Made by a program: the position numbers and the translations under genes. From Helicobacteraceae bacterium (GTDB lineage Bacteria; Campylobacterota; Campylobacteria; Campylobacterales; Sulfurimonadaceae), in assembly GCA_027063225.1 (NCBI GenBank), contig JAMOSG010000034.1, positions 1 through 64,000 of the forward strand: a stretch of 64,000 bases of DNA, in the 5' to 3' direction. Each line of letters begins with the position of its first letter. Within the stretch, counting starts at the first letter, position 1. Positions 1 through 64,000 of this stretch are shown here, in pieces. Under the pieces are notes generated by a model, which worked only from the letters and a program-made list of their open reading frames with translations, had not been told where the DNA came from and searched no databases.

Positions 1-76
1 AAGTATCAGGTTTTACCCCTGTTAATCGTTTAAATAACTCTGGTTTTAGCTCTTTTAATTTCTCATAATTCTTCAT
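1..76 (-). mobile_element. 5' end of an IS5-like transposase gene, truncated by the window edge
   Basis: Minus-strand translation from 76: MKNYEKLKELKPELFKRLTGVKPDT, resembling N-termini of IS5/HTH_Tnp_4-type transposases. Only 25 codons are visible. Confidence 0.5.
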
Positions 77-111
77 ATTTTAGAAATAGCAATTTTTGAG
101 CCTTTTTTAGG

Positions 112-402
112 TTATGCAAGAAGTCTAATTTATATGGAAGAGTTGCAGGTGGATTTGGAACACTAAAAGGGACAAACCCTTTAAGTAGTACTTCTTCTTC
201 AACTCAAACAGCATATTCTCCAGTTATCGGTGTTTTTATGGGTGTTGAATATAAAGTAGTATCTCATCTTTTTTTAGGTCTACATTTAAAATATTTACAG
301 CACGATTATGAAGCGGTTCTTCATAAAGCAGATGGAACAACATCAACACTTAAATGTGATAGTTCATTTGTCACAAGTCTTGGTTTAAGATATCTCTTTT
401 AA
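112..402 (+). pseudogene. C-terminal remnant of an outer-membrane beta-barrel-like protein
   Basis: Open frame ...SNLYGRVAGGFGTLKGTNPLSSTSSSTQTAYSPVIGVFMGVEYKVVSHLFLGLHLKYLQHDYEAVLHKADGTTSTLKCDSSFVTSLGLRYLF*, with alternating hydrophobics and terminal aromatic F. No start codon; the upstream part is replaced by the transposase end. Confidence 0.5.
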
Positions 403-485
403 ATATATACTTCATCACCCAATTTAAACAAGGGTGTTGGAGTAAATAAAATTATTACTTTATATCCCAATAACTTTAATGGTAA

Positions 486-753
486 TTATTTATCTACCCA
501 CTTATAAATATCAAGTATTGAAATTCTATTTTTATCACTTTCAATAAGATATGTAATAGTATAGCCTTTAAATATCATATCTCGTACATTTTCATCATTA
601 TAATTTAAATTTATAGGGAAAATTAACTAAGTTGTTTATTTTATTATCAAGTTGGCTTTTAAAGTTTAAAGCTTTGTTTTTGCTATCTTTTGCAATAAAT
701 GATAGAATGACTTTTAATGCAGTTGAATACTCTCTTCTTCTAACTATAATCAT
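486..753 (-). pseudogene. RelE/ParE-type toxin gene with a frameshift
   Basis: Frame 1: MIIVRRREYSTALKVILSFIAKDSKNKALNFKSQLDNKINNLVNFPYKFKL*. It continues in another frame as YNDENVRDMIFKGYTITYLIESDKNRISILDIYKWVDK*. The combined pattern matches plasmid-stabilisation/RelE-ParE toxins. Starts immediately after the antitoxin stop. Confidence 0.7.
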
Positions 754-1011
754 TTATAATGACTTTAAAAATTCATTCATATCTTTATCATATTCTTCTT
801 GACTCAAAAGTATAGCTTGACCATTTTTTACTTCTACAACAGCTTGAGAAACTCTTCTTTTTGCTTCATTTTTTGAGATAGCTGGGTAATTATCATCTAA
901 TGAGAGTTTAACAAACTTCATAAAGTCATTAAGTAAACTCTGTGTATCGTCACCATATTGAGATGATATAAAATTTTCTATTTCAGGATTATTAATCTGT
1001 ATTGTTTGCAT
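754..1011 (-). CDS. Putative type II antitoxin
   Basis: 85 aa small protein directly upstream of the RelE/ParE-type frame. Confidence 0.6.
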   Translation of the reverse strand: MQTIQINNPEIENFISSQYGDDTQSLLNDFMKFVKLSLDDNYPAISKNEAKRRVSQAVVEVKNGQAILLSQEEYDKDMNEFLKSL

Positions 1012-1139
1012 TACAAATAACTCCTCTTTTTCAGTATTATACCTAAGTTCAAATCATAAATGCAATTTTCATAAAAAGACCCATGACAAACTGTGACAAA
1101 AATCAAAAAAATAATTGAGAAAAAATAAAAATACAAAAG

Positions 1140-1154
1140 TTCAACAAAGTTGAA
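1140..1154 (-). terminator. Possible terminator of the tRNA-Gly/Leu/Cys/Ser operon
   Basis: TTCAAC-AAA-GTTGAA hairpin followed on the minus strand by a T-rich run. Confidence 0.35.
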
Positions 1155-1201
1155 AAGAAACACAAGAAAGTAAATATTTCAGGGAAAGTGTTAAAAAGAA
1201 A

Positions 1202-1292
1202 TGGTGGACCCTCTGGGATTCGAACCCAGGGAGGTGTTACCCTCGCCGGTTTTCAAGACCGGTGCTTTCGACCAACTCAGCCAAAGATCCAC
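1202..1292 (-). tRNA. tRNA-Ser (UGA)
   Basis: Cloverleaf, anticodon stem CCGGT-CTTGAAA-ACCGG, encoded CCA. Confidence 0.95.
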
Positions 1293-1316
1293 GTTTTTAA
1301 AAAGTTATTAACAAAT

Positions 1317-1390
1317 TGGAGGTGCCACCCAGATTTGAACTGGGGATAGCAGCTTTGCAGGCTGCGGCCTTACCACTTGGCGATAGCACC
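1317..1390 (-). tRNA. tRNA-Cys (GCA)
   Basis: Cloverleaf, anticodon loop CTGCAAA, encoded CCA. Confidence 0.95.
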
Positions 1391-1411
1391 AGTTCCAAAC
1401 AATAAATAAAG

Positions 1412-1499
1412 TGGTGCCCAGGGCCGGACTTGAACCGGCACAGTATTGCTACCGGGGGATTTTAAGTCCCCTGCGTCTACCGATTTCGCCACCTGGGCA
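1412..1499 (-). tRNA. tRNA-Leu (UAA)
   Basis: Long variable arm, anticodon loop CTTAAAA, encoded CCA. Confidence 0.95.
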
Positions 1500-1530
1500 T
1501 CTTGGGTTTAAAACACAAGATGTTAATAAA

Positions 1531-1605
1531 TGGAGCGGGAAACGAGGTTCGAACTCGCGACCCCAACCTTGGCAAGGTTGTGCTCTACCACTGAGCTATT
1601 CCCGC
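1531..1605 (-). tRNA. tRNA-Gly (GCC)
   Basis: Cloverleaf, anticodon loop TTGCCAA, encoded CCA. Confidence 0.95.
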
Positions 1606-1638
1606 AATTTTTTGTTTACTTGTTGTTAAGTGGGTGGA

Positions 1639-1667
1639 ATTATAGCAGGCTTTTTTTTAAATGTAAA
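1639..1667 (-). promoter_or_regulatory. Sigma70 promoter of tRNA cluster 1
   Basis: Minus strand TTTACA-N17-TATAAT, followed by TCCACCCACTTA. Confidence 0.75.
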
Positions 1668-1747
1668 GGGTTTTTGCAAATTTTTTTAAAAAAATGTTAT
1701 AATTTTCAAAATAGATTGGTTATGTAAACTATAATATAAGGATTTTT

Positions 1748-3436
1748 ATGAGAAGTGATATTATTAAAAAAGGGTTTGACAAAGCTCCTCACCGTTCATT
1801 GCTTAGAGCAACTGGATTAAAAGATGAGGATTTTGACAAACCTTTTATTGGGATTGCAAACAGTTATATCGATATTATCCCTGGGCATTTTTTCCTTCAT
1901 GAGTATGGAGAGATTGTAAAAGAGGCTATTCGTGAAGCTGGTGGTGTGCCATTTGTATTTAATACAATTGGTGTAGATGATGGGATTGCAATGGGGCATG
2001 ATGGTATGCTTTATTCTCTACCTTCACGTGAACTTATAGCTGATTCTATGGAAACAGTTATGAATGCACATAAATTAGATGCAATGATCTGTATTCCTAA
2101 CTGTGACAAGATTGTTCCAGGGATGATTATGGGTGCACTTCGCGTAAATGTTCCAACAATTTTTGTTTCGGGTGGTCCAATGCCAGCTGGTCATAAAAAA
2201 GATGGTACACCAATTGACCTAGCAACAGCATTTGAAGCAGTTGGAGAGTTTAACGATGGAAAGATGAGTGAAGATGAGCTTTATGATATTGAGTGTAATG
2301 CTTGTCCAAGTGGAGGAAGCTGTTCGGGTATGTTTACAGCAAACTCTATGAACACTTTAAGTGAAGCAATGGGTATAGCACTTCCAGGAAACGGAACAGT
2401 ACTTGCAATGACTCCAGAGCGTATAGAGATGGTAAAAAAAGCTGCTAAGCGTGTTGTAGAGATGGCAAAAGCGGAAAATTCTGCACAATACAACTTCAAA
2501 AATATTTTAAATGAAAAAGCAGTCCACAATGCATTTGTTGTAGATATGGCAATGGGTGGAAGCTCAAATACAGTTCTTCATATGTTAGCAATTGCAAAAG
2601 AGGCAGATGTAGATTTCCCAATTGAAAAAATCAATGAGATTGCAGATAAAGTAGCACATATTGCTAAAATTTCTCCATCTTTAACAACTGTACATATGGC
2701 AGATATCGATAGAGCTGGTGGAGTAAGTGCAGTTATGAAAGAGGTGAGTCGCCGTGGTGGTTTACTAGAACTTGACGCAAAAACTGTAACTGGTGAAACA
2801 ATTGGCGAGAGAATTGCCGATGCGTACATTAAAGATACTTCTATTATCCATACAAATGAAAATGCTTACTCACAAGTTGGTGGGCTTTCAATTTTATTTG
2901 GTAACTTAGCATTAGAGGGTGCAGTTGTTAAAACAGCAGGTATCGCTCCATCTATGCGTCAATTTAAAGGAAAGGCAATCTGCTTTAACTCTCAACCAGA
3001 AGCAATAGCAGGTATTATGGGGCATAAAGTAAAAGCTGGAGATGTTGTTGTAATTCGCTATGAGGGTCCAAAAGGTGGTCCAGGTATGCAAGAGATGTTA
3101 GCACCTACTGCACTTATTCAGGGTATGGGTCTTGGTGAGAGTGTAGCACTTATTACAGATGGTCGTTTTAGTGGAGCTACAAAAGGTGCTTCTATTGGGC
3201 ATGTTTCTCCTGAGGCTGCAGAGGGTGGACTTATAGCGCTTATTGAAGATGGCGATGAGATTGAACTTGATGTAGATGCACACCTTTTACAACTCAATGT
3301 AAGTGAAGAGGAGTTAGAAAAAAGACGTGCTGCATATAAACCTTATAAAAATGAGGTAAAATCTAAGTGGCTTAAACGTTACCAACTTTTAGTATCAAAC
3401 GCATCAAATGGTGCAGTACTTAAAACTGAATTATAG
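1748..3436 (+). CDS. ilvD: Dihydroxy-acid dehydratase
   Basis: 562 aa; [29 protein letters not shown]..., [17 protein letters not shown] motif. Confidence 0.95.
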
Positions 3437-3444
3437 GAAGAGAA

Positions 3445-5253
3445 TTGAGCGCAATAGCAATAAAATACAACGATGAAATAGTAGATTTAGTAACAGCACA
3501 AGAGCAAGGTATTGAGGGGCAAGAGATAGAGTTAGATAATTCTAGCGATGCACTTGAGGTGCTTCGCCACTCAACAGCACACCTTATGGCACAAGCTATA
3601 AAGTCGATTTACCCTGAAGCTAAATTTTATGTAGGACCAACTGTAAAGGAGGGTTTTTACTACGATGTAAAAACAGATGAGCCAATTAGTGAAGCAGATC
3701 TTAAAAAGATTGAAAAGCAGATGCTTAGCTTTGCTAAAAAGAAATACCCAATTGAGAAATATACAATTTCAAAAGAGGAAGCTCGTAAAAAATTTGAAAA
3801 TGATCACTTAAAACAAGCAGTGCTTGATATGATTCCAAGTGATGAAGTAAGTATTTATAAACAAGGTGATTTTGAAGATCTTTGTCGTGGTCCACACCTT
3901 CCAAATATTGGGCTTATTCGTTATTTTAAACTTACAAAAGTAGCTGGGGCTTACCTTGGTGGAGATAGTAAAAATGAGATGCTAACTCGTATTTATGGGA
4001 TAGCATTTGCAACAAAAGAGGCATTAAAAGAGCATATGGATATGCTTGCAGAAGCTGCAAAACGTGACCACCGTAAACTTGGAAATGAGATGAAACTTTT
4101 CACTTTCCGTGAAGAGGTTGGGGCTGGTTTTCCTATTTGGCTTCCAGCTGGTGGAAGACTTCGTGCAAGACTTGAGAGCTTACTTTTTAAAGCACACCGT
4201 AAACGTGGTTATGAGCCTGTTCGTGGTCCAGAGATGTTACGCTCAGATTTATGGATGACTTCAGGACACTACCAAAATTATGGTGAAAATATGTACTTTA
4301 CGCAGATTGATGATGTGGAGTTTGGTGTAAAACCAATGAACTGTGTTGGGCATATTAAAATTTATGAAGATGAGCTTCGTTCATACCGCGATTTACCAAT
4401 TAAATATTTTGAGTATGGTGTAGTGCATCGCCACGAAGCAAGTGGAGCATTACATGGACTTTTCCGTGTTCGTGAGTTTACGCAAGATGATGCACATATT
4501 TTTTGTACAGTAGATCAAATTGAAGAGCAAATTATTGATGTAATTGAGTTTGTAGATAAAATTATGTCAACATTTGGATTTGAATATAAGATGATGATTT
4601 CAACAAAGCCAGAAAAAGCTGTAGGTGATGCAGAGGTTTGGGAAAAATCTGAAGCAGCGCTGAAAAAAGCGATGGAAGCACACAACCTTCCTTACGAAAT
4701 TGATGAGGGTGGTGGAGCTTTTTATGGTCCAAAAATTGATATTAAAATTTTAGATGCAATTGGTCGTGAGTGGCAATGTGGTACGGTACAGCTTGACAAT
4801 AACCTTCCAGCACGTTTTGAGCTTGAATATAATGGTGAAGGGAATGAAAAAATTCAACCTGTAATGATTCACCGTGCAATTTTAGGTTCATTTGAGCGTT
4901 TTATTGGAATTTTAACTGAACACTATGCTGGTGAGTTCCCAATGTTTATTGCCCCTACACAAGTTGCAATAGTTCCTGTTGCTGAATCACATAAAGATTA
5001 TGCTAAGGAATTATCGGCTAAACTTATTGATATCAATGCTGATAGTGAAATCTACGCGAAAAATGAGTCTTTAAATAAACGTATTCGTACTGCAGAGAAA
5101 ACTCGTGTACCTATGATTGCGGTTATTGGAGATGAAGAGATAGCAAACAAAACTGTTTCAGTTCGCGACAGAAGAACTAGAGAGCAATATACATTAAGCC
5201 AAGAGGAATTCCTTAAGCTTATAGAAACTAAATTAAATGAGGTAAATTTTTGA
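3445..5253 (+). CDS. thrS: Threonyl-tRNA synthetase
   Basis: 602 aa, TTG start; class II aaRS motifs, [21 protein letters not shown]. Confidence 0.95.
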
Positions 5254-5768
5254 GTAAAAAAACAGACCGTGTCATAATGAATGACGATATTCGTGTACCA
5301 GAGGTAAGATGTAATGTTGATGGTGGTGAATCTTTAGGGATCATCTCTACTGATGAAGCTATGGAAAAAGCAAATGAGATGGGGTTAGATTTAGTTTTAA
5401 TTGCACCAAATGCAAAGCCGCCGGTTGCGAAGATCATGGATTATGGTAAGTTTAAATACCAAGAAGAGAAGAAGTTAAAAGAGCAACGTAAAAATCAAAC
5501 ACGTATCGATGTAAAAGAGATTAAACTCTCTGTAAAGATTGCGGAGAATGATATTGCTTACAAAGTAAAACATGCACGTGAATTTTTAGAAAAAGGAAAA
5601 CATGTAAAATTTCGTGTTTTCCTAAAAGGGCGTGAAATGGCTCATCCAGAAGCTGCAAAAGAGATTTTACTTCAAGTGTGGCCAATGGTTGAAGATATTG
5701 GTGTAATGGAAAAACCACCAAAATTTGAAGGGCGTTACTACAATATGTATGTAGTGCCTAAAAAGTAG
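5250..5768 (+). CDS. infC: Translation initiation factor IF-3
   Basis: 172 aa, TTG start overlapping the thrS stop; [22 protein letters not shown]. Confidence 0.95.
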
Positions 5769-5774
5769 CACTCG

Positions 5775-6656
5775 TTACTTTTTTAAAAGTGCCTCGTAGC
5801 ACTTTTGCATAAGTGGAACTTCCACATTATGCTCTTTTGCTTTTTTTACAATATATCCACTAAGTGTTTCTAACTCTGTTTTTTTCTTTTTTTGAAAATC
5901 TAAATGCATTGACGTAGAAGAGTCTTGTGGTAAAGATGAAGCTGTTTGAAGTGCTTTTTCTATCTCTGAGTCGATATTAACTCCCTCTTTTTGAGCAATA
6001 AGTGCAATCTCTTGTAAAATTTGTTGTGCCTCTTTGTTGTGGTTTTTATATACATTAAAAATTGATTTATCAAAGTAGCTTGTAAGTGTTGCAAAAGCAC
6101 CTATAAAAATATATTTTTTCCAAAGAGCCTCTTTTATATTGCTTGGAGTTTTATAACGAAGATTTGCTTTTTCAAAAAGTGATGCAACTGTTTGTATTGC
6201 TTCTTGATTCTCTCCACCAAAAACAGCAGCAAAGACTTTCCCTTTTTTGCGAATAACACCCACTTTTTGAATATGAGAAAGGATATAAACAGCACCCTGA
6301 AGTACAATACCTTGTGAGAGTTGTTGCAAAATTTCTGCACTGTTTACTCCATTTGAAAAGCTTAAAAGAATGGTGTTTTGTGTAGTATGAGGGGCTATTT
6401 CTTTGTAGCTTTTCTCTAAGTCGTAACTTTTTACGCAAAACAAAACAACATCAAAAGTACCTTCAGCCTCTTGGAGTGTTTGGGCTTGAAGTTTTACATT
6501 AAAACTTTGTGTATCTTCTACTATCTCTAGGCTATTTTTTTGAATAGCATCTAAATGCTCACCCCTTGCAAACCCAACAACATCAATACCAGCTTTTGCA
6601 AAATACCCTGCAATATAGCCACCAACACCACCTAAACCAACAACTGCAACTCTCAT
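5775..6656 (-). CDS. panE: 2-dehydropantoate 2-reductase
   Basis: Rossmann GLGGVGGYIAGYFAKAG, ApbA/PanE-like layout. Confidence 0.85.
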   Translation of the reverse strand: MRVAVVGLGGVGGYIAGYFAKAGIDVVGFARGEHLDAIQKNSLEIVEDTQSFNVKLQAQTLQEAEGTFDVVLFCVKSYDLEKSYKEIAPHTTQNTILLSFSNGVNSAEILQQLSQGIVLQGAVYILSHIQKVGVIRKKGKVFAAVFGGENQEAIQTVASLFEKANLRYKTPSNIKEALWKKYIFIGAFATLTSYFDKSIFNVYKNHNKEAQQILQEIALIAQKEGVNIDSEIEKALQTASSLPQDSSTSMHLDFQKKKKTELETLSGYIVKKAKEHNVEVPLMQKCYEALLKK

Positions 6657-6760
6657 AGAAAAACCTTTATATAAAAATTTTTAACATTATAGCAAGAGCA
6701 ATTCAAAAACCTATTAACTCCCTTTTGGTACAATAAAAAAAGTTATAAAAAGGTTGCACA

Positions 6761-7150
6761 ATGGATAAAACAAAAGTAGATGATATGCTTATAGAGATGA
6801 TAACTCCAAAAGTAAAAGAGATAGAAGAAAAATTTAGTAAAGGAGAAGGTTTAACTCAAGATGATATTAACACCCTTTTATTAAAATCTCAATATAACCA
6901 TATAAACCATCTTGATATGAAATTAGATGAAACAGTAGCAAGTGTAAAAGAGCTTGAAAATAAGTTTATTGGACTTGAAAATAAATTCTTACATTTAGAA
7001 AATAAATTTGTAGCACTTGAAAATAAGTTTGATCTTTTAAATGAAAGAGTAGAACACACCATTCAAAAAGCACTTAATAAAAATATGATGATGCTTATTG
7101 TAGTTATTGGTGCATTTATGACACTTTCAAAACTTATAGATAAATTCTAA
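6761..7150 (+). CDS. Coiled-coil protein with C-terminal TM helix, unknown function
   Basis: 129 aa; four LENKFxx heptads then a hydrophobic MMMLIVVIGAFMTL tail. Confidence 0.75.
   Translation: MDKTKVDDMLIEMITPKVKEIEEKFSKGEGLTQDDINTLLLKSQYNHINHLDMKLDETVASVKELENKFIGLENKFLHLENKFVALENKFDLLNERVEHTIQKALNKNMMMLIVVIGAFMTLSKLIDKF
6953..7036 (+). repeat. Four tandem 21-nt heptad repeats
   Basis: cttgaaaataagtttattgga-like units starting at 6953, 6974, 6995 and 7016. Confidence 0.85.
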
Positions 7151-7152
7151 AA

Positions 7153-8943
7153 ATGTGTGCAATCTTTGGAGTTTTAGGGGAGTTTGATGAAGGTATTGCA
7201 AAATATGCCCTCTCTACAATGCTTCATCGTGGTCCAGATTATTGTGGTATTGAGCAAAAACAAAATCTTTTTTTTGCACACCAACGCTTAAGCATTACCG
7301 ATATCCACTCCCGCTCCCATCAACCACTAAAACATAACAATATTTTACTCTCTTTTAATGGGGAGATTTATAACTACAAAGAGTTGCGTCAAAAACTTCA
7401 TTTTAACTTTCAAACACAAAGCGATACAGAGGTGATACTTGCTGCATATTTAGAGTGGGGAGAGGAGTTTGTAAAACATCTACGTGGAATGTTTGCTATT
7501 GCACTTTTAGATGGTAACAAACTTTATTTGTTTCGCGATAGACTTGGTAAAAAACCACTTTTTTATATGCAACAAAGTAACTTTTTTGCATTTGCATCAG
7601 AGATAAAAGCACTCAAACCTTTTTTAAAACAAACAAAGCTCAATAACGATGCACTCCTTAGTTATTTAAGTTTTTTAGCACCAACACCACCACACACTTT
7701 TTACCAAAAGATTCAAAAACTCTCAGCTGGGGAGTATTTAGTTTTTGAAAATAACAAGATGGAAAAAAAGCACTATTTTGAGCTTTTAGAACAAACGCCA
7801 AACAAACACCAAACACACTCAATACTCACACCCCTTTTAGAAGAAGCAATAGCACTTCGTTTAGATAGTGATGCTCCTATGGCTTCACTTCTCTCTGGTG
7901 GTATTGATAGTGCGATACTGAACTACTATGCAAAACGTTTTAACAAACCATTAATGAGTTATACCCTTGGTTATAGTGAGTTTGCAAAGTATGATGAGCG
8001 AGAAAATGCAAAAGAGAGTGCCAAACTTTTAGGGGTGCAAAATAAACAAATTGAGATTACACAAAACGATTTTATAGAAGCAACCTACAAAGTTTTAGAT
8101 ACTTTAGATGAACCACTCAATGACCCAGCATCAATTCCCCTTTATTTACTTTTTGAGCAGATTAAAAAAGATGGGTACAAAGTTGTCTTAAGTGGAGAGG
8201 GAAGCGATGAACTTTTTTTGGGGTATAGGCAATATTTTGAGTATTTAGATATTCAAAAAGCTTCTATTTTAATGCATAAAAATTGGTTAAAGAAATATTT
8301 TCGCGCAAACTTCTCTATGAACAGGGAGTGGGAATGGTACAAAAGAGTTTTTGATGAGAGTTTGCTTTTTAGAACTTCAGGGGAGAAGTTTAGCGATTTA
8401 CAAAAAAATCATCTTCTAAAACAAAATGTTAGAGATAATCAAGCTCTTACTTACTTAAAACCTTATAGAGAGCGGTTTGAAAACTCTGCATTTGAAGATG
8501 AGTCTTTTTGGTATAGCTATATCGACTTGCACCTTTTTCAAGCGGAGCATTTTTTAACAAAGCTCGATCGTGTAAGTATGGCACACTCCATTGAGTCACG
8601 CACCCCATTTTTGGATCATAAACTTGTTGAGGCTGTTTTTACTTTAGAGGCAAACTTGCGTTATAAAAATGGAGTAACAAAAGATATTTTAAAACAGATG
8701 ATGCAAGGCAAAATTGATACTACAATTTTAACGCGAAAGAAAAAAGGTTTTTCTAACCCTTATATGGAGTATCTTTTTAACAGTGGTGAAATTTCGCTTA
8801 TTACAGAGGTAAATGAGCAAACAGGAATGTTTAAAAAGGATATGTTAGAGCGTTATATGCAAAGTGGTAAAAAAGGAAGATTTAAACAACACCTTTTTGG
8901 ATTGTTTGTACTCTCATATTGGATAAAAAGGAACCTTCTTTAA
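7153..8943 (+). CDS. asnB: Asparagine synthase (glutamine-hydrolysing)
   Basis: MCAIFGVLG class II GATase N-terminus, LSGGIDSA ATP-binding motif. Confidence 0.93.
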   Translation: MCAIFGVLGEFDEGIAKYALSTMLHRGPDYCGIEQKQNLFFAHQRLSITDIHSRSHQPLKHNNILLSFNGEIYNYKELRQKLHFNFQTQSDTEVILAAYLEWGEEFVKHLRGMFAIALLDGNKLYLFRDRLGKKPLFYMQQSNFFAFASEIKALKPFLKQTKLNNDALLSYLSFLAPTPPHTFYQKIQKLSAGEYLVFENNKMEKKHYFELLEQTPNKHQTHSILTPLLEEAIALRLDSDAPMASLLSGGIDSAILNYYAKRFNKPLMSYTLGYSEFAKYDERENAKESAKLLGVQNKQIEITQNDFIEATYKVLDTLDEPLNDPASIPLYLLFEQIKKDGYKVVLSGEGSDELFLGYRQYFEYLDIQKASILMHKNWLKKYFRANFSMNREWEWYKRVFDESLLFRTSGEKFSDLQKNHLLKQNVRDNQALTYLKPYRERFENSAFEDESFWYSYIDLHLFQAEHFLTKLDRVSMAHSIESRTPFLDHKLVEAVFTLEANLRYKNGVTKDILKQMMQGKIDTTILTRKKKGFSNPYMEYLFNSGEISLITEVNEQTGMFKKDMLERYMQSGKKGRFKQHLFGLFVLSYWIKRNLL

Positions 8944-9794
8944 TGCAAAAAGAGACCCTTATGCTTCTTTTTGCGATGCTTCTGTGGGCAGGTGGCTGGA
9001 GTGCACTAAAAATTTTAACAGGGTATGTTTCTATGGAGGTGCTTGTTTTTTGGCGATTTTTACTTATGAGTATCGCTTTTTTGCCTATACTTTATTTTGT
9101 AAAAGAGCCATTGCACTTAAAGTGGAGTGGATTAAAGTTTGTTATAGCAAGTAGTATTTTTAACCTTTTGTTTATGGTGTTTTCCTACTTTGGCATAAAA
9201 AACTCTTTTGCTGGAAGTGGGAGTGTTATTATTACTATTTTAAGTCCCATTGCAACATTTCTTTTAGCGAGTGTTGTGTTTCAAAAAGCTTTAACAAAAA
9301 GGGAGCTTTTTGGACTTTTTTTAGGGTTAGTTGGTGGGGTTGTTATGTTAAAACTCTACACACTAGAGAAATTCTCAAGTGGCAATATCTACTTTGTGCT
9401 TTGTGCTTTGAGTTGGGCAGTGGTGACACTTTTAGCGCAACACTCAAAAGAGCATATCCACCCAGTGCATTATAGTTTTTATATAGCAGTAGTAGCAACT
9501 ATGGCTAGCTTTTTTGTTGCACTTGGTGAGCCTTTAAGTGTTGTGTTTGAGCAAGATAGCACCTTTTGGGGAGCACTTTTATTTTTAGCTGTTTTTGGAC
9601 AAACCATAGCAACAACTATCTTTTTTGTAGCTTCAGGAAAAATTGGTTCACAAAAAACAAGCTCTTTTATGTTTTTGGTGCCTTTGTTTTCTTTAGTTAT
9701 TGCTTGGGCTGTTTTAGGGGAGGAAATTGAACTAGAGGTAGCACTTGGTGGAGTTTTTGGTATTGTAGGAATAGTTTTTCTCCATAAAAAATAA
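8943..9794 (+). CDS. DMT-superfamily (EamA) transporter
   Basis: Ten-TM-like hydrophobic protein; ATG overlaps the asnB stop (taATG). The track start at 8919 is probably too early. Confidence 0.85.
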   Translation: MQKETLMLLFAMLLWAGGWSALKILTGYVSMEVLVFWRFLLMSIAFLPILYFVKEPLHLKWSGLKFVIASSIFNLLFMVFSYFGIKNSFAGSGSVIITILSPIATFLLASVVFQKALTKRELFGLFLGLVGGVVMLKLYTLEKFSSGNIYFVLCALSWAVVTLLAQHSKEHIHPVHYSFYIAVVATMASFFVALGEPLSVVFEQDSTFWGALLFLAVFGQTIATTIFFVASGKIGSQKTSSFMFLVPLFSLVIAWAVLGEEIELEVALGGVFGIVGIVFLHKK

Positions 9795-9835
9795 TTTGTG
9801 ATATAATCTTCTTATATGAATTATAAAGGTGATAA

Positions 9836-10657
9836 ATGTTGCAAAAGTTACTCTTTTATGTTTTTGTCTTTTCTGTTGTGCTTTATGCAAATGAGAAAGT
9901 GCTTCATTTTGCACCCCTTCCTACAAAAAAAATTGAGCAAAATATTAAAGAGTTTATCCCTTTGCATGATTATATTCAACCACGCTTGGGTTATAAAGTT
10001 GAATATGTACATTTAAAAAATTATAGAGATATTTTAGATGGTTTTAAAAATGGCTCTATTGATGTAGCATATCTTGGACCACTCCCTTTTGTTGAACTTT
10101 ATAAAGAATACCCTTATGCAAAGCCAATAGTAGTTTTTAAACAAAAAAATGGACTTGCAAAATATAGATGTGTTTTAGCAAAATTTGCCATGGATGAGAT
10201 AGATTTTTCTAAAAAAATTAAAGTTGCACTCACACAGCCCCTTTCTACTTGTGGATATCTTATGAGTTCTAAACTTTTAAAAGAGAAGTTTGGTGTAGAT
10301 ATCTCAAAAAATTATTATCAATATACAATGTCTCATACAAATGCACTTACTCAAACATTGCAAGGAAAATTTGATATTGCTGGAGCAAAAGAGAGTATTG
10401 CTAAAAAATTTGAATCTTTAGGGATGCAAATAGTAGCAAAAAGTGCACTACTTCCAGGATTTGCACTTGTTGTAAATCAAAAAACACTTTCCCAAAATGA
10501 GATTGAAAAAATTCAAAATTTTTTACTTGGTTTATCACAAGAGGAAGTAAAAAAAATTGGAGGTATTATAAAAAAAGGGATTGTAAAAGCAACGTTAAAA
10601 GATTATGAAGTGCTAAAAACAAACTGTAAAATACCACAAGTAGGAAATATGCAATGA
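9836..10657 (+). CDS. PhnD-like phosphate/phosphonate periplasmic binding protein
   Basis: Signal peptide, HFAPLPTKKIEQNIKEFIPLHDYIQPRLGYKVEYVHLKNYRDILDGFKNGSIDVAYLGPLPFVELY. Confidence 0.85.
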   Translation: MLQKLLFYVFVFSVVLYANEKVLHFAPLPTKKIEQNIKEFIPLHDYIQPRLGYKVEYVHLKNYRDILDGFKNGSIDVAYLGPLPFVELYKEYPYAKPIVVFKQKNGLAKYRCVLAKFAMDEIDFSKKIKVALTQPLSTCGYLMSSKLLKEKFGVDISKNYYQYTMSHTNALTQTLQGKFDIAGAKESIAKKFESLGMQIVAKSALLPGFALVVNQKTLSQNEIEKIQNFLLGLSQEEVKKIGGIIKKGIVKATLKDYEVLKTNCKIPQVGNMQ

Positions 10658-12573
10658 AGTTAAAGATTTTATTTGCTGTTGTTATTGTTTTTGTGGTTGA
10701 AATGTTATTCTCTTTTTATATCAGTAAAGCAAAAGAGTTAGCGATACATGATTTTTTAAGTGTAAGGTTATCATCACTTCAAGTTGCTAAAAAAGCTATT
10801 TTAAATACTTATAGTTCTGTAAATAAAAAATATTATTATGATGTTTTACATAATAAAGATGTTATAAACCTTTTGAGAAAAATAAAATATTCACAAAATA
10901 AAAAAGAGATAGCTCTTTTACGAGGAAAGCTTTATAGACTACTTTATAAGGAGTATGACCTTTTAAAAGAGTTAGGTGTTAGACAATTTCACTTTCATAC
11001 TTATGATGGTAGAAGCTTATTACGTTTTCATATGCCTTATTTAAATGGTGATTCTTTAATAAATGTAAGAAAGTCTATAAATTTTGTAATGAAAACACAT
11101 AAATCATTTGCTGGATTTGAAGGGGGAAGAGTTTATAGTGGGTTTCGTTATGTATTTCCTATTTTAGATGGTAGTGACTACTTAGGTAGTGTTGAATTTT
11201 CTATGAATTTTGATACAGTAGCAAAAGATTTACAGCAAATTTTACCATCTCTTGGTTATGAGTTTATTGTTAAGAAATCTGAAAGTTACGATAGAGCTTT
11301 TTCACAATATAAATCGTTATTTAAAATATCAGATTTTGGAGATCAATATTTTAGTGAAGATAGTTTTGTTTTACATGGAAAAACATTACTTCAAGATAAA
11401 AAGATTATTCAAACAATTACACAAAAAGTGAAACAATCACACTGTTTTAAAGAGAATTTTGCCAAAAACAGAAGTTTTGCATCCCATTTTATTTATAACA
11501 ACGAGGGTTATAGCGTTTTATTTTTAAATATTGAAGATAATGGTAAAAAACATATTGGTTATATTATCTCCTTTGAAAAATCACCAGAAGTGCTCACAAT
11601 AGATAAACAATATAACAAAATTTTCTTTATGGGAAGTTTTGTTTTAATTCTTGTGCTTATTTTAACAATAGTACTTATTATGCAGTTTTATAAGGTGCAT
11701 CAAGAATCTCAAAAATTGCAAAAGTTTATTGATATTCAAGATGCTATTGTTGTACTAACAGATGGTGAACACTTTTATTATGTAAATAAAAGCTTTTTGG
11801 AATTTTTTGGTTATAGCTCTTTAGAAGAGTTTTTAAAAGATCATAAGTGTATTTGTGAATTTTTTATAGAAAATAGTGGCTTTTTTAGTTTAAAAGATGT
11901 AAAAGAGGATGAGGCACATTGGGTTGAATCTCTTTTAAAATTACCTGGGCGTAAACGTATTGTTTCTATGATAGACCATACAATTATTACACCTCATGCT
12001 TTTAGTGTGTCTATTGGGCATTATGATGCAAGTAAATATGTTGTAAGTTTTAGTGATATTAGTGATACTATGGAGGAAAAAATTCAAATTCAAAATCAGA
12101 TGTTAAGAGACCAATTAACAAATGCTTACAATAGACTCTATTTTGACGAAAATATAGATAGACTAGTGAATATTCATAAGGCAAAAGGAAAATACACAGG
12201 TATTATATTTTTTGATATTGATCATTTTAAAAATGTAAATGACACATATGGACACGATGTTGGAGATAATGTTTTAACAGATGTTGTCTTGACTGTAAAA
12301 AATCATATACGCCAAAGTGATAAACTTATACGTTGGGGTGGAGAAGAGTTTATTATTGTTGTGCCTATTCATACATTTGAAGAGCTTTATAATATTGCTG
12401 AGAATTTAAGAAAAGCTATTGCACAACACCATTTTAATATTGTAGAGCATATCACTTGTAGTTTTGGTATATCTATGTATGATGAAAATGAAGATCCACT
12501 TATTAATATAAAAAAAGCAGATGAAAAATTGTATAAAGCAAAAGAGAATGGTCGTAATAGGGTAGAGAAGTAG
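10654..12573 (+). CDS. Membrane diguanylate cyclase (Cache-like sensor, PAS, GGDEF)
   Basis: Two TM segments, PAS-like segment, RWGGEEF active site with upstream RQSD I-site. Confidence 0.92.
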   Translation: MKLKILFAVVIVFVVEMLFSFYISKAKELAIHDFLSVRLSSLQVAKKAILNTYSSVNKKYYYDVLHNKDVINLLRKIKYSQNKKEIALLRGKLYRLLYKEYDLLKELGVRQFHFHTYDGRSLLRFHMPYLNGDSLINVRKSINFVMKTHKSFAGFEGGRVYSGFRYVFPILDGSDYLGSVEFSMNFDTVAKDLQQILPSLGYEFIVKKSESYDRAFSQYKSLFKISDFGDQYFSEDSFVLHGKTLLQDKKIIQTITQKVKQSHCFKENFAKNRSFASHFIYNNEGYSVLFLNIEDNGKKHIGYIISFEKSPEVLTIDKQYNKIFFMGSFVLILVLILTIVLIMQFYKVHQESQKLQKFIDIQDAIVVLTDGEHFYYVNKSFLEFFGYSSLEEFLKDHKCICEFFIENSGFFSLKDVKEDEAHWVESLLKLPGRKRIVSMIDHTIITPHAFSVSIGHYDASKYVVSFSDISDTMEEKIQIQNQMLRDQLTNAYNRLYFDENIDRLVNIHKAKGKYTGIIFFDIDHFKNVNDTYGHDVGDNVLTDVVLTVKNHIRQSDKLIRWGGEEFIIVVPIHTFEELYNIAENLRKAIAQHHFNIVEHITCSFGISMYDENEDPLINIKKADEKLYKAKENGRNRVEK

Positions 12574-12615
12574 AGTTTAATTCCACTTGAATAATTTTTT
12601 GCTAAAATACATCTT

Positions 12616-13302
12616 ATGTTAATTTATGCAAAGCAACCAGTTTATTATTTTATACAAAACCATCCCCATAAGATTAAAACACTCTACCTTGCAAAAGAGA
12701 TTGAAAAAAAAGAGTATGCACGTTTTATGAAAATGGGATTTGAAGTAAAACGTATCCCTAAAGATGCAGCAATCAAAATGAGTAAAAATATGCCTCATCA
12801 AGGATTTTTAGCAGAAGTTGATGATTATATGCCAGATTCATATAAGAACTTTTTAGATAAAGAGTTTGTTTTAGTACTCTCCTCTTTAACAGATGTTGGA
12901 AATATTGGTGCTTTAGTTAGAAGTGCTTATGCTTTAGGTGTAGATGCCATTGTAGCTTGTGGTGTTAAACAACTTCCATTTGAGCATATAATGCGTACAA
13001 GTACAGGTGCACTTGTAGATATGCCATTTGCAATTTCTCATAATATTTATGATGTTTTAAACGATTTTAAAATGTCTGGATTTTTAAGTTATGGTGCAGA
13101 TATGGGTGGAGTTGATATTCGTCAAGCTTCTATTAGCCCTAAGCGTGTTTTAGTTTTAGGAAGTGAGGGTGAAGGTTTAACAAAACGTGTTGTTTCAAAA
13201 CTGGACAATATAGTAAGTATTAAAATGGCACACGATTTTGATTCTTTAAACGTAAGTGTTGCAGGTGCAATTTTGATGGATAGGATGAGATATGATGGAT
13301 GA
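12616..13302 (+). CDS. rlmB: TrmH/SpoU-family 23S rRNA 2'-O-methyltransferase
   Basis: LSSLTDVGNIGALVRSAYALGVD, VLGSEGEGL, SLNVSVAGAI motifs. Confidence 0.88.
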   Translation: MLIYAKQPVYYFIQNHPHKIKTLYLAKEIEKKEYARFMKMGFEVKRIPKDAAIKMSKNMPHQGFLAEVDDYMPDSYKNFLDKEFVLVLSSLTDVGNIGALVRSAYALGVDAIVACGVKQLPFEHIMRTSTGALVDMPFAISHNIYDVLNDFKMSGFLSYGADMGGVDIRQASISPKRVLVLGSEGEGLTKRVVSKLDNIVSIKMAHDFDSLNVSVAGAILMDRMRYDG

Positions 13303-14143
13303 TTTCCAAAGACTACAAGAGGTTGGATTAGAACAAATTCATAACGATACTCATATTGCAATTAGTCATATTAAAGCAGTATTAGAAAGAGACTATGAAA
13401 AACTTAATAAAGTACAATTTTTTGGTTTTTTATCTATTATTGAACGTGAATATGATTTAGATTTAAGTGAAGAAAAAGAGTTGGGTCTTGCTTTTTTTAA
13501 AGAGCAAGATGCTTTACATAAAGGTAGTAAAGTCTTTATTGTTGTTGAAGATGAAGAGAAAAAATCTAAACTTCCTTATATTGTAATTATTGTTTTATTT
13601 ATTATTGTAGGAGCTTTTTTAACACTAAATTATGGTTCTACAAAACTTAAGGAGATTGTATCTGCAAAACAGATTCTCTCTAGTGTTCATCAGACACCTT
13701 CTAGTTTAGAGGAAAAAATTGTAGAGAAAAATGAAACAAAACCCTCCGTTAATGTAGAACAAATACAAAAACAAGAGAGACAAACTATTTTAAAAGAGAA
13801 AAAAACTTCTTTAGAAGAGACAACAAAAAATGTAACTCCACAAAAAGAGGTACAAAATTCTCAAGAAAAATTTGTGATTGTTCCTCAACGAAAATTATGG
13901 TTAGGGTATATTGATTTACAAGAGAATAAGAAACATCAAAAAATCATCAAAGAGGCGTTAGAGTTAAATGCTTCTAAAGAGTGGCTCCTTTTTTTAGGGC
14001 ATAGCTATGTAACTATAGAAGTAGATGAGAATAATATTAGTTACAAAAATAAAAAAAGTATTCGTCTTCTTTACAAAGATGGAAAACTAAAAAAAATAAC
14101 AACTGCAGAGTTTAAAGAACTCAATAGAGGGCGTAAATGGTAA
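13292..14143 (+). CDS. Single-TM protein of unknown function, possibly RodZ-like in topology
   Basis: Cytoplasmic N-domain, TM LPYIVIIVLFIIVGAFLTL, Lys/Glu/Gln-rich linker, C-terminal domain. Gene order resembles C. jejuni Cj0153c-Cj0149c from memory. Confidence 0.7.
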   Translation: MMDDFQRLQEVGLEQIHNDTHIAISHIKAVLERDYEKLNKVQFFGFLSIIEREYDLDLSEEKELGLAFFKEQDALHKGSKVFIVVEDEEKKSKLPYIVIIVLFIIVGAFLTLNYGSTKLKEIVSAKQILSSVHQTPSSLEEKIVEKNETKPSVNVEQIQKQERQTILKEKKTSLEETTKNVTPQKEVQNSQEKFVIVPQRKLWLGYIDLQENKKHQKIIKEALELNASKEWLLFLGHSYVTIEVDENNISYKNKKSIRLLYKDGKLKKITTAEFKELNRGRKW

Positions 14144-15012
14144 AAGCTCTTTTTTTAGTTTTTTTTACAATCTTTACACTTTTTTCACAAGATGATGTTA
14201 CCCCTTTAGATGATGGGGATCCTCTTTTAAGTAAGGTACAATCTTTTTTAAATGCAGATCTTTATGAACAAAATTCTAAATTTATAGATATTGTTTTTTC
14301 TCCACGTGGAAATTTTTACAAGTATGATAAATCTTTAGATGTTGTAAAAATTATCTCTGTATTAAAAGAGAATGGTCTTTTAAAACTTCATTTTAGAGAT
14401 CCTCAAGAATTAAAATTAGAGTTTAAAACTTCTGGTTCTGCTTTGTTTTTTGTAAAACTTTTAAGTGATGCTTTACGCAATATGGGGTATTACCGGTATG
14501 TAACAATATCTTCAAACTTTGATGGAAATGAGTTTGCGTGGGATATTAGCTTAACATCTGAGTATGCGCTAGACCCTATGAATTTACAAAAAGAGCTTTT
14601 AAAAAGTGGTTGTAAAGTTTTAGATATTAAAAGAGAAAATGCAACTTCTTGGAGCTATAAAATAGATATGAGTGGTGGTTTTTTAAATGTTCCTGTTTTA
14701 GAAGATGGACAAGAGCTTAGACTTCACCGCTCGTTAGATGCACACTGGCTTGATGTTTCTAAGGTTTCATCTATTGCAATTACAAGTTCTGTTAGAAATA
14801 GATGGTACCCATATATTGCCTACTATGATGCTTCACTTAACTTAATAAAAGTGATTCGTCGTGATAAACGTTTGCGTCGTGCTCGTTTAAAAATTCCAAG
14901 TTCTGTAAAGTATATAAAAATTGCGGATGTTTACACACTAAAAAACTTAAAAGATGATCTTGTTTTACTTCCTAAAGGGAGAGAAGATAAGAAGAAACTA
15001 AATGATTTTTAA
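14137..15012 (+). CDS. Periplasmic protein of unknown function
   Basis: Signal peptide MVKALFLVFFTIFTLFSQ; overlaps the preceding gene. Confidence 0.75.
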   Translation: MVKALFLVFFTIFTLFSQDDVTPLDDGDPLLSKVQSFLNADLYEQNSKFIDIVFSPRGNFYKYDKSLDVVKIISVLKENGLLKLHFRDPQELKLEFKTSGSALFFVKLLSDALRNMGYYRYVTISSNFDGNEFAWDISLTSEYALDPMNLQKELLKSGCKVLDIKRENATSWSYKIDMSGGFLNVPVLEDGQELRLHRSLDAHWLDVSKVSSIAITSSVRNRWYPYIAYYDASLNLIKVIRRDKRLRRARLKIPSSVKYIKIADVYTLKNLKDDLVLLPKGREDKKKLNDF

Positions 15013-15047
15013 GTAGAATAAAAAATATTTTTTAGAGGATATTATAG

Positions 15048-16280
15048 ATGTTTGATGAGATAAGATTTAACAGAGTTGAAAGATTGCCAAAATATGTATT
15101 TGCTGAGGTAAATGATATCAAAATGGCAGAGCGTCGTGCTGGAAAAGATGTTATAGACTTTTCTATGGGAAATCCAGATGGAGATACACCAGAGCATATT
15201 CGTGCCAAACTTGTTGAATCTGCCCAAAAAACAAAAACTCATGGATATTCTACGTCAAAAGGTATCCCAAAACTTCTTCAAGCTATTGCAGATTGGTATG
15301 AGAGACGTTACAACTGTAAACTAGACCCACAAACAGAGTGTGTTGCTACAATGGGTTCTAAAGAGGGGTATGCACATTTGACATATGCTATTACAAATCC
15401 TGGTGATGTTGCAGTTGTACCAGATCCAACTTATCCAATTCATGAATACGCTTTTATTTTAGCTGGTGGAAATGTTGTAAAATTTGGAATAGAGTTTGAT
15501 GAAGATTATAAAGTAGATGAAGATAAATTTTTTGAGAGTTTAGATAGAGTTTTTAAAGAGAGCTCACCTAAACCAAAATATGTTCTTGTAAACTTTCCAC
15601 ATAACCCAACAACTGCTACTGTAACACCACAATTTTATGAAAGACTTGTAGCAATGGCTAAAGAGAAACGCTTCTATGTAATTAGTGATATTGCTTATGG
15701 AGATATTACATTTGATGGATACAAAACTCCATCTATTATGCAAGTAGAGGGTGCTAAAGATGTTGCAGTGGAGTCTTTTACACTTTCAAAATCATACAAT
15801 ATGGCAGGTTGGCGTGTAGGCTTTTTTGTAGGAAATAAAAAACTCATTGGTGCACTACAAAAAATTAAATCGTGGTTAGATTATGGTATGTTTACACCAA
15901 TTCAAGTAGCTGCAACAGTAGCTCTTAATGGTGATCAACAATGTGTTGTTGATATTACAAACAAATATAACCATCGCCAAGAGGTGCTTATAGAGGCATT
16001 TGGTCGCGCTGGTTGGAAAATACGTAAAAATCAAGCATCTATGTTTTGTTGGGCAAAAATTCCTGATTGTGTGCAACATTTAGGTTCACTAGAGTTCTCT
16101 AAACGCCTTTTAACTGAAGCTGGAGTTGCTGTTGCGCCTGGTATTGGTTTTGGTGAGTATGGAGAGGGGTATGTTCGTATTGCACTTATAGAGAATGATA
16201 ACCGTATTCGTCAAGCTGCAAAAAATATTAAAAAGTTTTTAAAACAGTTTGAGTGTCAAAAAGATGAGGATAAAAAATAA
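15048..16280 (+). CDS. PLP-dependent aminotransferase (AlaC / LL-DAP aminotransferase-like)
   Basis: VIDFSMGNPDGDTP, NFPHNPTTATV, SFTLSKSYNMAGWRVGFFVGN. Confidence 0.9.
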   Translation: MFDEIRFNRVERLPKYVFAEVNDIKMAERRAGKDVIDFSMGNPDGDTPEHIRAKLVESAQKTKTHGYSTSKGIPKLLQAIADWYERRYNCKLDPQTECVATMGSKEGYAHLTYAITNPGDVAVVPDPTYPIHEYAFILAGGNVVKFGIEFDEDYKVDEDKFFESLDRVFKESSPKPKYVLVNFPHNPTTATVTPQFYERLVAMAKEKRFYVISDIAYGDITFDGYKTPSIMQVEGAKDVAVESFTLSKSYNMAGWRVGFFVGNKKLIGALQKIKSWLDYGMFTPIQVAATVALNGDQQCVVDITNKYNHRQEVLIEAFGRAGWKIRKNQASMFCWAKIPDCVQHLGSLEFSKRLLTEAGVAVAPGIGFGEYGEGYVRIALIENDNRIRQAAKNIKKFLKQFECQKDEDKK

Positions 16281-17542
16281 TGGTAAAAGTTGGAATTGTA
16301 GGTGTAGGAACTGTTGGTGTTAGTGTTGCACAAATTTTAAAAGAGAATGCGGATGTTATCTCGGCTCGTGCTGGACGTGATATTGTTGTAAAAAGTGGTG
16401 TAGTTAAAAACCTCTCTAAAGATAGAGGGGTAGATATTACACTAACAGATAATGTAGATGATATTTTAAACGATGATGAGATAGAGATTGTTGTAGAACT
16501 TATGGGTGGCGTTGATGAGCCTTATGAAGTTGTTACAAAAGCACTCAAAAGTGGTAAAGCAGTTGTAACTGCAAATAAAGCACTCTTAGCATACCACCGC
16601 TATGAGCTTCAAGAGTTAGCAAAAGATATTGCATTTGAGTATGAAGCAAGTGTTGCTGGTGGTATTCCAATTATTAACGCTTTAAGAAATGGACTCTCTG
16701 CGAATCATATAGAGTCTATTATGGGTATTATGAATGGTACTTGTAACTATATGCTTACAAAAATGAGTAACGAAGGTGTTGCTTATGATGTGATTTTAAA
16801 AGAGGCACAAGATTTAGGTTATGCAGAGGCTGATCCAACATTTGATGTTGGTGGGTATGATGCTGCACATAAATTGCTTATTTTAGCTTCTATTGCGTAT
16901 GGAATCGATGCAAAACCTGAAGATATTTTAATAGAGGGTATTGAAAATATCTCTCAAGATGATATTGCATTTGCAAAAGAGTTTGGATATGCGATTAAAC
17001 TTTTAGGAATTGCAAAAAAAGATGGCAATGAAGTGGAACTTCGTGTACACGCTGCACTTGTACCACAAGATGAGATGATTGCTAAAATTGATGGTGTTAT
17101 GAACGGCATTAGCGTTGTTGGAGATAAAGTTGGAGAGACACTTTATTATGGTGCTGGTGCTGGTGGTGATGCAACTGCAAGTGCAGTTGTTGCAAATATT
17201 GTAGATATTGTTCGTGGTGGAAAATCTACGCCAATGCTTGGGTTTGATAGACCAATGGAAGCTGGAACTCTTACACTAAAAGATTCTGCAGATATTGAGT
17301 CAAAATATTATTTACGTGTAAATGTTTCAGATAAAGCGGGAGTTTTAGCACGTATTACAAAAATATTTGAAGAGCATAATATCTCAGTACAAACAATGTT
17401 ACAACGTCCAGCAGATGGTTCTTCTGCAAATCTTCTTATCTCTACACATAATGCAAAAGAGAGTGATATTCAAGCAATGATTCAAACTCTTCAAGAGTTA
17501 GACTTCGTACAATCTAAACCTGCAATGATTAGAATAGTATAA
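16280..17542 (+). CDS. hom: Homoserine dehydrogenase
   Basis: GIVGVGTVG, ANKALLAYH, GIMNGTCNYMLTKM, C-terminal ACT domain. Confidence 0.95.
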   Translation: MVKVGIVGVGTVGVSVAQILKENADVISARAGRDIVVKSGVVKNLSKDRGVDITLTDNVDDILNDDEIEIVVELMGGVDEPYEVVTKALKSGKAVVTANKALLAYHRYELQELAKDIAFEYEASVAGGIPIINALRNGLSANHIESIMGIMNGTCNYMLTKMSNEGVAYDVILKEAQDLGYAEADPTFDVGGYDAAHKLLILASIAYGIDAKPEDILIEGIENISQDDIAFAKEFGYAIKLLGIAKKDGNEVELRVHAALVPQDEMIAKIDGVMNGISVVGDKVGETLYYGAGAGGDATASAVVANIVDIVRGGKSTPMLGFDRPMEAGTLTLKDSADIESKYYLRVNVSDKAGVLARITKIFEEHNISVQTMLQRPADGSSANLLISTHNAKESDIQAMIQTLQELDFVQSKPAMIRIV

Positions 17543-17557
17543 TTTTACTATTCTAAT
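17528..17557 (+). terminator. Hairpin terminator overlapping the hom stop codon
   Basis: Perfect 12-bp stem ATTAGAATAGTA / TACTATTCTAAT. Confidence 0.65.
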
Positions 17558-17654
17558 TAGAAAACAAACTTGTGAAATAAATTTTTAAACAATAAAGATA
17601 AAATATTGAGATTATTAAAATAAAAATAAGTTTTTTTGATTGAATTGTAAGAAG

Positions 17655-17739
17655 TGGTGCGGACGAGAGGACTTGAACCTCCACACCGTAAGGCACCAGA
17701 TCCTAAGTCTGGCGTGTCTACCAATTTCACCACGTCCGC
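17655..17739 (-). tRNA. tRNA-Leu (UAG)
   Basis: Long variable arm, anticodon loop CTTAGGA, encoded CCA. Confidence 0.95.
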
Positions 17740-17780
17740 GTGGATAAGTATTTAACGTCACTTCTGACAAAAATGATAAG

Positions 17781-17857
<77 letters not shown>

Positions 17858-17860
17858 GTC

Positions 17861-17937
17861 TGGCACGCCCGATAGGATTCGAACCTATAACCGTCGGATC
17901 CGAAGTCCGATACTCTATCCAGTTGAGCCACGGGCGC
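17861..17937 (-). tRNA. tRNA-Arg (UCG)
   Basis: Anticodon loop CTTCGGA, encoded CCA. Confidence 0.95.
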
Positions 17938-17991
17938 ATGACAGCAACTGTTTTGTTTGCTTTTTCAAATAAAATAGTTGTTAAATGATAA

Positions 17992-18069
17992 TGGGGTGGA
18001 ATATGGGATTCGAACCCACGGCCCCCAGTGCCACAAACTAGTGCTCTAACCAACTGAGCTAATTCCACC
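17992..18069 (-). tRNA. tRNA-His (GUG)
   Basis: Anticodon loop TTGTGGC, encoded CCA. Confidence 0.95.
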
Positions 18070-18100
18070 ATGTTTAAAACTAAAATAAATAAAAAAAGAA

Positions 18101-18178
18101 TGGTCGGGGTGAAAGGACTCGAACCTTCGGCCCCTTGGTCCCAAACCAAGTACTCTAACCATACTGAGCTACACCCCG
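18101..18178 (-). tRNA. tRNA-Pro (UGG)
   Basis: Anticodon loop TTTGGGA, encoded CCA. Confidence 0.95.
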
Positions 18179-18211
18179 TCTTAATAAGATAACTCTTACT
18201 AAGTGGGTGGA

Positions 18212-18240
18212 ATTATAGCGGTAAATTTTTTAAATGTCAA
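18212..18240 (-). promoter_or_regulatory. Consensus sigma70 promoter of tRNA cluster 2
   Basis: Minus strand TTGACA-N17-TATAAT, followed by the same TCCACCCACTTA as cluster 1. Confidence 0.85.
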
Positions 18241-18313
18241 GTGTTTTTTGAAAAATCTTTTATAAATTTTACTTTTTTAGTATAATTGTAGAAATAAGCA
18301 TAGAGGAGAAGGG

Positions 18314-19651
18314 ATGAAAATAGCACAATTTAGCCGTTTTGGGTTTATTTTAGCAGCTGCTGGAAGTGCAGTTGGTCTTGGTAATATTTGGAAGTTTCCT
18401 TATATTACAGGTGAATATGGTGGAGGTGCATTTGTACTTGTATATCTTTTAACAGTTGCATTTATTGGTTTTTCTATAATGATTGCAGAGATGTTTATAG
18501 GGTATGAAGGAAAAAAAGATTGTGTTACATCTTTTGAAACTTTAGCACCACAAAAAAAATCTTTATGGAAATTAGCTGGTTTTCAAGGAGTTTCCGGACT
18601 TTTAATTATGACTTTTTACTCTGTTGTAATTGGATGGATTTTAAATTATATTGTAACATCATTTACTCATCTTCCAGCCTCTGTAGAGGAAGCTCAAAAT
18701 ATTTTTATGGGGATGTTAAAGAGTGACCCTTATACGCAGATTTTCTACCATAGTGTTACAGCAATCATTGTTACTTTTATTTTAACAAAAGGGATTAAAG
18801 GGGGAATAGAGAGACTCAATAAGTTTTTAATGCCACTTTTAATGCTTATTTTGGGTGGAATGTTTTTGTATGCTTTAACATTAGATGGTTTTTCTAAAGC
18901 TTGGAATTTTATGTTTGCATTTGATTTTTCTAAACTTAACTCTGAAGCATTTGTAACAGCAGTTGGACATGCCTTTTTTACACTCTCTTTAGGGATGGGT
19001 GCTATTATGACCTATGCTGCTTCTATGCAAAAAGGGACAAACTTAGTAAAAAGTGCTTTATGGGTTGTATTTTTAGATACTACTATTGCACTTATTGCTG
19101 GGCTTATGCTTTTTACATTTTTGTACCAATACGGGGCAACACCATCTAAAGGCCCTGGTCTTGTGTTTATCTCTTTGCCATCTGTTTTTTATGAGATGGG
19201 AATTTTAGGAAATATCTTTTCTGTTTTATTTTTTATAGCTCTTGCTTTTGCAGGTTTAACTTCAGCAGTTTCTTTAGTAGAACCGATGGTGCAATACTTC
19301 ATAGATAGATTCACGTGGAGTCGTTTAAAAGCTTCAGTTTTAATGGGTAGTTTTTTCTATGTTATAGGGCTTGTAGCACTTCTTTCAAATATAGATGGAT
19401 TCTCTTCTGCTTTAACATTTGGTTCTAAAAACCTTTTTGATTGGTTAGATTTTGTAACAGCAGCTATTTTACTCCCTCTTGGTGGACTTGTTATGGCAAT
19501 TTTTGTAGGGTTTGTTGTACCAAAATCTCAAGTGAGTGCACTACTTGAGCCGCAACTTGGAAAATTCTTTACTCCATGGTACTTTTCACTTCGTTATATT
19601 ACACCTATTGCAATGTTTATAGTTATTTTAAATCTTATAGGAGTTTTCTAA
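18314..19651 (+). CDS. Sodium-dependent transporter, NSS/SNF family
   Basis: RFGFILAAAGSAVGLGNIWKFPYITGEYGGGAF signature. Confidence 0.93.
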   Translation: MKIAQFSRFGFILAAAGSAVGLGNIWKFPYITGEYGGGAFVLVYLLTVAFIGFSIMIAEMFIGYEGKKDCVTSFETLAPQKKSLWKLAGFQGVSGLLIMTFYSVVIGWILNYIVTSFTHLPASVEEAQNIFMGMLKSDPYTQIFYHSVTAIIVTFILTKGIKGGIERLNKFLMPLLMLILGGMFLYALTLDGFSKAWNFMFAFDFSKLNSEAFVTAVGHAFFTLSLGMGAIMTYAASMQKGTNLVKSALWVVFLDTTIALIAGLMLFTFLYQYGATPSKGPGLVFISLPSVFYEMGILGNIFSVLFFIALAFAGLTSAVSLVEPMVQYFIDRFTWSRLKASVLMGSFFYVIGLVALLSNIDGFSSALTFGSKNLFDWLDFVTAAILLPLGGLVMAIFVGFVVPKSQVSALLEPQLGKFFTPWYFSLRYITPIAMFIVILNLIGVF

Positions 19652-19652
19652 A

Positions 19653-19922
19653 ATGGTATCAGCTGCAAAAAAGTTATTACAAGAGCATAATATTAATAGT
19701 GCATCAACTATTGAGTTTGACGTTAATGGTAAAATTCACAGTTTTACATTTGAAGAGATTATAAAAATATATGCTGAGGCTTCAAAAGAGTCACAGCTTG
19801 TTTTCTTACGCTCGTTACAAAAAGCGCTAGAGGCAAAAGAGATGGGAGCGCAAAAGTTTTTTGAGGGGATGGGAAAACTTTTGTTGATGTCCCATCTCTC
19901 TGAAAACTTTAAGGTAGATTAA
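19653..19922 (+). CDS. Small protein of unknown function
   Basis: 89 aa, immediately downstream of the transporter. Confidence 0.7.
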
Positions 19923-20698
19923 AACTGAATCATACCATCTGTTGGACTAGAAGCAGTAGCATAAGGGCGTTTTGCAATACGTCCAGCTAAGTAGCTCATA
20001 CGTCCAGCTTGTACTGCGTGTTTCATTGCAGTTGCCATTGCAATTGGGTCTTTTGCTTGAGCAATTGCAGTGTTTGTAAGCACTCCATCAGCTCCAAGTT
20101 CCATTGCATAAGCAGCGTCACTTGCACACCCAATTCCAGCATCTACAATTACAGGTACACTTACAGCTTCACGAACAAACACAACATTGTAAGGGTTTTG
20201 AACACCTAAACCACTTCCAATTGGAGCAGCAAGAGGCATAACAGCGTGAGCTCCAGCATCTTCTAAACGTTTAGCCATAATTGGATCATCTGAAGTGTAA
20301 GCCATAATAGTAAAGCCCTCTTTTGCAAGAACTTCACACGCTTTAATAGTCTCTAGTACATCTGGATAAAGAGTTTTTTGAGTATCACCAATAACTTCAA
20401 GTTTAATAAGGTCTATCCCTGTTGCTTCACGAGTAAGTCTAAAAGTAGTAATTGCTTCCTCTGCAGTTACACAACCAGCAGAGTTTGGTAAAAATTTTAC
20501 ATTTGTTCCAGCAAAAGTATCACGAAGATTCTCTTTATCTGGATCTGTAATATTTAAACGTCTAACAGCTACAGTAATAAGTTCACTTCCACTTGCAAGT
20601 GTTGCCTCTTTTGTCATCTCAAAAGAGTCATATTTTCCACTTCCAACAATTAAGCGCGAACCTAGTTCATATTTTCCAATTTTTAAAATATTGTCCAC
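19919..20698 (-). CDS. thiG: Thiazole synthase
   Basis: [54 protein letters not shown]. Confidence 0.95.
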
Positions 20699-20823
20699 TT
20701 TTTCTTCCTAAGGTATTAAATTTATTGATTTATAGCATAAGCAATCTTACAAAAACAATAAAATTATTTTTTTATTTACTCTATAAAGATAGTATTCATT
20801 CAAATATTTTTAGGAGAAGAGAA

Positions 20824-21324
20824 ATGAAAATTTTACTTACACTACTTATGAGTGCTCTATTTTTTATTGGTTGTTCAGATGATGAAGCGCTAAAAAATGC
20901 ACAAGCAAAACTTGTAGTTGGAAACATTTTAGCAAATTTAGAGTTACCAGATCAACACCAAAAGATGAAAAAACTTTCAAAAGATACAAAATATCTTATT
21001 TTTTCATTTTCAAAACCTGTAGGGCATATGTGTAACGCATTTTTACAAGATAAAAAGCCAACATACCTACAACAGTTTAATGCACTTTACATTGCAGATG
21101 TATCCCCAGCACCATCTATTATTAAAAATATGTTTATCTTACCAGATTTAGAGAAACTTCCATTTGAGATTTTACTTATTAATGATGATAAACTCTCAGC
21201 AGAGTTTCAAAAGGGTATAGATACTACAAAAATTGTTGTAGCAACACTAGATAATTTTAAAATTGTTAAGATAGATTATTTTGCAGATGCAAAAGCATTA
21301 GAGAGTTTTTTAAGTAAAAATTAG
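20824..21324 (+). CDS. Putative lipoprotein
   Basis: MKILLTLLMSALFFIGCSDDE lipobox. The track start at 20593 lies inside divergent thiG and is not credible. Confidence 0.8.
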   Translation: MKILLTLLMSALFFIGCSDDEALKNAQAKLVVGNILANLELPDQHQKMKKLSKDTKYLIFSFSKPVGHMCNAFLQDKKPTYLQQFNALYIADVSPAPSIIKNMFILPDLEKLPFEILLINDDKLSAEFQKGIDTTKIVVATLDNFKIVKIDYFADAKALESFLSKN

Positions 21325-21354
21325 TCATAATTTTTGAAAAATAGAGGAAGTACA

Positions 21355-21564
21355 ATGAGTTCACATAAACATCATGAGCATTTAGAGAGAATTAAAGATG
21401 CTGTTGTTAATTCAAAAGAGTTAACACAAGAGGAAAAAACAAACACTATAAAACACCTCGAAGAGTGGGTAGCAGAAGATAAAGCAGAGGGTATTTTTAC
21501 TGAAGAGCTTTTAAAAATTGCTTCTGGGATTCGCCCAATTTTAGTAGAACTTGGTCTTTTATAA
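21355..21564 (+). CDS. Small protein of unknown function
   Basis: 69 aa MSSHKHHEHLERIKDAVVNSKELTQEEK...; upstream GAGGAAGT Shine-Dalgarno. Confidence 0.75.
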   Translation: MSSHKHHEHLERIKDAVVNSKELTQEEKTNTIKHLEEWVAEDKAEGIFTEELLKIASGIRPILVELGLL

Positions 21565-21589
21565 AAACTAGCCTTTTTTAGGCTAGTTT
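21565..21589 (+). terminator. Rho-independent-like terminator
   Basis: Perfect stem AAACTAGCC / GGCTAGTTT. Confidence 0.75.
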
Positions 21590-21615
21590 CTACTTGCTTT
21601 AGCTATACTATAGCT

Positions 21616-23496
21616 ATGCAAAATATACAACAACAAATTACTCAAAACTTTCAAGACAATATTGAATACTTTAGTCAAAATCATCCCGATATTTATGAAA
21701 AAATTGCTGCATTTGATAGTGCAGTAGAGCAAGGTGCTTACACTCCACGTTATGAACTTACTTATGAAGATGGTGGGTTTGATCTTTTTGAAAAAGCAAT
21801 ACAAAAATATTTTTACGCAAAACAAAGTTTACAATATAGCAAACTTGCACAACAAAGTGTTGATACCTCTATAGAGGAGAACTGTTTTGTATCATTTGTA
21901 AAACATAAAGAGTTTACAAAAAAATCAGATACCCCTTTTATGTTTGCAGATGATGGTCTAACACCTATTGCAAAGCTTACACAACAAGAGGAAGTGAAAA
22001 AGTTTGATAAATATATATTTTTTGGTTTAGGGTTAGGGATTCATTTAGAGGCTATTGTTCAAAAAATTAAGCCAAAAGTTTGTTTTTTAGTGGAGGAAGA
22101 TTTAGAGCTTTTTCGAAATTCACTTTTAACTACAAATTATAAAGAACTTGCAAAACAAACAGAGCTTATTTTTTCTGTTTTTGATGATGATTTAGAGCAA
22201 ACAACTCAAAAATTTTTAGCATACAAATATCACTATAATCATTACATTAAATACTTTTTAATGTTCCATCAAAATCAATCCATTATAGAACAGTTTTATA
22301 ATATTTTAAATACAGAACCTTATTTTTATTATATGTATAATGATTTATTAAAACATATAGTAAAACCTTTTAAATCCTTTGAATATGGTACTCAAATCTT
22401 AAGTCACAATGTATCCTTATCTGCTATAGAAAAACCTTTTTTACTCTTAGGTGCAGGACCATCTCTTGAGCATCAAATAAAATGGCTTCAAAAAAATCAT
22501 AAAAACTTCATAATAGTAGCACTCTCTGCAACTCTTGCTCTATTGCAAAAGTATAATATTCAACCAGATATTATTACCCATATAGATTCTTTTAAGGCTG
22601 CTAAAGCACATTTCCAAAATATACAAACCAGTTTTTTAGAAAAAAGTATTTTAATAGCTTCAGCAACTATTGAAATTGAAATTCAAACTAAATTTCAAAA
22701 AAAGAAAGTTTTTCTTTTTGAAAATGGTACAAACTATATTAAACAGTCTATTAAAATTGCTACACCATGTAGTGGCTCTGCAAGTTATCAACTTCTTCTA
22801 CAACTAAATGTAAAAAATCTTTATTTACTTGGCCTAGATTTAGCAGTAGATTCAAAAACAAAACAAACTCATATTACAACACATAGTTCAAATAAGATAC
22901 TTCATACTAACAATGAAAATAGTTACAAAAAAAGACTCTTTCCTGTTCAAGGAAATAAACAAAATAAAGTTTTAACAACTCCTCATTTCAAAACATCAAT
23001 TGATTCTGTAAACCTTTCAACAAAACTGTTTAAACAAGAATTTACTACTATCTATAATTGTAGTAATGGAGCATATTTTGAAAATACACTTCCTGTTGAA
23101 ATTCAATCAATTATTATCAAACATCAAAATGGTATTAATTTAGAAAAAATTCTTCATCAATTTAGTATTAATACAATTGATATTGAACTCTTAAAAGAAA
23201 AAATTACATTTTATAAAGAGTGTAAAACAAAAATAAAACTATTCCAACAAAAGTCATTTATTGATTATTCAGAATTTCTTCACGAACTAGAAGAGTTTAG
23301 TTACTTTTTTATCCAAGAAAAATTTTTAAAAACATATGAACTTTGCCGTGTTTTTGATCTTTATTTCCATAAAAGTTTAGTTTTTATATTTCAAACCGAT
23401 AGTGGTAATATTAAAGAGATTCAAACCTTTTTCACCAATCATCTTCAACAGATGATAGATTTTTATAATACAAAGGCTATAAATGCAACATATTGA
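21616..23496 (+). CDS. Maf/DUF115 motility accessory factor-like protein (copy 1)
   Basis: KPFLLLGAGPSLEHQIKWLQKNHKNFIIVALSATLALLQKYNIQPDIITHID, typical of the MAF_flag10/DUF115 core. Confidence 0.85.
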   Translation: MQNIQQQITQNFQDNIEYFSQNHPDIYEKIAAFDSAVEQGAYTPRYELTYEDGGFDLFEKAIQKYFYAKQSLQYSKLAQQSVDTSIEENCFVSFVKHKEFTKKSDTPFMFADDGLTPIAKLTQQEEVKKFDKYIFFGLGLGIHLEAIVQKIKPKVCFLVEEDLELFRNSLLTTNYKELAKQTELIFSVFDDDLEQTTQKFLAYKYHYNHYIKYFLMFHQNQSIIEQFYNILNTEPYFYYMYNDLLKHIVKPFKSFEYGTQILSHNVSLSAIEKPFLLLGAGPSLEHQIKWLQKNHKNFIIVALSATLALLQKYNIQPDIITHIDSFKAAKAHFQNIQTSFLEKSILIASATIEIEIQTKFQKKKVFLFENGTNYIKQSIKIATPCSGSASYQLLLQLNVKNLYLLGLDLAVDSKTKQTHITTHSSNKILHTNNENSYKKRLFPVQGNKQNKVLTTPHFKTSIDSVNLSTKLFKQEFTTIYNCSNGAYFENTLPVEIQSIIIKHQNGINLEKILHQFSINTIDIELLKEKITFYKECKTKIKLFQQKSFIDYSEFLHELEEFSYFFIQEKFLKTYELCRVFDLYFHKSLVFIFQTDSGNIKEIQTFFTNHLQQMIDFYNTKAINATY

Positions 23497-25456
23497 ACAA
23501 CAAGCACAAGAGTGTTATCAAAAAAATAGTGAATTTTTACAAAAGTATCATCCTGAAATTTACACAAAACTACAATACATTACAACACAAAACTATGACT
23601 TAGAATATCTTGATGGATACTTTGATGTAAAACAACTCTCAAGTGGCTTCTACCTTTATCAACAAAACTCTTACGAAGTTGCTGCAGCTCTTGCTGATCG
23701 TGTTAATTTTCAAAAAGATTCTAATGTTTTTGAAGGTTTTCCACTCTATTATGGTTTTGAAAAACATAAAGAAAATTTTGATGACAAAATAGCAGGTCGT
23801 GAAGGACTTTACCCTCTTATGACTTTTTATCTTAATCATACAAAGCCAAATGATTCTATGAAAGAAATTGAAAAATTTATTTTTATTGGTGTTGGTCTTG
23901 CAACACATATCCCTACAATTCACAACAAGATTAAAGCTCGTTCTTACTTAATTATAGAAGATGATTTAGAACTTTTTCATCTATCACTCTTTGTCACACC
24001 GTACTATGAATTTCACAATATAGCAACACTTTACTTCTCAATCGCAGAAGATGAAAATCATTTTTCAAATACAGCAAATAAATTCTTAGAAGATAGTTTT
24101 TATGCCAATAGATATCTTAAATATTCACTTTTTCCAGCACATAGTAAAACAAAAATAAAATATTTACAAAATATTTTAGCTTCTCAAGACTTTATCACAT
24201 TCCCATATAGGACTCTTTTAACTAAATATTTAAAACCACTAGAGTTTTTACAAACACATAGAGTGCTTAATCTATCTAAACATTTAAATAAAAAAATTTT
24301 AGAAAATAAACCTATACTTGTTCTTGGAGCTGGACCATCATTTACAAAACATTTAGAATGGTTAAAAATAGCACATGAAAAATTTATTATAATAAGCGTT
24401 GCATCCCTATCTAAAACATTATCACAATACAATATTCACCCAGATATTATCCTTCATATAGATGGTTTTGCAAGTGTCTCCAAAATTTATGAAGGATTTA
24501 ATGCTAAAACTTTCTTAGAAAAAAGCATCAAAATCTTTGGACCATTTACACCAACAGATATTCGTGAACATTTCACAGATGAGAAACTTTTTATGTTGGA
24601 AGAAAATACATACTATCATAAAAATTTTTTTTCATATATTGGTTCATGTGTTGGCTCAACAGCAATTTTAGATTCGGTTCTTTTAAATGCACAAGACATT
24701 TATCTATTAGGCACAGATTTTGCCATTGATCAAACAAGTGGAGAATCTCATAGTAGTACTCATATTACAAAAAAAATTAGTGATCTTTCTAAAAAAGATG
24801 AAATAAGCAATACAATGTCCTTTAGAGGGAACCTCTTTCCTGTCAAAGGAAACTTTACAAAAAAAGTTTACACTAATTCACTTTTTCACACATCACTCCA
24901 AGCACTGTATAATCTTATCCCTCAAATTAAAGAACCATCACAAAATCTTTATAATTTAAATGATGGTGCAGCAATTTTTGGAACAATTCCGTTTCATATT
25001 GAAGATATTACTCTTGAACAACTACCTAAACTCAATAAAACATCTATTCAAAATAAACTTATAGAGGAATTTCAAGATCTTAGTAAATCAAAACTTTCTA
25101 AAGAAGATATCCTCTCTTTAAAAAAGAGAATTGAATATGTAGATAAAATTTTAAATCTTATACAAATACATAAAGGAACACCAAAATCAAATCCACAAAC
25201 CTATCTATACTCTTTATTAGGTTTAGTTTCTGATATTTTAAAATTACAAGGGGCAAGGGAAAGTAATAATATTATCACCGTTTATTATAGTTATTTTCAT
25301 TCAAGTGTCGCTATTATTATGGATCTTTTTAATACTCAAGAACTAAAGAATGAAAAAAGATTAATCAAAAAAGTAGATAAATTCTTTATAAATGAGCTTA
25401 TTGTCATTGCAACAATCTATAAGAAGACTATCAACTCTTTCCTGGAAACACTTTAA
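23483..25456 (+). CDS. Maf/DUF115 motility accessory factor-like protein (copy 2)
   Basis: KPILVLGAGPSFTKHLEWLKIAHEKFIIISVASLSKTLSQYNIHPDIILHIDGF; overlaps copy 1 by 14 nt. Confidence 0.85.
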   Translation: MQHIEQQAQECYQKNSEFLQKYHPEIYTKLQYITTQNYDLEYLDGYFDVKQLSSGFYLYQQNSYEVAAALADRVNFQKDSNVFEGFPLYYGFEKHKENFDDKIAGREGLYPLMTFYLNHTKPNDSMKEIEKFIFIGVGLATHIPTIHNKIKARSYLIIEDDLELFHLSLFVTPYYEFHNIATLYFSIAEDENHFSNTANKFLEDSFYANRYLKYSLFPAHSKTKIKYLQNILASQDFITFPYRTLLTKYLKPLEFLQTHRVLNLSKHLNKKILENKPILVLGAGPSFTKHLEWLKIAHEKFIIISVASLSKTLSQYNIHPDIILHIDGFASVSKIYEGFNAKTFLEKSIKIFGPFTPTDIREHFTDEKLFMLEENTYYHKNFFSYIGSCVGSTAILDSVLLNAQDIYLLGTDFAIDQTSGESHSSTHITKKISDLSKKDEISNTMSFRGNLFPVKGNFTKKVYTNSLFHTSLQALYNLIPQIKEPSQNLYNLNDGAAIFGTIPFHIEDITLEQLPKLNKTSIQNKLIEEFQDLSKSKLSKEDILSLKKRIEYVDKILNLIQIHKGTPKSNPQTYLYSLLGLVSDILKLQGARESNNIITVYYSYFHSSVAIIMDLFNTQELKNEKRLIKKVDKFFINELIVIATIYKKTINSFLETL

Positions 25457-25460
25457 AAAG

Positions 25461-27026
25461 CTATACCTTTAAACCAACAACAGTTATATCATCATTTCTA
25501 TCACATTCTTGCTGATATTTAAGAAGTTGGTCTATAAGGATTTGCTTTTGTTCCTCCATACTTTTTCTATGTATTCTTTCTAATAAAACTTTAAATTTTT
25601 TCTTTCCTAAAGGAAAGCCTTTCTCTCCTCCATTTTGGTCCCAATAACCATCACTAGAAACATAAACACAACTACCTGTTTCTAAAGAAACCATATGCTC
25701 ACTAAATTGATACTCTACATCACTATCTTTATATCCAACAGAATAACGATCAGCTTTAATTATTTTTAATTGATCTTGCTCAAAATAGTAAATTTCATTT
25801 CTCGCACTTGCACATTTCATAATCTTTTTTTCTCTATTAAAATAGAGTATTTGACCATCAAAACCAGCATTAAAAAGGGAATTTTTATCTTCTTGTTTTA
25901 AAAGATGCTTCATTGTTTTATTGAAAATTGCTAAAATATTTGCTGGACTCACCTCTAGATTTGGAGAATTTTTTAATTGTGTTACTATTTGTCTCTCAAT
26001 TGCCTTAACTAACATAGTTACAAATGCACCAGGAACACCATGCCCTGTACAATCAATTACCATTAACAAAGACTCACCTTCTCGTAACTCTTCAAATAGA
26101 TAAATATCTCCTCCCACTAAATCTTTAGGTTCCCATATAACAAAATGATCTTGAAAATGCTTTTGAATATCATCCTCATGAGGAATAAATATATTTTGTA
26201 TTAAAGCTGCATATTCAATAGAGTCTTGTGTATTTTTATGAATTTGTTCTATCTGTGATTTTGCATTTTGCAATTCATCTATTAATTTCAATTGTTCTCT
26301 ATCTTGTAATTTAATTGTAGAAAGCATACTATTAAAACCATCAAATAATATTTTAAATTCATCATTATTTTGTGTAGAAATATGTAAATTATAATTCTTA
26401 TTTTGTTTGACATTTTGGATAGCATTCTTCATTGTAAAAAGTGGATGAAGAACCATATTTTTAATTTTAGTTGCAATAATCAAAACAATAATTAAGGTTA
26501 CAGAAAAAACTAAAGCTAATGTAATTAAAAGCTTCTCTTTAAATGCTTCTAATGAATGTGTATTAGAGATAATTGCCAATGTAGCTAAATGCCCATCACT
26601 AGAGTATAAAACACTACTTGTAATAATATGTCTATCATCTATATGCTTAATCTCTGTTGTTAAATTTTTTTTATTTAATTTTTTCAAAAGTGCTTGTAAC
26701 TCTTTTACATGAATACCTTGTGCCATGTATGAAGCAAAAAGATCCCCTTTTTTATCTAGTAAAATTGCCCCATCAATGCTAGGATTAAGATGTAAAGTTT
26801 GTAATGTAGTTGTTGCTCCCCGTTTATCCTCAAAATCAACTGCTGCAACAAGATTTTGCGCCATGATCTTTGTAGAAAGAGCCAAAGAATCTAAAGTATC
26901 AACTTTTTTCTCATGTAATACAGAGTAAAAAATAGCTATAGAAGTTGGAATAAGAATAGTAGAAACACTCACTGTAATAGCTAAAAAAAGTTTTGTTCCA
27001 ATTGATATAAATTTTTTTTTCATCAT
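25461..27026 (-). CDS. Membrane sensor with CHASE8-like domain, HAMP and SpoIIE/PP2C phosphatase
   Basis: Two TMs; ...MAQNLVAAVDFEDKRGATTTLQTLHLNPSIDGAILLDKKGDLFASY...; PP2C motifs VIDCTGHGVPGAFV, VSSDGYWDQ, DDITVVGLKV. Confidence 0.88.
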   Translation of the reverse strand: MMKKKFISIGTKLFLAITVSVSTILIPTSIAIFYSVLHEKKVDTLDSLALSTKIMAQNLVAAVDFEDKRGATTTLQTLHLNPSIDGAILLDKKGDLFASYMAQGIHVKELQALLKKLNKKNLTTEIKHIDDRHIITSSVLYSSDGHLATLAIISNTHSLEAFKEKLLITLALVFSVTLIIVLIIATKIKNMVLHPLFTMKNAIQNVKQNKNYNLHISTQNNDEFKILFDGFNSMLSTIKLQDREQLKLIDELQNAKSQIEQIHKNTQDSIEYAALIQNIFIPHEDDIQKHFQDHFVIWEPKDLVGGDIYLFEELREGESLLMVIDCTGHGVPGAFVTMLVKAIERQIVTQLKNSPNLEVSPANILAIFNKTMKHLLKQEDKNSLFNAGFDGQILYFNREKKIMKCASARNEIYYFEQDQLKIIKADRYSVGYKDSDVEYQFSEHMVSLETGSCVYVSSDGYWDQNGGEKGFPLGKKKFKVLLERIHRKSMEEQKQILIDQLLKYQQECDRNDDITVVGLKV

Positions 27027-27032
27027 TCCAAC

Positions 27033-29333
27033 CTAAAACTGGTATCTTCCACTAATATAATAATATGCTCCACTATAACCAAATGGAGAATATCTTGAAT
27101 AAGGTTTGATACTATCATAACCATAATAAGGATTTTCTTGAGAGTATGCAAGCCCATCCCATTTATTTGGTAGTGTATCAAAAATATTAATTGAACCTAT
27201 AGAAATAGTACTATTCTTAGATAAATGATATGTTACATCAACATCTGTACTCCAACTCCAATCAAACCAATAACGCTGTTGATTAATCACTTCTGCATAT
27301 TTACTATGAGCATTAACATTAACGCTATATTCAAACTGCCTTACTTTGTACTTTGTTAATAATCTTCCATTATGTTTTGGTTGCCCATGCTCCATTCTAT
27401 CTATTTGTTCAAAAGAGTTTTCACGAGTAATTGTGTCGGTATTAAAATCTACTACATCATTACTACTATAGTTATACCAAGCATTTAATATCAGAATAGT
27501 ACTATTTTCTAAATAAAACTTATTTTCAAATTTTACATCAACACCATACGTTTGAGTATCAACTGCATTGGTAAAATAACTAACACGTTCTACTCCATAC
27601 AGCTCTTGATCTTCTAATGAAAGAGTTTGCTCATTTGAAAGCATAATTCTATCTTTTGCTTTTGTAAAAAAGTAATCAACCATTAAAGTACTACTGTCTG
27701 CTATTTTATAGACACTACCTAATGTCAAGTGTTGTGATTTTTCTGCCTTTAAAGATTCTGCTCCTAGAGTTTTAGAAACAGTAGCATCTGGTGTAAATGT
27801 ACCACTTACAACACCACCAAAAGTTGCTATATTTGAATAATGAGATTGAGCAAGAGATGGAGCACGAAATCCAGTACTAAGAGAAAATCTAATTAAAAAA
27901 TTTTGATTTACCTGATAACTAGAAGCTAATTTAAAATTTTTTGTTTCACCAAAATCACTATAGTGTTCATATCTAAGTGCTCCCTCAAAAAGAAAACTTT
28001 CAATAATGGTATATGTTGTATCAAAATATACAGCATAACTTGAACGATCAACATCAACAGCACTCATTGTACTATAACCTGGAAATCCCTCTGATCCACC
28101 ATCTATATAAGATACTTCATCACCAGCACCTATTGCATAACGCTCATAACGATACTCCAAACCAGCAGCAAAATTCCAAGCATTAAAACACCTTTTTAAA
28201 TCAAAGTTTGTTGTATTTTGAATAAATTTCAAAGAACCATTATAAAAAGATGTAGGAGAATCATCACCTAGAGAGTAATTCATACTATTATCAACATAGT
28301 ATTTAATATAATTAATACCATAAGTATTACTTAAATCCCATTCTACTCCATAACCAAAGCCACCTTCTAAACCAATAGTAGATGAAAAATCAACGATCTT
28401 TGCATTAATAATAGGTAAAAAACCATCATGGATATATCCAGTTTCATTATCTTCACCAGCTGGTCGATAAAAAGCACTTGCTTTAGAATCTCTATAATTA
28501 AATAAAGCATTTGCATAAATATTAAATCCATTTTTTTGAGGAACTTCAATATTTAAAGAAGCTAAATAGTTACGACTCTGAGGAATACCAACACGTGTTG
28601 TTACCCTAGGAGGCTCAACTCTTCTATCTGGTCCTGCCCTATTTGTATCATCTTGATCTTTAACTTGCACAGCAAAGTTAACAAAACCATCATACTCCAA
28701 CTCTTTAGAATAAAAGATTTCACTATTTATAAGACGCCCATCTTTATGGGAACGCTTTGCAACATCTATTTCAATAATATTATTCGCATTATTATTCTTT
28801 AAAATAATATTAATCACACCTGCTATTGCATCAGATCCATACTGAGCAGCGGCTCCATCACGTAATATCTCTATACGTTCAATAAAAAGGGGAATAATAG
28901 TATCCAAGTCTACATTACTTGAACCTCTTCCAATGGTTCCATTGACATGCAATAATGCCGAAGAGTGTAACCTTTTACCGTTTAATAATACAAGTACTTG
29001 ATCTGGGCTCATTCCTCTTAAAGTAAAAACTCTTACATGATCACTACCATCTGCAATAGATGTCTCAGGAGCATTAAAACCTGCAACAAAGTATCTTAAT
29101 ATATCTGTTACAGAGTGAAGTCCTGTTGCAGCAATATCATTTGCAGTAATTACATCAACAGCAAAGGGGGTATCAGAAAGATTTTTAGCTCCACTACGCG
29201 AACCTACATCCGCTTGAAGTTCACTCTCTATATTCATTAAATCCTCTAAGGAGTCATCAAATAGATCTTTAGCTTGCAATGTTAAAGTAGTATAAATACT
29301 TACCAAAAAAAATAATTTTTTATCGAATAACAT
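27033..29333 (-). CDS. TonB-dependent outer-membrane receptor
   Basis: Plug domain DTPFAVDVITANDIAATGLHSVTDILRY, ERIEILRDGAAAQYGSDAIAGVINIILK, terminal aromatic F. Confidence 0.93.
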   Translation of the reverse strand: MLFDKKLFFLVSIYTTLTLQAKDLFDDSLEDLMNIESELQADVGSRSGAKNLSDTPFAVDVITANDIAATGLHSVTDILRYFVAGFNAPETSIADGSDHVRVFTLRGMSPDQVLVLLNGKRLHSSALLHVNGTIGRGSSNVDLDTIIPLFIERIEILRDGAAAQYGSDAIAGVINIILKNNNANNIIEIDVAKRSHKDGRLINSEIFYSKELEYDGFVNFAVQVKDQDDTNRAGPDRRVEPPRVTTRVGIPQSRNYLASLNIEVPQKNGFNIYANALFNYRDSKASAFYRPAGEDNETGYIHDGFLPIINAKIVDFSSTIGLEGGFGYGVEWDLSNTYGINYIKYYVDNSMNYSLGDDSPTSFYNGSLKFIQNTTNFDLKRCFNAWNFAAGLEYRYERYAIGAGDEVSYIDGGSEGFPGYSTMSAVDVDRSSYAVYFDTTYTIIESFLFEGALRYEHYSDFGETKNFKLASSYQVNQNFLIRFSLSTGFRAPSLAQSHYSNIATFGGVVSGTFTPDATVSKTLGAESLKAEKSQHLTLGSVYKIADSSTLMVDYFFTKAKDRIMLSNEQTLSLEDQELYGVERVSYFTNAVDTQTYGVDVKFENKFYLENSTILILNAWYNYSSNDVVDFNTDTITRENSFEQIDRMEHGQPKHNGRLLTKYKVRQFEYSVNVNAHSKYAEVINQQRYWFDWSWSTDVDVTYHLSKNSTISIGSINIFDTLPNKWDGLAYSQENPYYGYDSIKPYSRYSPFGYSGAYYYISGRYQF

Positions 29334-29820
29334 CTGCTATCCTTAAAAGTGAAGATTTAATCTCTAAATGCTCCTGTTTTGCAACATGTAGATTGATCTT
29401 GAGACGAGCTTTTTGTGAAGAGAAATAGATTTGCAAAATACCACCTTTTTGTGCAAAACCACGAATACTACTGACAGTTAAAACACCTTTTTTAGGTACT
29501 TGTTGGAGGATTTCTAAAAGATTTTTGGAATTTTGTGTTGCAATATACAAAATATCAGTTGCTTGTAACTCTTTAATATTTTCTATGTAGTGTATCTCTA
29601 CAGATTTGTTATGAATTGTTTTGTTTTTATAAATACGTTTAAAAAGCTCAAAGTTATGTCCATTAAGTAATGTAATAACAAAACTTTGACGCTGAGAACG
29701 TGGCCAAGAAATATATTTTGCAACTTTTCCAACAATAACACTTCGAAGTTCCTCTTGCGATTGATAAGCACTTAAAAGCGTTACACTTAGCAAAAGTATA
29801 AAAATATATCTCTTGATCAT
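29320..29820 (-). CDS. YfiR/DUF4154-family periplasmic protein
   Basis: Signal peptide; VGKVAKYISWP, LNGHNFELFKRIYKNKTIHNKSVEIHYIENIKELQATDILYIATQN. Confidence 0.85.
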   Translation of the reverse strand: MIKRYIFILLLSVTLLSAYQSQEELRSVIVGKVAKYISWPRSQRQSFVITLLNGHNFELFKRIYKNKTIHNKSVEIHYIENIKELQATDILYIATQNSKNLLEILQQVPKKGVLTVSSIRGFAQKGGILQIYFSSQKARLKINLHVAKQEHLEIKSSLLRIADVIR

Positions 29821-29825
29821 AGAGG

Positions 29826-30704
29826 TTACTTAACTCTCTTTAATCTTTCTATCTCTTGCTCTTTATAAAGTTCTGCACACCCTTTTGAAAGTTCACGAAT
29901 TTTCAATATATAGTTTTGACGTTCAGTTTGACTAATAGCTTTGCGTGCATCTAAAACATTGAATGTATTTGATGCTATCATACATAAATCATAAGCAGGA
30001 AGAGGAAGTCCAGCTTCAAGTGTACGTTGACACTCCTGAGCTTTTACATTAAATTCTTCAAAGAGCATCGTAGTATCTGCTACTTCAAAATTATATTTTG
30101 AAAACTCTATCTCACTCTCTTTATGTACATCTTTATAGTAAGTTTTTTCACCATTATGTTCATTCCAAACAATATCGAAAACAGAATCCACACCTTGTAG
30201 ATACATCGCTAAACGCTCTGTTCCATAAGTTATTTCAACAGTAACTGGTGAACACTCTATTCCTCCAACTTGCTGAAAATATGTAAACTGTGTCACTTCC
30301 ATACCATTAAGCCATACTTCCCAACCAAGCCCCCATGCACCAAGCGTTGGTGACTCCCAGTTATCTTCCACAAAACGGATATCATGCTCTTTTACATTAA
30401 GACCTAAATATTCTAAAGATTTTAAATAAAGCTCTTGAATATTATCAGGAGAAGGTTTGATAATAGCTTGAAATTGGTAATATGAACCTAAACGATTTGG
30501 ATTTTCTCCATAACGTCCATCTGTTGGACGACGAGATGGTGCAACATAAGCAGTTGCCCAAGGAGTAGAGTCTAATGAACGTAAAAATGTAGCAGGATGA
30601 AAAGTTCCAGCACCAGCTGGAATATCATAAGGTTGCACAATATTACACCCTTGTTTCATCCAAAACTCTTGTAGTTTGAGTAACATTTCACTAAAAGTTA
30701 TCAT
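29826..30704 (-). CDS. glyQ: Glycyl-tRNA synthetase alpha subunit
   Basis: [60 protein letters not shown]. Confidence 0.97.
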
Positions 30705-30829
30705 ATTTTTCCTCTTCTATTATTAAGTAAGAGAGATTATATCTTGTTATCAATTAAACCTTGTTTATCTCTAACAAAGCTCTCTGACCTAAATAATAAA
30801 AAGAAAAAAAATTGTTAATTTACCTCTTA

Positions 30830-31672
30830 CTATTGAAGGAGTTTCATAACATTTTGTTGAACAGCATTAGCCTGACTCATAGCATATGAACCAGATTGTG
30901 CTAAGATGTTGTGTTTAGAGAAGTTTGCACTCTCCGCTGCAAAGTCAACATCACGAATCTGAGATTCTGCTGCTGTCACATTAACTTCTGTTACAGAAAT
31001 ATTACGTACAGTTGATTCAAGTTTATTTTGAGCCGCACCAATAATCGCACGACGTTCATCAAGATTTTTAATTCCCTCATCCATTCTAGCAATAGTTGCC
31101 TCAGCATTTGTACGAGTATCAACTTTATTTGAACCAATAGATGCACCAGTAATAGCAGAAACAGAGTTTGTTCCTAAATCTGCCGTTTGTGTTTCTTTAG
31201 AAAAAGCACCTGTATGAAACACAAATTTACCATCTTTAGCCTCTCCACCTTCACCAGTTAAAACTGACATACCATTAAATCTCGTTGTATCATTAATATC
31301 TTGAGCCTCTTCTAAAAGAGCAGTTACCTCTTTTTGAATATGACTACGAGAAGTTGTATCTTGCGTATCATTGGCTGCTTGAATCGCTAAAACACGAACA
31401 CGCTGTAAAATATTGCCATACTCTTCTAAAGCACCATCAGCTGTTTGTAAAAGACCAACACCATCGTTTGAATTACGAATAGCTTGCCCTAATCCTTGGG
31501 CCTGAGCATGAAGCTTATTTGCAATAGCAAGACCTGAAGCATCATCCGCAGAACGGTTGATTCTTAACCCTGAACTTAATGAATTTAGACTTTTATCAAG
31601 TCCAACATTATTCATCACAGAACTTCTATGTGCATTCATTGCACCCACGTTTGTATTTATTCTAAATCCCAT
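30830..31672 (-). CDS. Flagellin (copy with sigma54-type promoter)
   Basis: MGFRINTNVGAMNAHRSSVMNN..., LNSLSSGLRINRSADDASGLAIANKL. Confidence 0.95.
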   Translation of the reverse strand: MGFRINTNVGAMNAHRSSVMNNVGLDKSLNSLSSGLRINRSADDASGLAIANKLHAQAQGLGQAIRNSNDGVGLLQTADGALEEYGNILQRVRVLAIQAANDTQDTTSRSHIQKEVTALLEEAQDINDTTRFNGMSVLTGEGGEAKDGKFVFHTGAFSKETQTADLGTNSVSAITGASIGSNKVDTRTNAEATIARMDEGIKNLDERRAIIGAAQNKLESTVRNISVTEVNVTAAESQIRDVDFAAESANFSKHNILAQSGSYAMSQANAVQQNVMKLLQ

Positions 31673-31707
31673 GGTTACACTCTTTCATATAGATATTTGC
31701 AAAAATA

Positions 31708-31726
31708 TAGCAAAAAGAGTTCCAAA
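31708..31726 (-). promoter_or_regulatory. Sigma54 promoter of the downstream flagellin
   Basis: Minus strand TTTGGAACTCTTTTTGCTA = GGAA-N6-TTGCT. Confidence 0.8.
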
Positions 31727-31764
31727 GTTATAAAAATGAAAAAATATATGATGAAAAAAGGGGA

Positions 31765-31790
31765 ATTTTAGCAGCCAAAGCTGCTAAAAT
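31765..31790 (-). terminator. Terminator between the two flagellin genes
   Basis: Perfect 11-bp stem ATTTTAGCAGC-CAAA-GCTGCTAAAAT, 3' of the upstream flagellin. Confidence 0.75.
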
Positions 31791-31806
31791 ATGAAGAAAG
31801 TCAAAA

Positions 31807-32649
31807 CTACTGAAGTAGTCTTAATACATTTTGTTGAACAGCATTAGCCTGACTCATAGCATAAGAACCAGATTGTGCTAAAATATTTCTTTTAGAAAAG
31901 TTCGCACTTTCTGCTGCAAAATCAACATCACGAATTTGTGATTCTGCTGCTGTTACATTTACTTGAGTAACTGAGATATTTCTTACAGTTGATTCAAGTT
32001 TATTTTGAACAGCACCAATACGAGCACGATGCTCATCAAGGTTTTTAATAGCATTATCCATTCTTTCAATAGTTGCTTCTGCATTTGTACGAGTATCAAC
32101 TTTATTTGAACCAATAGATGCACCAGTAATAGCAGAAACAGAGTTTGTTGCTAAATCAGCTGTATGTGTTTCATCTTTAAAAGCACCAATATGGAAAGTA
32201 AATTTACCTTTACCATCTCCACCCTCTTTACCACTTAAGATAGCAACACCATTAAATCTTGTTGTATCATTAATATCTTGAGCTTCTTCTAAAAGAGCAG
32301 TTACCTCTTTTTGAATATGCTCACGTGAAGTTGTATCTTGTGTATCATTGGCTGCTTGAACAGCAAGTACACGAACACGTTGAAGGATATTTCCATATTC
32401 TTCTAAAGCCCCATCAGCAGTTTGAAGTAAACCTATACCATCATTTGCGTTACGAATAGATTGACCCAAACCTTCAGATTGAGCATGCAATTTATCTGCA
32501 ATAGCAAGACCTGAAGCATCATCTGCTGCACGATTAATTCTTAACCCTGAACTTAGTGAATTCAAACTTTTATCAAGTTGAATATTGTTCATTGTTGCAT
32601 TTCTGTGAGCATTCATTGCACCCACATTTGTGTTAATTCTAAATCCCAT
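31807..32649 (-). CDS. Flagellin (copy with sigma28-type promoter)
   Basis: Highly similar to the neighbouring flagellin; MGFRINTNVGAMNAHRNATMNNIQLDKSL... Confidence 0.95.
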   Translation of the reverse strand: MGFRINTNVGAMNAHRNATMNNIQLDKSLNSLSSGLRINRAADDASGLAIADKLHAQSEGLGQSIRNANDGIGLLQTADGALEEYGNILQRVRVLAVQAANDTQDTTSREHIQKEVTALLEEAQDINDTTRFNGVAILSGKEGGDGKGKFTFHIGAFKDETHTADLATNSVSAITGASIGSNKVDTRTNAEATIERMDNAIKNLDEHRARIGAVQNKLESTVRNISVTQVNVTAAESQIRDVDFAAESANFSKRNILAQSGSYAMSQANAVQQNVLRLLQ

Positions 32650-32726
32650 AATAAATCCTTTATTGGGTCAGAGTAAAAACTCTGAACATTATTTTTATCT
32701 TTTGGCTTCCCTGCCAGATAAAAATA

Positions 32727-32753
32727 AAATCGGAACTAAAAAAAATAACTTTA
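32727..32753 (-). promoter_or_regulatory. Sigma28 (FliA) promoter of the upstream flagellin
   Basis: Minus strand TAAAGTTA-N11-TCCGATTT, close to TAAAGTTT-N11-GCCGATAA. Confidence 0.65.
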
Positions 32754-32813
32754 ATATTTTTAGTAATTTTTTTTAGCTACACTTTCAAAACAAATAACTT
32801 TAATAGTAGTAGG

Positions 32814-35045
32814 ATGGGAAGTTTGGATTTAATAATAGTAGAATCACCTGCAAAAGCAAGAACAATTAAAAATTTTTTAGGAAAAGGGTATGAGGTTATC
32901 GCCTCTAAAGGGCATATCCGCGATTTACCAAAATCACGTTTTGGAATTACAGTCGATGAAGAGACTCATACACTAGAGCCAAAATACTCTGTTGCAAAAG
33001 AAAATGCTGCTACACTCAAAGAGATAAAAGAAAAAGCAAAAAAAGCTGATACTATATATATCGCAACCGATGAGGATCGCGAGGGTGAAGCTATTGGATG
33101 GCATATTGCTCATGCACTTAAAAAAGATCCACAAGAACTTCCACGTATTGTATTTCATGAGATTACAAAAAGTGCCATTCAAAATGCACTAAAAAATGCA
33201 CGTAAAATAGATATGGATATGGTAAATGCCCAACAAACAAGACGTTTACTTGATAGAATTGTGGGGTATAAACTCTCTCCACTTTTAAGCTCAAAAATTC
33301 AAAAAGGGCTAAGTGGTGGACGTGTTCAAAGCTCTGCACTAAAACTTATTGTAGATAGAGAGCGTGAAATAAAAGCTTTCAAACCAGTTGAGTATTGGTC
33401 TATTGATACAATATTTAAAAAAGATATTGATGCAACCTTGGTAACACATAAGGGTCAAAAGATACAAAAGCTTACAATTGAGAATAAAACAAGTGCAGAT
33501 GCGATTGTCTCAAGTGTAAAAGCAGATAGTTTTACTATTGGTAAAATTGAAACAAAACAACGCAAAGTTTCTCCACAACCTCCATTTATGACTTCAACAT
33601 TGCAACAAACTGCATCAAGCAAATTAGGCTTTAGCCCTAAAAAAACAATGATGATTGCACAAACACTTTATGAGGGGGTGCAAACTCCAAATGGTACAAG
33701 TGGGGTTATTACTTATATGAGAACAGATTCCCTTAACCTCGCAAAAGAAGCGGTAATGGCTGCACGTGATTTAATTGGTTCACGCTATGGTGAAAAATAT
33801 CTTCCAAAATCGTTTAGAGTATATACAAAAAAAGCAAAAGGGGCTCAAGAAGCGCATGAGGCTATTCGCCCTACAATGTTAGATTTTACACCAGAACTTG
33901 CAAAGAGTTTTTTAAAAACAGATGAGTTAAAACTCTATAAGCTTATTTATGAGCGTTTTGTTGCAACGCAAATGGAAGATGCACGCTTTGAGCAACAAAG
34001 TATCACTTTTAGTGGAAGTGAGAGTGAGTTTCGTGCAACTGGTAGAAAGTTAGTATTTGATGGTTTTTATGCAGTACTTGGAAATGAAGATAAAGATAAA
34101 CTTCTACCAACTCTTCATGAGGGTGATAGTACAGAGATCCAAAGTGTTAAAGCATCACAACATTTTACTGAGCCACCATCACGCTATAGTGAAGCAAGTT
34201 TAATTAAAAAGATGGAAGCTGAAGGGGTTGGAAGACCATCTACGTATGCTCCAACAATTGCAACACTTACAAATAGAGATTATTTAAAAATTGAGAAAAA
34301 ACAGCTTGTACCAACAGATATAGCTTTTACTGTAACTGAAATTTTAGAAAAACATTTTGCAAATATTGTAGATATTAACTTTACTGCAAATATGGAAGAG
34401 AAGCTTGATGAGGTGAGTGAAGGAAAGGTTGATTGGCAAAAACTTTTAAGTGATTTTTACTTCCCATTTATGAAGCAAATTGAAGAGGGTAAAGCAAATA
34501 TCACCTCTTTAAAAGTTGCAAAACCACTTGGTAGAAATTGTCCAAAATGTGGTTCTGAGCTTTTACTGCGTTCAGGTAGATTTGGAGAATTTATTGCATG
34601 TAGTGGTTTTCCAAAATGTAAATATACTGAGCAGGTTGAGGGGGAAGATGGTGTTGTAAAAGAGGAAGAGATCTCAGACCAAAAATGTGAAAAATGTGGC
34701 AAAGATATGATTGTGAAAAATGGTCGCAATGGAAAATTTTTGGCATGTAGTGGGTATCCTGAGTGTAAAAATACAAAGTCAATCGCTCATGAGAGTAAAA
34801 CTTCTGAAATCCCTTGTCCTGAGTGTGATGGAAAACTTGTGTGGAAACAATCTCGTCGTGGTGCATTTTGGGGGTGTGAGAACTACCCTAAATGTAAATT
34901 TATTAGTAAATTTGAGCCAACAACTCTTAAGTGTAAAGAGGAGGGTTGTGATGGTGTTCTTGCACAAAGAACATACCGCAATAAAGAGGTGTATGAGTGT
35001 ATAAAATGTAAAAAACGCACCCCAGTAGATGAGTATAAAGCATGA
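32814..35045 (+). CDS. topA: DNA topoisomerase I
   Basis: LIIVESPAKARTIKNFLG, TYMRTDSLNL, C-terminal four-Cys zinc fingers. Confidence 0.96.
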   Translation: MGSLDLIIVESPAKARTIKNFLGKGYEVIASKGHIRDLPKSRFGITVDEETHTLEPKYSVAKENAATLKEIKEKAKKADTIYIATDEDREGEAIGWHIAHALKKDPQELPRIVFHEITKSAIQNALKNARKIDMDMVNAQQTRRLLDRIVGYKLSPLLSSKIQKGLSGGRVQSSALKLIVDREREIKAFKPVEYWSIDTIFKKDIDATLVTHKGQKIQKLTIENKTSADAIVSSVKADSFTIGKIETKQRKVSPQPPFMTSTLQQTASSKLGFSPKKTMMIAQTLYEGVQTPNGTSGVITYMRTDSLNLAKEAVMAARDLIGSRYGEKYLPKSFRVYTKKAKGAQEAHEAIRPTMLDFTPELAKSFLKTDELKLYKLIYERFVATQMEDARFEQQSITFSGSESEFRATGRKLVFDGFYAVLGNEDKDKLLPTLHEGDSTEIQSVKASQHFTEPPSRYSEASLIKKMEAEGVGRPSTYAPTIATLTNRDYLKIEKKQLVPTDIAFTVTEILEKHFANIVDINFTANMEEKLDEVSEGKVDWQKLLSDFYFPFMKQIEEGKANITSLKVAKPLGRNCPKCGSELLLRSGRFGEFIACSGFPKCKYTEQVEGEDGVVKEEEISDQKCEKCGKDMIVKNGRNGKFLACSGYPECKNTKSIAHESKTSEIPCPECDGKLVWKQSRRGAFWGCENYPKCKFISKFEPTTLKCKEEGCDGVLAQRTYRNKEVYECIKCKKRTPVDEYKA

Positions 35046-35554
35046 AAATAGGGATAATCTCCGACACACATAGAAAGCTTAATAAAGCAAGAAAGGCACT
35101 TGATTTACTTTTAGATAAGGGTGTAGAGTTTATCATCCACGCAGGGGATATTGTTGAGGTTGAAATGCTTGATATGCTTGAGGCTTCAGGGGTAAGATAT
35201 GTTGCGGTGTATGGTAATAATGATAACCACCTCATAGAGCACCATTCACGCTATAATCTTGTAAAAGAGCCGCACTATTTTAAACTTGCAGGACTAAAAT
35301 GGAAGCTTATGCATTTGCCATACTATATGGGTGCAGATAGTGATGTGGTTATTTTTGGACATACCCATGTGTTTAAAGTGGAGATGATAAATAATACACT
35401 CTTTTTAAATCCAGGGGAAGTGTGTGCTAGAAAAAAACCACTCTCAGAGTGTGCAATGGTTGAGGTTTTTGAAGATAAATTTGAAGTGACATATTTTTCA
35501 CGTATGCAAAAATCACACTATTTTAAAGAGGAGCATTTTAGTTATGCAAGATAA
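35042..35554 (+). CDS. YfcE/MJ0936-family metallophosphoesterase
   Basis: MKIGIISDTHRKLNKARKAL, HAGDIVE, YGNND, FGHTHVFK. Confidence 0.9.
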   Translation: MKIGIISDTHRKLNKARKALDLLLDKGVEFIIHAGDIVEVEMLDMLEASGVRYVAVYGNNDNHLIEHHSRYNLVKEPHYFKLAGLKWKLMHLPYYMGADSDVVIFGHTHVFKVEMINNTLFLNPGEVCARKKPLSECAMVEVFEDKFEVTYFSRMQKSHYFKEEHFSYAR

Positions 35555-36392
35555 AAAGATATTTTTATGTTCCATTTGTAATATCAATAGTGGTACGTGT
35601 AATGAAGATTGTAAATTTTGCTCCCAAAGTGTACGTTATAAAGCAGATATAGAGCGTTATAAACAAAAACCATTAGAGCAAATTAAACAAGAAGCATTAG
35701 CTGCACAAGAAAATGGTGCACTTGGATTTTGCTTAGTAACTTCAAATAAAGGGCTTGATGATAAAACATTAAACTTTGTTTGTGAAGTTGCCAAAGAGGT
35801 AAAAAAAACAGCTCCAAAACTTCGCTTAATTGGGTGTAATGGAACAGCCTCTTTAGAGCAACTCTTAACTCTTAAAGAAGCAGGAATTGATGCGTATAAC
35901 CATAACTTAGAAACTTCAAAAGAGTTTTATAGCAATATTTGTACAACCCACTCATGGCAAGAGCGTTATGAAACATGCCAAAATGTAAATAAAGCGGGGC
36001 TTGTGCTTATTAGTGGTGGTATTTTTGGGCTTGGTGAAACACAAGAAGATAGAATCTCAATGCTTGAGTCTTTAGCTTCACTTCATCCTGCATCTGTGCC
36101 AATTAACTTTTACCACCATAATGAAGCACTCCATTTAAAACCTAATCCGCTAACAACAGATGAAGCATTAGAGCTTATTGCACTGACACGCAAAATGATT
36201 CCAAATGCAGATAGAATTATGGTTGCAGGTGGAAGAGAATTGATGTTTGGTGAGCATCAAAGTGAGATTTTTAAATATGGTGCAAACTCTATTGTTATTG
36301 GAAACTACCTCACAACAAAAGGGAGAGAATCCCATAAAGATTTAGCAATGCTTCAAAACCTAGGTCTTGAAGTAGCAACATCTGTAAAATAG
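35544..36392 (+). CDS. bioB: Biotin synthase
   Basis: CNEDCKFCSQS radical-SAM motif, YNHNLETSKEFY. Confidence 0.92.
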   Translation: MQDKKIFLCSICNINSGTCNEDCKFCSQSVRYKADIERYKQKPLEQIKQEALAAQENGALGFCLVTSNKGLDDKTLNFVCEVAKEVKKTAPKLRLIGCNGTASLEQLLTLKEAGIDAYNHNLETSKEFYSNICTTHSWQERYETCQNVNKAGLVLISGGIFGLGETQEDRISMLESLASLHPASVPINFYHHNEALHLKPNPLTTDEALELIALTRKMIPNADRIMVAGGRELMFGEHQSEIFKYGANSIVIGNYLTTKGRESHKDLAMLQNLGLEVATSVK

Positions 36393-36398
36393 GTATAA

Positions 36399-37544
36399 AT
36401 GATGAGTGATAATGTTGTTTTAATAGGCTCTGTTTCACTCATTATTATATTTTCACCTTTTTTTGCAAAAATTCTTAAACTCCCAACAACTCCTATTGAG
36501 ATTGTACTTGGCTCTATTTTTACCTACTTTGGTTTACTGCACGATGAACACCTTTTTGAAATAGTTGCTGAACTTGGTTTTTTATACCTTATGTTTATAG
36601 CTGGAACGGAGATTAATCTTAAAACATTTGTTAAAATCTCTTTGAGTACTGCTAAACGTATTGGTGGGTATTTGCTTATCTTGTATGGACTATCGCTTCT
36701 TTTTGCTTTTTATTTTCATTTGAGTAATATTTTTATTGTACTTTTACCACTTATCTCTGTTGGGCTTATTGCTACCCTTTCAAAAGAGTATGGAACCCCT
36801 AAGTGGCTTGATATTGCTATGAAAGCAGGTGCTATTGGGGAGGTTGTAAGTATTGTTATTTTAACATTAACATCTTCTGCACTAGAGGAGGGTTTTGGTA
36901 TTAAGTTTATAGAAACAGTTGGATACTTAACACTCTTTTTAGTTGTTATGTTTGTACTTTTTCGTGCTGTTGAGATTTTGTTTTGGTGGTATCCAAAAGT
37001 TGCAACAACCCTTATGCCACACGATGATAAACTAGAGCAAGATGTACGCCTTTCAATGGGGATTTTCTTTTTACTTGTTGGAGTGATGCTTTATTTACAT
37101 CTTGAACTTGCTTTTGGTGCATTTTTAGCTGGTATATTTTTACCAACATTTTTTGAACATAAACATGAACTGCATAAAAAACTTGCCTCGTTTGGTTTTG
37201 GTTTTTTAATCCCTATCTTTTTTATCCATATTGGAAGTTCATTTTATTTAGAAGCACTTGTAATGGATGGTTTAATTTTAAAAGCATCTCTTATTGCGTT
37301 AATGATGGTAGTTATGCGTTTAATTGCTTCAAGTGTTTTTATAGATAAATTAGGCTTAAAAGATGCAATGCTTGTTGGACTCTCCCACTCTATGCCACTT
37401 ACACTTTTAATTGCAATGGCAACACTAGCATTTCAAGCTAAATCTATCGATTTACTCCATTACTACGCATTTATTTTAGCAGCACTTTTTCAGGTGATTA
37501 GTATTATGGTTGTTATCAAACTTTTAAATAGAGATAGTTTTTAA
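36399..37544 (+). CDS. Cation:proton antiporter (CPA2/Kef-like)
   Basis: Multi-TM, PTTPIEIVLGSIFTYFGLLH, ELGFLYLMFIAGTEINL. Confidence 0.88.
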   Translation: MMSDNVVLIGSVSLIIIFSPFFAKILKLPTTPIEIVLGSIFTYFGLLHDEHLFEIVAELGFLYLMFIAGTEINLKTFVKISLSTAKRIGGYLLILYGLSLLFAFYFHLSNIFIVLLPLISVGLIATLSKEYGTPKWLDIAMKAGAIGEVVSIVILTLTSSALEEGFGIKFIETVGYLTLFLVVMFVLFRAVEILFWWYPKVATTLMPHDDKLEQDVRLSMGIFFLLVGVMLYLHLELAFGAFLAGIFLPTFFEHKHELHKKLASFGFGFLIPIFFIHIGSSFYLEALVMDGLILKASLIALMMVVMRLIASSVFIDKLGLKDAMLVGLSHSMPLTLLIAMATLAFQAKSIDLLHYYAFILAALFQVISIMVVIKLLNRDSF

Positions 37545-38539
37545 ACCATCTCTACTCTACGCTCACCCTCTTTAATTTCACCAATAAGATAAGAACCCTC
37601 AGCAGTTACTAAAACTTTTTCAACATTTGCTTCATCTACTACTAAAATCATTCCAACACCCATATTGAATGCTCTAAACATCTCATCTCTATCAACATGT
37701 TGTGCAATAAGCTCAAAAATTGGTAAAACTCTAATAGCGTCTTTATTTACTTCTGCCATTAAGTTTTCAGGAAGTACACGTGGAAGGTTCTCAACAATAC
37801 CACCACCTGTAATATGTGCCATTGCTACAATCTCATCTTTTAAAGCTTTAAAAGTTTTTACATAGATATTTGTAGGAGTTAAAAGAGTTTCAATTAAAGG
37901 TTTACCTTCAAACTCATCTTCAAATTTCATTCCCATTTTTTCTAAAAGCACTTTACGTGCAAGTGAAAAACCATTAGAGTGAAGCCCAGAAGATGGAAGT
38001 GCAATAAGTTTATGCCCAGCTTTTACTAAACTAACTCTATCCATCTCGCTTTTTTCTGCAACACCAACTGCAAAACCAGCTAAATCGTAATCATCTTCAC
38101 TATACATACCTGGCATCTCAGCAGTTTCTCCACCAATAAGTGCACACTCACTTTGGCGACAACCCTCTGCAATTCCAGCTACTACATTTGTAGCAATTTC
38201 AACATCTAATTTCCCTGTTGCATAATAATCTAAGAAAAATGATGGTGTAGCAAAGTTACAAATTAAATCATTTACACACATAGCAACTAAGTCAATTCCA
38301 ACAGTATTGTGAATTCCACTATCGATTGCTAATTTTAACTTTGTACCAACACCATCTGTTGCAGCAAGCATTACAGGCTCATTAAAACCCTTTGGTAACT
38401 CAAATGCACCTGCAAAAGAACCAATCCCACCAAGCACACCTGGAACTTTTGTAGATTTTACAAGAGGTTTAATGTTTTCAACAAAACTATTTCCAGCGTC
38501 AATATCAACACCAGCATCTTTGTAGCTAATTTGGCTCAT
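37541..38539 (-). CDS. purM: Phosphoribosylformylglycinamidine cyclo-ligase
   Basis: SYKDAGVDIDAGNSFVENIKPLVKST, GGETAEMPGMY, HITGGGIVENLPRVLP. Confidence 0.96.
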   Translation of the reverse strand: MSQISYKDAGVDIDAGNSFVENIKPLVKSTKVPGVLGGIGSFAGAFELPKGFNEPVMLAATDGVGTKLKLAIDSGIHNTVGIDLVAMCVNDLICNFATPSFFLDYYATGKLDVEIATNVVAGIAEGCRQSECALIGGETAEMPGMYSEDDYDLAGFAVGVAEKSEMDRVSLVKAGHKLIALPSSGLHSNGFSLARKVLLEKMGMKFEDEFEGKPLIETLLTPTNIYVKTFKALKDEIVAMAHITGGGIVENLPRVLPENLMAEVNKDAIRVLPIFELIAQHVDRDEMFRAFNMGVGMILVVDEANVEKVLVTAEGSYLIGEIKEGERRVEMV

Positions 38540-38591
38540 TTAGAACTCCATTTATAAAATGTTAAAATTATAACGAAGTGGAGTTTAATAG

Positions 38592-40433
38592 CTAATGAAA
38601 CTCAACGGGGTCTATATCTATCTCTGCTAATGGTGTTTTTGTAGCATAAAGTGCTTTTAAAATCTCTGTTGTTTTATTGGAGCGTAAAAGTATCTCAAAA
38701 CGAAACTTATTGGCAACTTTTGCAATAGCACAAGCACCCGCACCAACCACTTCTACTTCACTAAATTGTTGTAAATTTTGTTGCATCTGTTGCATCTGCT
38801 GCTTTGCTTTTTGCTCATTTTTATGGGAAAACAAAACTCTACATAACTTTTTATAGGGTGGATAAAGCCCTACTCTATACTCTTTTTCATCTTGTAAAAA
38901 CTTCTCATAATCATCTAAATACTCCTCAAAAAACTCCTCATTGAGTGTTTGCACAATCACCTTTGCATCTTTTTTTCTTCCACTTCTTCCTGCAACTTGC
39001 AACAACATAGAAAGAGCTTTTTCACGGGAGCGATAGTCATTAATATTTAAAATATTATCCATCCCAAGCACAACTGCTAAAGTAACATTTTCATAATCAT
39101 GCCCTTTACTAAGCATTTGTGTTCCAACTAAAATATCTATCTCTTTAGCATTAAAACGTTTAAGGAGTTTTTTGAGTTTTGCATTAGTTGAGATGCTATC
39201 TTTATCAAACTGCTCAATTGTTGCATCTTTTAAATTCTCTTGAAGCTCAATTAACGCTTGAGCAGTACCAATGCGTGAGCTTATTAGTGAAGGTGAGCCA
39301 CACTTTTGACACTGCTGAATAATAGGCTGTGTGTAATTACAATAGTGACATTTAAGCATATTTGATTTTTGGTGTACACTCATAGCAATAGAGCAGTATT
39401 TACACTCAACACTCGCTCCACAATCTTTACAAATAAGATATTTAAAATTTGCCCGTGTTGGTAAAAAAACAATCGATTGCTCTTTTTTTTGCACCGTTTC
39501 TTGCAATGTTTGAAGAATAAAAGGGCTTAATTCATCTAAACTTTTCTCATAAATAAAATCTCTTTGTGTTAAAGTATGTCCCCCACGTAAACGAAAATAT
39601 GGAAACTTCACATAACTGCTAAGCGATGGTGTAGCACTTCCTAAAACAACAGGAATATTATGAAGTTTTGCTAAATATATCGCTAAATCGCGTGCATGGT
39701 AGCGTGGTCTTGAAGCAGATTTGTAACTATCATCATGCTCCTCATCTACAACAATAAGCCCTAAATTTTGAAGTGGCAAAAAAAGAGCTGAACGTGGTCC
39801 TGCAACAATTTTAACTTGTGAATTGTAAATTTTTTCTTGTGCTATCTTTTTTTGTTTTGGGGTAAGTTTAGAGTGCCACATAACCACTTCATCTTTAAAA
39901 TAATACTCTAAACGTTTTTGCATTTGAGGGGTAAGTGCAATCTCTGGCATAAGAAAAATAACCTGTTTTCCCTCTTGCACAACCTCCTCAAAGTAACTCA
40001 TATAGATCTCTGTTTTTCCACTCCCTGTATCTCCAAAAAGTAAAGAGATGGGATGTTGTTTTAAAAACTCTAACGCCTCTTGTTGTTTAGTTGAGAGTGA
40101 AATTTTTTCTATGTTTTGTGGAATTGGAGAGTTTTGATGCTTTGATGAAAATGGCATAAGAAGTTTTGCAGCTTCCCCTAAAGAACAAACATAGTAAGTA
40201 CTAATAAACTCTATAAGTTTTTGTTGTTTAAGATCAAAATAAAAGGAGGTTTTCTCAAGAGGTTGTGTTTGAAATGAAGGCTCTTGCACCTCTTTTACAA
40301 TAAACCCAAAATGGGCTCTATTTCTTAGTGAAACTTTTACCTCTACACCAATTTCTACTACTTCATTACTATGGTATGTAAGAGGCTCTAGTGGGGAGCC
40401 AAAAATAGCTACAAGATAGTAAAAGTTTTGCAC
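38592..40433 (-). CDS. priA: Primosomal protein N' (PriA helicase)
   Basis: LLFGDTGSGKTEIYMSYF, VDEEHDDSYK, zinc-binding Cys motifs. Confidence 0.95.
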   Translation of the reverse strand: MQNFYYLVAIFGSPLEPLTYHSNEVVEIGVEVKVSLRNRAHFGFIVKEVQEPSFQTQPLEKTSFYFDLKQQKLIEFISTYYVCSLGEAAKLLMPFSSKHQNSPIPQNIEKISLSTKQQEALEFLKQHPISLLFGDTGSGKTEIYMSYFEEVVQEGKQVIFLMPEIALTPQMQKRLEYYFKDEVVMWHSKLTPKQKKIAQEKIYNSQVKIVAGPRSALFLPLQNLGLIVVDEEHDDSYKSASRPRYHARDLAIYLAKLHNIPVVLGSATPSLSSYVKFPYFRLRGGHTLTQRDFIYEKSLDELSPFILQTLQETVQKKEQSIVFLPTRANFKYLICKDCGASVECKYCSIAMSVHQKSNMLKCHYCNYTQPIIQQCQKCGSPSLISSRIGTAQALIELQENLKDATIEQFDKDSISTNAKLKKLLKRFNAKEIDILVGTQMLSKGHDYENVTLAVVLGMDNILNINDYRSREKALSMLLQVAGRSGRKKDAKVIVQTLNEEFFEEYLDDYEKFLQDEKEYRVGLYPPYKKLCRVLFSHKNEQKAKQQMQQMQQNLQQFSEVEVVGAGACAIAKVANKFRFEILLRSNKTTEILKALYATKTPLAEIDIDPVEFH

Positions 40434-40876
40434 TAATCTACTATTTTCTTACAAAGCTCACCCGTAGTAGAGTCATCTCTATCACACTCAAAATGACCAT
40501 TTGTTGAGTTATAATCAAACTCTATAGCTTTGTTATCTAAGTGAAATTTATATTTTTTATCTTCCACTTTTTCCCATTTACCTTCACTAGTTCCAGCAAC
40601 AATACCGTAAGTTAAGAGTGTGCGACCATTGCCATCACCAGTAAAAAGAAGCTCATCATTATCACTCAATTTTGGAATAAAACTATTCACTCCACGAATA
40701 AGTTGGGATTGACGCTCACTTAAAATTGAGGAACGAATAGAAGCAACATCACTTCTTGCTGTTGCAATATGAGCTTTTGTGCCTGTTGAGCCAAAACGTG
40801 GTACCGCAACGGCAGCTAAAATACCCAAAACAATAATAACAAATATAAGTTCAACCATAGTAAAAGCTTTTTTCAT
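40433..40876 (-). CDS. Type II/IV pseudopilin-like protein
   Basis: MKKAFTMVELIFVIIVLGILAAVAVPRFGSTG prepilin N-terminus. Confidence 0.85.
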   Translation of the reverse strand: MKKAFTMVELIFVIIVLGILAAVAVPRFGSTGTKAHIATARSDVASIRSSILSERQSQLIRGVNSFIPKLSDNDELLFTGDGNGRTLLTYGIVAGTSEGKWEKVEDKKYKFHLDNKAIEFDYNSTNGHFECDRDDSTTGELCKKIVD

Positions 40877-40939
40877 CTTAAAATCCTTTAATATAAGTGA
40901 ACTTTCTCCACGAAAATGTGGAGAAAAATAAAACAATTA

Positions 40940-41335
40940 TTATTTTGTAAATTGTAACTCTGCTGCGTGTGCTGAACTAGCCTCTACAGTAGCATTTACA
41001 TCATACTCAACATTATCAATTTTTATAGTAAAATTTTCATCACCAATTGCAGCTTTATGGATTTGTTCTACACTACCACATTTACCATCAATAGTAATTG
41101 CTGCTTTTAAGTTATCTTTACTATATGCGACAGAAGCATTCTCATCATCTTGTACCATTCTCATCCAAAGTGTAGGACTTACTGTAGTATTAAATGTACT
41201 ATAAAAAGTTTGACACTGTGCAACTTTTGCTTTACTTGATGTTCCCATCATCTTTGGCACCGCAACTGCTGCTAAAATACCCATAATTACAATTACAAAT
41301 ACCAACTCAATCATTGAAAAACCTGAACGTTTCAT
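40940..41335 (-). CDS. Type II/IV pseudopilin-like protein
   Basis: MKRSGFSMIELVFVIVIMGILAAVAVPKMMG prepilin N-terminus. Confidence 0.85.
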   Translation of the reverse strand: MKRSGFSMIELVFVIVIMGILAAVAVPKMMGTSSKAKVAQCQTFYSTFNTTVSPTLWMRMVQDDENASVAYSKDNLKAAITIDGKCGSVEQIHKAAIGDENFTIKIDNVEYDVNATVEASSAHAAELQFTK

Positions 41336-41430
41336 ACCCTACTCCTAATTCTATTGTTAAATCCTGCTATTTTCTAGCAAATTTAGGAAAAATGATATAT
41401 AATAACTAATTAGATGTTGCTTAATTGGTT

Positions 41431-41447
41431 TTGGAACTAAAATTGCT
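41431..41447 (+). promoter_or_regulatory. Sigma54 promoter upstream of flgB-flgC-fliE
   Basis: TTGGAACTAAAATTGCT = GGAA-N6-TTGCT. Confidence 0.8.
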
Positions 41448-41479
41448 AGTATTTTAAGTAACTAATGAGGAGTTTTAAA

Positions 41480-41911
41480 GTGGGTATATCTATATCAAAA
41501 TCTCATGAGTTAATGGCAAAAGCCTTAGATTTTCGCTCTATTAGACAAGATATGATTGCATCAAATATTGCAAATGCAGATACTCCTTTTTATAAACCTA
41601 GAGATGTTCGTTTTGAAGATGCGTTAGCAAAACAAAAAGAGGAAGTTTTTCATCAAGAGAGCAATAAACTCAAACTTGCAACAACAAATGGAGAACATCT
41701 TCAACCAAAAGAGGAACAAAACTCTTTAAGACCTACAACATTTTTTCGTGATGGGCATATGGCACGAAACGATGGTAACAGTGTAGATTTAGATGTAGAA
41801 ACAACAGAGATGAGTAAAAACTCTGTTATGTTTAATGCATTAGTACAAGCAATGAAAAAAGATAGTTTAATTTTTAAAAATGTAATCGATGCTTCATCGA
41901 AATTAAATTAG
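41480..41911 (+). CDS. flgB: Flagellar basal-body rod protein FlgB
   Basis: DMIASNIANADTPFYKPRDVRFEDAL. GTG at 41480 preferred because GAGGAG lies just upstream; the track uses ATG at 41465. Confidence 0.92.
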   Translation: MGISISKSHELMAKALDFRSIRQDMIASNIANADTPFYKPRDVRFEDALAKQKEEVFHQESNKLKLATTNGEHLQPKEEQNSLRPTTFFRDGHMARNDGNSVDLDVETTEMSKNSVMFNALVQAMKKDSLIFKNVIDASSKLN

Positions 41912-41920
41912 GATTAGTAA

Positions 41921-42415
41921 ATGAGTAACTTTTTAAGTAGTTTTGATATTAGTGGTTATGGGCTCTCTGCTCAGAGAGTTCGTGTAAATACAATCTCTAG
42001 TAATATCGCCAATGCTCAAACAACAAGAACAGCAGAGGGTGGGCCATACCGCCGTAAAGAGGTTGTTTTTAAAGAGATAGGTTTTAATGAGACTTTTAAT
42101 GAGGCTATTGCAAAAACTACAAACTCTCTTGGTTACTCAGATCCTCTTAGTGAAGGAACTATGGGGGAAAAACCTATTCCAGCTGTTTCAACTGTTTTAG
42201 TAGATAAAATAGTGCGTGATGACTCAAAACCAAAAATGAAATTTGAGCCAAATCACCCAGATGCAGATGCAAATGGCTATGTTGCATATCCAAATATTAA
42301 TCCTGTTGTAGAAATGGCCGATCTAGTAGAAGCAACAAGATCGTACCAAGCAAATGTTGCCGCATTTGAGAGTGCAAAAAATATGGCAAATAGTGCAATA
42401 TCTTTGATACAATAA
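41921..42415 (+). CDS. flgC: Flagellar basal-body rod protein FlgC
   Basis: RVNTISSNIANAQTTRTAEGGPYRRKEVVF. Confidence 0.95.
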   Translation: MSNFLSSFDISGYGLSAQRVRVNTISSNIANAQTTRTAEGGPYRRKEVVFKEIGFNETFNEAIAKTTNSLGYSDPLSEGTMGEKPIPAVSTVLVDKIVRDDSKPKMKFEPNHPDADANGYVAYPNINPVVEMADLVEATRSYQANVAAFESAKNMANSAISLIQ

Positions 42416-42434
42416 AACTTGAGGTAATAAATAG

Positions 42435-42740
42435 ATGGATTCAATTAAAGGTTTAAGCACAACATCTACTGCTGATCTACTAAAGAAAAAAAGTAGTATA
42501 GATACAGCACAAAGTGGTGGTGCAAACTTTGCCGACTCTTTAAAATCTGCTTTAAATGAAGTAAATGATATGCAAGAAAAATCACAAGAAGCGATGGCTG
42601 ATATTGCAACTGGTCAAGTAAAAGATTTACACCAAGCTGCCCTCGCTATCGATAAAGCAGAGATTAGTATGAAACTAATGTTAGAGATTCGCAACAAAGC
42701 ACTCAATGCCTATAAAGAACTAGGAAGAACACAACTCTAA
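42435..42740 (+). CDS. fliE: Flagellar hook-basal body protein FliE
   Basis: FADSLKSALNEVNDMQEKSQEA..., MKLMLEIRNKALNAYKELGR. Confidence 0.93.
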   Translation: MDSIKGLSTTSTADLLKKKSSIDTAQSGGANFADSLKSALNEVNDMQEKSQEAMADIATGQVKDLHQAALAIDKAEISMKLMLEIRNKALNAYKELGRTQL

Positions 42741-42743
42741 ATT

Positions 42744-44531
42744 TTGCAAGAAAATCAATTTAATAACCAAACTGAAGTTCATGATAAAAATAGCAAAATT
42801 GTTGCTATTTTTATGCTTATTGTTGTTATTTTTATAATCTTTTTATTTGCAATGCTCTTTAGTGTTGTAAAACCCAGAGAACTTCCTAGTATTGCTGCAA
42901 AATATATATCAAAAGCTCAACGAGGTAGTATTGTTAGTGCTGATGGTTACACTCTTGCAACCTCTAAAAAACTTTACAAAATGGTGGTAGATAACCGCTT
43001 TATTGACCCACAAAAAGAGGAACTTTTTTTATCTTTAGTAAGTATTTACTCTAAAATTTCTGTAGAAGAATTAAGAACTAGACTACACAGAAGAAGAGGA
43101 AATGTTGTTCTTAGTTATAGTGTTGCACAAAAAGAGGCAAAATATCTCAAACGTCTCACATATGAGCTCCAACGTCTTCATGTTTTTAAAAGAATCAAAG
43201 ACCCAAAAACAGGTATTTTAATGCTCCATGGTCTTAGTGTACGTGAAAGTGGAGAGAGTCGCCTCTACCCTTATGGAAACCTTCTTACTCCTATTATTGG
43301 CTATCCTCATAAAATAGAGATAAATAACTATACAACAGTAGAAGGAATCAAAGGACTTGAGAAAAAATTTAATGAAGAGCTTTTCGCTCAACAAGATGCA
43401 AAAAAAATTGGTCCACGCGATGCCAATGGCTACATTATACTTAATTCAAAAAGTGATACAAAACGGCAAATAAATGGTGTAGATATTCATTTAACAATCC
43501 CTGTATCTTTACAATTTAAAATTGAACATATGTTAGATGAGATGAAACAATACATTGGTGCTAAAGAGATTATGATAGCTATTATGGATATAAAAACATC
43601 CAATATTTTAGCACTTGCTAGTTCTAATCGCTACCTTCCAAAACATATTAGAAGGAGTGATTATCCCTCTTTACGTAGTGGTATGACCGAGTATAGTTTT
43701 GAACCAGGAAGTGTTATTAAGCCTATCACTTTCTCACTTCTTTTAGATAAAGGGCTTATCAACCCTTACGATTTAGTCAATGCTCACAATGGACGTTATA
43801 GAATTGGACGTAAAATTATTACAGATGAGCACCGTTTTGATTGGATTAGTGCTGAAAATATTATTGTTTACTCATCCAATATTGGTATAGCACAACTTGC
43901 ACAAAAACTCTCAGGGTATGAGTTTTACCAAGGGCTTTTAGACTTTGGATTTGCTCAAAAATCTACACCAGATTTAATCTATGAAAGAAAAGGTTCCATT
44001 CCAGACCAAACACGTCTAAACAATGAACTTTATAAAGCAACAACCTCTTATGGTTATGGACTTAGAGTAAATCTTATGCAACTTATTCGTGCTTATAGTG
44101 TTTTTAACAATAATGGAGCAATGCTTACACCAAGAATTGTAGATTACTTTGTAGATGCTAAAGGGAAAAAAGAGTACATTCCACCTCAAGAACCACTACA
44201 AGTTATTAAACCCTCAACTGCACAACGTGTAAAAAAAGTTCTTATTAAAACTGTTTTAAAAGGGACAGGAAAAAAAGCGATAACTCCAGGTTTAGAGATA
44301 GGTGGAAAAACAGGAACAGCCCATAAAGTTGAAAAAGGAAAATATATATCAAAATACAACACAACTTTTATGGGATTTGCAAACGATGCAAAACACCGCT
44401 ACACAATTGGTGTAGTAGTAATTGAACCAACTATTAGCCAATTTGCCTCAAAAACAGCAGTACCAACTTTTAAAAAAGCGGTGGAGATTATGATTGAAGA
44501 GGGGTATTTACACCCACAAATTATCAAGTAA
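42744..44531 (+). CDS. Penicillin-binding protein / FtsI-like transpeptidase
   Basis: TTG start; EPGSVIKPITF (SxxK), YSSNIG (SxN), KTGTAHKV (KTG). Confidence 0.9.
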   Translation: MQENQFNNQTEVHDKNSKIVAIFMLIVVIFIIFLFAMLFSVVKPRELPSIAAKYISKAQRGSIVSADGYTLATSKKLYKMVVDNRFIDPQKEELFLSLVSIYSKISVEELRTRLHRRRGNVVLSYSVAQKEAKYLKRLTYELQRLHVFKRIKDPKTGILMLHGLSVRESGESRLYPYGNLLTPIIGYPHKIEINNYTTVEGIKGLEKKFNEELFAQQDAKKIGPRDANGYIILNSKSDTKRQINGVDIHLTIPVSLQFKIEHMLDEMKQYIGAKEIMIAIMDIKTSNILALASSNRYLPKHIRRSDYPSLRSGMTEYSFEPGSVIKPITFSLLLDKGLINPYDLVNAHNGRYRIGRKIITDEHRFDWISAENIIVYSSNIGIAQLAQKLSGYEFYQGLLDFGFAQKSTPDLIYERKGSIPDQTRLNNELYKATTSYGYGLRVNLMQLIRAYSVFNNNGAMLTPRIVDYFVDAKGKKEYIPPQEPLQVIKPSTAQRVKKVLIKTVLKGTGKKAITPGLEIGGKTGTAHKVEKGKYISKYNTTFMGFANDAKHRYTIGVVVIEPTISQFASKTAVPTFKKAVEIMIEEGYLHPQIIK

Positions 44532-45329
44532 ACGTGTTGTACCAACAATAGCCTCTACAAGTACAATGCTCTTTGCAACTTCCACCTCTTTAATATACTC
44601 AAAATCTCTATTTAAAATCTCTACGTAAACTATCTCTAATGGTTCTAAATGTTTACGCATTTGTGTTTTAATCTCCTCTACATCAACAACCCCTTGTTTA
44701 ATAAGGTTTGATGCCAAATAGAGTGAAGATGAAATTTTTAAAGCCTCTTTTCTTTGCTCTTGCGTTAAATAAACATTGCGGCTACTAAGAGCAAGGCCAT
44801 CTTTTTCACGTACAGTATCTACTGCTACTATCTCTACACTCATAAACATCTGTTTTACCATGAGTGTTATAAGATTGAGTTGTTGTGCATCTTTTTTTCC
44901 AAAATAAGCACGCGTTGGGCTTACAATATTTAAAAGTTTCATAACAACTGTTAAAACACCATTAAAATGCCCTGGACGACTATGCCCTTCAAGAGTGTAG
45001 CCCCTTACATTTGGTGCAACTACCCTTACCTCATCATCTGTGTACATATCTTCAACTTGAGGGAAAAACAACACATCTACACCACTTATTTGGCAGATTT
45101 TTTTATCACTCTCATCTTTACGTGGATATTTTTCTAAATCTTCTCCTGCTAAAAATTGTGTAGGATTTACAAATATAGAAACCACAACAATATCATTTTG
45201 TGTTCGTGCATTTTTAATAAGTGAAATATGCCCATCGTGCAATGCCCCCATAGTTGGCACAAAACCAACACTCCCTTTTTGCTCTTTTAGATAATTTTTT
45301 AGTTCACGTGGATTGGAGATAATCTTCAT
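44508..45329 (-). CDS. panC: Pantothenate synthetase
   Basis: VGFVPTMGALHDGHISLI, FGKKDAQQL, SSRNVYL. Confidence 0.96.
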   Translation of the reverse strand: MKIISNPRELKNYLKEQKGSVGFVPTMGALHDGHISLIKNARTQNDIVVVSIFVNPTQFLAGEDLEKYPRKDESDKKICQISGVDVLFFPQVEDMYTDDEVRVVAPNVRGYTLEGHSRPGHFNGVLTVVMKLLNIVSPTRAYFGKKDAQQLNLITLMVKQMFMSVEIVAVDTVREKDGLALSSRNVYLTQEQRKEALKISSSLYLASNLIKQGVVDVEEIKTQMRKHLEPLEIVYVEILNRDFEYIKEVEVAKSIVLVEAIVGTTRLLDNLWV

Positions 45330-45386
45330 TTTAAGCCTCTATTACATATAATTGCGAAATTATACACTATGTAGGATAGAAAAAAG

Positions 45387-46484
45387 ATGGATAATTACGA
45401 ATATACAGAACTGCTTAAAGATATATCACTCAAAATGGAAAATATTACAGGTGTTGTTGAACCACAAAAAATTCAAACAAGACTTGATGAAATTGAAAAG
45501 TTAGAAAATGATCCTGAATTTTGGAATGATGCTACAAATGCTGCAAAAATTCAAAAAGAGAAAACTCAACTTGAGAGAAAACTCCAAAAGTATCAAGAAG
45601 CAAAAAGTGCCGTAGATGATGCCATAGAGCTTTATGAGATGGCAAAAGAGGAGAATGATGAAGAGTCTATCCAAGCACTTTTTGATGATGCACCATCACT
45701 TCAAGAGTCTATTCGTGCTATGGAAATAGAAGTGCTTTTAAGTGGTGAGAGTGATGCAAACAATGCTATTTTATCTATCCACCCTGGTGCTGGAGGAACA
45801 GAGTCGCAAGATTGGGCAAGTATGCTACTTCGTATGTATAAACGCTGGGCGGAGAGACGTGGATTTAAAGTGGAGCTTTTAGACTACCAAGCTGGGGAAG
45901 AAGCGGGGATTAAAGATGTTTCTATTTTGGTAAAAGGGGAAAATGCCTATGGGTATTTAAAAGTAGAAAATGGGATCCACCGCCTTGTTAGAATCTCACC
46001 ATTTGACTCTAACGCAAAACGCCACACCTCTTTTAGCTCTGTTATGGTTTCACCTGAGATTGATGATGATATTGACATCGTTATAGAAGATAAAGATATC
46101 CGCATAGATACATACCGCGCTAGTGGTGCTGGTGGGCAACATGTCAATAAAACAGAAAGTGCTATTCGTATAACGCATATACCAACTGGTGTAGTTGTGC
46201 AGTGTCAAAACGATAGAAGTCAGCACAAAAACAAAGCAACAGCACTAAAAATGTTAAAATCTCGCCTTTACGAGTTAGAACTTGAAGAGCAAAAAGCAAA
46301 AGAAGCGGGTGTTGCAAAAAGTGAGATTGGTTGGGGGCATCAAATTCGCTCTTATGTAATGCAACCTTACCAACAAGTAAAAGATACACGCAGCAACGAA
46401 GCATACTCAAATGTAAGTGGTATTTTAGATGGAGATATAGATAAAGTGATTGAAGATGTTTTAATTGCGCAAAATAAAGGATAA
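45387..46484 (+). CDS. prfB: Peptide chain release factor 2
   Basis: [51 protein letters not shown]. Confidence 0.96.
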
Positions 46485-46510
46485 TGCAGCATTTTAAATG
46501 CTACATTATC
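46480..46510. terminator. Bidirectional terminator between convergent prfB and lipoprotein gene
   Basis: GATAATGCAGCAT ... ATGCTACATTATC near-perfect inverted repeat. Confidence 0.65.
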
Positions 46511-46511
46511 T

Positions 46512-48452
46512 TTACTCATTTAAAGGTAAATCAGTTACACGAACTTTTTGTACTACAGTTTGTTGAGTTTCACCCTCTAATGTAAATTTAATAACTAAAC
46601 TATTATCAATATACTGGATTGTTAAGTCTGTATCTTCTGTTACACCATCAAATCCAGAGTCATTATTACTGTCTCCTGCGATTGTTCCACATACTCCATC
46701 TGGATCATTCGCTTCATCACAAGAGATATGATAGTCTGTTCTTGGATCAGCTGTTACTTTAATAAATCCATCACTATCTATTGTATATGTTCCAAACTCT
46801 GTTCTATTGATAGAATCATCATTTAATGTAGAATTTACATCACTCATATTTCCATCTACATACATATAATTCCCATTTCCATCCAATGTCATAAATGTGT
46901 AGAGTTCACCATTAAAACTTGCCCAAGTACCAATTTCTGGATGTTCTTGTGTTGGTACAAGTTTTGTAGCAGTTACAGTATCATCTTCAGGTGTAGATAG
47001 TGCTAATGTTGGAGGTGTTTTATCTTCATATGTTCCTGTAACACCCACTGCACTATCTTCTCCATTTGTATTTACAATTGGTGTAGCATTAGCAAAAGAA
47101 CCATCCATTGTTGGTGTATACATTCCAACTTCCACTCCACCCAATTGTCCACCATCACCTAAAACTTGTTGTGTCATAAAATATTGATTATTTGGCATAA
47201 TCACAAGTAAAGTTCCAAAAGCAGCATTATCCTCTGGAAGTACCCATGTTCCAACTAAAGGATTACTAGGTGCTTGTGCAATATCACTTACTTCTGTATC
47301 TGTTTGAATTTGAGTTGTATCACTAGTTTGAAAAAGATTTAATTGTGTTTCTAAAGCAGTTCCAATAGCTTTTAAATCTGGATTTATAGATGCTTTTAAA
47401 AGTGCTATTTCATCTTCTAATGATAAAGGAGCTGTCGTACTAAAATCATTTTCTTCTAATAATGCAGCAATAGCATCTATTAATGTTGTAGCATCTGTGC
47501 TTGTTGTATCGCCAGATAAATCTAAAAGATTTTGTGCTTCAAGTTCTGCAGAATCCAACGATGTAATATCATCAAATGAAACAGTTGTTTCATCCCCATC
47601 AATAATCTTTGTTTTAATCTCATTTTGCATTAAACGAACTTTTGTACCTAACTCTTTTGTACTCGTTACTCCATTGGCTGCTAATGTTCTTACTTGTTGC
47701 ATCAACTCTTTTGTTGCAGTTGCAACATCACTATCTGGTGCAATCTTATCTACAGCACCATCTAAAGAATCAACATCTCCAGCTTTTAAATCTTTTGCAA
47801 TATTAGCATAAATTGATTCAACAGAAGCATTATTTGCATTTGCTAATACTTCAGCACTTTTTTGAAGTTCTAATGCAGCACTTAAAAGTTCTGGTTTTGT
47901 TTGTGATAAAGCAATAGGATCAGCAAAAAGATCTGTATCAGCATCTAAACCTAAAAGAGTTTTTACACTTGATTGTGCGTCTGTTAACGAAGTACCTTCT
48001 TCTACCATAGCCTGAACCATAGCAGTTATTGGTGTTATATTTGTTTGCTCATCTGAACTAAATGGAGAAGTTAATTTTCCAGTAAATGGTGCATTTGTAT
48101 CTACATCATATCCACCATATACAAGTAAAGGTGCTGTATCAAATCCACTATCTTCTTGTTGTGTAGCAGTAATTTCTAAAGAATACTTTCCATCTTTATC
48201 TGTTGTGGTTGTTGGTTCTGTTGTATCTTGACAAATATTATCTTGATTTAAATCTAAACAAACTGTCGCATAAGCTAAATAACCATCTACAGCATTTCCC
48301 ACTGTTGAAATAGATTCAACTGCAGAATTTGTTGTATCTGAAACTGTATTTGTTGTATCATCAGATGAACTACTCCCACACCCACTCATACCTAAAAGTA
48401 AAGCAGTAGTTAAAGAAAGCATTGAACCTTTTAAAATATAATTTTTCATCAT
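46512..48452 (-). CDS. Large acidic lipoprotein of unknown function
   Basis: Lipobox LLLGMSGCGSSSS; VDGYLAYATVCLDLNQDNICQ... Asp/Thr-rich. Confidence 0.8.
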   Translation of the reverse strand: MMKNYILKGSMLSLTTALLLGMSGCGSSSSDDTTNTVSDTTNSAVESISTVGNAVDGYLAYATVCLDLNQDNICQDTTEPTTTTDKDGKYSLEITATQQEDSGFDTAPLLVYGGYDVDTNAPFTGKLTSPFSSDEQTNITPITAMVQAMVEEGTSLTDAQSSVKTLLGLDADTDLFADPIALSQTKPELLSAALELQKSAEVLANANNASVESIYANIAKDLKAGDVDSLDGAVDKIAPDSDVATATKELMQQVRTLAANGVTSTKELGTKVRLMQNEIKTKIIDGDETTVSFDDITSLDSAELEAQNLLDLSGDTTSTDATTLIDAIAALLEENDFSTTAPLSLEDEIALLKASINPDLKAIGTALETQLNLFQTSDTTQIQTDTEVSDIAQAPSNPLVGTWVLPEDNAAFGTLLVIMPNNQYFMTQQVLGDGGQLGGVEVGMYTPTMDGSFANATPIVNTNGEDSAVGVTGTYEDKTPPTLALSTPEDDTVTATKLVPTQEHPEIGTWASFNGELYTFMTLDGNGNYMYVDGNMSDVNSTLNDDSINRTEFGTYTIDSDGFIKVTADPRTDYHISCDEANDPDGVCGTIAGDSNNDSGFDGVTEDTDLTIQYIDNSLVIKFTLEGETQQTVVQKVRVTDLPLNE

Positions 48453-48557
48453 TTATCCTTTGTAATAGTAAATTGTACTTCTATTATCTTACTACCACAA
48501 ACATTAACAAAAGATAAAAAAACAAATTTAAAAGCTAATAATTAATAATTTTTTTTG

Positions 48558-49196
48558 TTATTTAATAAACTCTTCATATTCAAAGCTAGTTATATTTAAA
48601 TAAATTTTTCCTTTTTTTTCTAAAAGACGTTTATCCCCTTCTTTAAGGGCTTTTTGAAATCTCTTTTGTACTTTTTCATACTTTTTTGGTTTTAAATTTT
48701 GTTTTTTTAGAAACTTCTTTAAAGAGATAATTTCCTCTTTTTGCTCCACTATTTCAGTATCGAAAGATTCTTCAATCTCTGTTTCTACTATAGAAGGCTG
48801 TTGTAATAAAACTTGCTCTTTAAAGCTATTTAAAATCGATTTTAGCTGCTCATCTTTTTGCTTATAAATCTGTTCAATCTTTTGACGCTCTTCTATAAGA
48901 ATTTGCTCTTTTTGTTCACGTAAAAGACGAATCTCATCCTCTTGTTTTTGAAGCTTTTGTTGTAAAAAAGCGTTTTGTTCCTCTAAAAATTTAAAATACT
49001 TCTCATCTGCAGAATATGGCAAGTGCATCTGTGTTGGTTTTGCCTTTTTTGTTGCTTGTTGCTCATCTACAAGAACATACTTCACACCCTCTTCTACAAC
49101 ACTCTCTAAAGAACCTCGACGAATTCTATTGTGAATTGCCTCTTTTGAAATACCAAAAAACTCCGCTGCTTGGAGGATATTCATTTTTGTCATCAA
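48558..49196 (-). CDS. HTH-containing coiled-coil protein
   Basis: N-terminal helix-turn-helix MNILQAAEFFGISKEAIHNRIRRGSLESV, then a Glu/Lys/Gln coiled coil. Confidence 0.75.
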   Translation of the reverse strand: MMTKMNILQAAEFFGISKEAIHNRIRRGSLESVVEEGVKYVLVDEQQATKKAKPTQMHLPYSADEKYFKFLEEQNAFLQQKLQKQEDEIRLLREQKEQILIEERQKIEQIYKQKDEQLKSILNSFKEQVLLQQPSIVETEIEESFDTEIVEQKEEIISLKKFLKKQNLKPKKYEKVQKRFQKALKEGDKRLLEKKGKIYLNITSFEYEEFIK

Positions 49197-49203
49197 AAGA
49201 CCC

Positions 49204-49701
49204 TTATCTCATATTTTCAAAAACTAAAGGTGCTTCCCACTCACCCTCTCTTACCATCTTAATAACTTTTTGCAAATCGTCTCTATTTTTTCCTTTAACG
49301 CGAATAGAGTCCCCCTCAATCTGTGCAGTAACTTTGAGTTTTAGTTTTTTAATCTCAGCAACAATCTTTTTTGCCTCTTTTGTTTCAATATAATCTACAA
49401 TTTTAAAAGTTGCTTTACGTGTATTTCCACTTGCATCTTCCACTTTTAACTCATCTAAAACTTTAGAAGAGAGCCCCTGTTTTAAAAGTTTTGCAATCAC
49501 AATATCTTTTAGAGCATCTAACTTATTATCACTCGACGCAACTAAAACAAGAGCCTTCTCTTTCTCTTTAAAGCTTACTTCATAAGGTGTTCCTTTAAAG
49601 TCATAACGGTTTGAAACTTCCCTATCTACTAAGTTTATTGCATTTTTAAAAAGTTGCATATCTATTTTTGCAGTAATATCAAATGAGTGTTCTTTTGCCA
49701 T
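49204..49701 (-). CDS. yajQ: YajQ-family protein
   Basis: MAKEHSFDITAKIDMQLFKNAINLVDREVSNRYDFKG. Confidence 0.92.
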   Translation of the reverse strand: MAKEHSFDITAKIDMQLFKNAINLVDREVSNRYDFKGTPYEVSFKEKEKALVLVASSDNKLDALKDIVIAKLLKQGLSSKVLDELKVEDASGNTRKATFKIVDYIETKEAKKIVAEIKKLKLKVTAQIEGDSIRVKGKNRDDLQKVIKMVREGEWEAPLVFENMR

Positions 49702-49775
49702 CTTCATACCCCTTTTTTAGAAAAAATTATAACTAAAATTAGATATACTATCAAATCAATATTTAGGTAAAAGTT

Positions 49776-51710
49776 ATGCAAACACTCCATATCAATCAAA
49801 TAGAATCAAAACTTTTGGAATTTAGCCAAACACTAAGAACAACAAAAGACCCTATAGAACTTAGCGAAAAAACACAACAACTCCTTAAAACAATTTTTCA
49901 AACACCTTTTGCATCTTTATGGATTTTTAACAGTCAAAAAATGCAACTTGTACGTTTACGTAAAGATAACTCTACAAACCTTTTAGAAGCAAAAGATCAA
50001 AAAGGTTTACTTTATGATGTTTTTATGTCTAAAAAGACAAAGTTTTTCAATAACATCACAACAAATAAAGAGTACATCCCATCTATAGACAATCCAGACT
50101 CTTTAGATCTTTACTCAAAAATCATCACTCCCATACTCAACAAAGATGGGGAAATTTTAGGGCTTGTTACAGCCTATTCAACTTTTCAAAACCCAAAAGA
50201 GTTTACTCAAGACGATAGTAAAATTTTTCATATTATTATGCCCTATCTTGTAGATGCTATTTGTGCTATTGAGCAGTGTTGTTCACTCAATGAGGAGGAA
50301 AAAAAACAAAAGCATCAACAAAATCTCCAAAATGTTTTAGCACAGCTTCAGCAACTACACTCAACTCCAAATGAAGAGTTTAACCATACAAAAGCACTTC
50401 TTCAAGATTTGCAAACACCAACAAAAAATCTTTATGAATTTTTAACACTTTTAGAAGAAAAAGTGGTTGACCCTCGTTTAAAACATTACATTGCAAATGC
50501 TAAAGCAAATAGTGAATTTATCTCTTCACTTAACCATCTTATTTTTACAAACCTAGATACAAAAAAACGTAATGAAACACTAGAGTCTCAAACTATTAAT
50601 AGTGTGCAATACTTTTCTACTATTGCAGATAGTTTTGTAGCAAGTATGTATAACAAATCTATTAGTTTTAATGTTTTTATTGATCCTTTTATACCTAAAG
50701 AGATTAAAATAGATACTTTAAAACTACAAAGGGTATTACTAAATTTAATAGATAATGCTTATAAATTTACACCTAAAAACAGATGTATCGAGTTTTGCGT
50801 AGAATATAATCAACCTCAAAACCAACTCGATATTACTATAAAAGATAACGGTATTGCCATTACACAAAATAAACGTCAAACAATCTTAAAAACTTTTCAA
50901 GAAGAAAACCTTACAATTGAGAGTGAAGTAACAAAAGGGAACACTTTTAGAGTTACTGTTTCACTACAAAAACACCCTTCTACATCAGCATTTCAGCAAC
51001 TAAGCAATCCAAATGCAAAAATTTTTATTTTGATGGATCAAAAAAATAGTTGCAGTGCAAACAATATAGCAAAACAACTTATCCATTTAGGGATCCAAAA
51101 AAAGCAAATAAAAGCTATAAACTCTTTAGAGCTTTTAAAAGCAGATGCAACACACCTTATCTCTTTTCAAAATAAACTCGATCTTGATACTGTTGTTTTT
51201 TGTAATGAAAATGAGATTGAAAACCTCATTGTTGAGGAGCAACTTTTTTCTATTTCACGCTCTCACGAAAATTGTACCCATCAAATTGTTTCACAATATA
51301 GCTATATGACCCATATACTCTATTCTTTTCTCAACAAAAAGCAACCAGCTACAGTATTGATTATAGATGACAACCAAATAAACATTACTCTTCTAAAAAA
51401 GATTCTCTCTGAAGAGCTTGTGCTTATTCAAAGTGCTTTAACAGCTCAAGATGCACTTGAATTGGTTGAAAAATCTATAGAGAAAAATCGCTATTTTAGC
51501 GCTATTTATATCGATGAGCTTCAAAGTGCAATCTCTTGTGATGAGATCTTAAACACTATTCGCTCCCTAGAGCTTAAACACAACCTTCCACCTGCTACTA
51601 TTGCATCACTCTCAGGAGTAGCAACAAATAAAAATTACGATATTATCCTTTCAAAACCTTTTAAACGTGAAGAGATTTTTCAAGTTCTTACAAAATCTTT
51701 AACAAAATAG
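49776..51710 (+). CDS. GAF / histidine-kinase-like / receiver-like protein with degenerate kinase motifs
   Basis: GAF-like N-half; N-box NLIDNAYKFTP; receiver-like ATVLIIDDNQINITLLKKIL; no His in the DHp-like segment ALLQDLQTPTKNLYEFL. Confidence 0.75.
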   Translation: MQTLHINQIESKLLEFSQTLRTTKDPIELSEKTQQLLKTIFQTPFASLWIFNSQKMQLVRLRKDNSTNLLEAKDQKGLLYDVFMSKKTKFFNNITTNKEYIPSIDNPDSLDLYSKIITPILNKDGEILGLVTAYSTFQNPKEFTQDDSKIFHIIMPYLVDAICAIEQCCSLNEEEKKQKHQQNLQNVLAQLQQLHSTPNEEFNHTKALLQDLQTPTKNLYEFLTLLEEKVVDPRLKHYIANAKANSEFISSLNHLIFTNLDTKKRNETLESQTINSVQYFSTIADSFVASMYNKSISFNVFIDPFIPKEIKIDTLKLQRVLLNLIDNAYKFTPKNRCIEFCVEYNQPQNQLDITIKDNGIAITQNKRQTILKTFQEENLTIESEVTKGNTFRVTVSLQKHPSTSAFQQLSNPNAKIFILMDQKNSCSANNIAKQLIHLGIQKKQIKAINSLELLKADATHLISFQNKLDLDTVVFCNENEIENLIVEEQLFSISRSHENCTHQIVSQYSYMTHILYSFLNKKQPATVLIIDDNQINITLLKKILSEELVLIQSALTAQDALELVEKSIEKNRYFSAIYIDELQSAISCDEILNTIRSLELKHNLPPATIASLSGVATNKNYDIILSKPFKREEIFQVLTKSLTK

Positions 51711-51723
51711 GTATATTTTATGC
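51710..51723 (+). promoter_or_regulatory. Possible sigma54 promoter upstream of fliK
   Basis: GG-N10-GC: GGTATATTTTATGC. Confidence 0.4.
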
Positions 51724-51748
51724 TTAATACCTCTTTGGAGGTGTTAGA

Positions 51749-53377
51749 ATGATTTTACTAGATGCTGCTACAGATACACTTACAAAAACAACTTCTAAAA
51801 AAGGTGATGCAAAAGATTCTCACTCTTTTTCTTTTGCTGAACTTTTAAGTTCCATCTCTAATGAAGATGAAGATATAAAACTTCAAAAAGATGATGCAAA
51901 AAACTCTACAACCCAAAAACCTCTTTTAGAGTTACAAGAAGATACAAAAGAGGTAATATCTCCACAAACAACAAAACAAACTGATAAAAAAGATACAAAA
52001 AAAGAGGAATCTTCCTTTTTAGAGAGTTTTTTACAAGGTAGTACTTTAGAAGATATTGACCTAGAAAAGCTCCAAAAGATTGAAGAAAAAATAGACAATC
52101 CAAAAACACCTCAAACAAAAGAGGTAGAGTTTTTAAAACAAACAATCTTTGATGCTAAAAAATCTCTTCAAAAAGAGATAGAAGCTTTACCAGAATATAA
52201 ACAAGCACAAATAAAAGAGATGCCAAAAACACTTAGTGGACTTGTGAAAATGGCAAAAACATTCAATATAGATGTTTCTAAAATATCTTTAACGCAAGGA
52301 AAATCAAAGCAGATCCAAACAGCAACAAAAGAGCAGCCAAAAGAGCAATCAAAAAAATCTCCTCTTCCAAAAGATATAACGCCTAAAGCAACAACAAAGC
52401 TTCCATTTTTACAAACAAATAAACAAACACCCTCCCCTTCTGTAGAAACAACACCTAAAAAACAAGTGACTCTACAAGATATGTTACAAACAAAGCCTAA
52501 AGCTCAACAAGATATTCAAAAATTTCCTAAAAAGGAAGTAGTACAAACAAAACAACAACCTCTAAAACCTACTACTTTTAATACAATTGAGAAAAAAACT
52601 CAAAAGATTCAAAAAGCTATCTCTACACAAGAACAAAACATAAAAACAACTCCAAAAGTTGAAACAAAGGTAAAAGTAAAAGAGCCTACTCAGCCAAAAG
52701 AGAAACATATATCGATTCAAACTACAACACAAGTTAAACAAACACAATCTCAAGAACAAAACTCTAATCAAAACTTTTTTTCACAAACAACATCTCAACA
52801 ACCACAAACACAAAAAATTGAAACAAAAATAGCCAATTTTGCCTCTTTACTTAACACTGTTAAAGAGGAGGAAGAACCAACACAACCAAAAACTGAAACA
52901 ACCCCGACAAACAAAGTTGAACAACCTCAACAAATAAAAAATGATCAACTTGACCAAAAAATTCATGAAGCAAAACAGATGGTTCGTTACCTTTCACAAG
53001 ATGTAAAAGAAAATATCCAAAACTATAAATCCCCTTTTACAAGGGTCAAACTACAATTAAATCCTCAAAATTTAGGGGAGATGGATCTTACAATTGTTCA
53101 ACGTGGAAATAACTTACATGTTTCACTTCAATCAAACAACCACGCATTAAATCTTTTAAACAATAATCTCCAAGATTTAAAAACACAGTTCCAAAATAAT
53201 GGAATAAATAATGCTACATTTGATTTTAACAGTAGCTCTCAAGAGCAACAAAGAGAAGCTGCACAGCAACAACAAAATCAACAACGTGCAAAACAGCATT
53301 ATCAAGATTTTGAAGAGTTTAGTGAAAATGAAGAGATTATCACTTCATTAGAGATAACGATACCAAATTATGCATAG
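51749..53377 (+). CDS. fliK: Flagellar hook-length control protein FliK
   Basis: Gln/Thr/Lys-rich body, C-terminal VKLQLNPQNLGEMDLTIVQRGNNLHVSLQSNN. Confidence 0.88.
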   Translation: MILLDAATDTLTKTTSKKGDAKDSHSFSFAELLSSISNEDEDIKLQKDDAKNSTTQKPLLELQEDTKEVISPQTTKQTDKKDTKKEESSFLESFLQGSTLEDIDLEKLQKIEEKIDNPKTPQTKEVEFLKQTIFDAKKSLQKEIEALPEYKQAQIKEMPKTLSGLVKMAKTFNIDVSKISLTQGKSKQIQTATKEQPKEQSKKSPLPKDITPKATTKLPFLQTNKQTPSPSVETTPKKQVTLQDMLQTKPKAQQDIQKFPKKEVVQTKQQPLKPTTFNTIEKKTQKIQKAISTQEQNIKTTPKVETKVKVKEPTQPKEKHISIQTTTQVKQTQSQEQNSNQNFFSQTTSQQPQTQKIETKIANFASLLNTVKEEEEPTQPKTETTPTNKVEQPQQIKNDQLDQKIHEAKQMVRYLSQDVKENIQNYKSPFTRVKLQLNPQNLGEMDLTIVQRGNNLHVSLQSNNHALNLLNNNLQDLKTQFQNNGINNATFDFNSSSQEQQREAAQQQQNQQRAKQHYQDFEEFSENEEIITSLEITIPNYA

Positions 53378-53386
53378 GGATAGATT

Positions 53387-54058
53387 ATGATCACATCAAC
53401 AGGACTAGATGCTTCAACTGTAACACAAACAACATCTACAACTACAACAGTTGAAAATAAAAATATATTAGGAAAAGATGATTTTATGCAACTTCTTTTA
53501 GTTGAGTTACAAAATCAAGATCCAACTGATCCTATGGATAGTGATAAAATTTTACAACAAACATCAGAACTTGCCTCTTTAGAATCTGCAGATAATACAA
53601 ATAAAGCCTTAGAAGACTTAACTAAATCATTAGGAGTCTCTCAACAATTCTCTACAATTAGTGCTATTGGAAAAACTGCAGATTTAGGTAGTGATTCTAT
53701 CTCCTTAGATGAAGGAATAGATACACAAGCTACTTTTGAGCTTTATTTTCCAACAGATGTACAAAATGGCACAATTGAAATTAAAGATAGCAATAATAAT
53801 GTTGTGCAAACAATTACAACAGATGAAAAAGATTCTGGAGTTTATCAATTTACATGGGATGGAACAACCAGTACTGGTACACGTGCTGAAGCTGGTGTAT
53901 ATCATATCTCTGCAAACTATACAGATAAAAATTCAAATCCACAAGAAACAAAACTTGGACGCTATCCTATTAAATCTGTTCGTTTTGATGATGGAGAAGC
54001 ACTTTTAAAAGTTGGTTCTAACTATCTACCATTAGATGATGTTAAAGAAATTTATTAA
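53387..54058 (+). CDS. flgD: Flagellar hook assembly protein FlgD
   Basis: LGKDDFMQLLLVELQNQDPTDPMDSDKILQQTSELASLESA. Confidence 0.95.
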   Translation: MITSTGLDASTVTQTTSTTTTVENKNILGKDDFMQLLLVELQNQDPTDPMDSDKILQQTSELASLESADNTNKALEDLTKSLGVSQQFSTISAIGKTADLGSDSISLDEGIDTQATFELYFPTDVQNGTIEIKDSNNNVVQTITTDEKDSGVYQFTWDGTTSTGTRAEAGVYHISANYTDKNSNPQETKLGRYPIKSVRFDDGEALLKVGSNYLPLDDVKEIY

Positions 54059-54075
54059 AATTTGGAGAAAAGATT

Positions 54076-55323
54076 ATGATGACACAAGCATACTATACTG
54101 GGTTATCTGGTCTTGTATCTACACAACGTGCAATCGATATTACATCAGATAATATTGCAAATAGTTCAACTGTAGGATTTCGTAGTGTAACAACTGAATT
54201 TACAACCCTTTTTGAAGATGCTGTAAACACACCTACGACTCAACAAGAAATTGGTTTAGGAAGTCGTGTCAATGCATCAAGTACTGTTATGAGTAACGGA
54301 TCTATTAAACTTACAGATAAAAGTACAGATCTTTCTATTGATGGAGATGGATGGTTTGGGGTTGTTAGTGGAGATGAACTTTACTATACACGCGCTGGAG
54401 ATTTTGTTTTTGACTCCAATAATGATCTTATTACCAGAGATGGTAAATATGTTCTTGGGACAATGGCTGGAAATATTGATGGTAATATCTTAACAAGTGA
54501 AAAAAGTGAAACACCATTAAGTGATATTAATACTCAAGAAACTCTTCGATTTCCAACAGATCTTACATACCCAGCTGTTCCAACAAAAAACACTCAATTT
54601 TTTGGAAACTTAGGTATTGAAGATGAAACAAAAACATTTGGTGCCACAGTTATAGATAAAGACAATAACAAAAATGACTTACAACTTCGTTTTACAAAAT
54701 CTTCAGAACAAAATCCACCAGGTACGCAATGGGATGTAACAGCTATACTTCAATCACTAGATGGGACAACAGTTTATGATACACAAAATGGACAAGTATC
54801 ATTTGATGAAAATGGTGCTTTAATTTCAAATACACTTCCTACTATAAATAATAATGGAACAGATCTCACTATAGATTTAGGTGAGGGTTATAGTGGTATT
54901 GTAGCTACTAATAATACTTCAACTACTGGATCATCTCAATCTGATGGAACAATAGGTGGAGAACTTGTAGGATATGAAATTAATCGTCATGCAGATGTTA
55001 TTGCAACCTTTACAAATGGAAGACAAAGTAGTGTTGGAAAAATTGGCTTATTCCATTTTTCAAATGATCAAGGATTAGATAGAATTTCTGGAACACTTTA
55101 CAAAGAAAGTTCTAATAGCGGCAATGCATTTTTCTATAAGGATCAAGAGGGAAATAATATTTTAGGTTCAGATGTTATGAATTATAGCTTAGAAAACTCT
55201 AATGTTTCTATGAGTAATGCTCTTACTGAACTAATTGTTTATCAACGCTCCTTTGATGCTAACTCAAAAATTATCTCTACAGCAGACCAAATGATTCAAA
55301 AAGCTCTTTCTATGGATAGTTAA
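54076..55323 (+). CDS. flgE: Flagellar hook protein FlgE
   Basis: YYTGLSGLVSTQRAIDITSDNIANSSTVGFRS; C-terminal NSNVSMSNALTELIVYQRSFDANSKIISTADQM. Confidence 0.93.
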   Translation: MMTQAYYTGLSGLVSTQRAIDITSDNIANSSTVGFRSVTTEFTTLFEDAVNTPTTQQEIGLGSRVNASSTVMSNGSIKLTDKSTDLSIDGDGWFGVVSGDELYYTRAGDFVFDSNNDLITRDGKYVLGTMAGNIDGNILTSEKSETPLSDINTQETLRFPTDLTYPAVPTKNTQFFGNLGIEDETKTFGATVIDKDNNKNDLQLRFTKSSEQNPPGTQWDVTAILQSLDGTTVYDTQNGQVSFDENGALISNTLPTINNNGTDLTIDLGEGYSGIVATNNTSTTGSSQSDGTIGGELVGYEINRHADVIATFTNGRQSSVGKIGLFHFSNDQGLDRISGTLYKESSNSGNAFFYKDQEGNNILGSDVMNYSLENSNVSMSNALTELIVYQRSFDANSKIISTADQMIQKALSMDS

Positions 55324-55327
55324 AAAG

Positions 55328-55343
55328 TGGAATAAAAAATGCT
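55328..55343 (+). promoter_or_regulatory. Sigma54-like promoter upstream of the second FlgE gene
   Basis: TGGAATAAAAAATGCT; GGAA-N6-WTGCT-like. Confidence 0.6.
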
Positions 55344-55391
55344 GCTCCTCTTATACTGATTAAAATATCCGAAATTTTAAAGGATCATATT

Positions 55392-57509
55392 ATGTTAAAA
55401 TCTCTCTATTCTGGTATTTCTGGTTTACAATCACACCAGGTTGCAATGGATGTTGAATCAAACAACATTGCCAATGTAAATACCACAGGATTTAAATATT
55501 CACGTGCAAATTTCTCTGACCTTTTAGCACAAACAAAATCTATTGCCACTGCTCCTCAAGGCAATTTAGGGGGTAAAAACTCTGTTCAAGTTGGACTTGG
55601 ATCTACTGTTGATTCTACTACACGTATTTTTTCACAAGGGAGTGTTGATACAACAGATAAGAATACCGATGTTGCTATTCAAGGTGATGGTTTTTTTATT
55701 GTATCTCCAGATGCTGGAAACACTTATAACTATACACGTGCAGGAGATTTTAAATTTGATGCAGATGGAAACTTTGTAGATAATAATGGTTTTATTGTAC
55801 AAGGTTGGCTTAAAGATCCAGAAACTGGAAAAGTTGATTCAACTGCTCCAATTACAAACATCAATATTGCACCAGGATTAACAACACCTGCAAATCCAAC
55901 AAATGAAGTAACACTTAAAGCAAACCTTAACTCAGGTACTAATGTTGAAAACTTCTCTCCAGCCTATAGAGTTCCAAGTGGAACACCAACTGATGCCCTC
56001 AATCCAGCTATAGATGAAAATGGTAATCCTATTAAATCTGGTGATGTAGGTGTTATGTTTAATGATAGAGGAGAAGCTTTCTCACTCCAAAAAGATCAGG
56101 GTGTATGGATCTCATTTCAAAGTAGTATTAAAGATGATGGAGGAGCTGTAGCTGCAAGTGATGCTGAATTAGATATTACATTAGAGCTAGATGATGGAAC
56201 AACTGAACGTATCACAACAACAGGTGGAAGTGCAGCAAACTCTGCTGCAACAAATGGTCGCCGCTATGCTGATGCAATCAATGCTAAAACAGCTATTACA
56301 GGTGTTACAGCAACATATGATTCTGTAAATAATAAAATTATTTTAGAAAATGATAACTCATCCTCTTATTCATCCCATAATATCCGTTTAAAAGAAGTTA
56401 ATGGGGGGAGTGGTTTAACTGTTGGAACTGTTACAACAGCTTATACATATACTTATGACCCGAATGCTTCATCTAAACCACTTAATGATAATAAAACATT
56501 TACAACTGTAGCAGATCTTCGTGAAGCTATGGAGATTCAAGCACGTGATCCAGATGGAGATGGAGTTGAGAATAATGTTGAAATCTCTGTAAATGAGTAT
56601 GGAAAACTTCAAATTTCAAATCCAGGAGGAGGTGACCAAGATTATACCCTAGATATTGCTGTTACACCTTATACAACAAGTAGTGTAAGTGAAAATACAA
56701 ATTTCACAACTGCAATGACAGCACTAAACTCTGTTTTACCTGTTGGTGGTGGTGCAGAAGCATATTCACAAAGTTTTAATGCAGCAACACATTCAAGTAG
56801 TATCGATATTTTTGACTCATTAGGCTCTAAACATACACTTAGAACAGAGTTTAGAAAAACAGCACTTAATGCCAACCAAGGAAGTACTTGGGATATGAAA
56901 ATCTCTGTTCCAGAACCAGCAACAATTGATACAACTGCACCATTTAATGAAAAAACAGGTTCTATCCGTTTTAATAGTGATGGATCTCTTGCAACATACG
57001 ATCCACCAAATGTATCATTCTCTGCAAATAATGGTTCAGCACCTAATCAACAAGTAAACCTTTCTTTTGGAACATCTCAACAATTTGATGGGATAACGAG
57101 TTTCGATGCTAAAAGTGCTACAAGTGGTATCTCTCAAGATGGGTACACTGGTGGTGATTTAGTTGGTATTAGAATCGATCAAAGTGGAACATTAATTGGT
57201 TCATTTTCAAATGGTAGAAGTTTTGGACTTGCTCAAATTGCAATGGCAAAATTTACAAATAATGAAGGGCTTTCAAGTGATGGTGGAAGTGTTTATACAC
57301 AAACTGCCAACTCAGGAGATCCTATTATTGGAACAGCTGCAACTGCTGGGCGTGGGTTTATCCAATCTTCTGCACTTGAGAATTCAAATGTTGACCTTTC
57401 ACGTGCACTTACAGAGCTTATTATTATTCAGCGTGGATACCAAGCAAATGGGAAAACAATTACCACATCAGATCAACTCCTACAAACTCTTCTAGGGCTT
57501 AAACAGTAG
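55392..57509 (+). CDS. Second, larger FlgE-family hook protein
   Basis: MLKSLYSGISGLQSHQVAMDVESNNIANVNTTGFKYSRANF; C-terminal ENSNVDLSRALTELIIIQRGYQANGKTITTSDQLLQTLL. Confidence 0.93.
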   Translation: MLKSLYSGISGLQSHQVAMDVESNNIANVNTTGFKYSRANFSDLLAQTKSIATAPQGNLGGKNSVQVGLGSTVDSTTRIFSQGSVDTTDKNTDVAIQGDGFFIVSPDAGNTYNYTRAGDFKFDADGNFVDNNGFIVQGWLKDPETGKVDSTAPITNINIAPGLTTPANPTNEVTLKANLNSGTNVENFSPAYRVPSGTPTDALNPAIDENGNPIKSGDVGVMFNDRGEAFSLQKDQGVWISFQSSIKDDGGAVAASDAELDITLELDDGTTERITTTGGSAANSAATNGRRYADAINAKTAITGVTATYDSVNNKIILENDNSSSYSSHNIRLKEVNGGSGLTVGTVTTAYTYTYDPNASSKPLNDNKTFTTVADLREAMEIQARDPDGDGVENNVEISVNEYGKLQISNPGGGDQDYTLDIAVTPYTTSSVSENTNFTTAMTALNSVLPVGGGAEAYSQSFNAATHSSSIDIFDSLGSKHTLRTEFRKTALNANQGSTWDMKISVPEPATIDTTAPFNEKTGSIRFNSDGSLATYDPPNVSFSANNGSAPNQQVNLSFGTSQQFDGITSFDAKSATSGISQDGYTGGDLVGIRIDQSGTLIGSFSNGRSFGLAQIAMAKFTNNEGLSSDGGSVYTQTANSGDPIIGTAATAGRGFIQSSALENSNVDLSRALTELIIIQRGYQANGKTITTSDQLLQTLLGLKQ

Positions 57510-57520
57510 TTTTAACTCTA

Positions 57521-57566
57521 ATTTGGTATAATTTTTCAATTATTTAATAGAGGAATTATACCAAAT
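57521..57566. promoter_or_regulatory. 13-bp inverted repeat spanning the purT -10 box and start codon
   Basis: ATTTGGTATAATT (57521-57533) and AATTATACCAAAT (57554-57566), exact reverse complements. Confidence 0.7.
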
Positions 57567-58731
57567 GAAATTTTCTGCACCACTCAAATCAAATTCAAAA
57601 AAAGTTATGTTACTAGGTTCTGGTGAGCTTGGTAAAGAGGTTGTTATAGAAGCACAACGTTTAGGGCTTGAAACTATTGCTGTAGATAAATACGCAAATG
57701 CACCAGCTCATGGTGTAGCACATAGAAGCTATGTTGTAAATATGCAAGATAAAGAGGCTCTTTTAGAGGTTATTCGTCGTGAAAAACCTGACTATATCCT
57801 TCCAGAGGTTGAAGCAATTAGTATCGAAGCACTTTTTGACGCAGAGGCTGAAGGTTTTAATGTTATTCCAAATGCAGATGCGGTAAATAAAACAATGAAT
57901 CGTAAAAATATTCGTGTTTTTGCAGCAGAGGAGTTGGGACTTAAAACTGGTCCATACAAATTTGTAACAACTCAAGAGGGTATGCTTAAAGCTGCACGTG
58001 AACTTGGTTTTCCATGTGTTATAAAACCTGTTATGAGTAGTTCTGGTCATGGACAAAGTGTTGCAAAAAGTGAAGCAGATATCCCAAAATCTTGGGAGAT
58101 AGCAAAAGAGGCACGTGGAGATGCAAGTGAGTTAATCGTAGAAGCATTTGTAGATTTTGATTATGAAATTACAATGCTTACAGCAAGAAACGGTAATGAA
58201 ACTGTTTTTTGCGAACCAATTGGGCATGAACAGCGTGATGGGGATTATGTATTTTCATGGCAACCAGCAATTATGAGTGATGTTGCAAAACAACGTGCTC
58301 AAGAGATTGCAAAAACAATTACAGATGGACTAGGTGGACGCGGAATTTTTGGTGTTGAGCTTTTTGTAAAAGGTGATGAAGTTTATTTTTCAGAAGTAAG
58401 CCCTCGCCCACACGATACAGGTATGGTAACACTTATTACTCAAAGCCAGAGTGAATTTGCACTCCACCTAAGAGCAGTTTTAGGACTTCCACTTGGTTTT
58501 ACATTTTATGGTGATGGTGCAAGTGCTGCATTTAAAAGTGAATGTGAACATAGCGTAGCACCTGTTGTAGAGGTAGATGAGTCTTTATTTACACAAAACT
58601 CTTTTGTGCGTGTATTTAGTAAACCAGAAGCACACAAAGGGCGTCGCTTAGCTGTTGCACTTGTGTTTGACAAAGTAGAAAATGCCCTTACACAAGCTAG
58701 AGAGTTGATTACAAAAATAAAAGATTGTTAA
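57565..58731 (+). CDS. purT: Formate-dependent phosphoribosylglycinamide formyltransferase
   Basis: [56 protein letters not shown]. Confidence 0.95.
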
Positions 58732-58741
58732 GGTTTTTAGT

Positions 58742-59278
58742 ATGGGTGCAAGAGTTTATAAGGAGCATTACACATACAAAGAGTATGAGCAATGGGAGGG
58801 TGATTGGGAGTTAATAGATGGTCACCCCTATGCTATGAGTCCAAAGCCGATGATTAAACATCAACAAACTTCGGGAAATATTTATATAGAATTAAAAAAG
58901 AAAAGCTCTTGTGATCAATGTTTAGCAGCGATGGAGATAGACTATAAAATAGCAGATGATACTGTTGTTTCTCCAGATGTTGTATTTGCTTGTGGAGAGG
59001 ATTTGGGTGAGATGTATCTTCAAAAAACACCTCAAATTATTTTTGAGGTTCTAAGCCCATCAACACAAAAAAAAGATAAAAATGAAAAATACTCACTCTA
59101 TGAAGAGGTTGGAGTAAACTACTATGTTATAGTAGATATTCAAACAAAAAAAGCACAAATTTATAAACTTGTAAACAATCTTTATAAACTCGACAAAGAG
59201 GTAAGTGATGAGTCTTACCTTTTTGATACACCAACATCTCCAATAGAGTTTAACTTTAGCACAATATGGGAAAAATAA
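58742..59278 (+). CDS. Uma2/DUF820-family restriction-endonuclease-like protein
   Basis: YTYKEYEQWEGDWELIDGHPYAMSP, VVSPDVVFACGEDL, IFEVLSPSTQKKDKNEKYSLYEEVGVNYYVIVD. Confidence 0.88.
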   Translation: MGARVYKEHYTYKEYEQWEGDWELIDGHPYAMSPKPMIKHQQTSGNIYIELKKKSSCDQCLAAMEIDYKIADDTVVSPDVVFACGEDLGEMYLQKTPQIIFEVLSPSTQKKDKNEKYSLYEEVGVNYYVIVDIQTKKAQIYKLVNNLYKLDKEVSDESYLFDTPTSPIEFNFSTIWEK

Positions 59279-60201
59279 TGAAAATAGCAATTTTAGATGC
59301 ACTTACATTTGGAGAGACTTCATTAGAGGCTTTTAACTCTCTTGGTGAAGTAACAATTTACCAAACAACTTCAAAAGAACAAACACTTGAACGTATAAAA
59401 GAAGTAGATGTAGTTGTAACAAACAAAGTTATAATAAACCGAGAGTTAATGACTCAAGCAAATAATTTAAAACTTATTTGTGTTGCAGCCACAGGAATGA
59501 ATAATATCGACTTAGAAGCAGCAAAACTCTTAGGTATCGAAGTGAAAAATGTTGCTGGATATTCAACTGATTCTGTTGTGCAACATACATTTTCAATCCT
59601 TTTTTATCTTATTGGACATTCACGCTATTATGATGAAGTGGTAAAAGATGGTACTTACTCACAAAGTGCAATTTTTACCGATGTAAGCCATCCATTTTTT
59701 GAAGTAAAAGGGAAAAAATGGGGTATTATTGGACTTGGAACTATTGGTAGAAAAGTTGCTGATGTTGCAACTGCTTTTGGTGCAGATGTAAGCTACTACT
59801 CTACAAGTGGTGTTACAAGAGAGGAGAAGTATCCCTCTGTTTCACTCCAACAACTTTTACAAGAGAGTGATATTATCTCAATCCATGCACCACTCAATGA
59901 AAAAACAGATAACCTTTTAGATTATGCAGAACTTCAACAATGTAAAGATGGTGCTGTTGTACTTAATCTTGGTCGTGGTGGCATTGTCAATGAAGATGCA
60001 ATTGCAAAGATTGTAGATGAAAAAAATATTGCTTTTGGGCTTGATGTTTTTACAAAAGAGCCACTACCAAAAACTTCACCACTGCTTCACGTAAAAAATA
60101 AACAAAGACTCTATATGACTCCACATATTGCTTGGACAAGTATAGAAGCAAGAGAAAAACTAATAGCTTCTATTGTTCAAAATATAAAAGATAGTTTTTA
60201 A
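59278..60201 (+). CDS. D-2-hydroxyacid dehydrogenase
   Basis: GIIGLGTIGRKVADVATAFG, LNLGRGGIVNEDAI, FGLDVFTKEPLP. Confidence 0.92.
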   Translation: MKIAILDALTFGETSLEAFNSLGEVTIYQTTSKEQTLERIKEVDVVVTNKVIINRELMTQANNLKLICVAATGMNNIDLEAAKLLGIEVKNVAGYSTDSVVQHTFSILFYLIGHSRYYDEVVKDGTYSQSAIFTDVSHPFFEVKGKKWGIIGLGTIGRKVADVATAFGADVSYYSTSGVTREEKYPSVSLQQLLQESDIISIHAPLNEKTDNLLDYAELQQCKDGAVVLNLGRGGIVNEDAIAKIVDEKNIAFGLDVFTKEPLPKTSPLLHVKNKQRLYMTPHIAWTSIEAREKLIASIVQNIKDSF

Positions 60202-60609
60202 TTGGCAGAACTCTCTTTGTTTTTTGCTGCATTTTTTGCAGCAACAATTCTCCCTTTCTCTTCAGAGGTTGCACTCCTTGGTGCAATAAAGAGTGGAATG
60301 CCCCACTTTAATGCTTTAGTTGCAGCTTCATTTGGTAATATTTTAGCCATTGTTTTTAACTACATTTTAGGGTATTTTTTTTCAGATAAAATGGATGCTA
60401 AACTTAGAAAATCTAAAACAGGTAGAAAGTCTCTTTTTTTAGGACACAAATATGGTTGGAGTTTGTTGTTTTTTAGTTGGCTTCCACTTATTGGAGACCC
60501 CCTAACTATCGTTGCTGGGCTCTTTCGTGTGAATTTTTTTTACTTTTTTATTATTGCCGCAACTCTAAGGGTACTTAGGTACCTTTTTCTTACAACTTTT
60601 GTGATATAA
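60202..60609 (+). CDS. YqaA/DedA-like membrane protein
   Basis: TTG start; SEVALLGAIKSGMPHFNALVAASFGNILAIVFNYILGYFF. Confidence 0.85.
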   Translation: MAELSLFFAAFFAATILPFSSEVALLGAIKSGMPHFNALVAASFGNILAIVFNYILGYFFSDKMDAKLRKSKTGRKSLFLGHKYGWSLLFFSWLPLIGDPLTIVAGLFRVNFFYFFIIAATLRVLRYLFLTTFVI

Positions 60610-60652
60610 TTCGCCCAATTATTTTAAAATCTCAATATACAAGGTTGGTATC

Positions 60653-61579
60653 ATTTATAAGTTAGCATTACTTTCATTACTAGTTGGTACATCTTTAGTA
60701 GCACAATCTCCTATTGTGCCAATTCCTAAGCAAATAGCTTATAATAAAGCAAAAGCGGAACTTGGAAAAAAACTTTTTTCTGAACCAATGCTTTCAAAAG
60801 ATGGCAGTGTTTCTTGTGCATCATGCCATTCACTTTCAGGAAGTGGAGCAAATAAAACTCAATACTCTTTTGGAGTAGATGGGCAACAAACTGCAACAAA
60901 TGCTTCAACTGTTTTAAACAGTGCATTTAACTTCTCTTATTTTTATAACGGAAGAGCAGATACTTTAAAACAACAAATAAAAGATTCTATTACAAAAGAG
61001 GATGGACTAGAATCTTCTATGGATGAAGTTGTTTCAAAAATTCAAAATAGTGCGTATGCAGTTGAATTTTCTAATATCTACGAAGATGGTGTAACACCAC
61101 AAAATGTAGTAGAGGTTATTGCAGAGTTTGAAAAAGCACTTATCACTCCAAACTCTAAGTTTGACAGATTTTTACGTGGAGACGATACAGCTCTTAATGC
61201 ACAAGAGAAACGTGGTTACAAAGAGTTTGTATCTACAGGTTGTGTTTATTGTCACAATGGTGTAAATATGGGTGGAAATATGTACCAAAAAATGGGTGTA
61301 TTTGAACCGTATGAATCTGAAAAAATGGCAAGTAGTCGTTTTGATGTAACAAAACGTGAACGCGATAAAAATGTTTACAAAGTTCCTTCACTAAGAAATA
61401 TTGCTTTAACTGCACCATATTTTCATGATGGTAGTGTAAAAACTTTAAAAGAAGCAATTATTAAAATGCGTGAACATCAACTTGGTGTTACAAAAAAAGT
61501 GAAATCAACTGCTAATATAGAAGCATTTCTTAAAACGTTAACAGGTGATACACCAGCAATATTAAAAGGAGATAAGTAA
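60653..61579 (+). CDS. Diheme cytochrome c peroxidase-like protein, probable ATT start
   Basis: CASCH and CVYCH heme motifs; in-frame signal peptide (M)YKLALLSLLVGTSLVAQS encoded upstream of the first ATG/GTG/TTG. Confidence 0.8.
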   Translation: MYKLALLSLLVGTSLVAQSPIVPIPKQIAYNKAKAELGKKLFSEPMLSKDGSVSCASCHSLSGSGANKTQYSFGVDGQQTATNASTVLNSAFNFSYFYNGRADTLKQQIKDSITKEDGLESSMDEVVSKIQNSAYAVEFSNIYEDGVTPQNVVEVIAEFEKALITPNSKFDRFLRGDDTALNAQEKRGYKEFVSTGCVYCHNGVNMGGNMYQKMGVFEPYESEKMASSRFDVTKRERDKNVYKVPSLRNIALTAPYFHDGSVKTLKEAIIKMREHQLGVTKKVKSTANIEAFLKTLTGDTPAILKGDK

Positions 61580-62736
61580 TGAATAAGGTATTGATGGTTG
61601 TTCCTGCAATAATTATTGCACTGTTTGCTTCTTTATTTTATGTTAGTTTTGCATCTAAACAAGAGGTTGCTCATAAAGAGGAGATACTTAAAGATGTAAG
61701 AGCTCAATCTTATGAACTTGAAGAGATGTTTAGATTACATACTAAACTTCTTTTAAATCTTAATAAAAATATCAATAATGATGAAGTTTCTAAATCATTT
61801 AAAGATTTAAAACGTGCAACACACTATTATCTTAATACACTTTCATCATTAGAGCAAGAAAGACTCTATACACTTTCAAAAATTATTAAAAAGAAATTTG
61901 AAGCATTAGAGTTAATTAATGAAGATATTAAAACAGATAGAGCACTCCTTAAAAATGCTGTTATTTGGTCTGTAAGTAGCTATGAAAGTTATGTGAAAAA
62001 CTTAAAACATCTTTCAAGTGCAGATAAAAGCTATATGATTAACCTTTTTAAAGCAACTGTTGATGATTCTTACAGTGAATTTGTAAACTTAAATGCTACA
62101 AAATATACAGATAATTTAAACTCTCATCTACAAAAAATTTATAAAAAACAACAAAGTTTAGTAGAACTTGAAAAAGCACTTGCTAAAAATAGTATTTTAC
62201 ATGAAGTAAATGAAGTTGTAAATTTTGCTTATAAAAGATCAACAGAACTTCGTGATGAACTTAACGCTACAACAAATAACCTTTTAGTTGCATCGATGGT
62301 TCTTTTAGTACTTAGTATTTTAGTATATATTAAAGAAGTACGCTCTATGCAAGATCTTGCACGTGCAAAAAGTGAACTTAGAGAGTTTGTATTTGCTCTT
62401 GAAGAGAGTGCGATTGTTTCTAAAACAGATCTCAAAGGTAGAATCACTTACGTTAACAATAAATTCTGTGAAGTATCTGGATATGATGAAGAGGAACTTA
62501 TTGGTAAACCACACAATATTGTTCGCCATCCAGATATGAAAGCTTCTGTATTTGAAGAACTTTGGGATACAATTAAATATGGTGGAGTTTTCCATGGTAC
62601 AATTAAAAACCGTAAAAAAGATGGTTCTGCTTACTATGTAGATACTACTATTATCCCTCTTCATAATGAAAAAGGTGAGATTGATGAATATCTTGCTGTT
62701 CGTTATGATGTTACAAAATTTATTCAAGAGGTATAA
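61579..62736 (+). CDS. Membrane sensor with helical periplasmic domain and a single PAS, no output domain
   Basis: Two TMs; DAHL-like helical region; Aer-type PAS NNKFCEVSGYDEEELIGKPHNIVRHPDMKASVFEELWDTIKYGGVFHGTIKNRKKDGSAYYV. Confidence 0.85.
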   Translation: MNKVLMVVPAIIIALFASLFYVSFASKQEVAHKEEILKDVRAQSYELEEMFRLHTKLLLNLNKNINNDEVSKSFKDLKRATHYYLNTLSSLEQERLYTLSKIIKKKFEALELINEDIKTDRALLKNAVIWSVSSYESYVKNLKHLSSADKSYMINLFKATVDDSYSEFVNLNATKYTDNLNSHLQKIYKKQQSLVELEKALAKNSILHEVNEVVNFAYKRSTELRDELNATTNNLLVASMVLLVLSILVYIKEVRSMQDLARAKSELREFVFALEESAIVSKTDLKGRITYVNNKFCEVSGYDEEELIGKPHNIVRHPDMKASVFEELWDTIKYGGVFHGTIKNRKKDGSAYYVDTTIIPLHNEKGEIDEYLAVRYDVTKFIQEV

Positions 62737-62747
62737 ACCTTTTTTCT

Positions 62748-62772
62748 GAGCTAAACCTTTAAGGTTTAGCTC
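62748..62772. terminator. Palindromic terminator
   Basis: GAGCTAAACCTTTAAGGTTTAGCTC, self-complementary arms. Confidence 0.7.
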
Positions 62773-62847
62773 ATCCTCTATTTTTCTTCATTTTTTTATT
62801 ATTTTCAAGTACAATACCTCAATTTTAAACCAATTAGGATAGTTTTT

Positions 62848-64000
62848 TATGCAATATGATATTTTAATAATTGGAGCAGGTGCAAGTGCATTAAGTAGTG
62901 CCTTATTTGCAAAGCAAGAGGGTCTAAGTGTCGCTTTAGTTACCAAAGAGTTTCCAACAAGAGCACAAACTTCCATGGCTCAAGGTGGTATTAATGCTGC
63001 ACTTGGCAAAGATGATACTATAGAACTACATATAGAAGATACTTTAAAATCATCTCATGCTTTAGCTGACGAAAAGATGGTACAACACCTCTGCCAAAGT
63101 GCCCCAGAAGCAATTAAATGGCTCGATAGTATAGGGGTGTGTTTTTCACGTACACCTGATGGAGAGATTGCTCAGCGTAAACTTGGAGGTGCAAAACACC
63201 CTCGTGCTTGTTATGCACAAGATTATACAGGATTAAAAATTCTTCATACACTTTATGACCAAGTAAATAAAGAAAATATCGATATTTTTAACCAAAGATT
63301 TCTTCTTGATATAATCACAAAAGAGCAAAAAGTAATTGGGGCAACTTTTTTAAATATGAGAAACTCCCAAGTGGAAACTTTTAGCGCTAAAAGTGTTATT
63401 GTAGCAACAGGAGGGTATGCAAAAATTTATGGCAAACACTCCACAAACTCAAAAAGCTCAACAGGTGATGGTTTAGTAGCTGCCTATAAAGCTGGTGCAA
63501 TACTAAGTAACTTGGAGTTTGTACAGTTCCATCCAACAGCTTTAAAAAACTCCTCTATTTTAATAAGTGAGAGTGCAAGGGGTGCTGGAGGGTATTTAGT
63601 AGATAATAATGGAGAAAGATTTTGCGATGAACTGCGTCCACGTGATGAAGTGAGCCGTGCTATTTATGAGCAGATGAAAAAAAGTGATGTTTTTTTGGAT
63701 CTACGCCATTTAGATAAAGAGTTTATAGAAGAATCCCTCCCACAAGAGCAAAAACTAGCAAAACTTTATGAGGATATAGATTTAACGCAAGAGCTTATCC
63801 CAATAAAACCAGCAGCACACTATAGTATGGGTGGAATTGAGGTAGATGCAAACTCACAAACAAATATAGAGGGGCTTTTTAGTGTTGGTGAGTGTGCAAA
63901 CCATAATGTTCATGGTGCAAATCGCCTTGGTGGAAACTCCCTTTTAGAGCTAATTGTATTTGGTAAAGATGTTGCAAAAGGTGCAGCAAGTTATGCAAAA
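62848..64000 (+). CDS. nadB: L-aspartate oxidase / NadB-like flavoprotein, truncated by the window end
   Basis: MQYDILIIGAGASALSSALFAKQEGLSVALVTK, SMAQGGINAALG, HPTAL, GGNSLLELIVFGK; no stop before 64000. Confidence 0.85.

Follow-up and report, generated by a model that had tools for sequence, protein, structure and literature searches.

A YfiR-like protein, a TonB-dependent receptor and a CHASE8-HAMP-PP2C phosphatase encoded together in a Helicobacteraceae bacterium: a candidate transmembrane relay to SiaC

The minus-strand trio and its products

The window, by which we mean the whole 64,000-nucleotide stretch of DNA analysed, carries three closely spaced minus-strand genes in the order yfiR-like, TonB receptor and phosphatase. 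The yfiR-like gene (29320..29820, minus strand) encodes a 166-aa DUF4154 periplasmic regulator (Pfam DUF4154, 8.8e-31) and overlaps by 14 nt the gene for a 766-aa TonB-dependent outer-membrane receptor (27033..29333, minus strand; Pfam Plug, 1e-24, and beta-barrel, 1.2e-27), which is separated by 6 nt from the gene for a 521-aa CHASE8-HAMP-PP2C/SpoIIE phosphatase (25461..27026, minus strand; Pfam CHASE8, 9e-13, and SpoIIE, 2.9e-17). All three ORFs are open and their coordinates were confirmed. An earlier note, made from the sequence alone, had described a packed minus-strand trio with this overlap, encoding a DUF4154/YfiR protein, a TonB receptor and a PP2C/SpoIIE protein with two transmembrane segments; the ORF positions, Pfam matches and hydropathy agree with that description. 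On the same strand, 5 nt separate the end of glyQ (29826-30704) from the yfiR gene downstream of it, and transcription of the unit may therefore begin at glyQ. The arrangement is not due to chance, since many genomes of the order show the same array of receptor, YfiR and output.

The YfiR-like protein has a hydrophobic, signal-peptide-like N-terminus and was the sole DUF4154 protein detected in a search of its genome. It matched the NCBIfam model YfiR_like_TOL0243 at 1.2e-22, below the cut-off, and in the PDB it matched only YfiR, weakly (0.01). The YfiR proteins of complete YfiBNR systems have four conserved cysteines, according to PMC3375315. No cysteine was present in the window's YfiR, the mature part of which was inspected, and the disulphide or redox control proposed for Pseudomonas aeruginosa YfiR therefore cannot operate here. 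The receptor shares 40-46% identity with the YfiR-adjoining receptors of six further genomes from the same class. Pfam matched its plug and barrel alone, and a FecA-type N-terminal signalling domain was not found on it.

The CHASE8 domain of the phosphatase spans residues 44-119 and is flanked by two transmembrane segments, near 14-32 and 166-184, as judged by hydropathy; the Pfam HAMP match is weak (0.007, below the cut-off). The N-terminal 240 residues match the NCBIfam model 'HK_near_YfiR_like', a YfiR-like protein-associated sensor, at 3e-31, and the N-terminus also matches DgcN/YfiN at 8e-16. The earlier note had called the sensor segment CHASE8-like and let its reading depend on that call, which these Pfam and NCBIfam matches bear out. 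In YfiN, the patch AAVVF has been proposed as the contact for YfiR (PMC3375315). The phosphatase carries AAVDF at this position (residues 61-65; codons at 26832..26846, minus strand), and Phe65 is kept in all 25 CHASE8 sequences of our survey set that cover its position. Single-sequence AlphaFold modelling of the phosphatase gave a pLDDT of 35, too low for use.

The catalytic domain retains the PP2C motifs GGDI (305), DCTGHG (325), SDGY (458) and NDDITVV; the earlier note had read the last three as intact. Its closest PDB match is the PP2C domain of SiaA (6k4e, 5.6e-43). The NCBIfam SiaA equivalog profile matched residues 102-520 at 2.6e-76; this corresponds to 257.6 bits against a cut-off of 700 bits, and the phosphatase is therefore not SiaA itself. 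By sequence, its catalytic domain is nearest to that of SiaA and is SiaA-like.

YfiR loci across the order

A YfiR profile search over 399 genomes of the order returned 26 positive genomes, and in nearly all complete loci a TonB-dependent receptor adjoins yfiR. The output gene beside the YfiR-TonB pair varies, encoding CHASE8-(HAMP)-GGDEF, CHASE8-HK, CHASE8-HK-REC-Hpt followed by a REC-PP2C gene, or CHASE8-HAMP-PP2C. A CHASE8-PP2C output stands behind receptor and YfiR in seven genomes of the order, the window's included; the earlier note had staked its reading on co-occurrence of the three genes in relatives, where the trio does recur. On a tree of YfiR and receptor the output types are intermingled; this pattern suggests, with moderate support, that outputs were exchanged several times. 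Beyond the class, a Zoogloea locus (L053) encodes YfiR and CHASE8 beside a TonB receptor, and the distribution there is known from this locus and the NCBIfam models alone. A scan of contigs with the TonB alignment drifted into the general TonB superfamily and was set aside; YfiR and CHASE8 adjoined the receptor at L053 only.

Several of these loci join the trio to the genes of the Sia pathway. In G305 (L167) a single tight operon encodes SiaB, SiaC, HD-GYP, HK, YfiR, TonB receptor and CHASE8-PP2C, in that order, and in both G266 (L034) and G317 (L168) one operon holds YfiR, receptor, CHASE8-PP2C, HD-GYP, SiaB and SiaC. In G210 (L039) and G326 (L187) a YfiR domain is fused to PP2C and adjoins SiaC, with a charged heptad-like stretch and a transmembrane segment between the two domains; at L039 a TonB receptor adjoins the fusion as well.

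These loci bear on whether YfiR and the receptor belong to the signalling pathway at all. The phosphatase might serve SiaC while YfiR and the TonB receptor form a separate uptake unit, tied to it by shared expression only. YfiR-TonB pairs without an adjoining output gene, found in G060 and at a second G210 locus (L170, L173), are consistent with such a unit. Against this, a CHASE8 output recurs beside YfiR-TonB with GGDEF, HK and PP2C alike, YfiR-PP2C fusions exist, and the Phe patch is conserved. We regard a separate uptake unit as unlikely.

SiaC, SiaB and a candidate target

The window's genome encodes one SiaC (3.9e-41) and a SiaB/DUF6272 protein (2.4e-29), both on a different contig from the trio. 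The siaC locus is an operon, MCP-SiaC-histidine kinase-SiaB, without a phosphatase gene. In two other genomes (L208, L214) SiaC-HK-SiaB is followed by a PP2C gene; their kinases share 52-57% identity with the kinase of the window's genome, and the L167 kinase of G305 shares 49%. In the SiaC of the window's genome, NSS aligns to N67-T68-S69, so that position 68 keeps a phosphorylatable residue, Ser in place of Thr.

SiaC occurred in 43 of the 399 genomes. It was encoded by each of the 11 genomes carrying a YfiR/PP2C module but by just 1 of the 14 whose output is GGDEF or HK (Fisher p 3e-6); G060, with its orphan YfiR-TonB pair, was left out of this comparison. Because the genomes are related, with 7 genera making up the PP2C side, the counts are partly dependent on one another and the p value should be read as a guide only. 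Within one genus (g1), both PP2C genomes had SiaC and both GGDEF genomes lacked it. These data indicate that the downstream partner of the phosphatase is probably SiaC/SiaB. In the window's genome the phosphatase gene is on one contig and siaBC on another, and because the assembly is 77% complete, another SiaA-type phosphatase or SiaC could be missing from it. The genome also contains a second SpoIIE phosphatase, a REC-SpoIIE protein on contig C11.

STAS proteins are frequent targets of SpoIIE/PP2C domains, and with the REC-SpoIIE protein also encoded in the genome, the YfiR/TonB/CHASE8 relay could be real while the phosphatase acts on a classical STAS anti-anti-sigma factor of the RsbU-RsbV type, through which it would control a sigma factor. 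A stand-alone STAS protein was not found in the window's genome, however, where STAS domains occur only within ORFs of 377-514 aa, nor was an RsbW-type kinase above the cut-off, the HATPase_c_2 matches (ORFs of 327 and 829 aa) being sub-threshold. In addition, the catalytic domain is nearest to SiaA and is linked to SiaB/SiaC in relatives. A STAS target is thus improbable. The earlier note had seen no STAS or anti-sigma partner; this is correct within the window, whereas the genome as a whole encodes a likely partner, the SiaC on another contig.

Residues S82, D83 and Q86 of the SiaD stalk bind SiaC (PMC8457831), and the motif [SAGT]D[KRST]xQ was searched within the first 160 residues of other proteins. 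Of the 40 kinase, HD-GYP or GGDEF proteins encoded at most two genes from SiaC, 28 had it, compared to 12 of 575 other ORFs. Between siaC and siaB the window's genome encodes a soluble histidine kinase of 315 aa whose ISDKQQ stalk (RLNKIIKISDKQQ) is in register with that of SiaD (RLEKVARISDRYQ). This alignment, to the stalk by which SiaD binds SiaC in 7e6g, is weak (E 0.4) but keeps the register with ISDRYQ. The output in the window's genome is probably this histidine kinase. An HD-GYP protein on contig C27, 72% identical to a SiaC-linked one, was rejected as a SiaC target because a GAF-like region replaces the stalk.

The proposed relay and its relation to known systems

The observations are of gene content, domain composition, motif conservation, fusions within operons and co-occurrence; from them we infer every interaction in what follows, as well as the ligand, the output and the direction in which YfiR acts. 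It appears fairly probable that the trio is a Yfi-type transmembrane relay with a SiaA-type phosphatase output acting on SiaC. The TonB receptor, depending on its ligand or transport state, would take up or release YfiR in the periplasm, in the role of YfiB. YfiR would bind CHASE8 at the conserved Phe patch and keep the phosphatase in a single state, which the analogy suggests is the inactive one. Withdrawal of YfiR would leave an active HAMP/PP2C dimer that dephosphorylates SiaC at the Ser matching Thr68, opposing the kinase SiaB. Unphosphorylated SiaC may then set the activity of the histidine kinase whose gene lies between siaC and siaB, by binding the ISDKQQ helical stalk of that kinase. 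In related species the corresponding SiaC target would be a stalked HD-GYP protein, so that the signal there would change c-di-GMP. The earlier note's reading, a YfiR-TonB front end with PP2C replacing the cyclase, is supported by the CHASE8 domain, by co-occurrence and by the variety of GGDEF, HK and PP2C outputs.

The same relay with the opposite sign, in which YfiR activates the phosphatase or the ligand-bound receptor frees YfiR to inhibit, is a possibility that we take seriously without thinking it probable; it departs from the explanation above in sign only. The sign has been established only for P. aeruginosa YfiN, which has another output and another outer-membrane partner, and in the fusions L039 and L187 YfiR is a covalent part of the sensor and therefore cannot be carried away from it. 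The preference for inhibition comes solely from the analogy with YfiBNR.

The trio shares with YfiBNR (TpbB) of P. aeruginosa a periplasmic YfiR-family protein, an inner-membrane CHASE8/PAS-like-HAMP sensor with an AAVxF patch and an outer-membrane partner in the same operon. It differs in its output, which is SpoIIE/PP2C and not a GGDEF diguanylate cyclase, in its outer-membrane partner, a TonB receptor where YfiBNR has the OmpA/Pal lipoprotein YfiB, and in its cysteine-free YfiR, without disulphide control. As in SiaABCD of P. aeruginosa, the window's genome encodes a SiaA-like PP2C, a SiaB kinase (DUF6272), SiaC and a SiaC-binding-like stalk on the presumed target. Here, however, CHASE8 with YfiR/TonB takes the place of the SiaA sensor as input, a histidine kinase (HD-GYP in relatives) takes that of the diguanylate cyclase SiaD as predicted target, the Thr68 phosphosite is replaced by Ser, and the genes are split over two loci.

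The TOL_0243/TOL_0244/HK cluster (NCBIfam NF053591, NF053590 and NF053592), by its model names, likewise combines a YfiR-like protein, a TonB receptor and a CHASE8-type sensor, but its output is a histidine kinase where the trio has PP2C; all three trio proteins score below the curated cut-offs of these models (80.5/125, 46.6/645 and 108.7/194 bits). Modular non-GGDEF outputs behind a YfiR-controlled sensor are also a feature of the divergent YfiNR systems of Malone et al. 2012 (PMC3375315), whose in silico outputs, in the available text, are GGDEF-EAL, HPT, HK and MCP, with no PP2C among them; the word TonB is absent from the main text. Campylobacterota PP2C-STAS-c-di-GMP pathways were predicted in 2022 (PMC9239204) and resemble the present scheme in pairing a periplasmic-sensor PP2C with a STAS kinase and a STAS protein, with predicted action on c-di-GMP enzymes; unlike the trio, no YfiR or TonB receptor input is mentioned in the available text of that paper. 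The proposed relay also resembles FecA-FecR-FecI, in which the state of an outer-membrane receptor is passed to the inner membrane. The trio's receptor, however, lacks an N-terminal signalling domain, no FecR or sigma factor adjoins it, and the relay would go via YfiR.

A link of YfiR with TonB receptors or with SiaC was not found in open-access papers, nor were YfiR-PP2C fusions, a common docking motif or a union of the two pathways through YfiR/TonB in the open-access literature searched. The proposed relay would join YfiBNR and SiaABCD, two c-di-GMP-linked pathways until now described apart, and it suggests that a TonB receptor needs neither FecR nor a sigma factor to signal across the envelope. 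We also propose a general SiaC docking motif on histidine kinases and HD-GYP proteins. On balance, we lean towards a Campylobacterota family in which a TonB receptor would act through YfiR and a CHASE8-HAMP-PP2C phosphatase on a SiaC adaptor, and this in turn on interchangeable stalked HK, HD-GYP or GGDEF effectors that share a common docking motif.

Flanks of the operon and another open reading frame of the window

The YfiR-like, TonB receptor and phosphatase operon is bordered in the window by two Maf-type glycosyltransferase genes in tandem and two flagellin genes in tandem, one pair on each side (21616-25456 and 30830-32649), and the flagellin genes are very similar to each other. Elsewhere in the window, the 646-aa ORF at 46512-48452 had no Pfam match at 0.001.

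Other signalling proteins of the same genome

A single other SpoIIE protein was found in this genome besides the operon's phosphatase. It is a 383-aa REC-SpoIIE phosphatase clustered with an 828-aa histidine kinase and a 560-aa REC protein with a GGDEF match (locus L193:2457-7837). A 661-aa HD-GYP protein (L192:6463-8448) has a GAF-like N-terminus, and its HD-GYP part is 72% identical to one SiaC-linked HD-GYP protein. Judged by eye, its C-terminal part resembles a metallo-beta-lactamase fold. The SiaC-HK-SiaB operon begins with an MCP gene (L033:13586-15181) whose product has an Mcp40H-type sensor and a weak CHASE8 match (0.0015); this MCP may serve as an input or as a SiaC target.

Probably split, possibly fused and separated genes at related loci

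Beside one YfiR-TonB pair, the CHASE8-GGDEF gene is present as two overlapping ORFs (L164:6683-7959), probably as a result of a frameshift. Adjoining SiaC at another locus, a 724-aa ORF (L224:4556-6730) matched both SiaB and PP2C profiles, and from these matches a kinase-phosphatase fusion is possible. In genome G060, a 1303-aa CHASE8...PP2C protein adjoins SiaB/SiaC without YfiR (L036:6812-10723), and a YfiR-TonB pair without an output gene lies apart from it (L170:7634-10428). The two loci are possibly one circuit, YfiR-TonB with CHASE8...PP2C, in two pieces.
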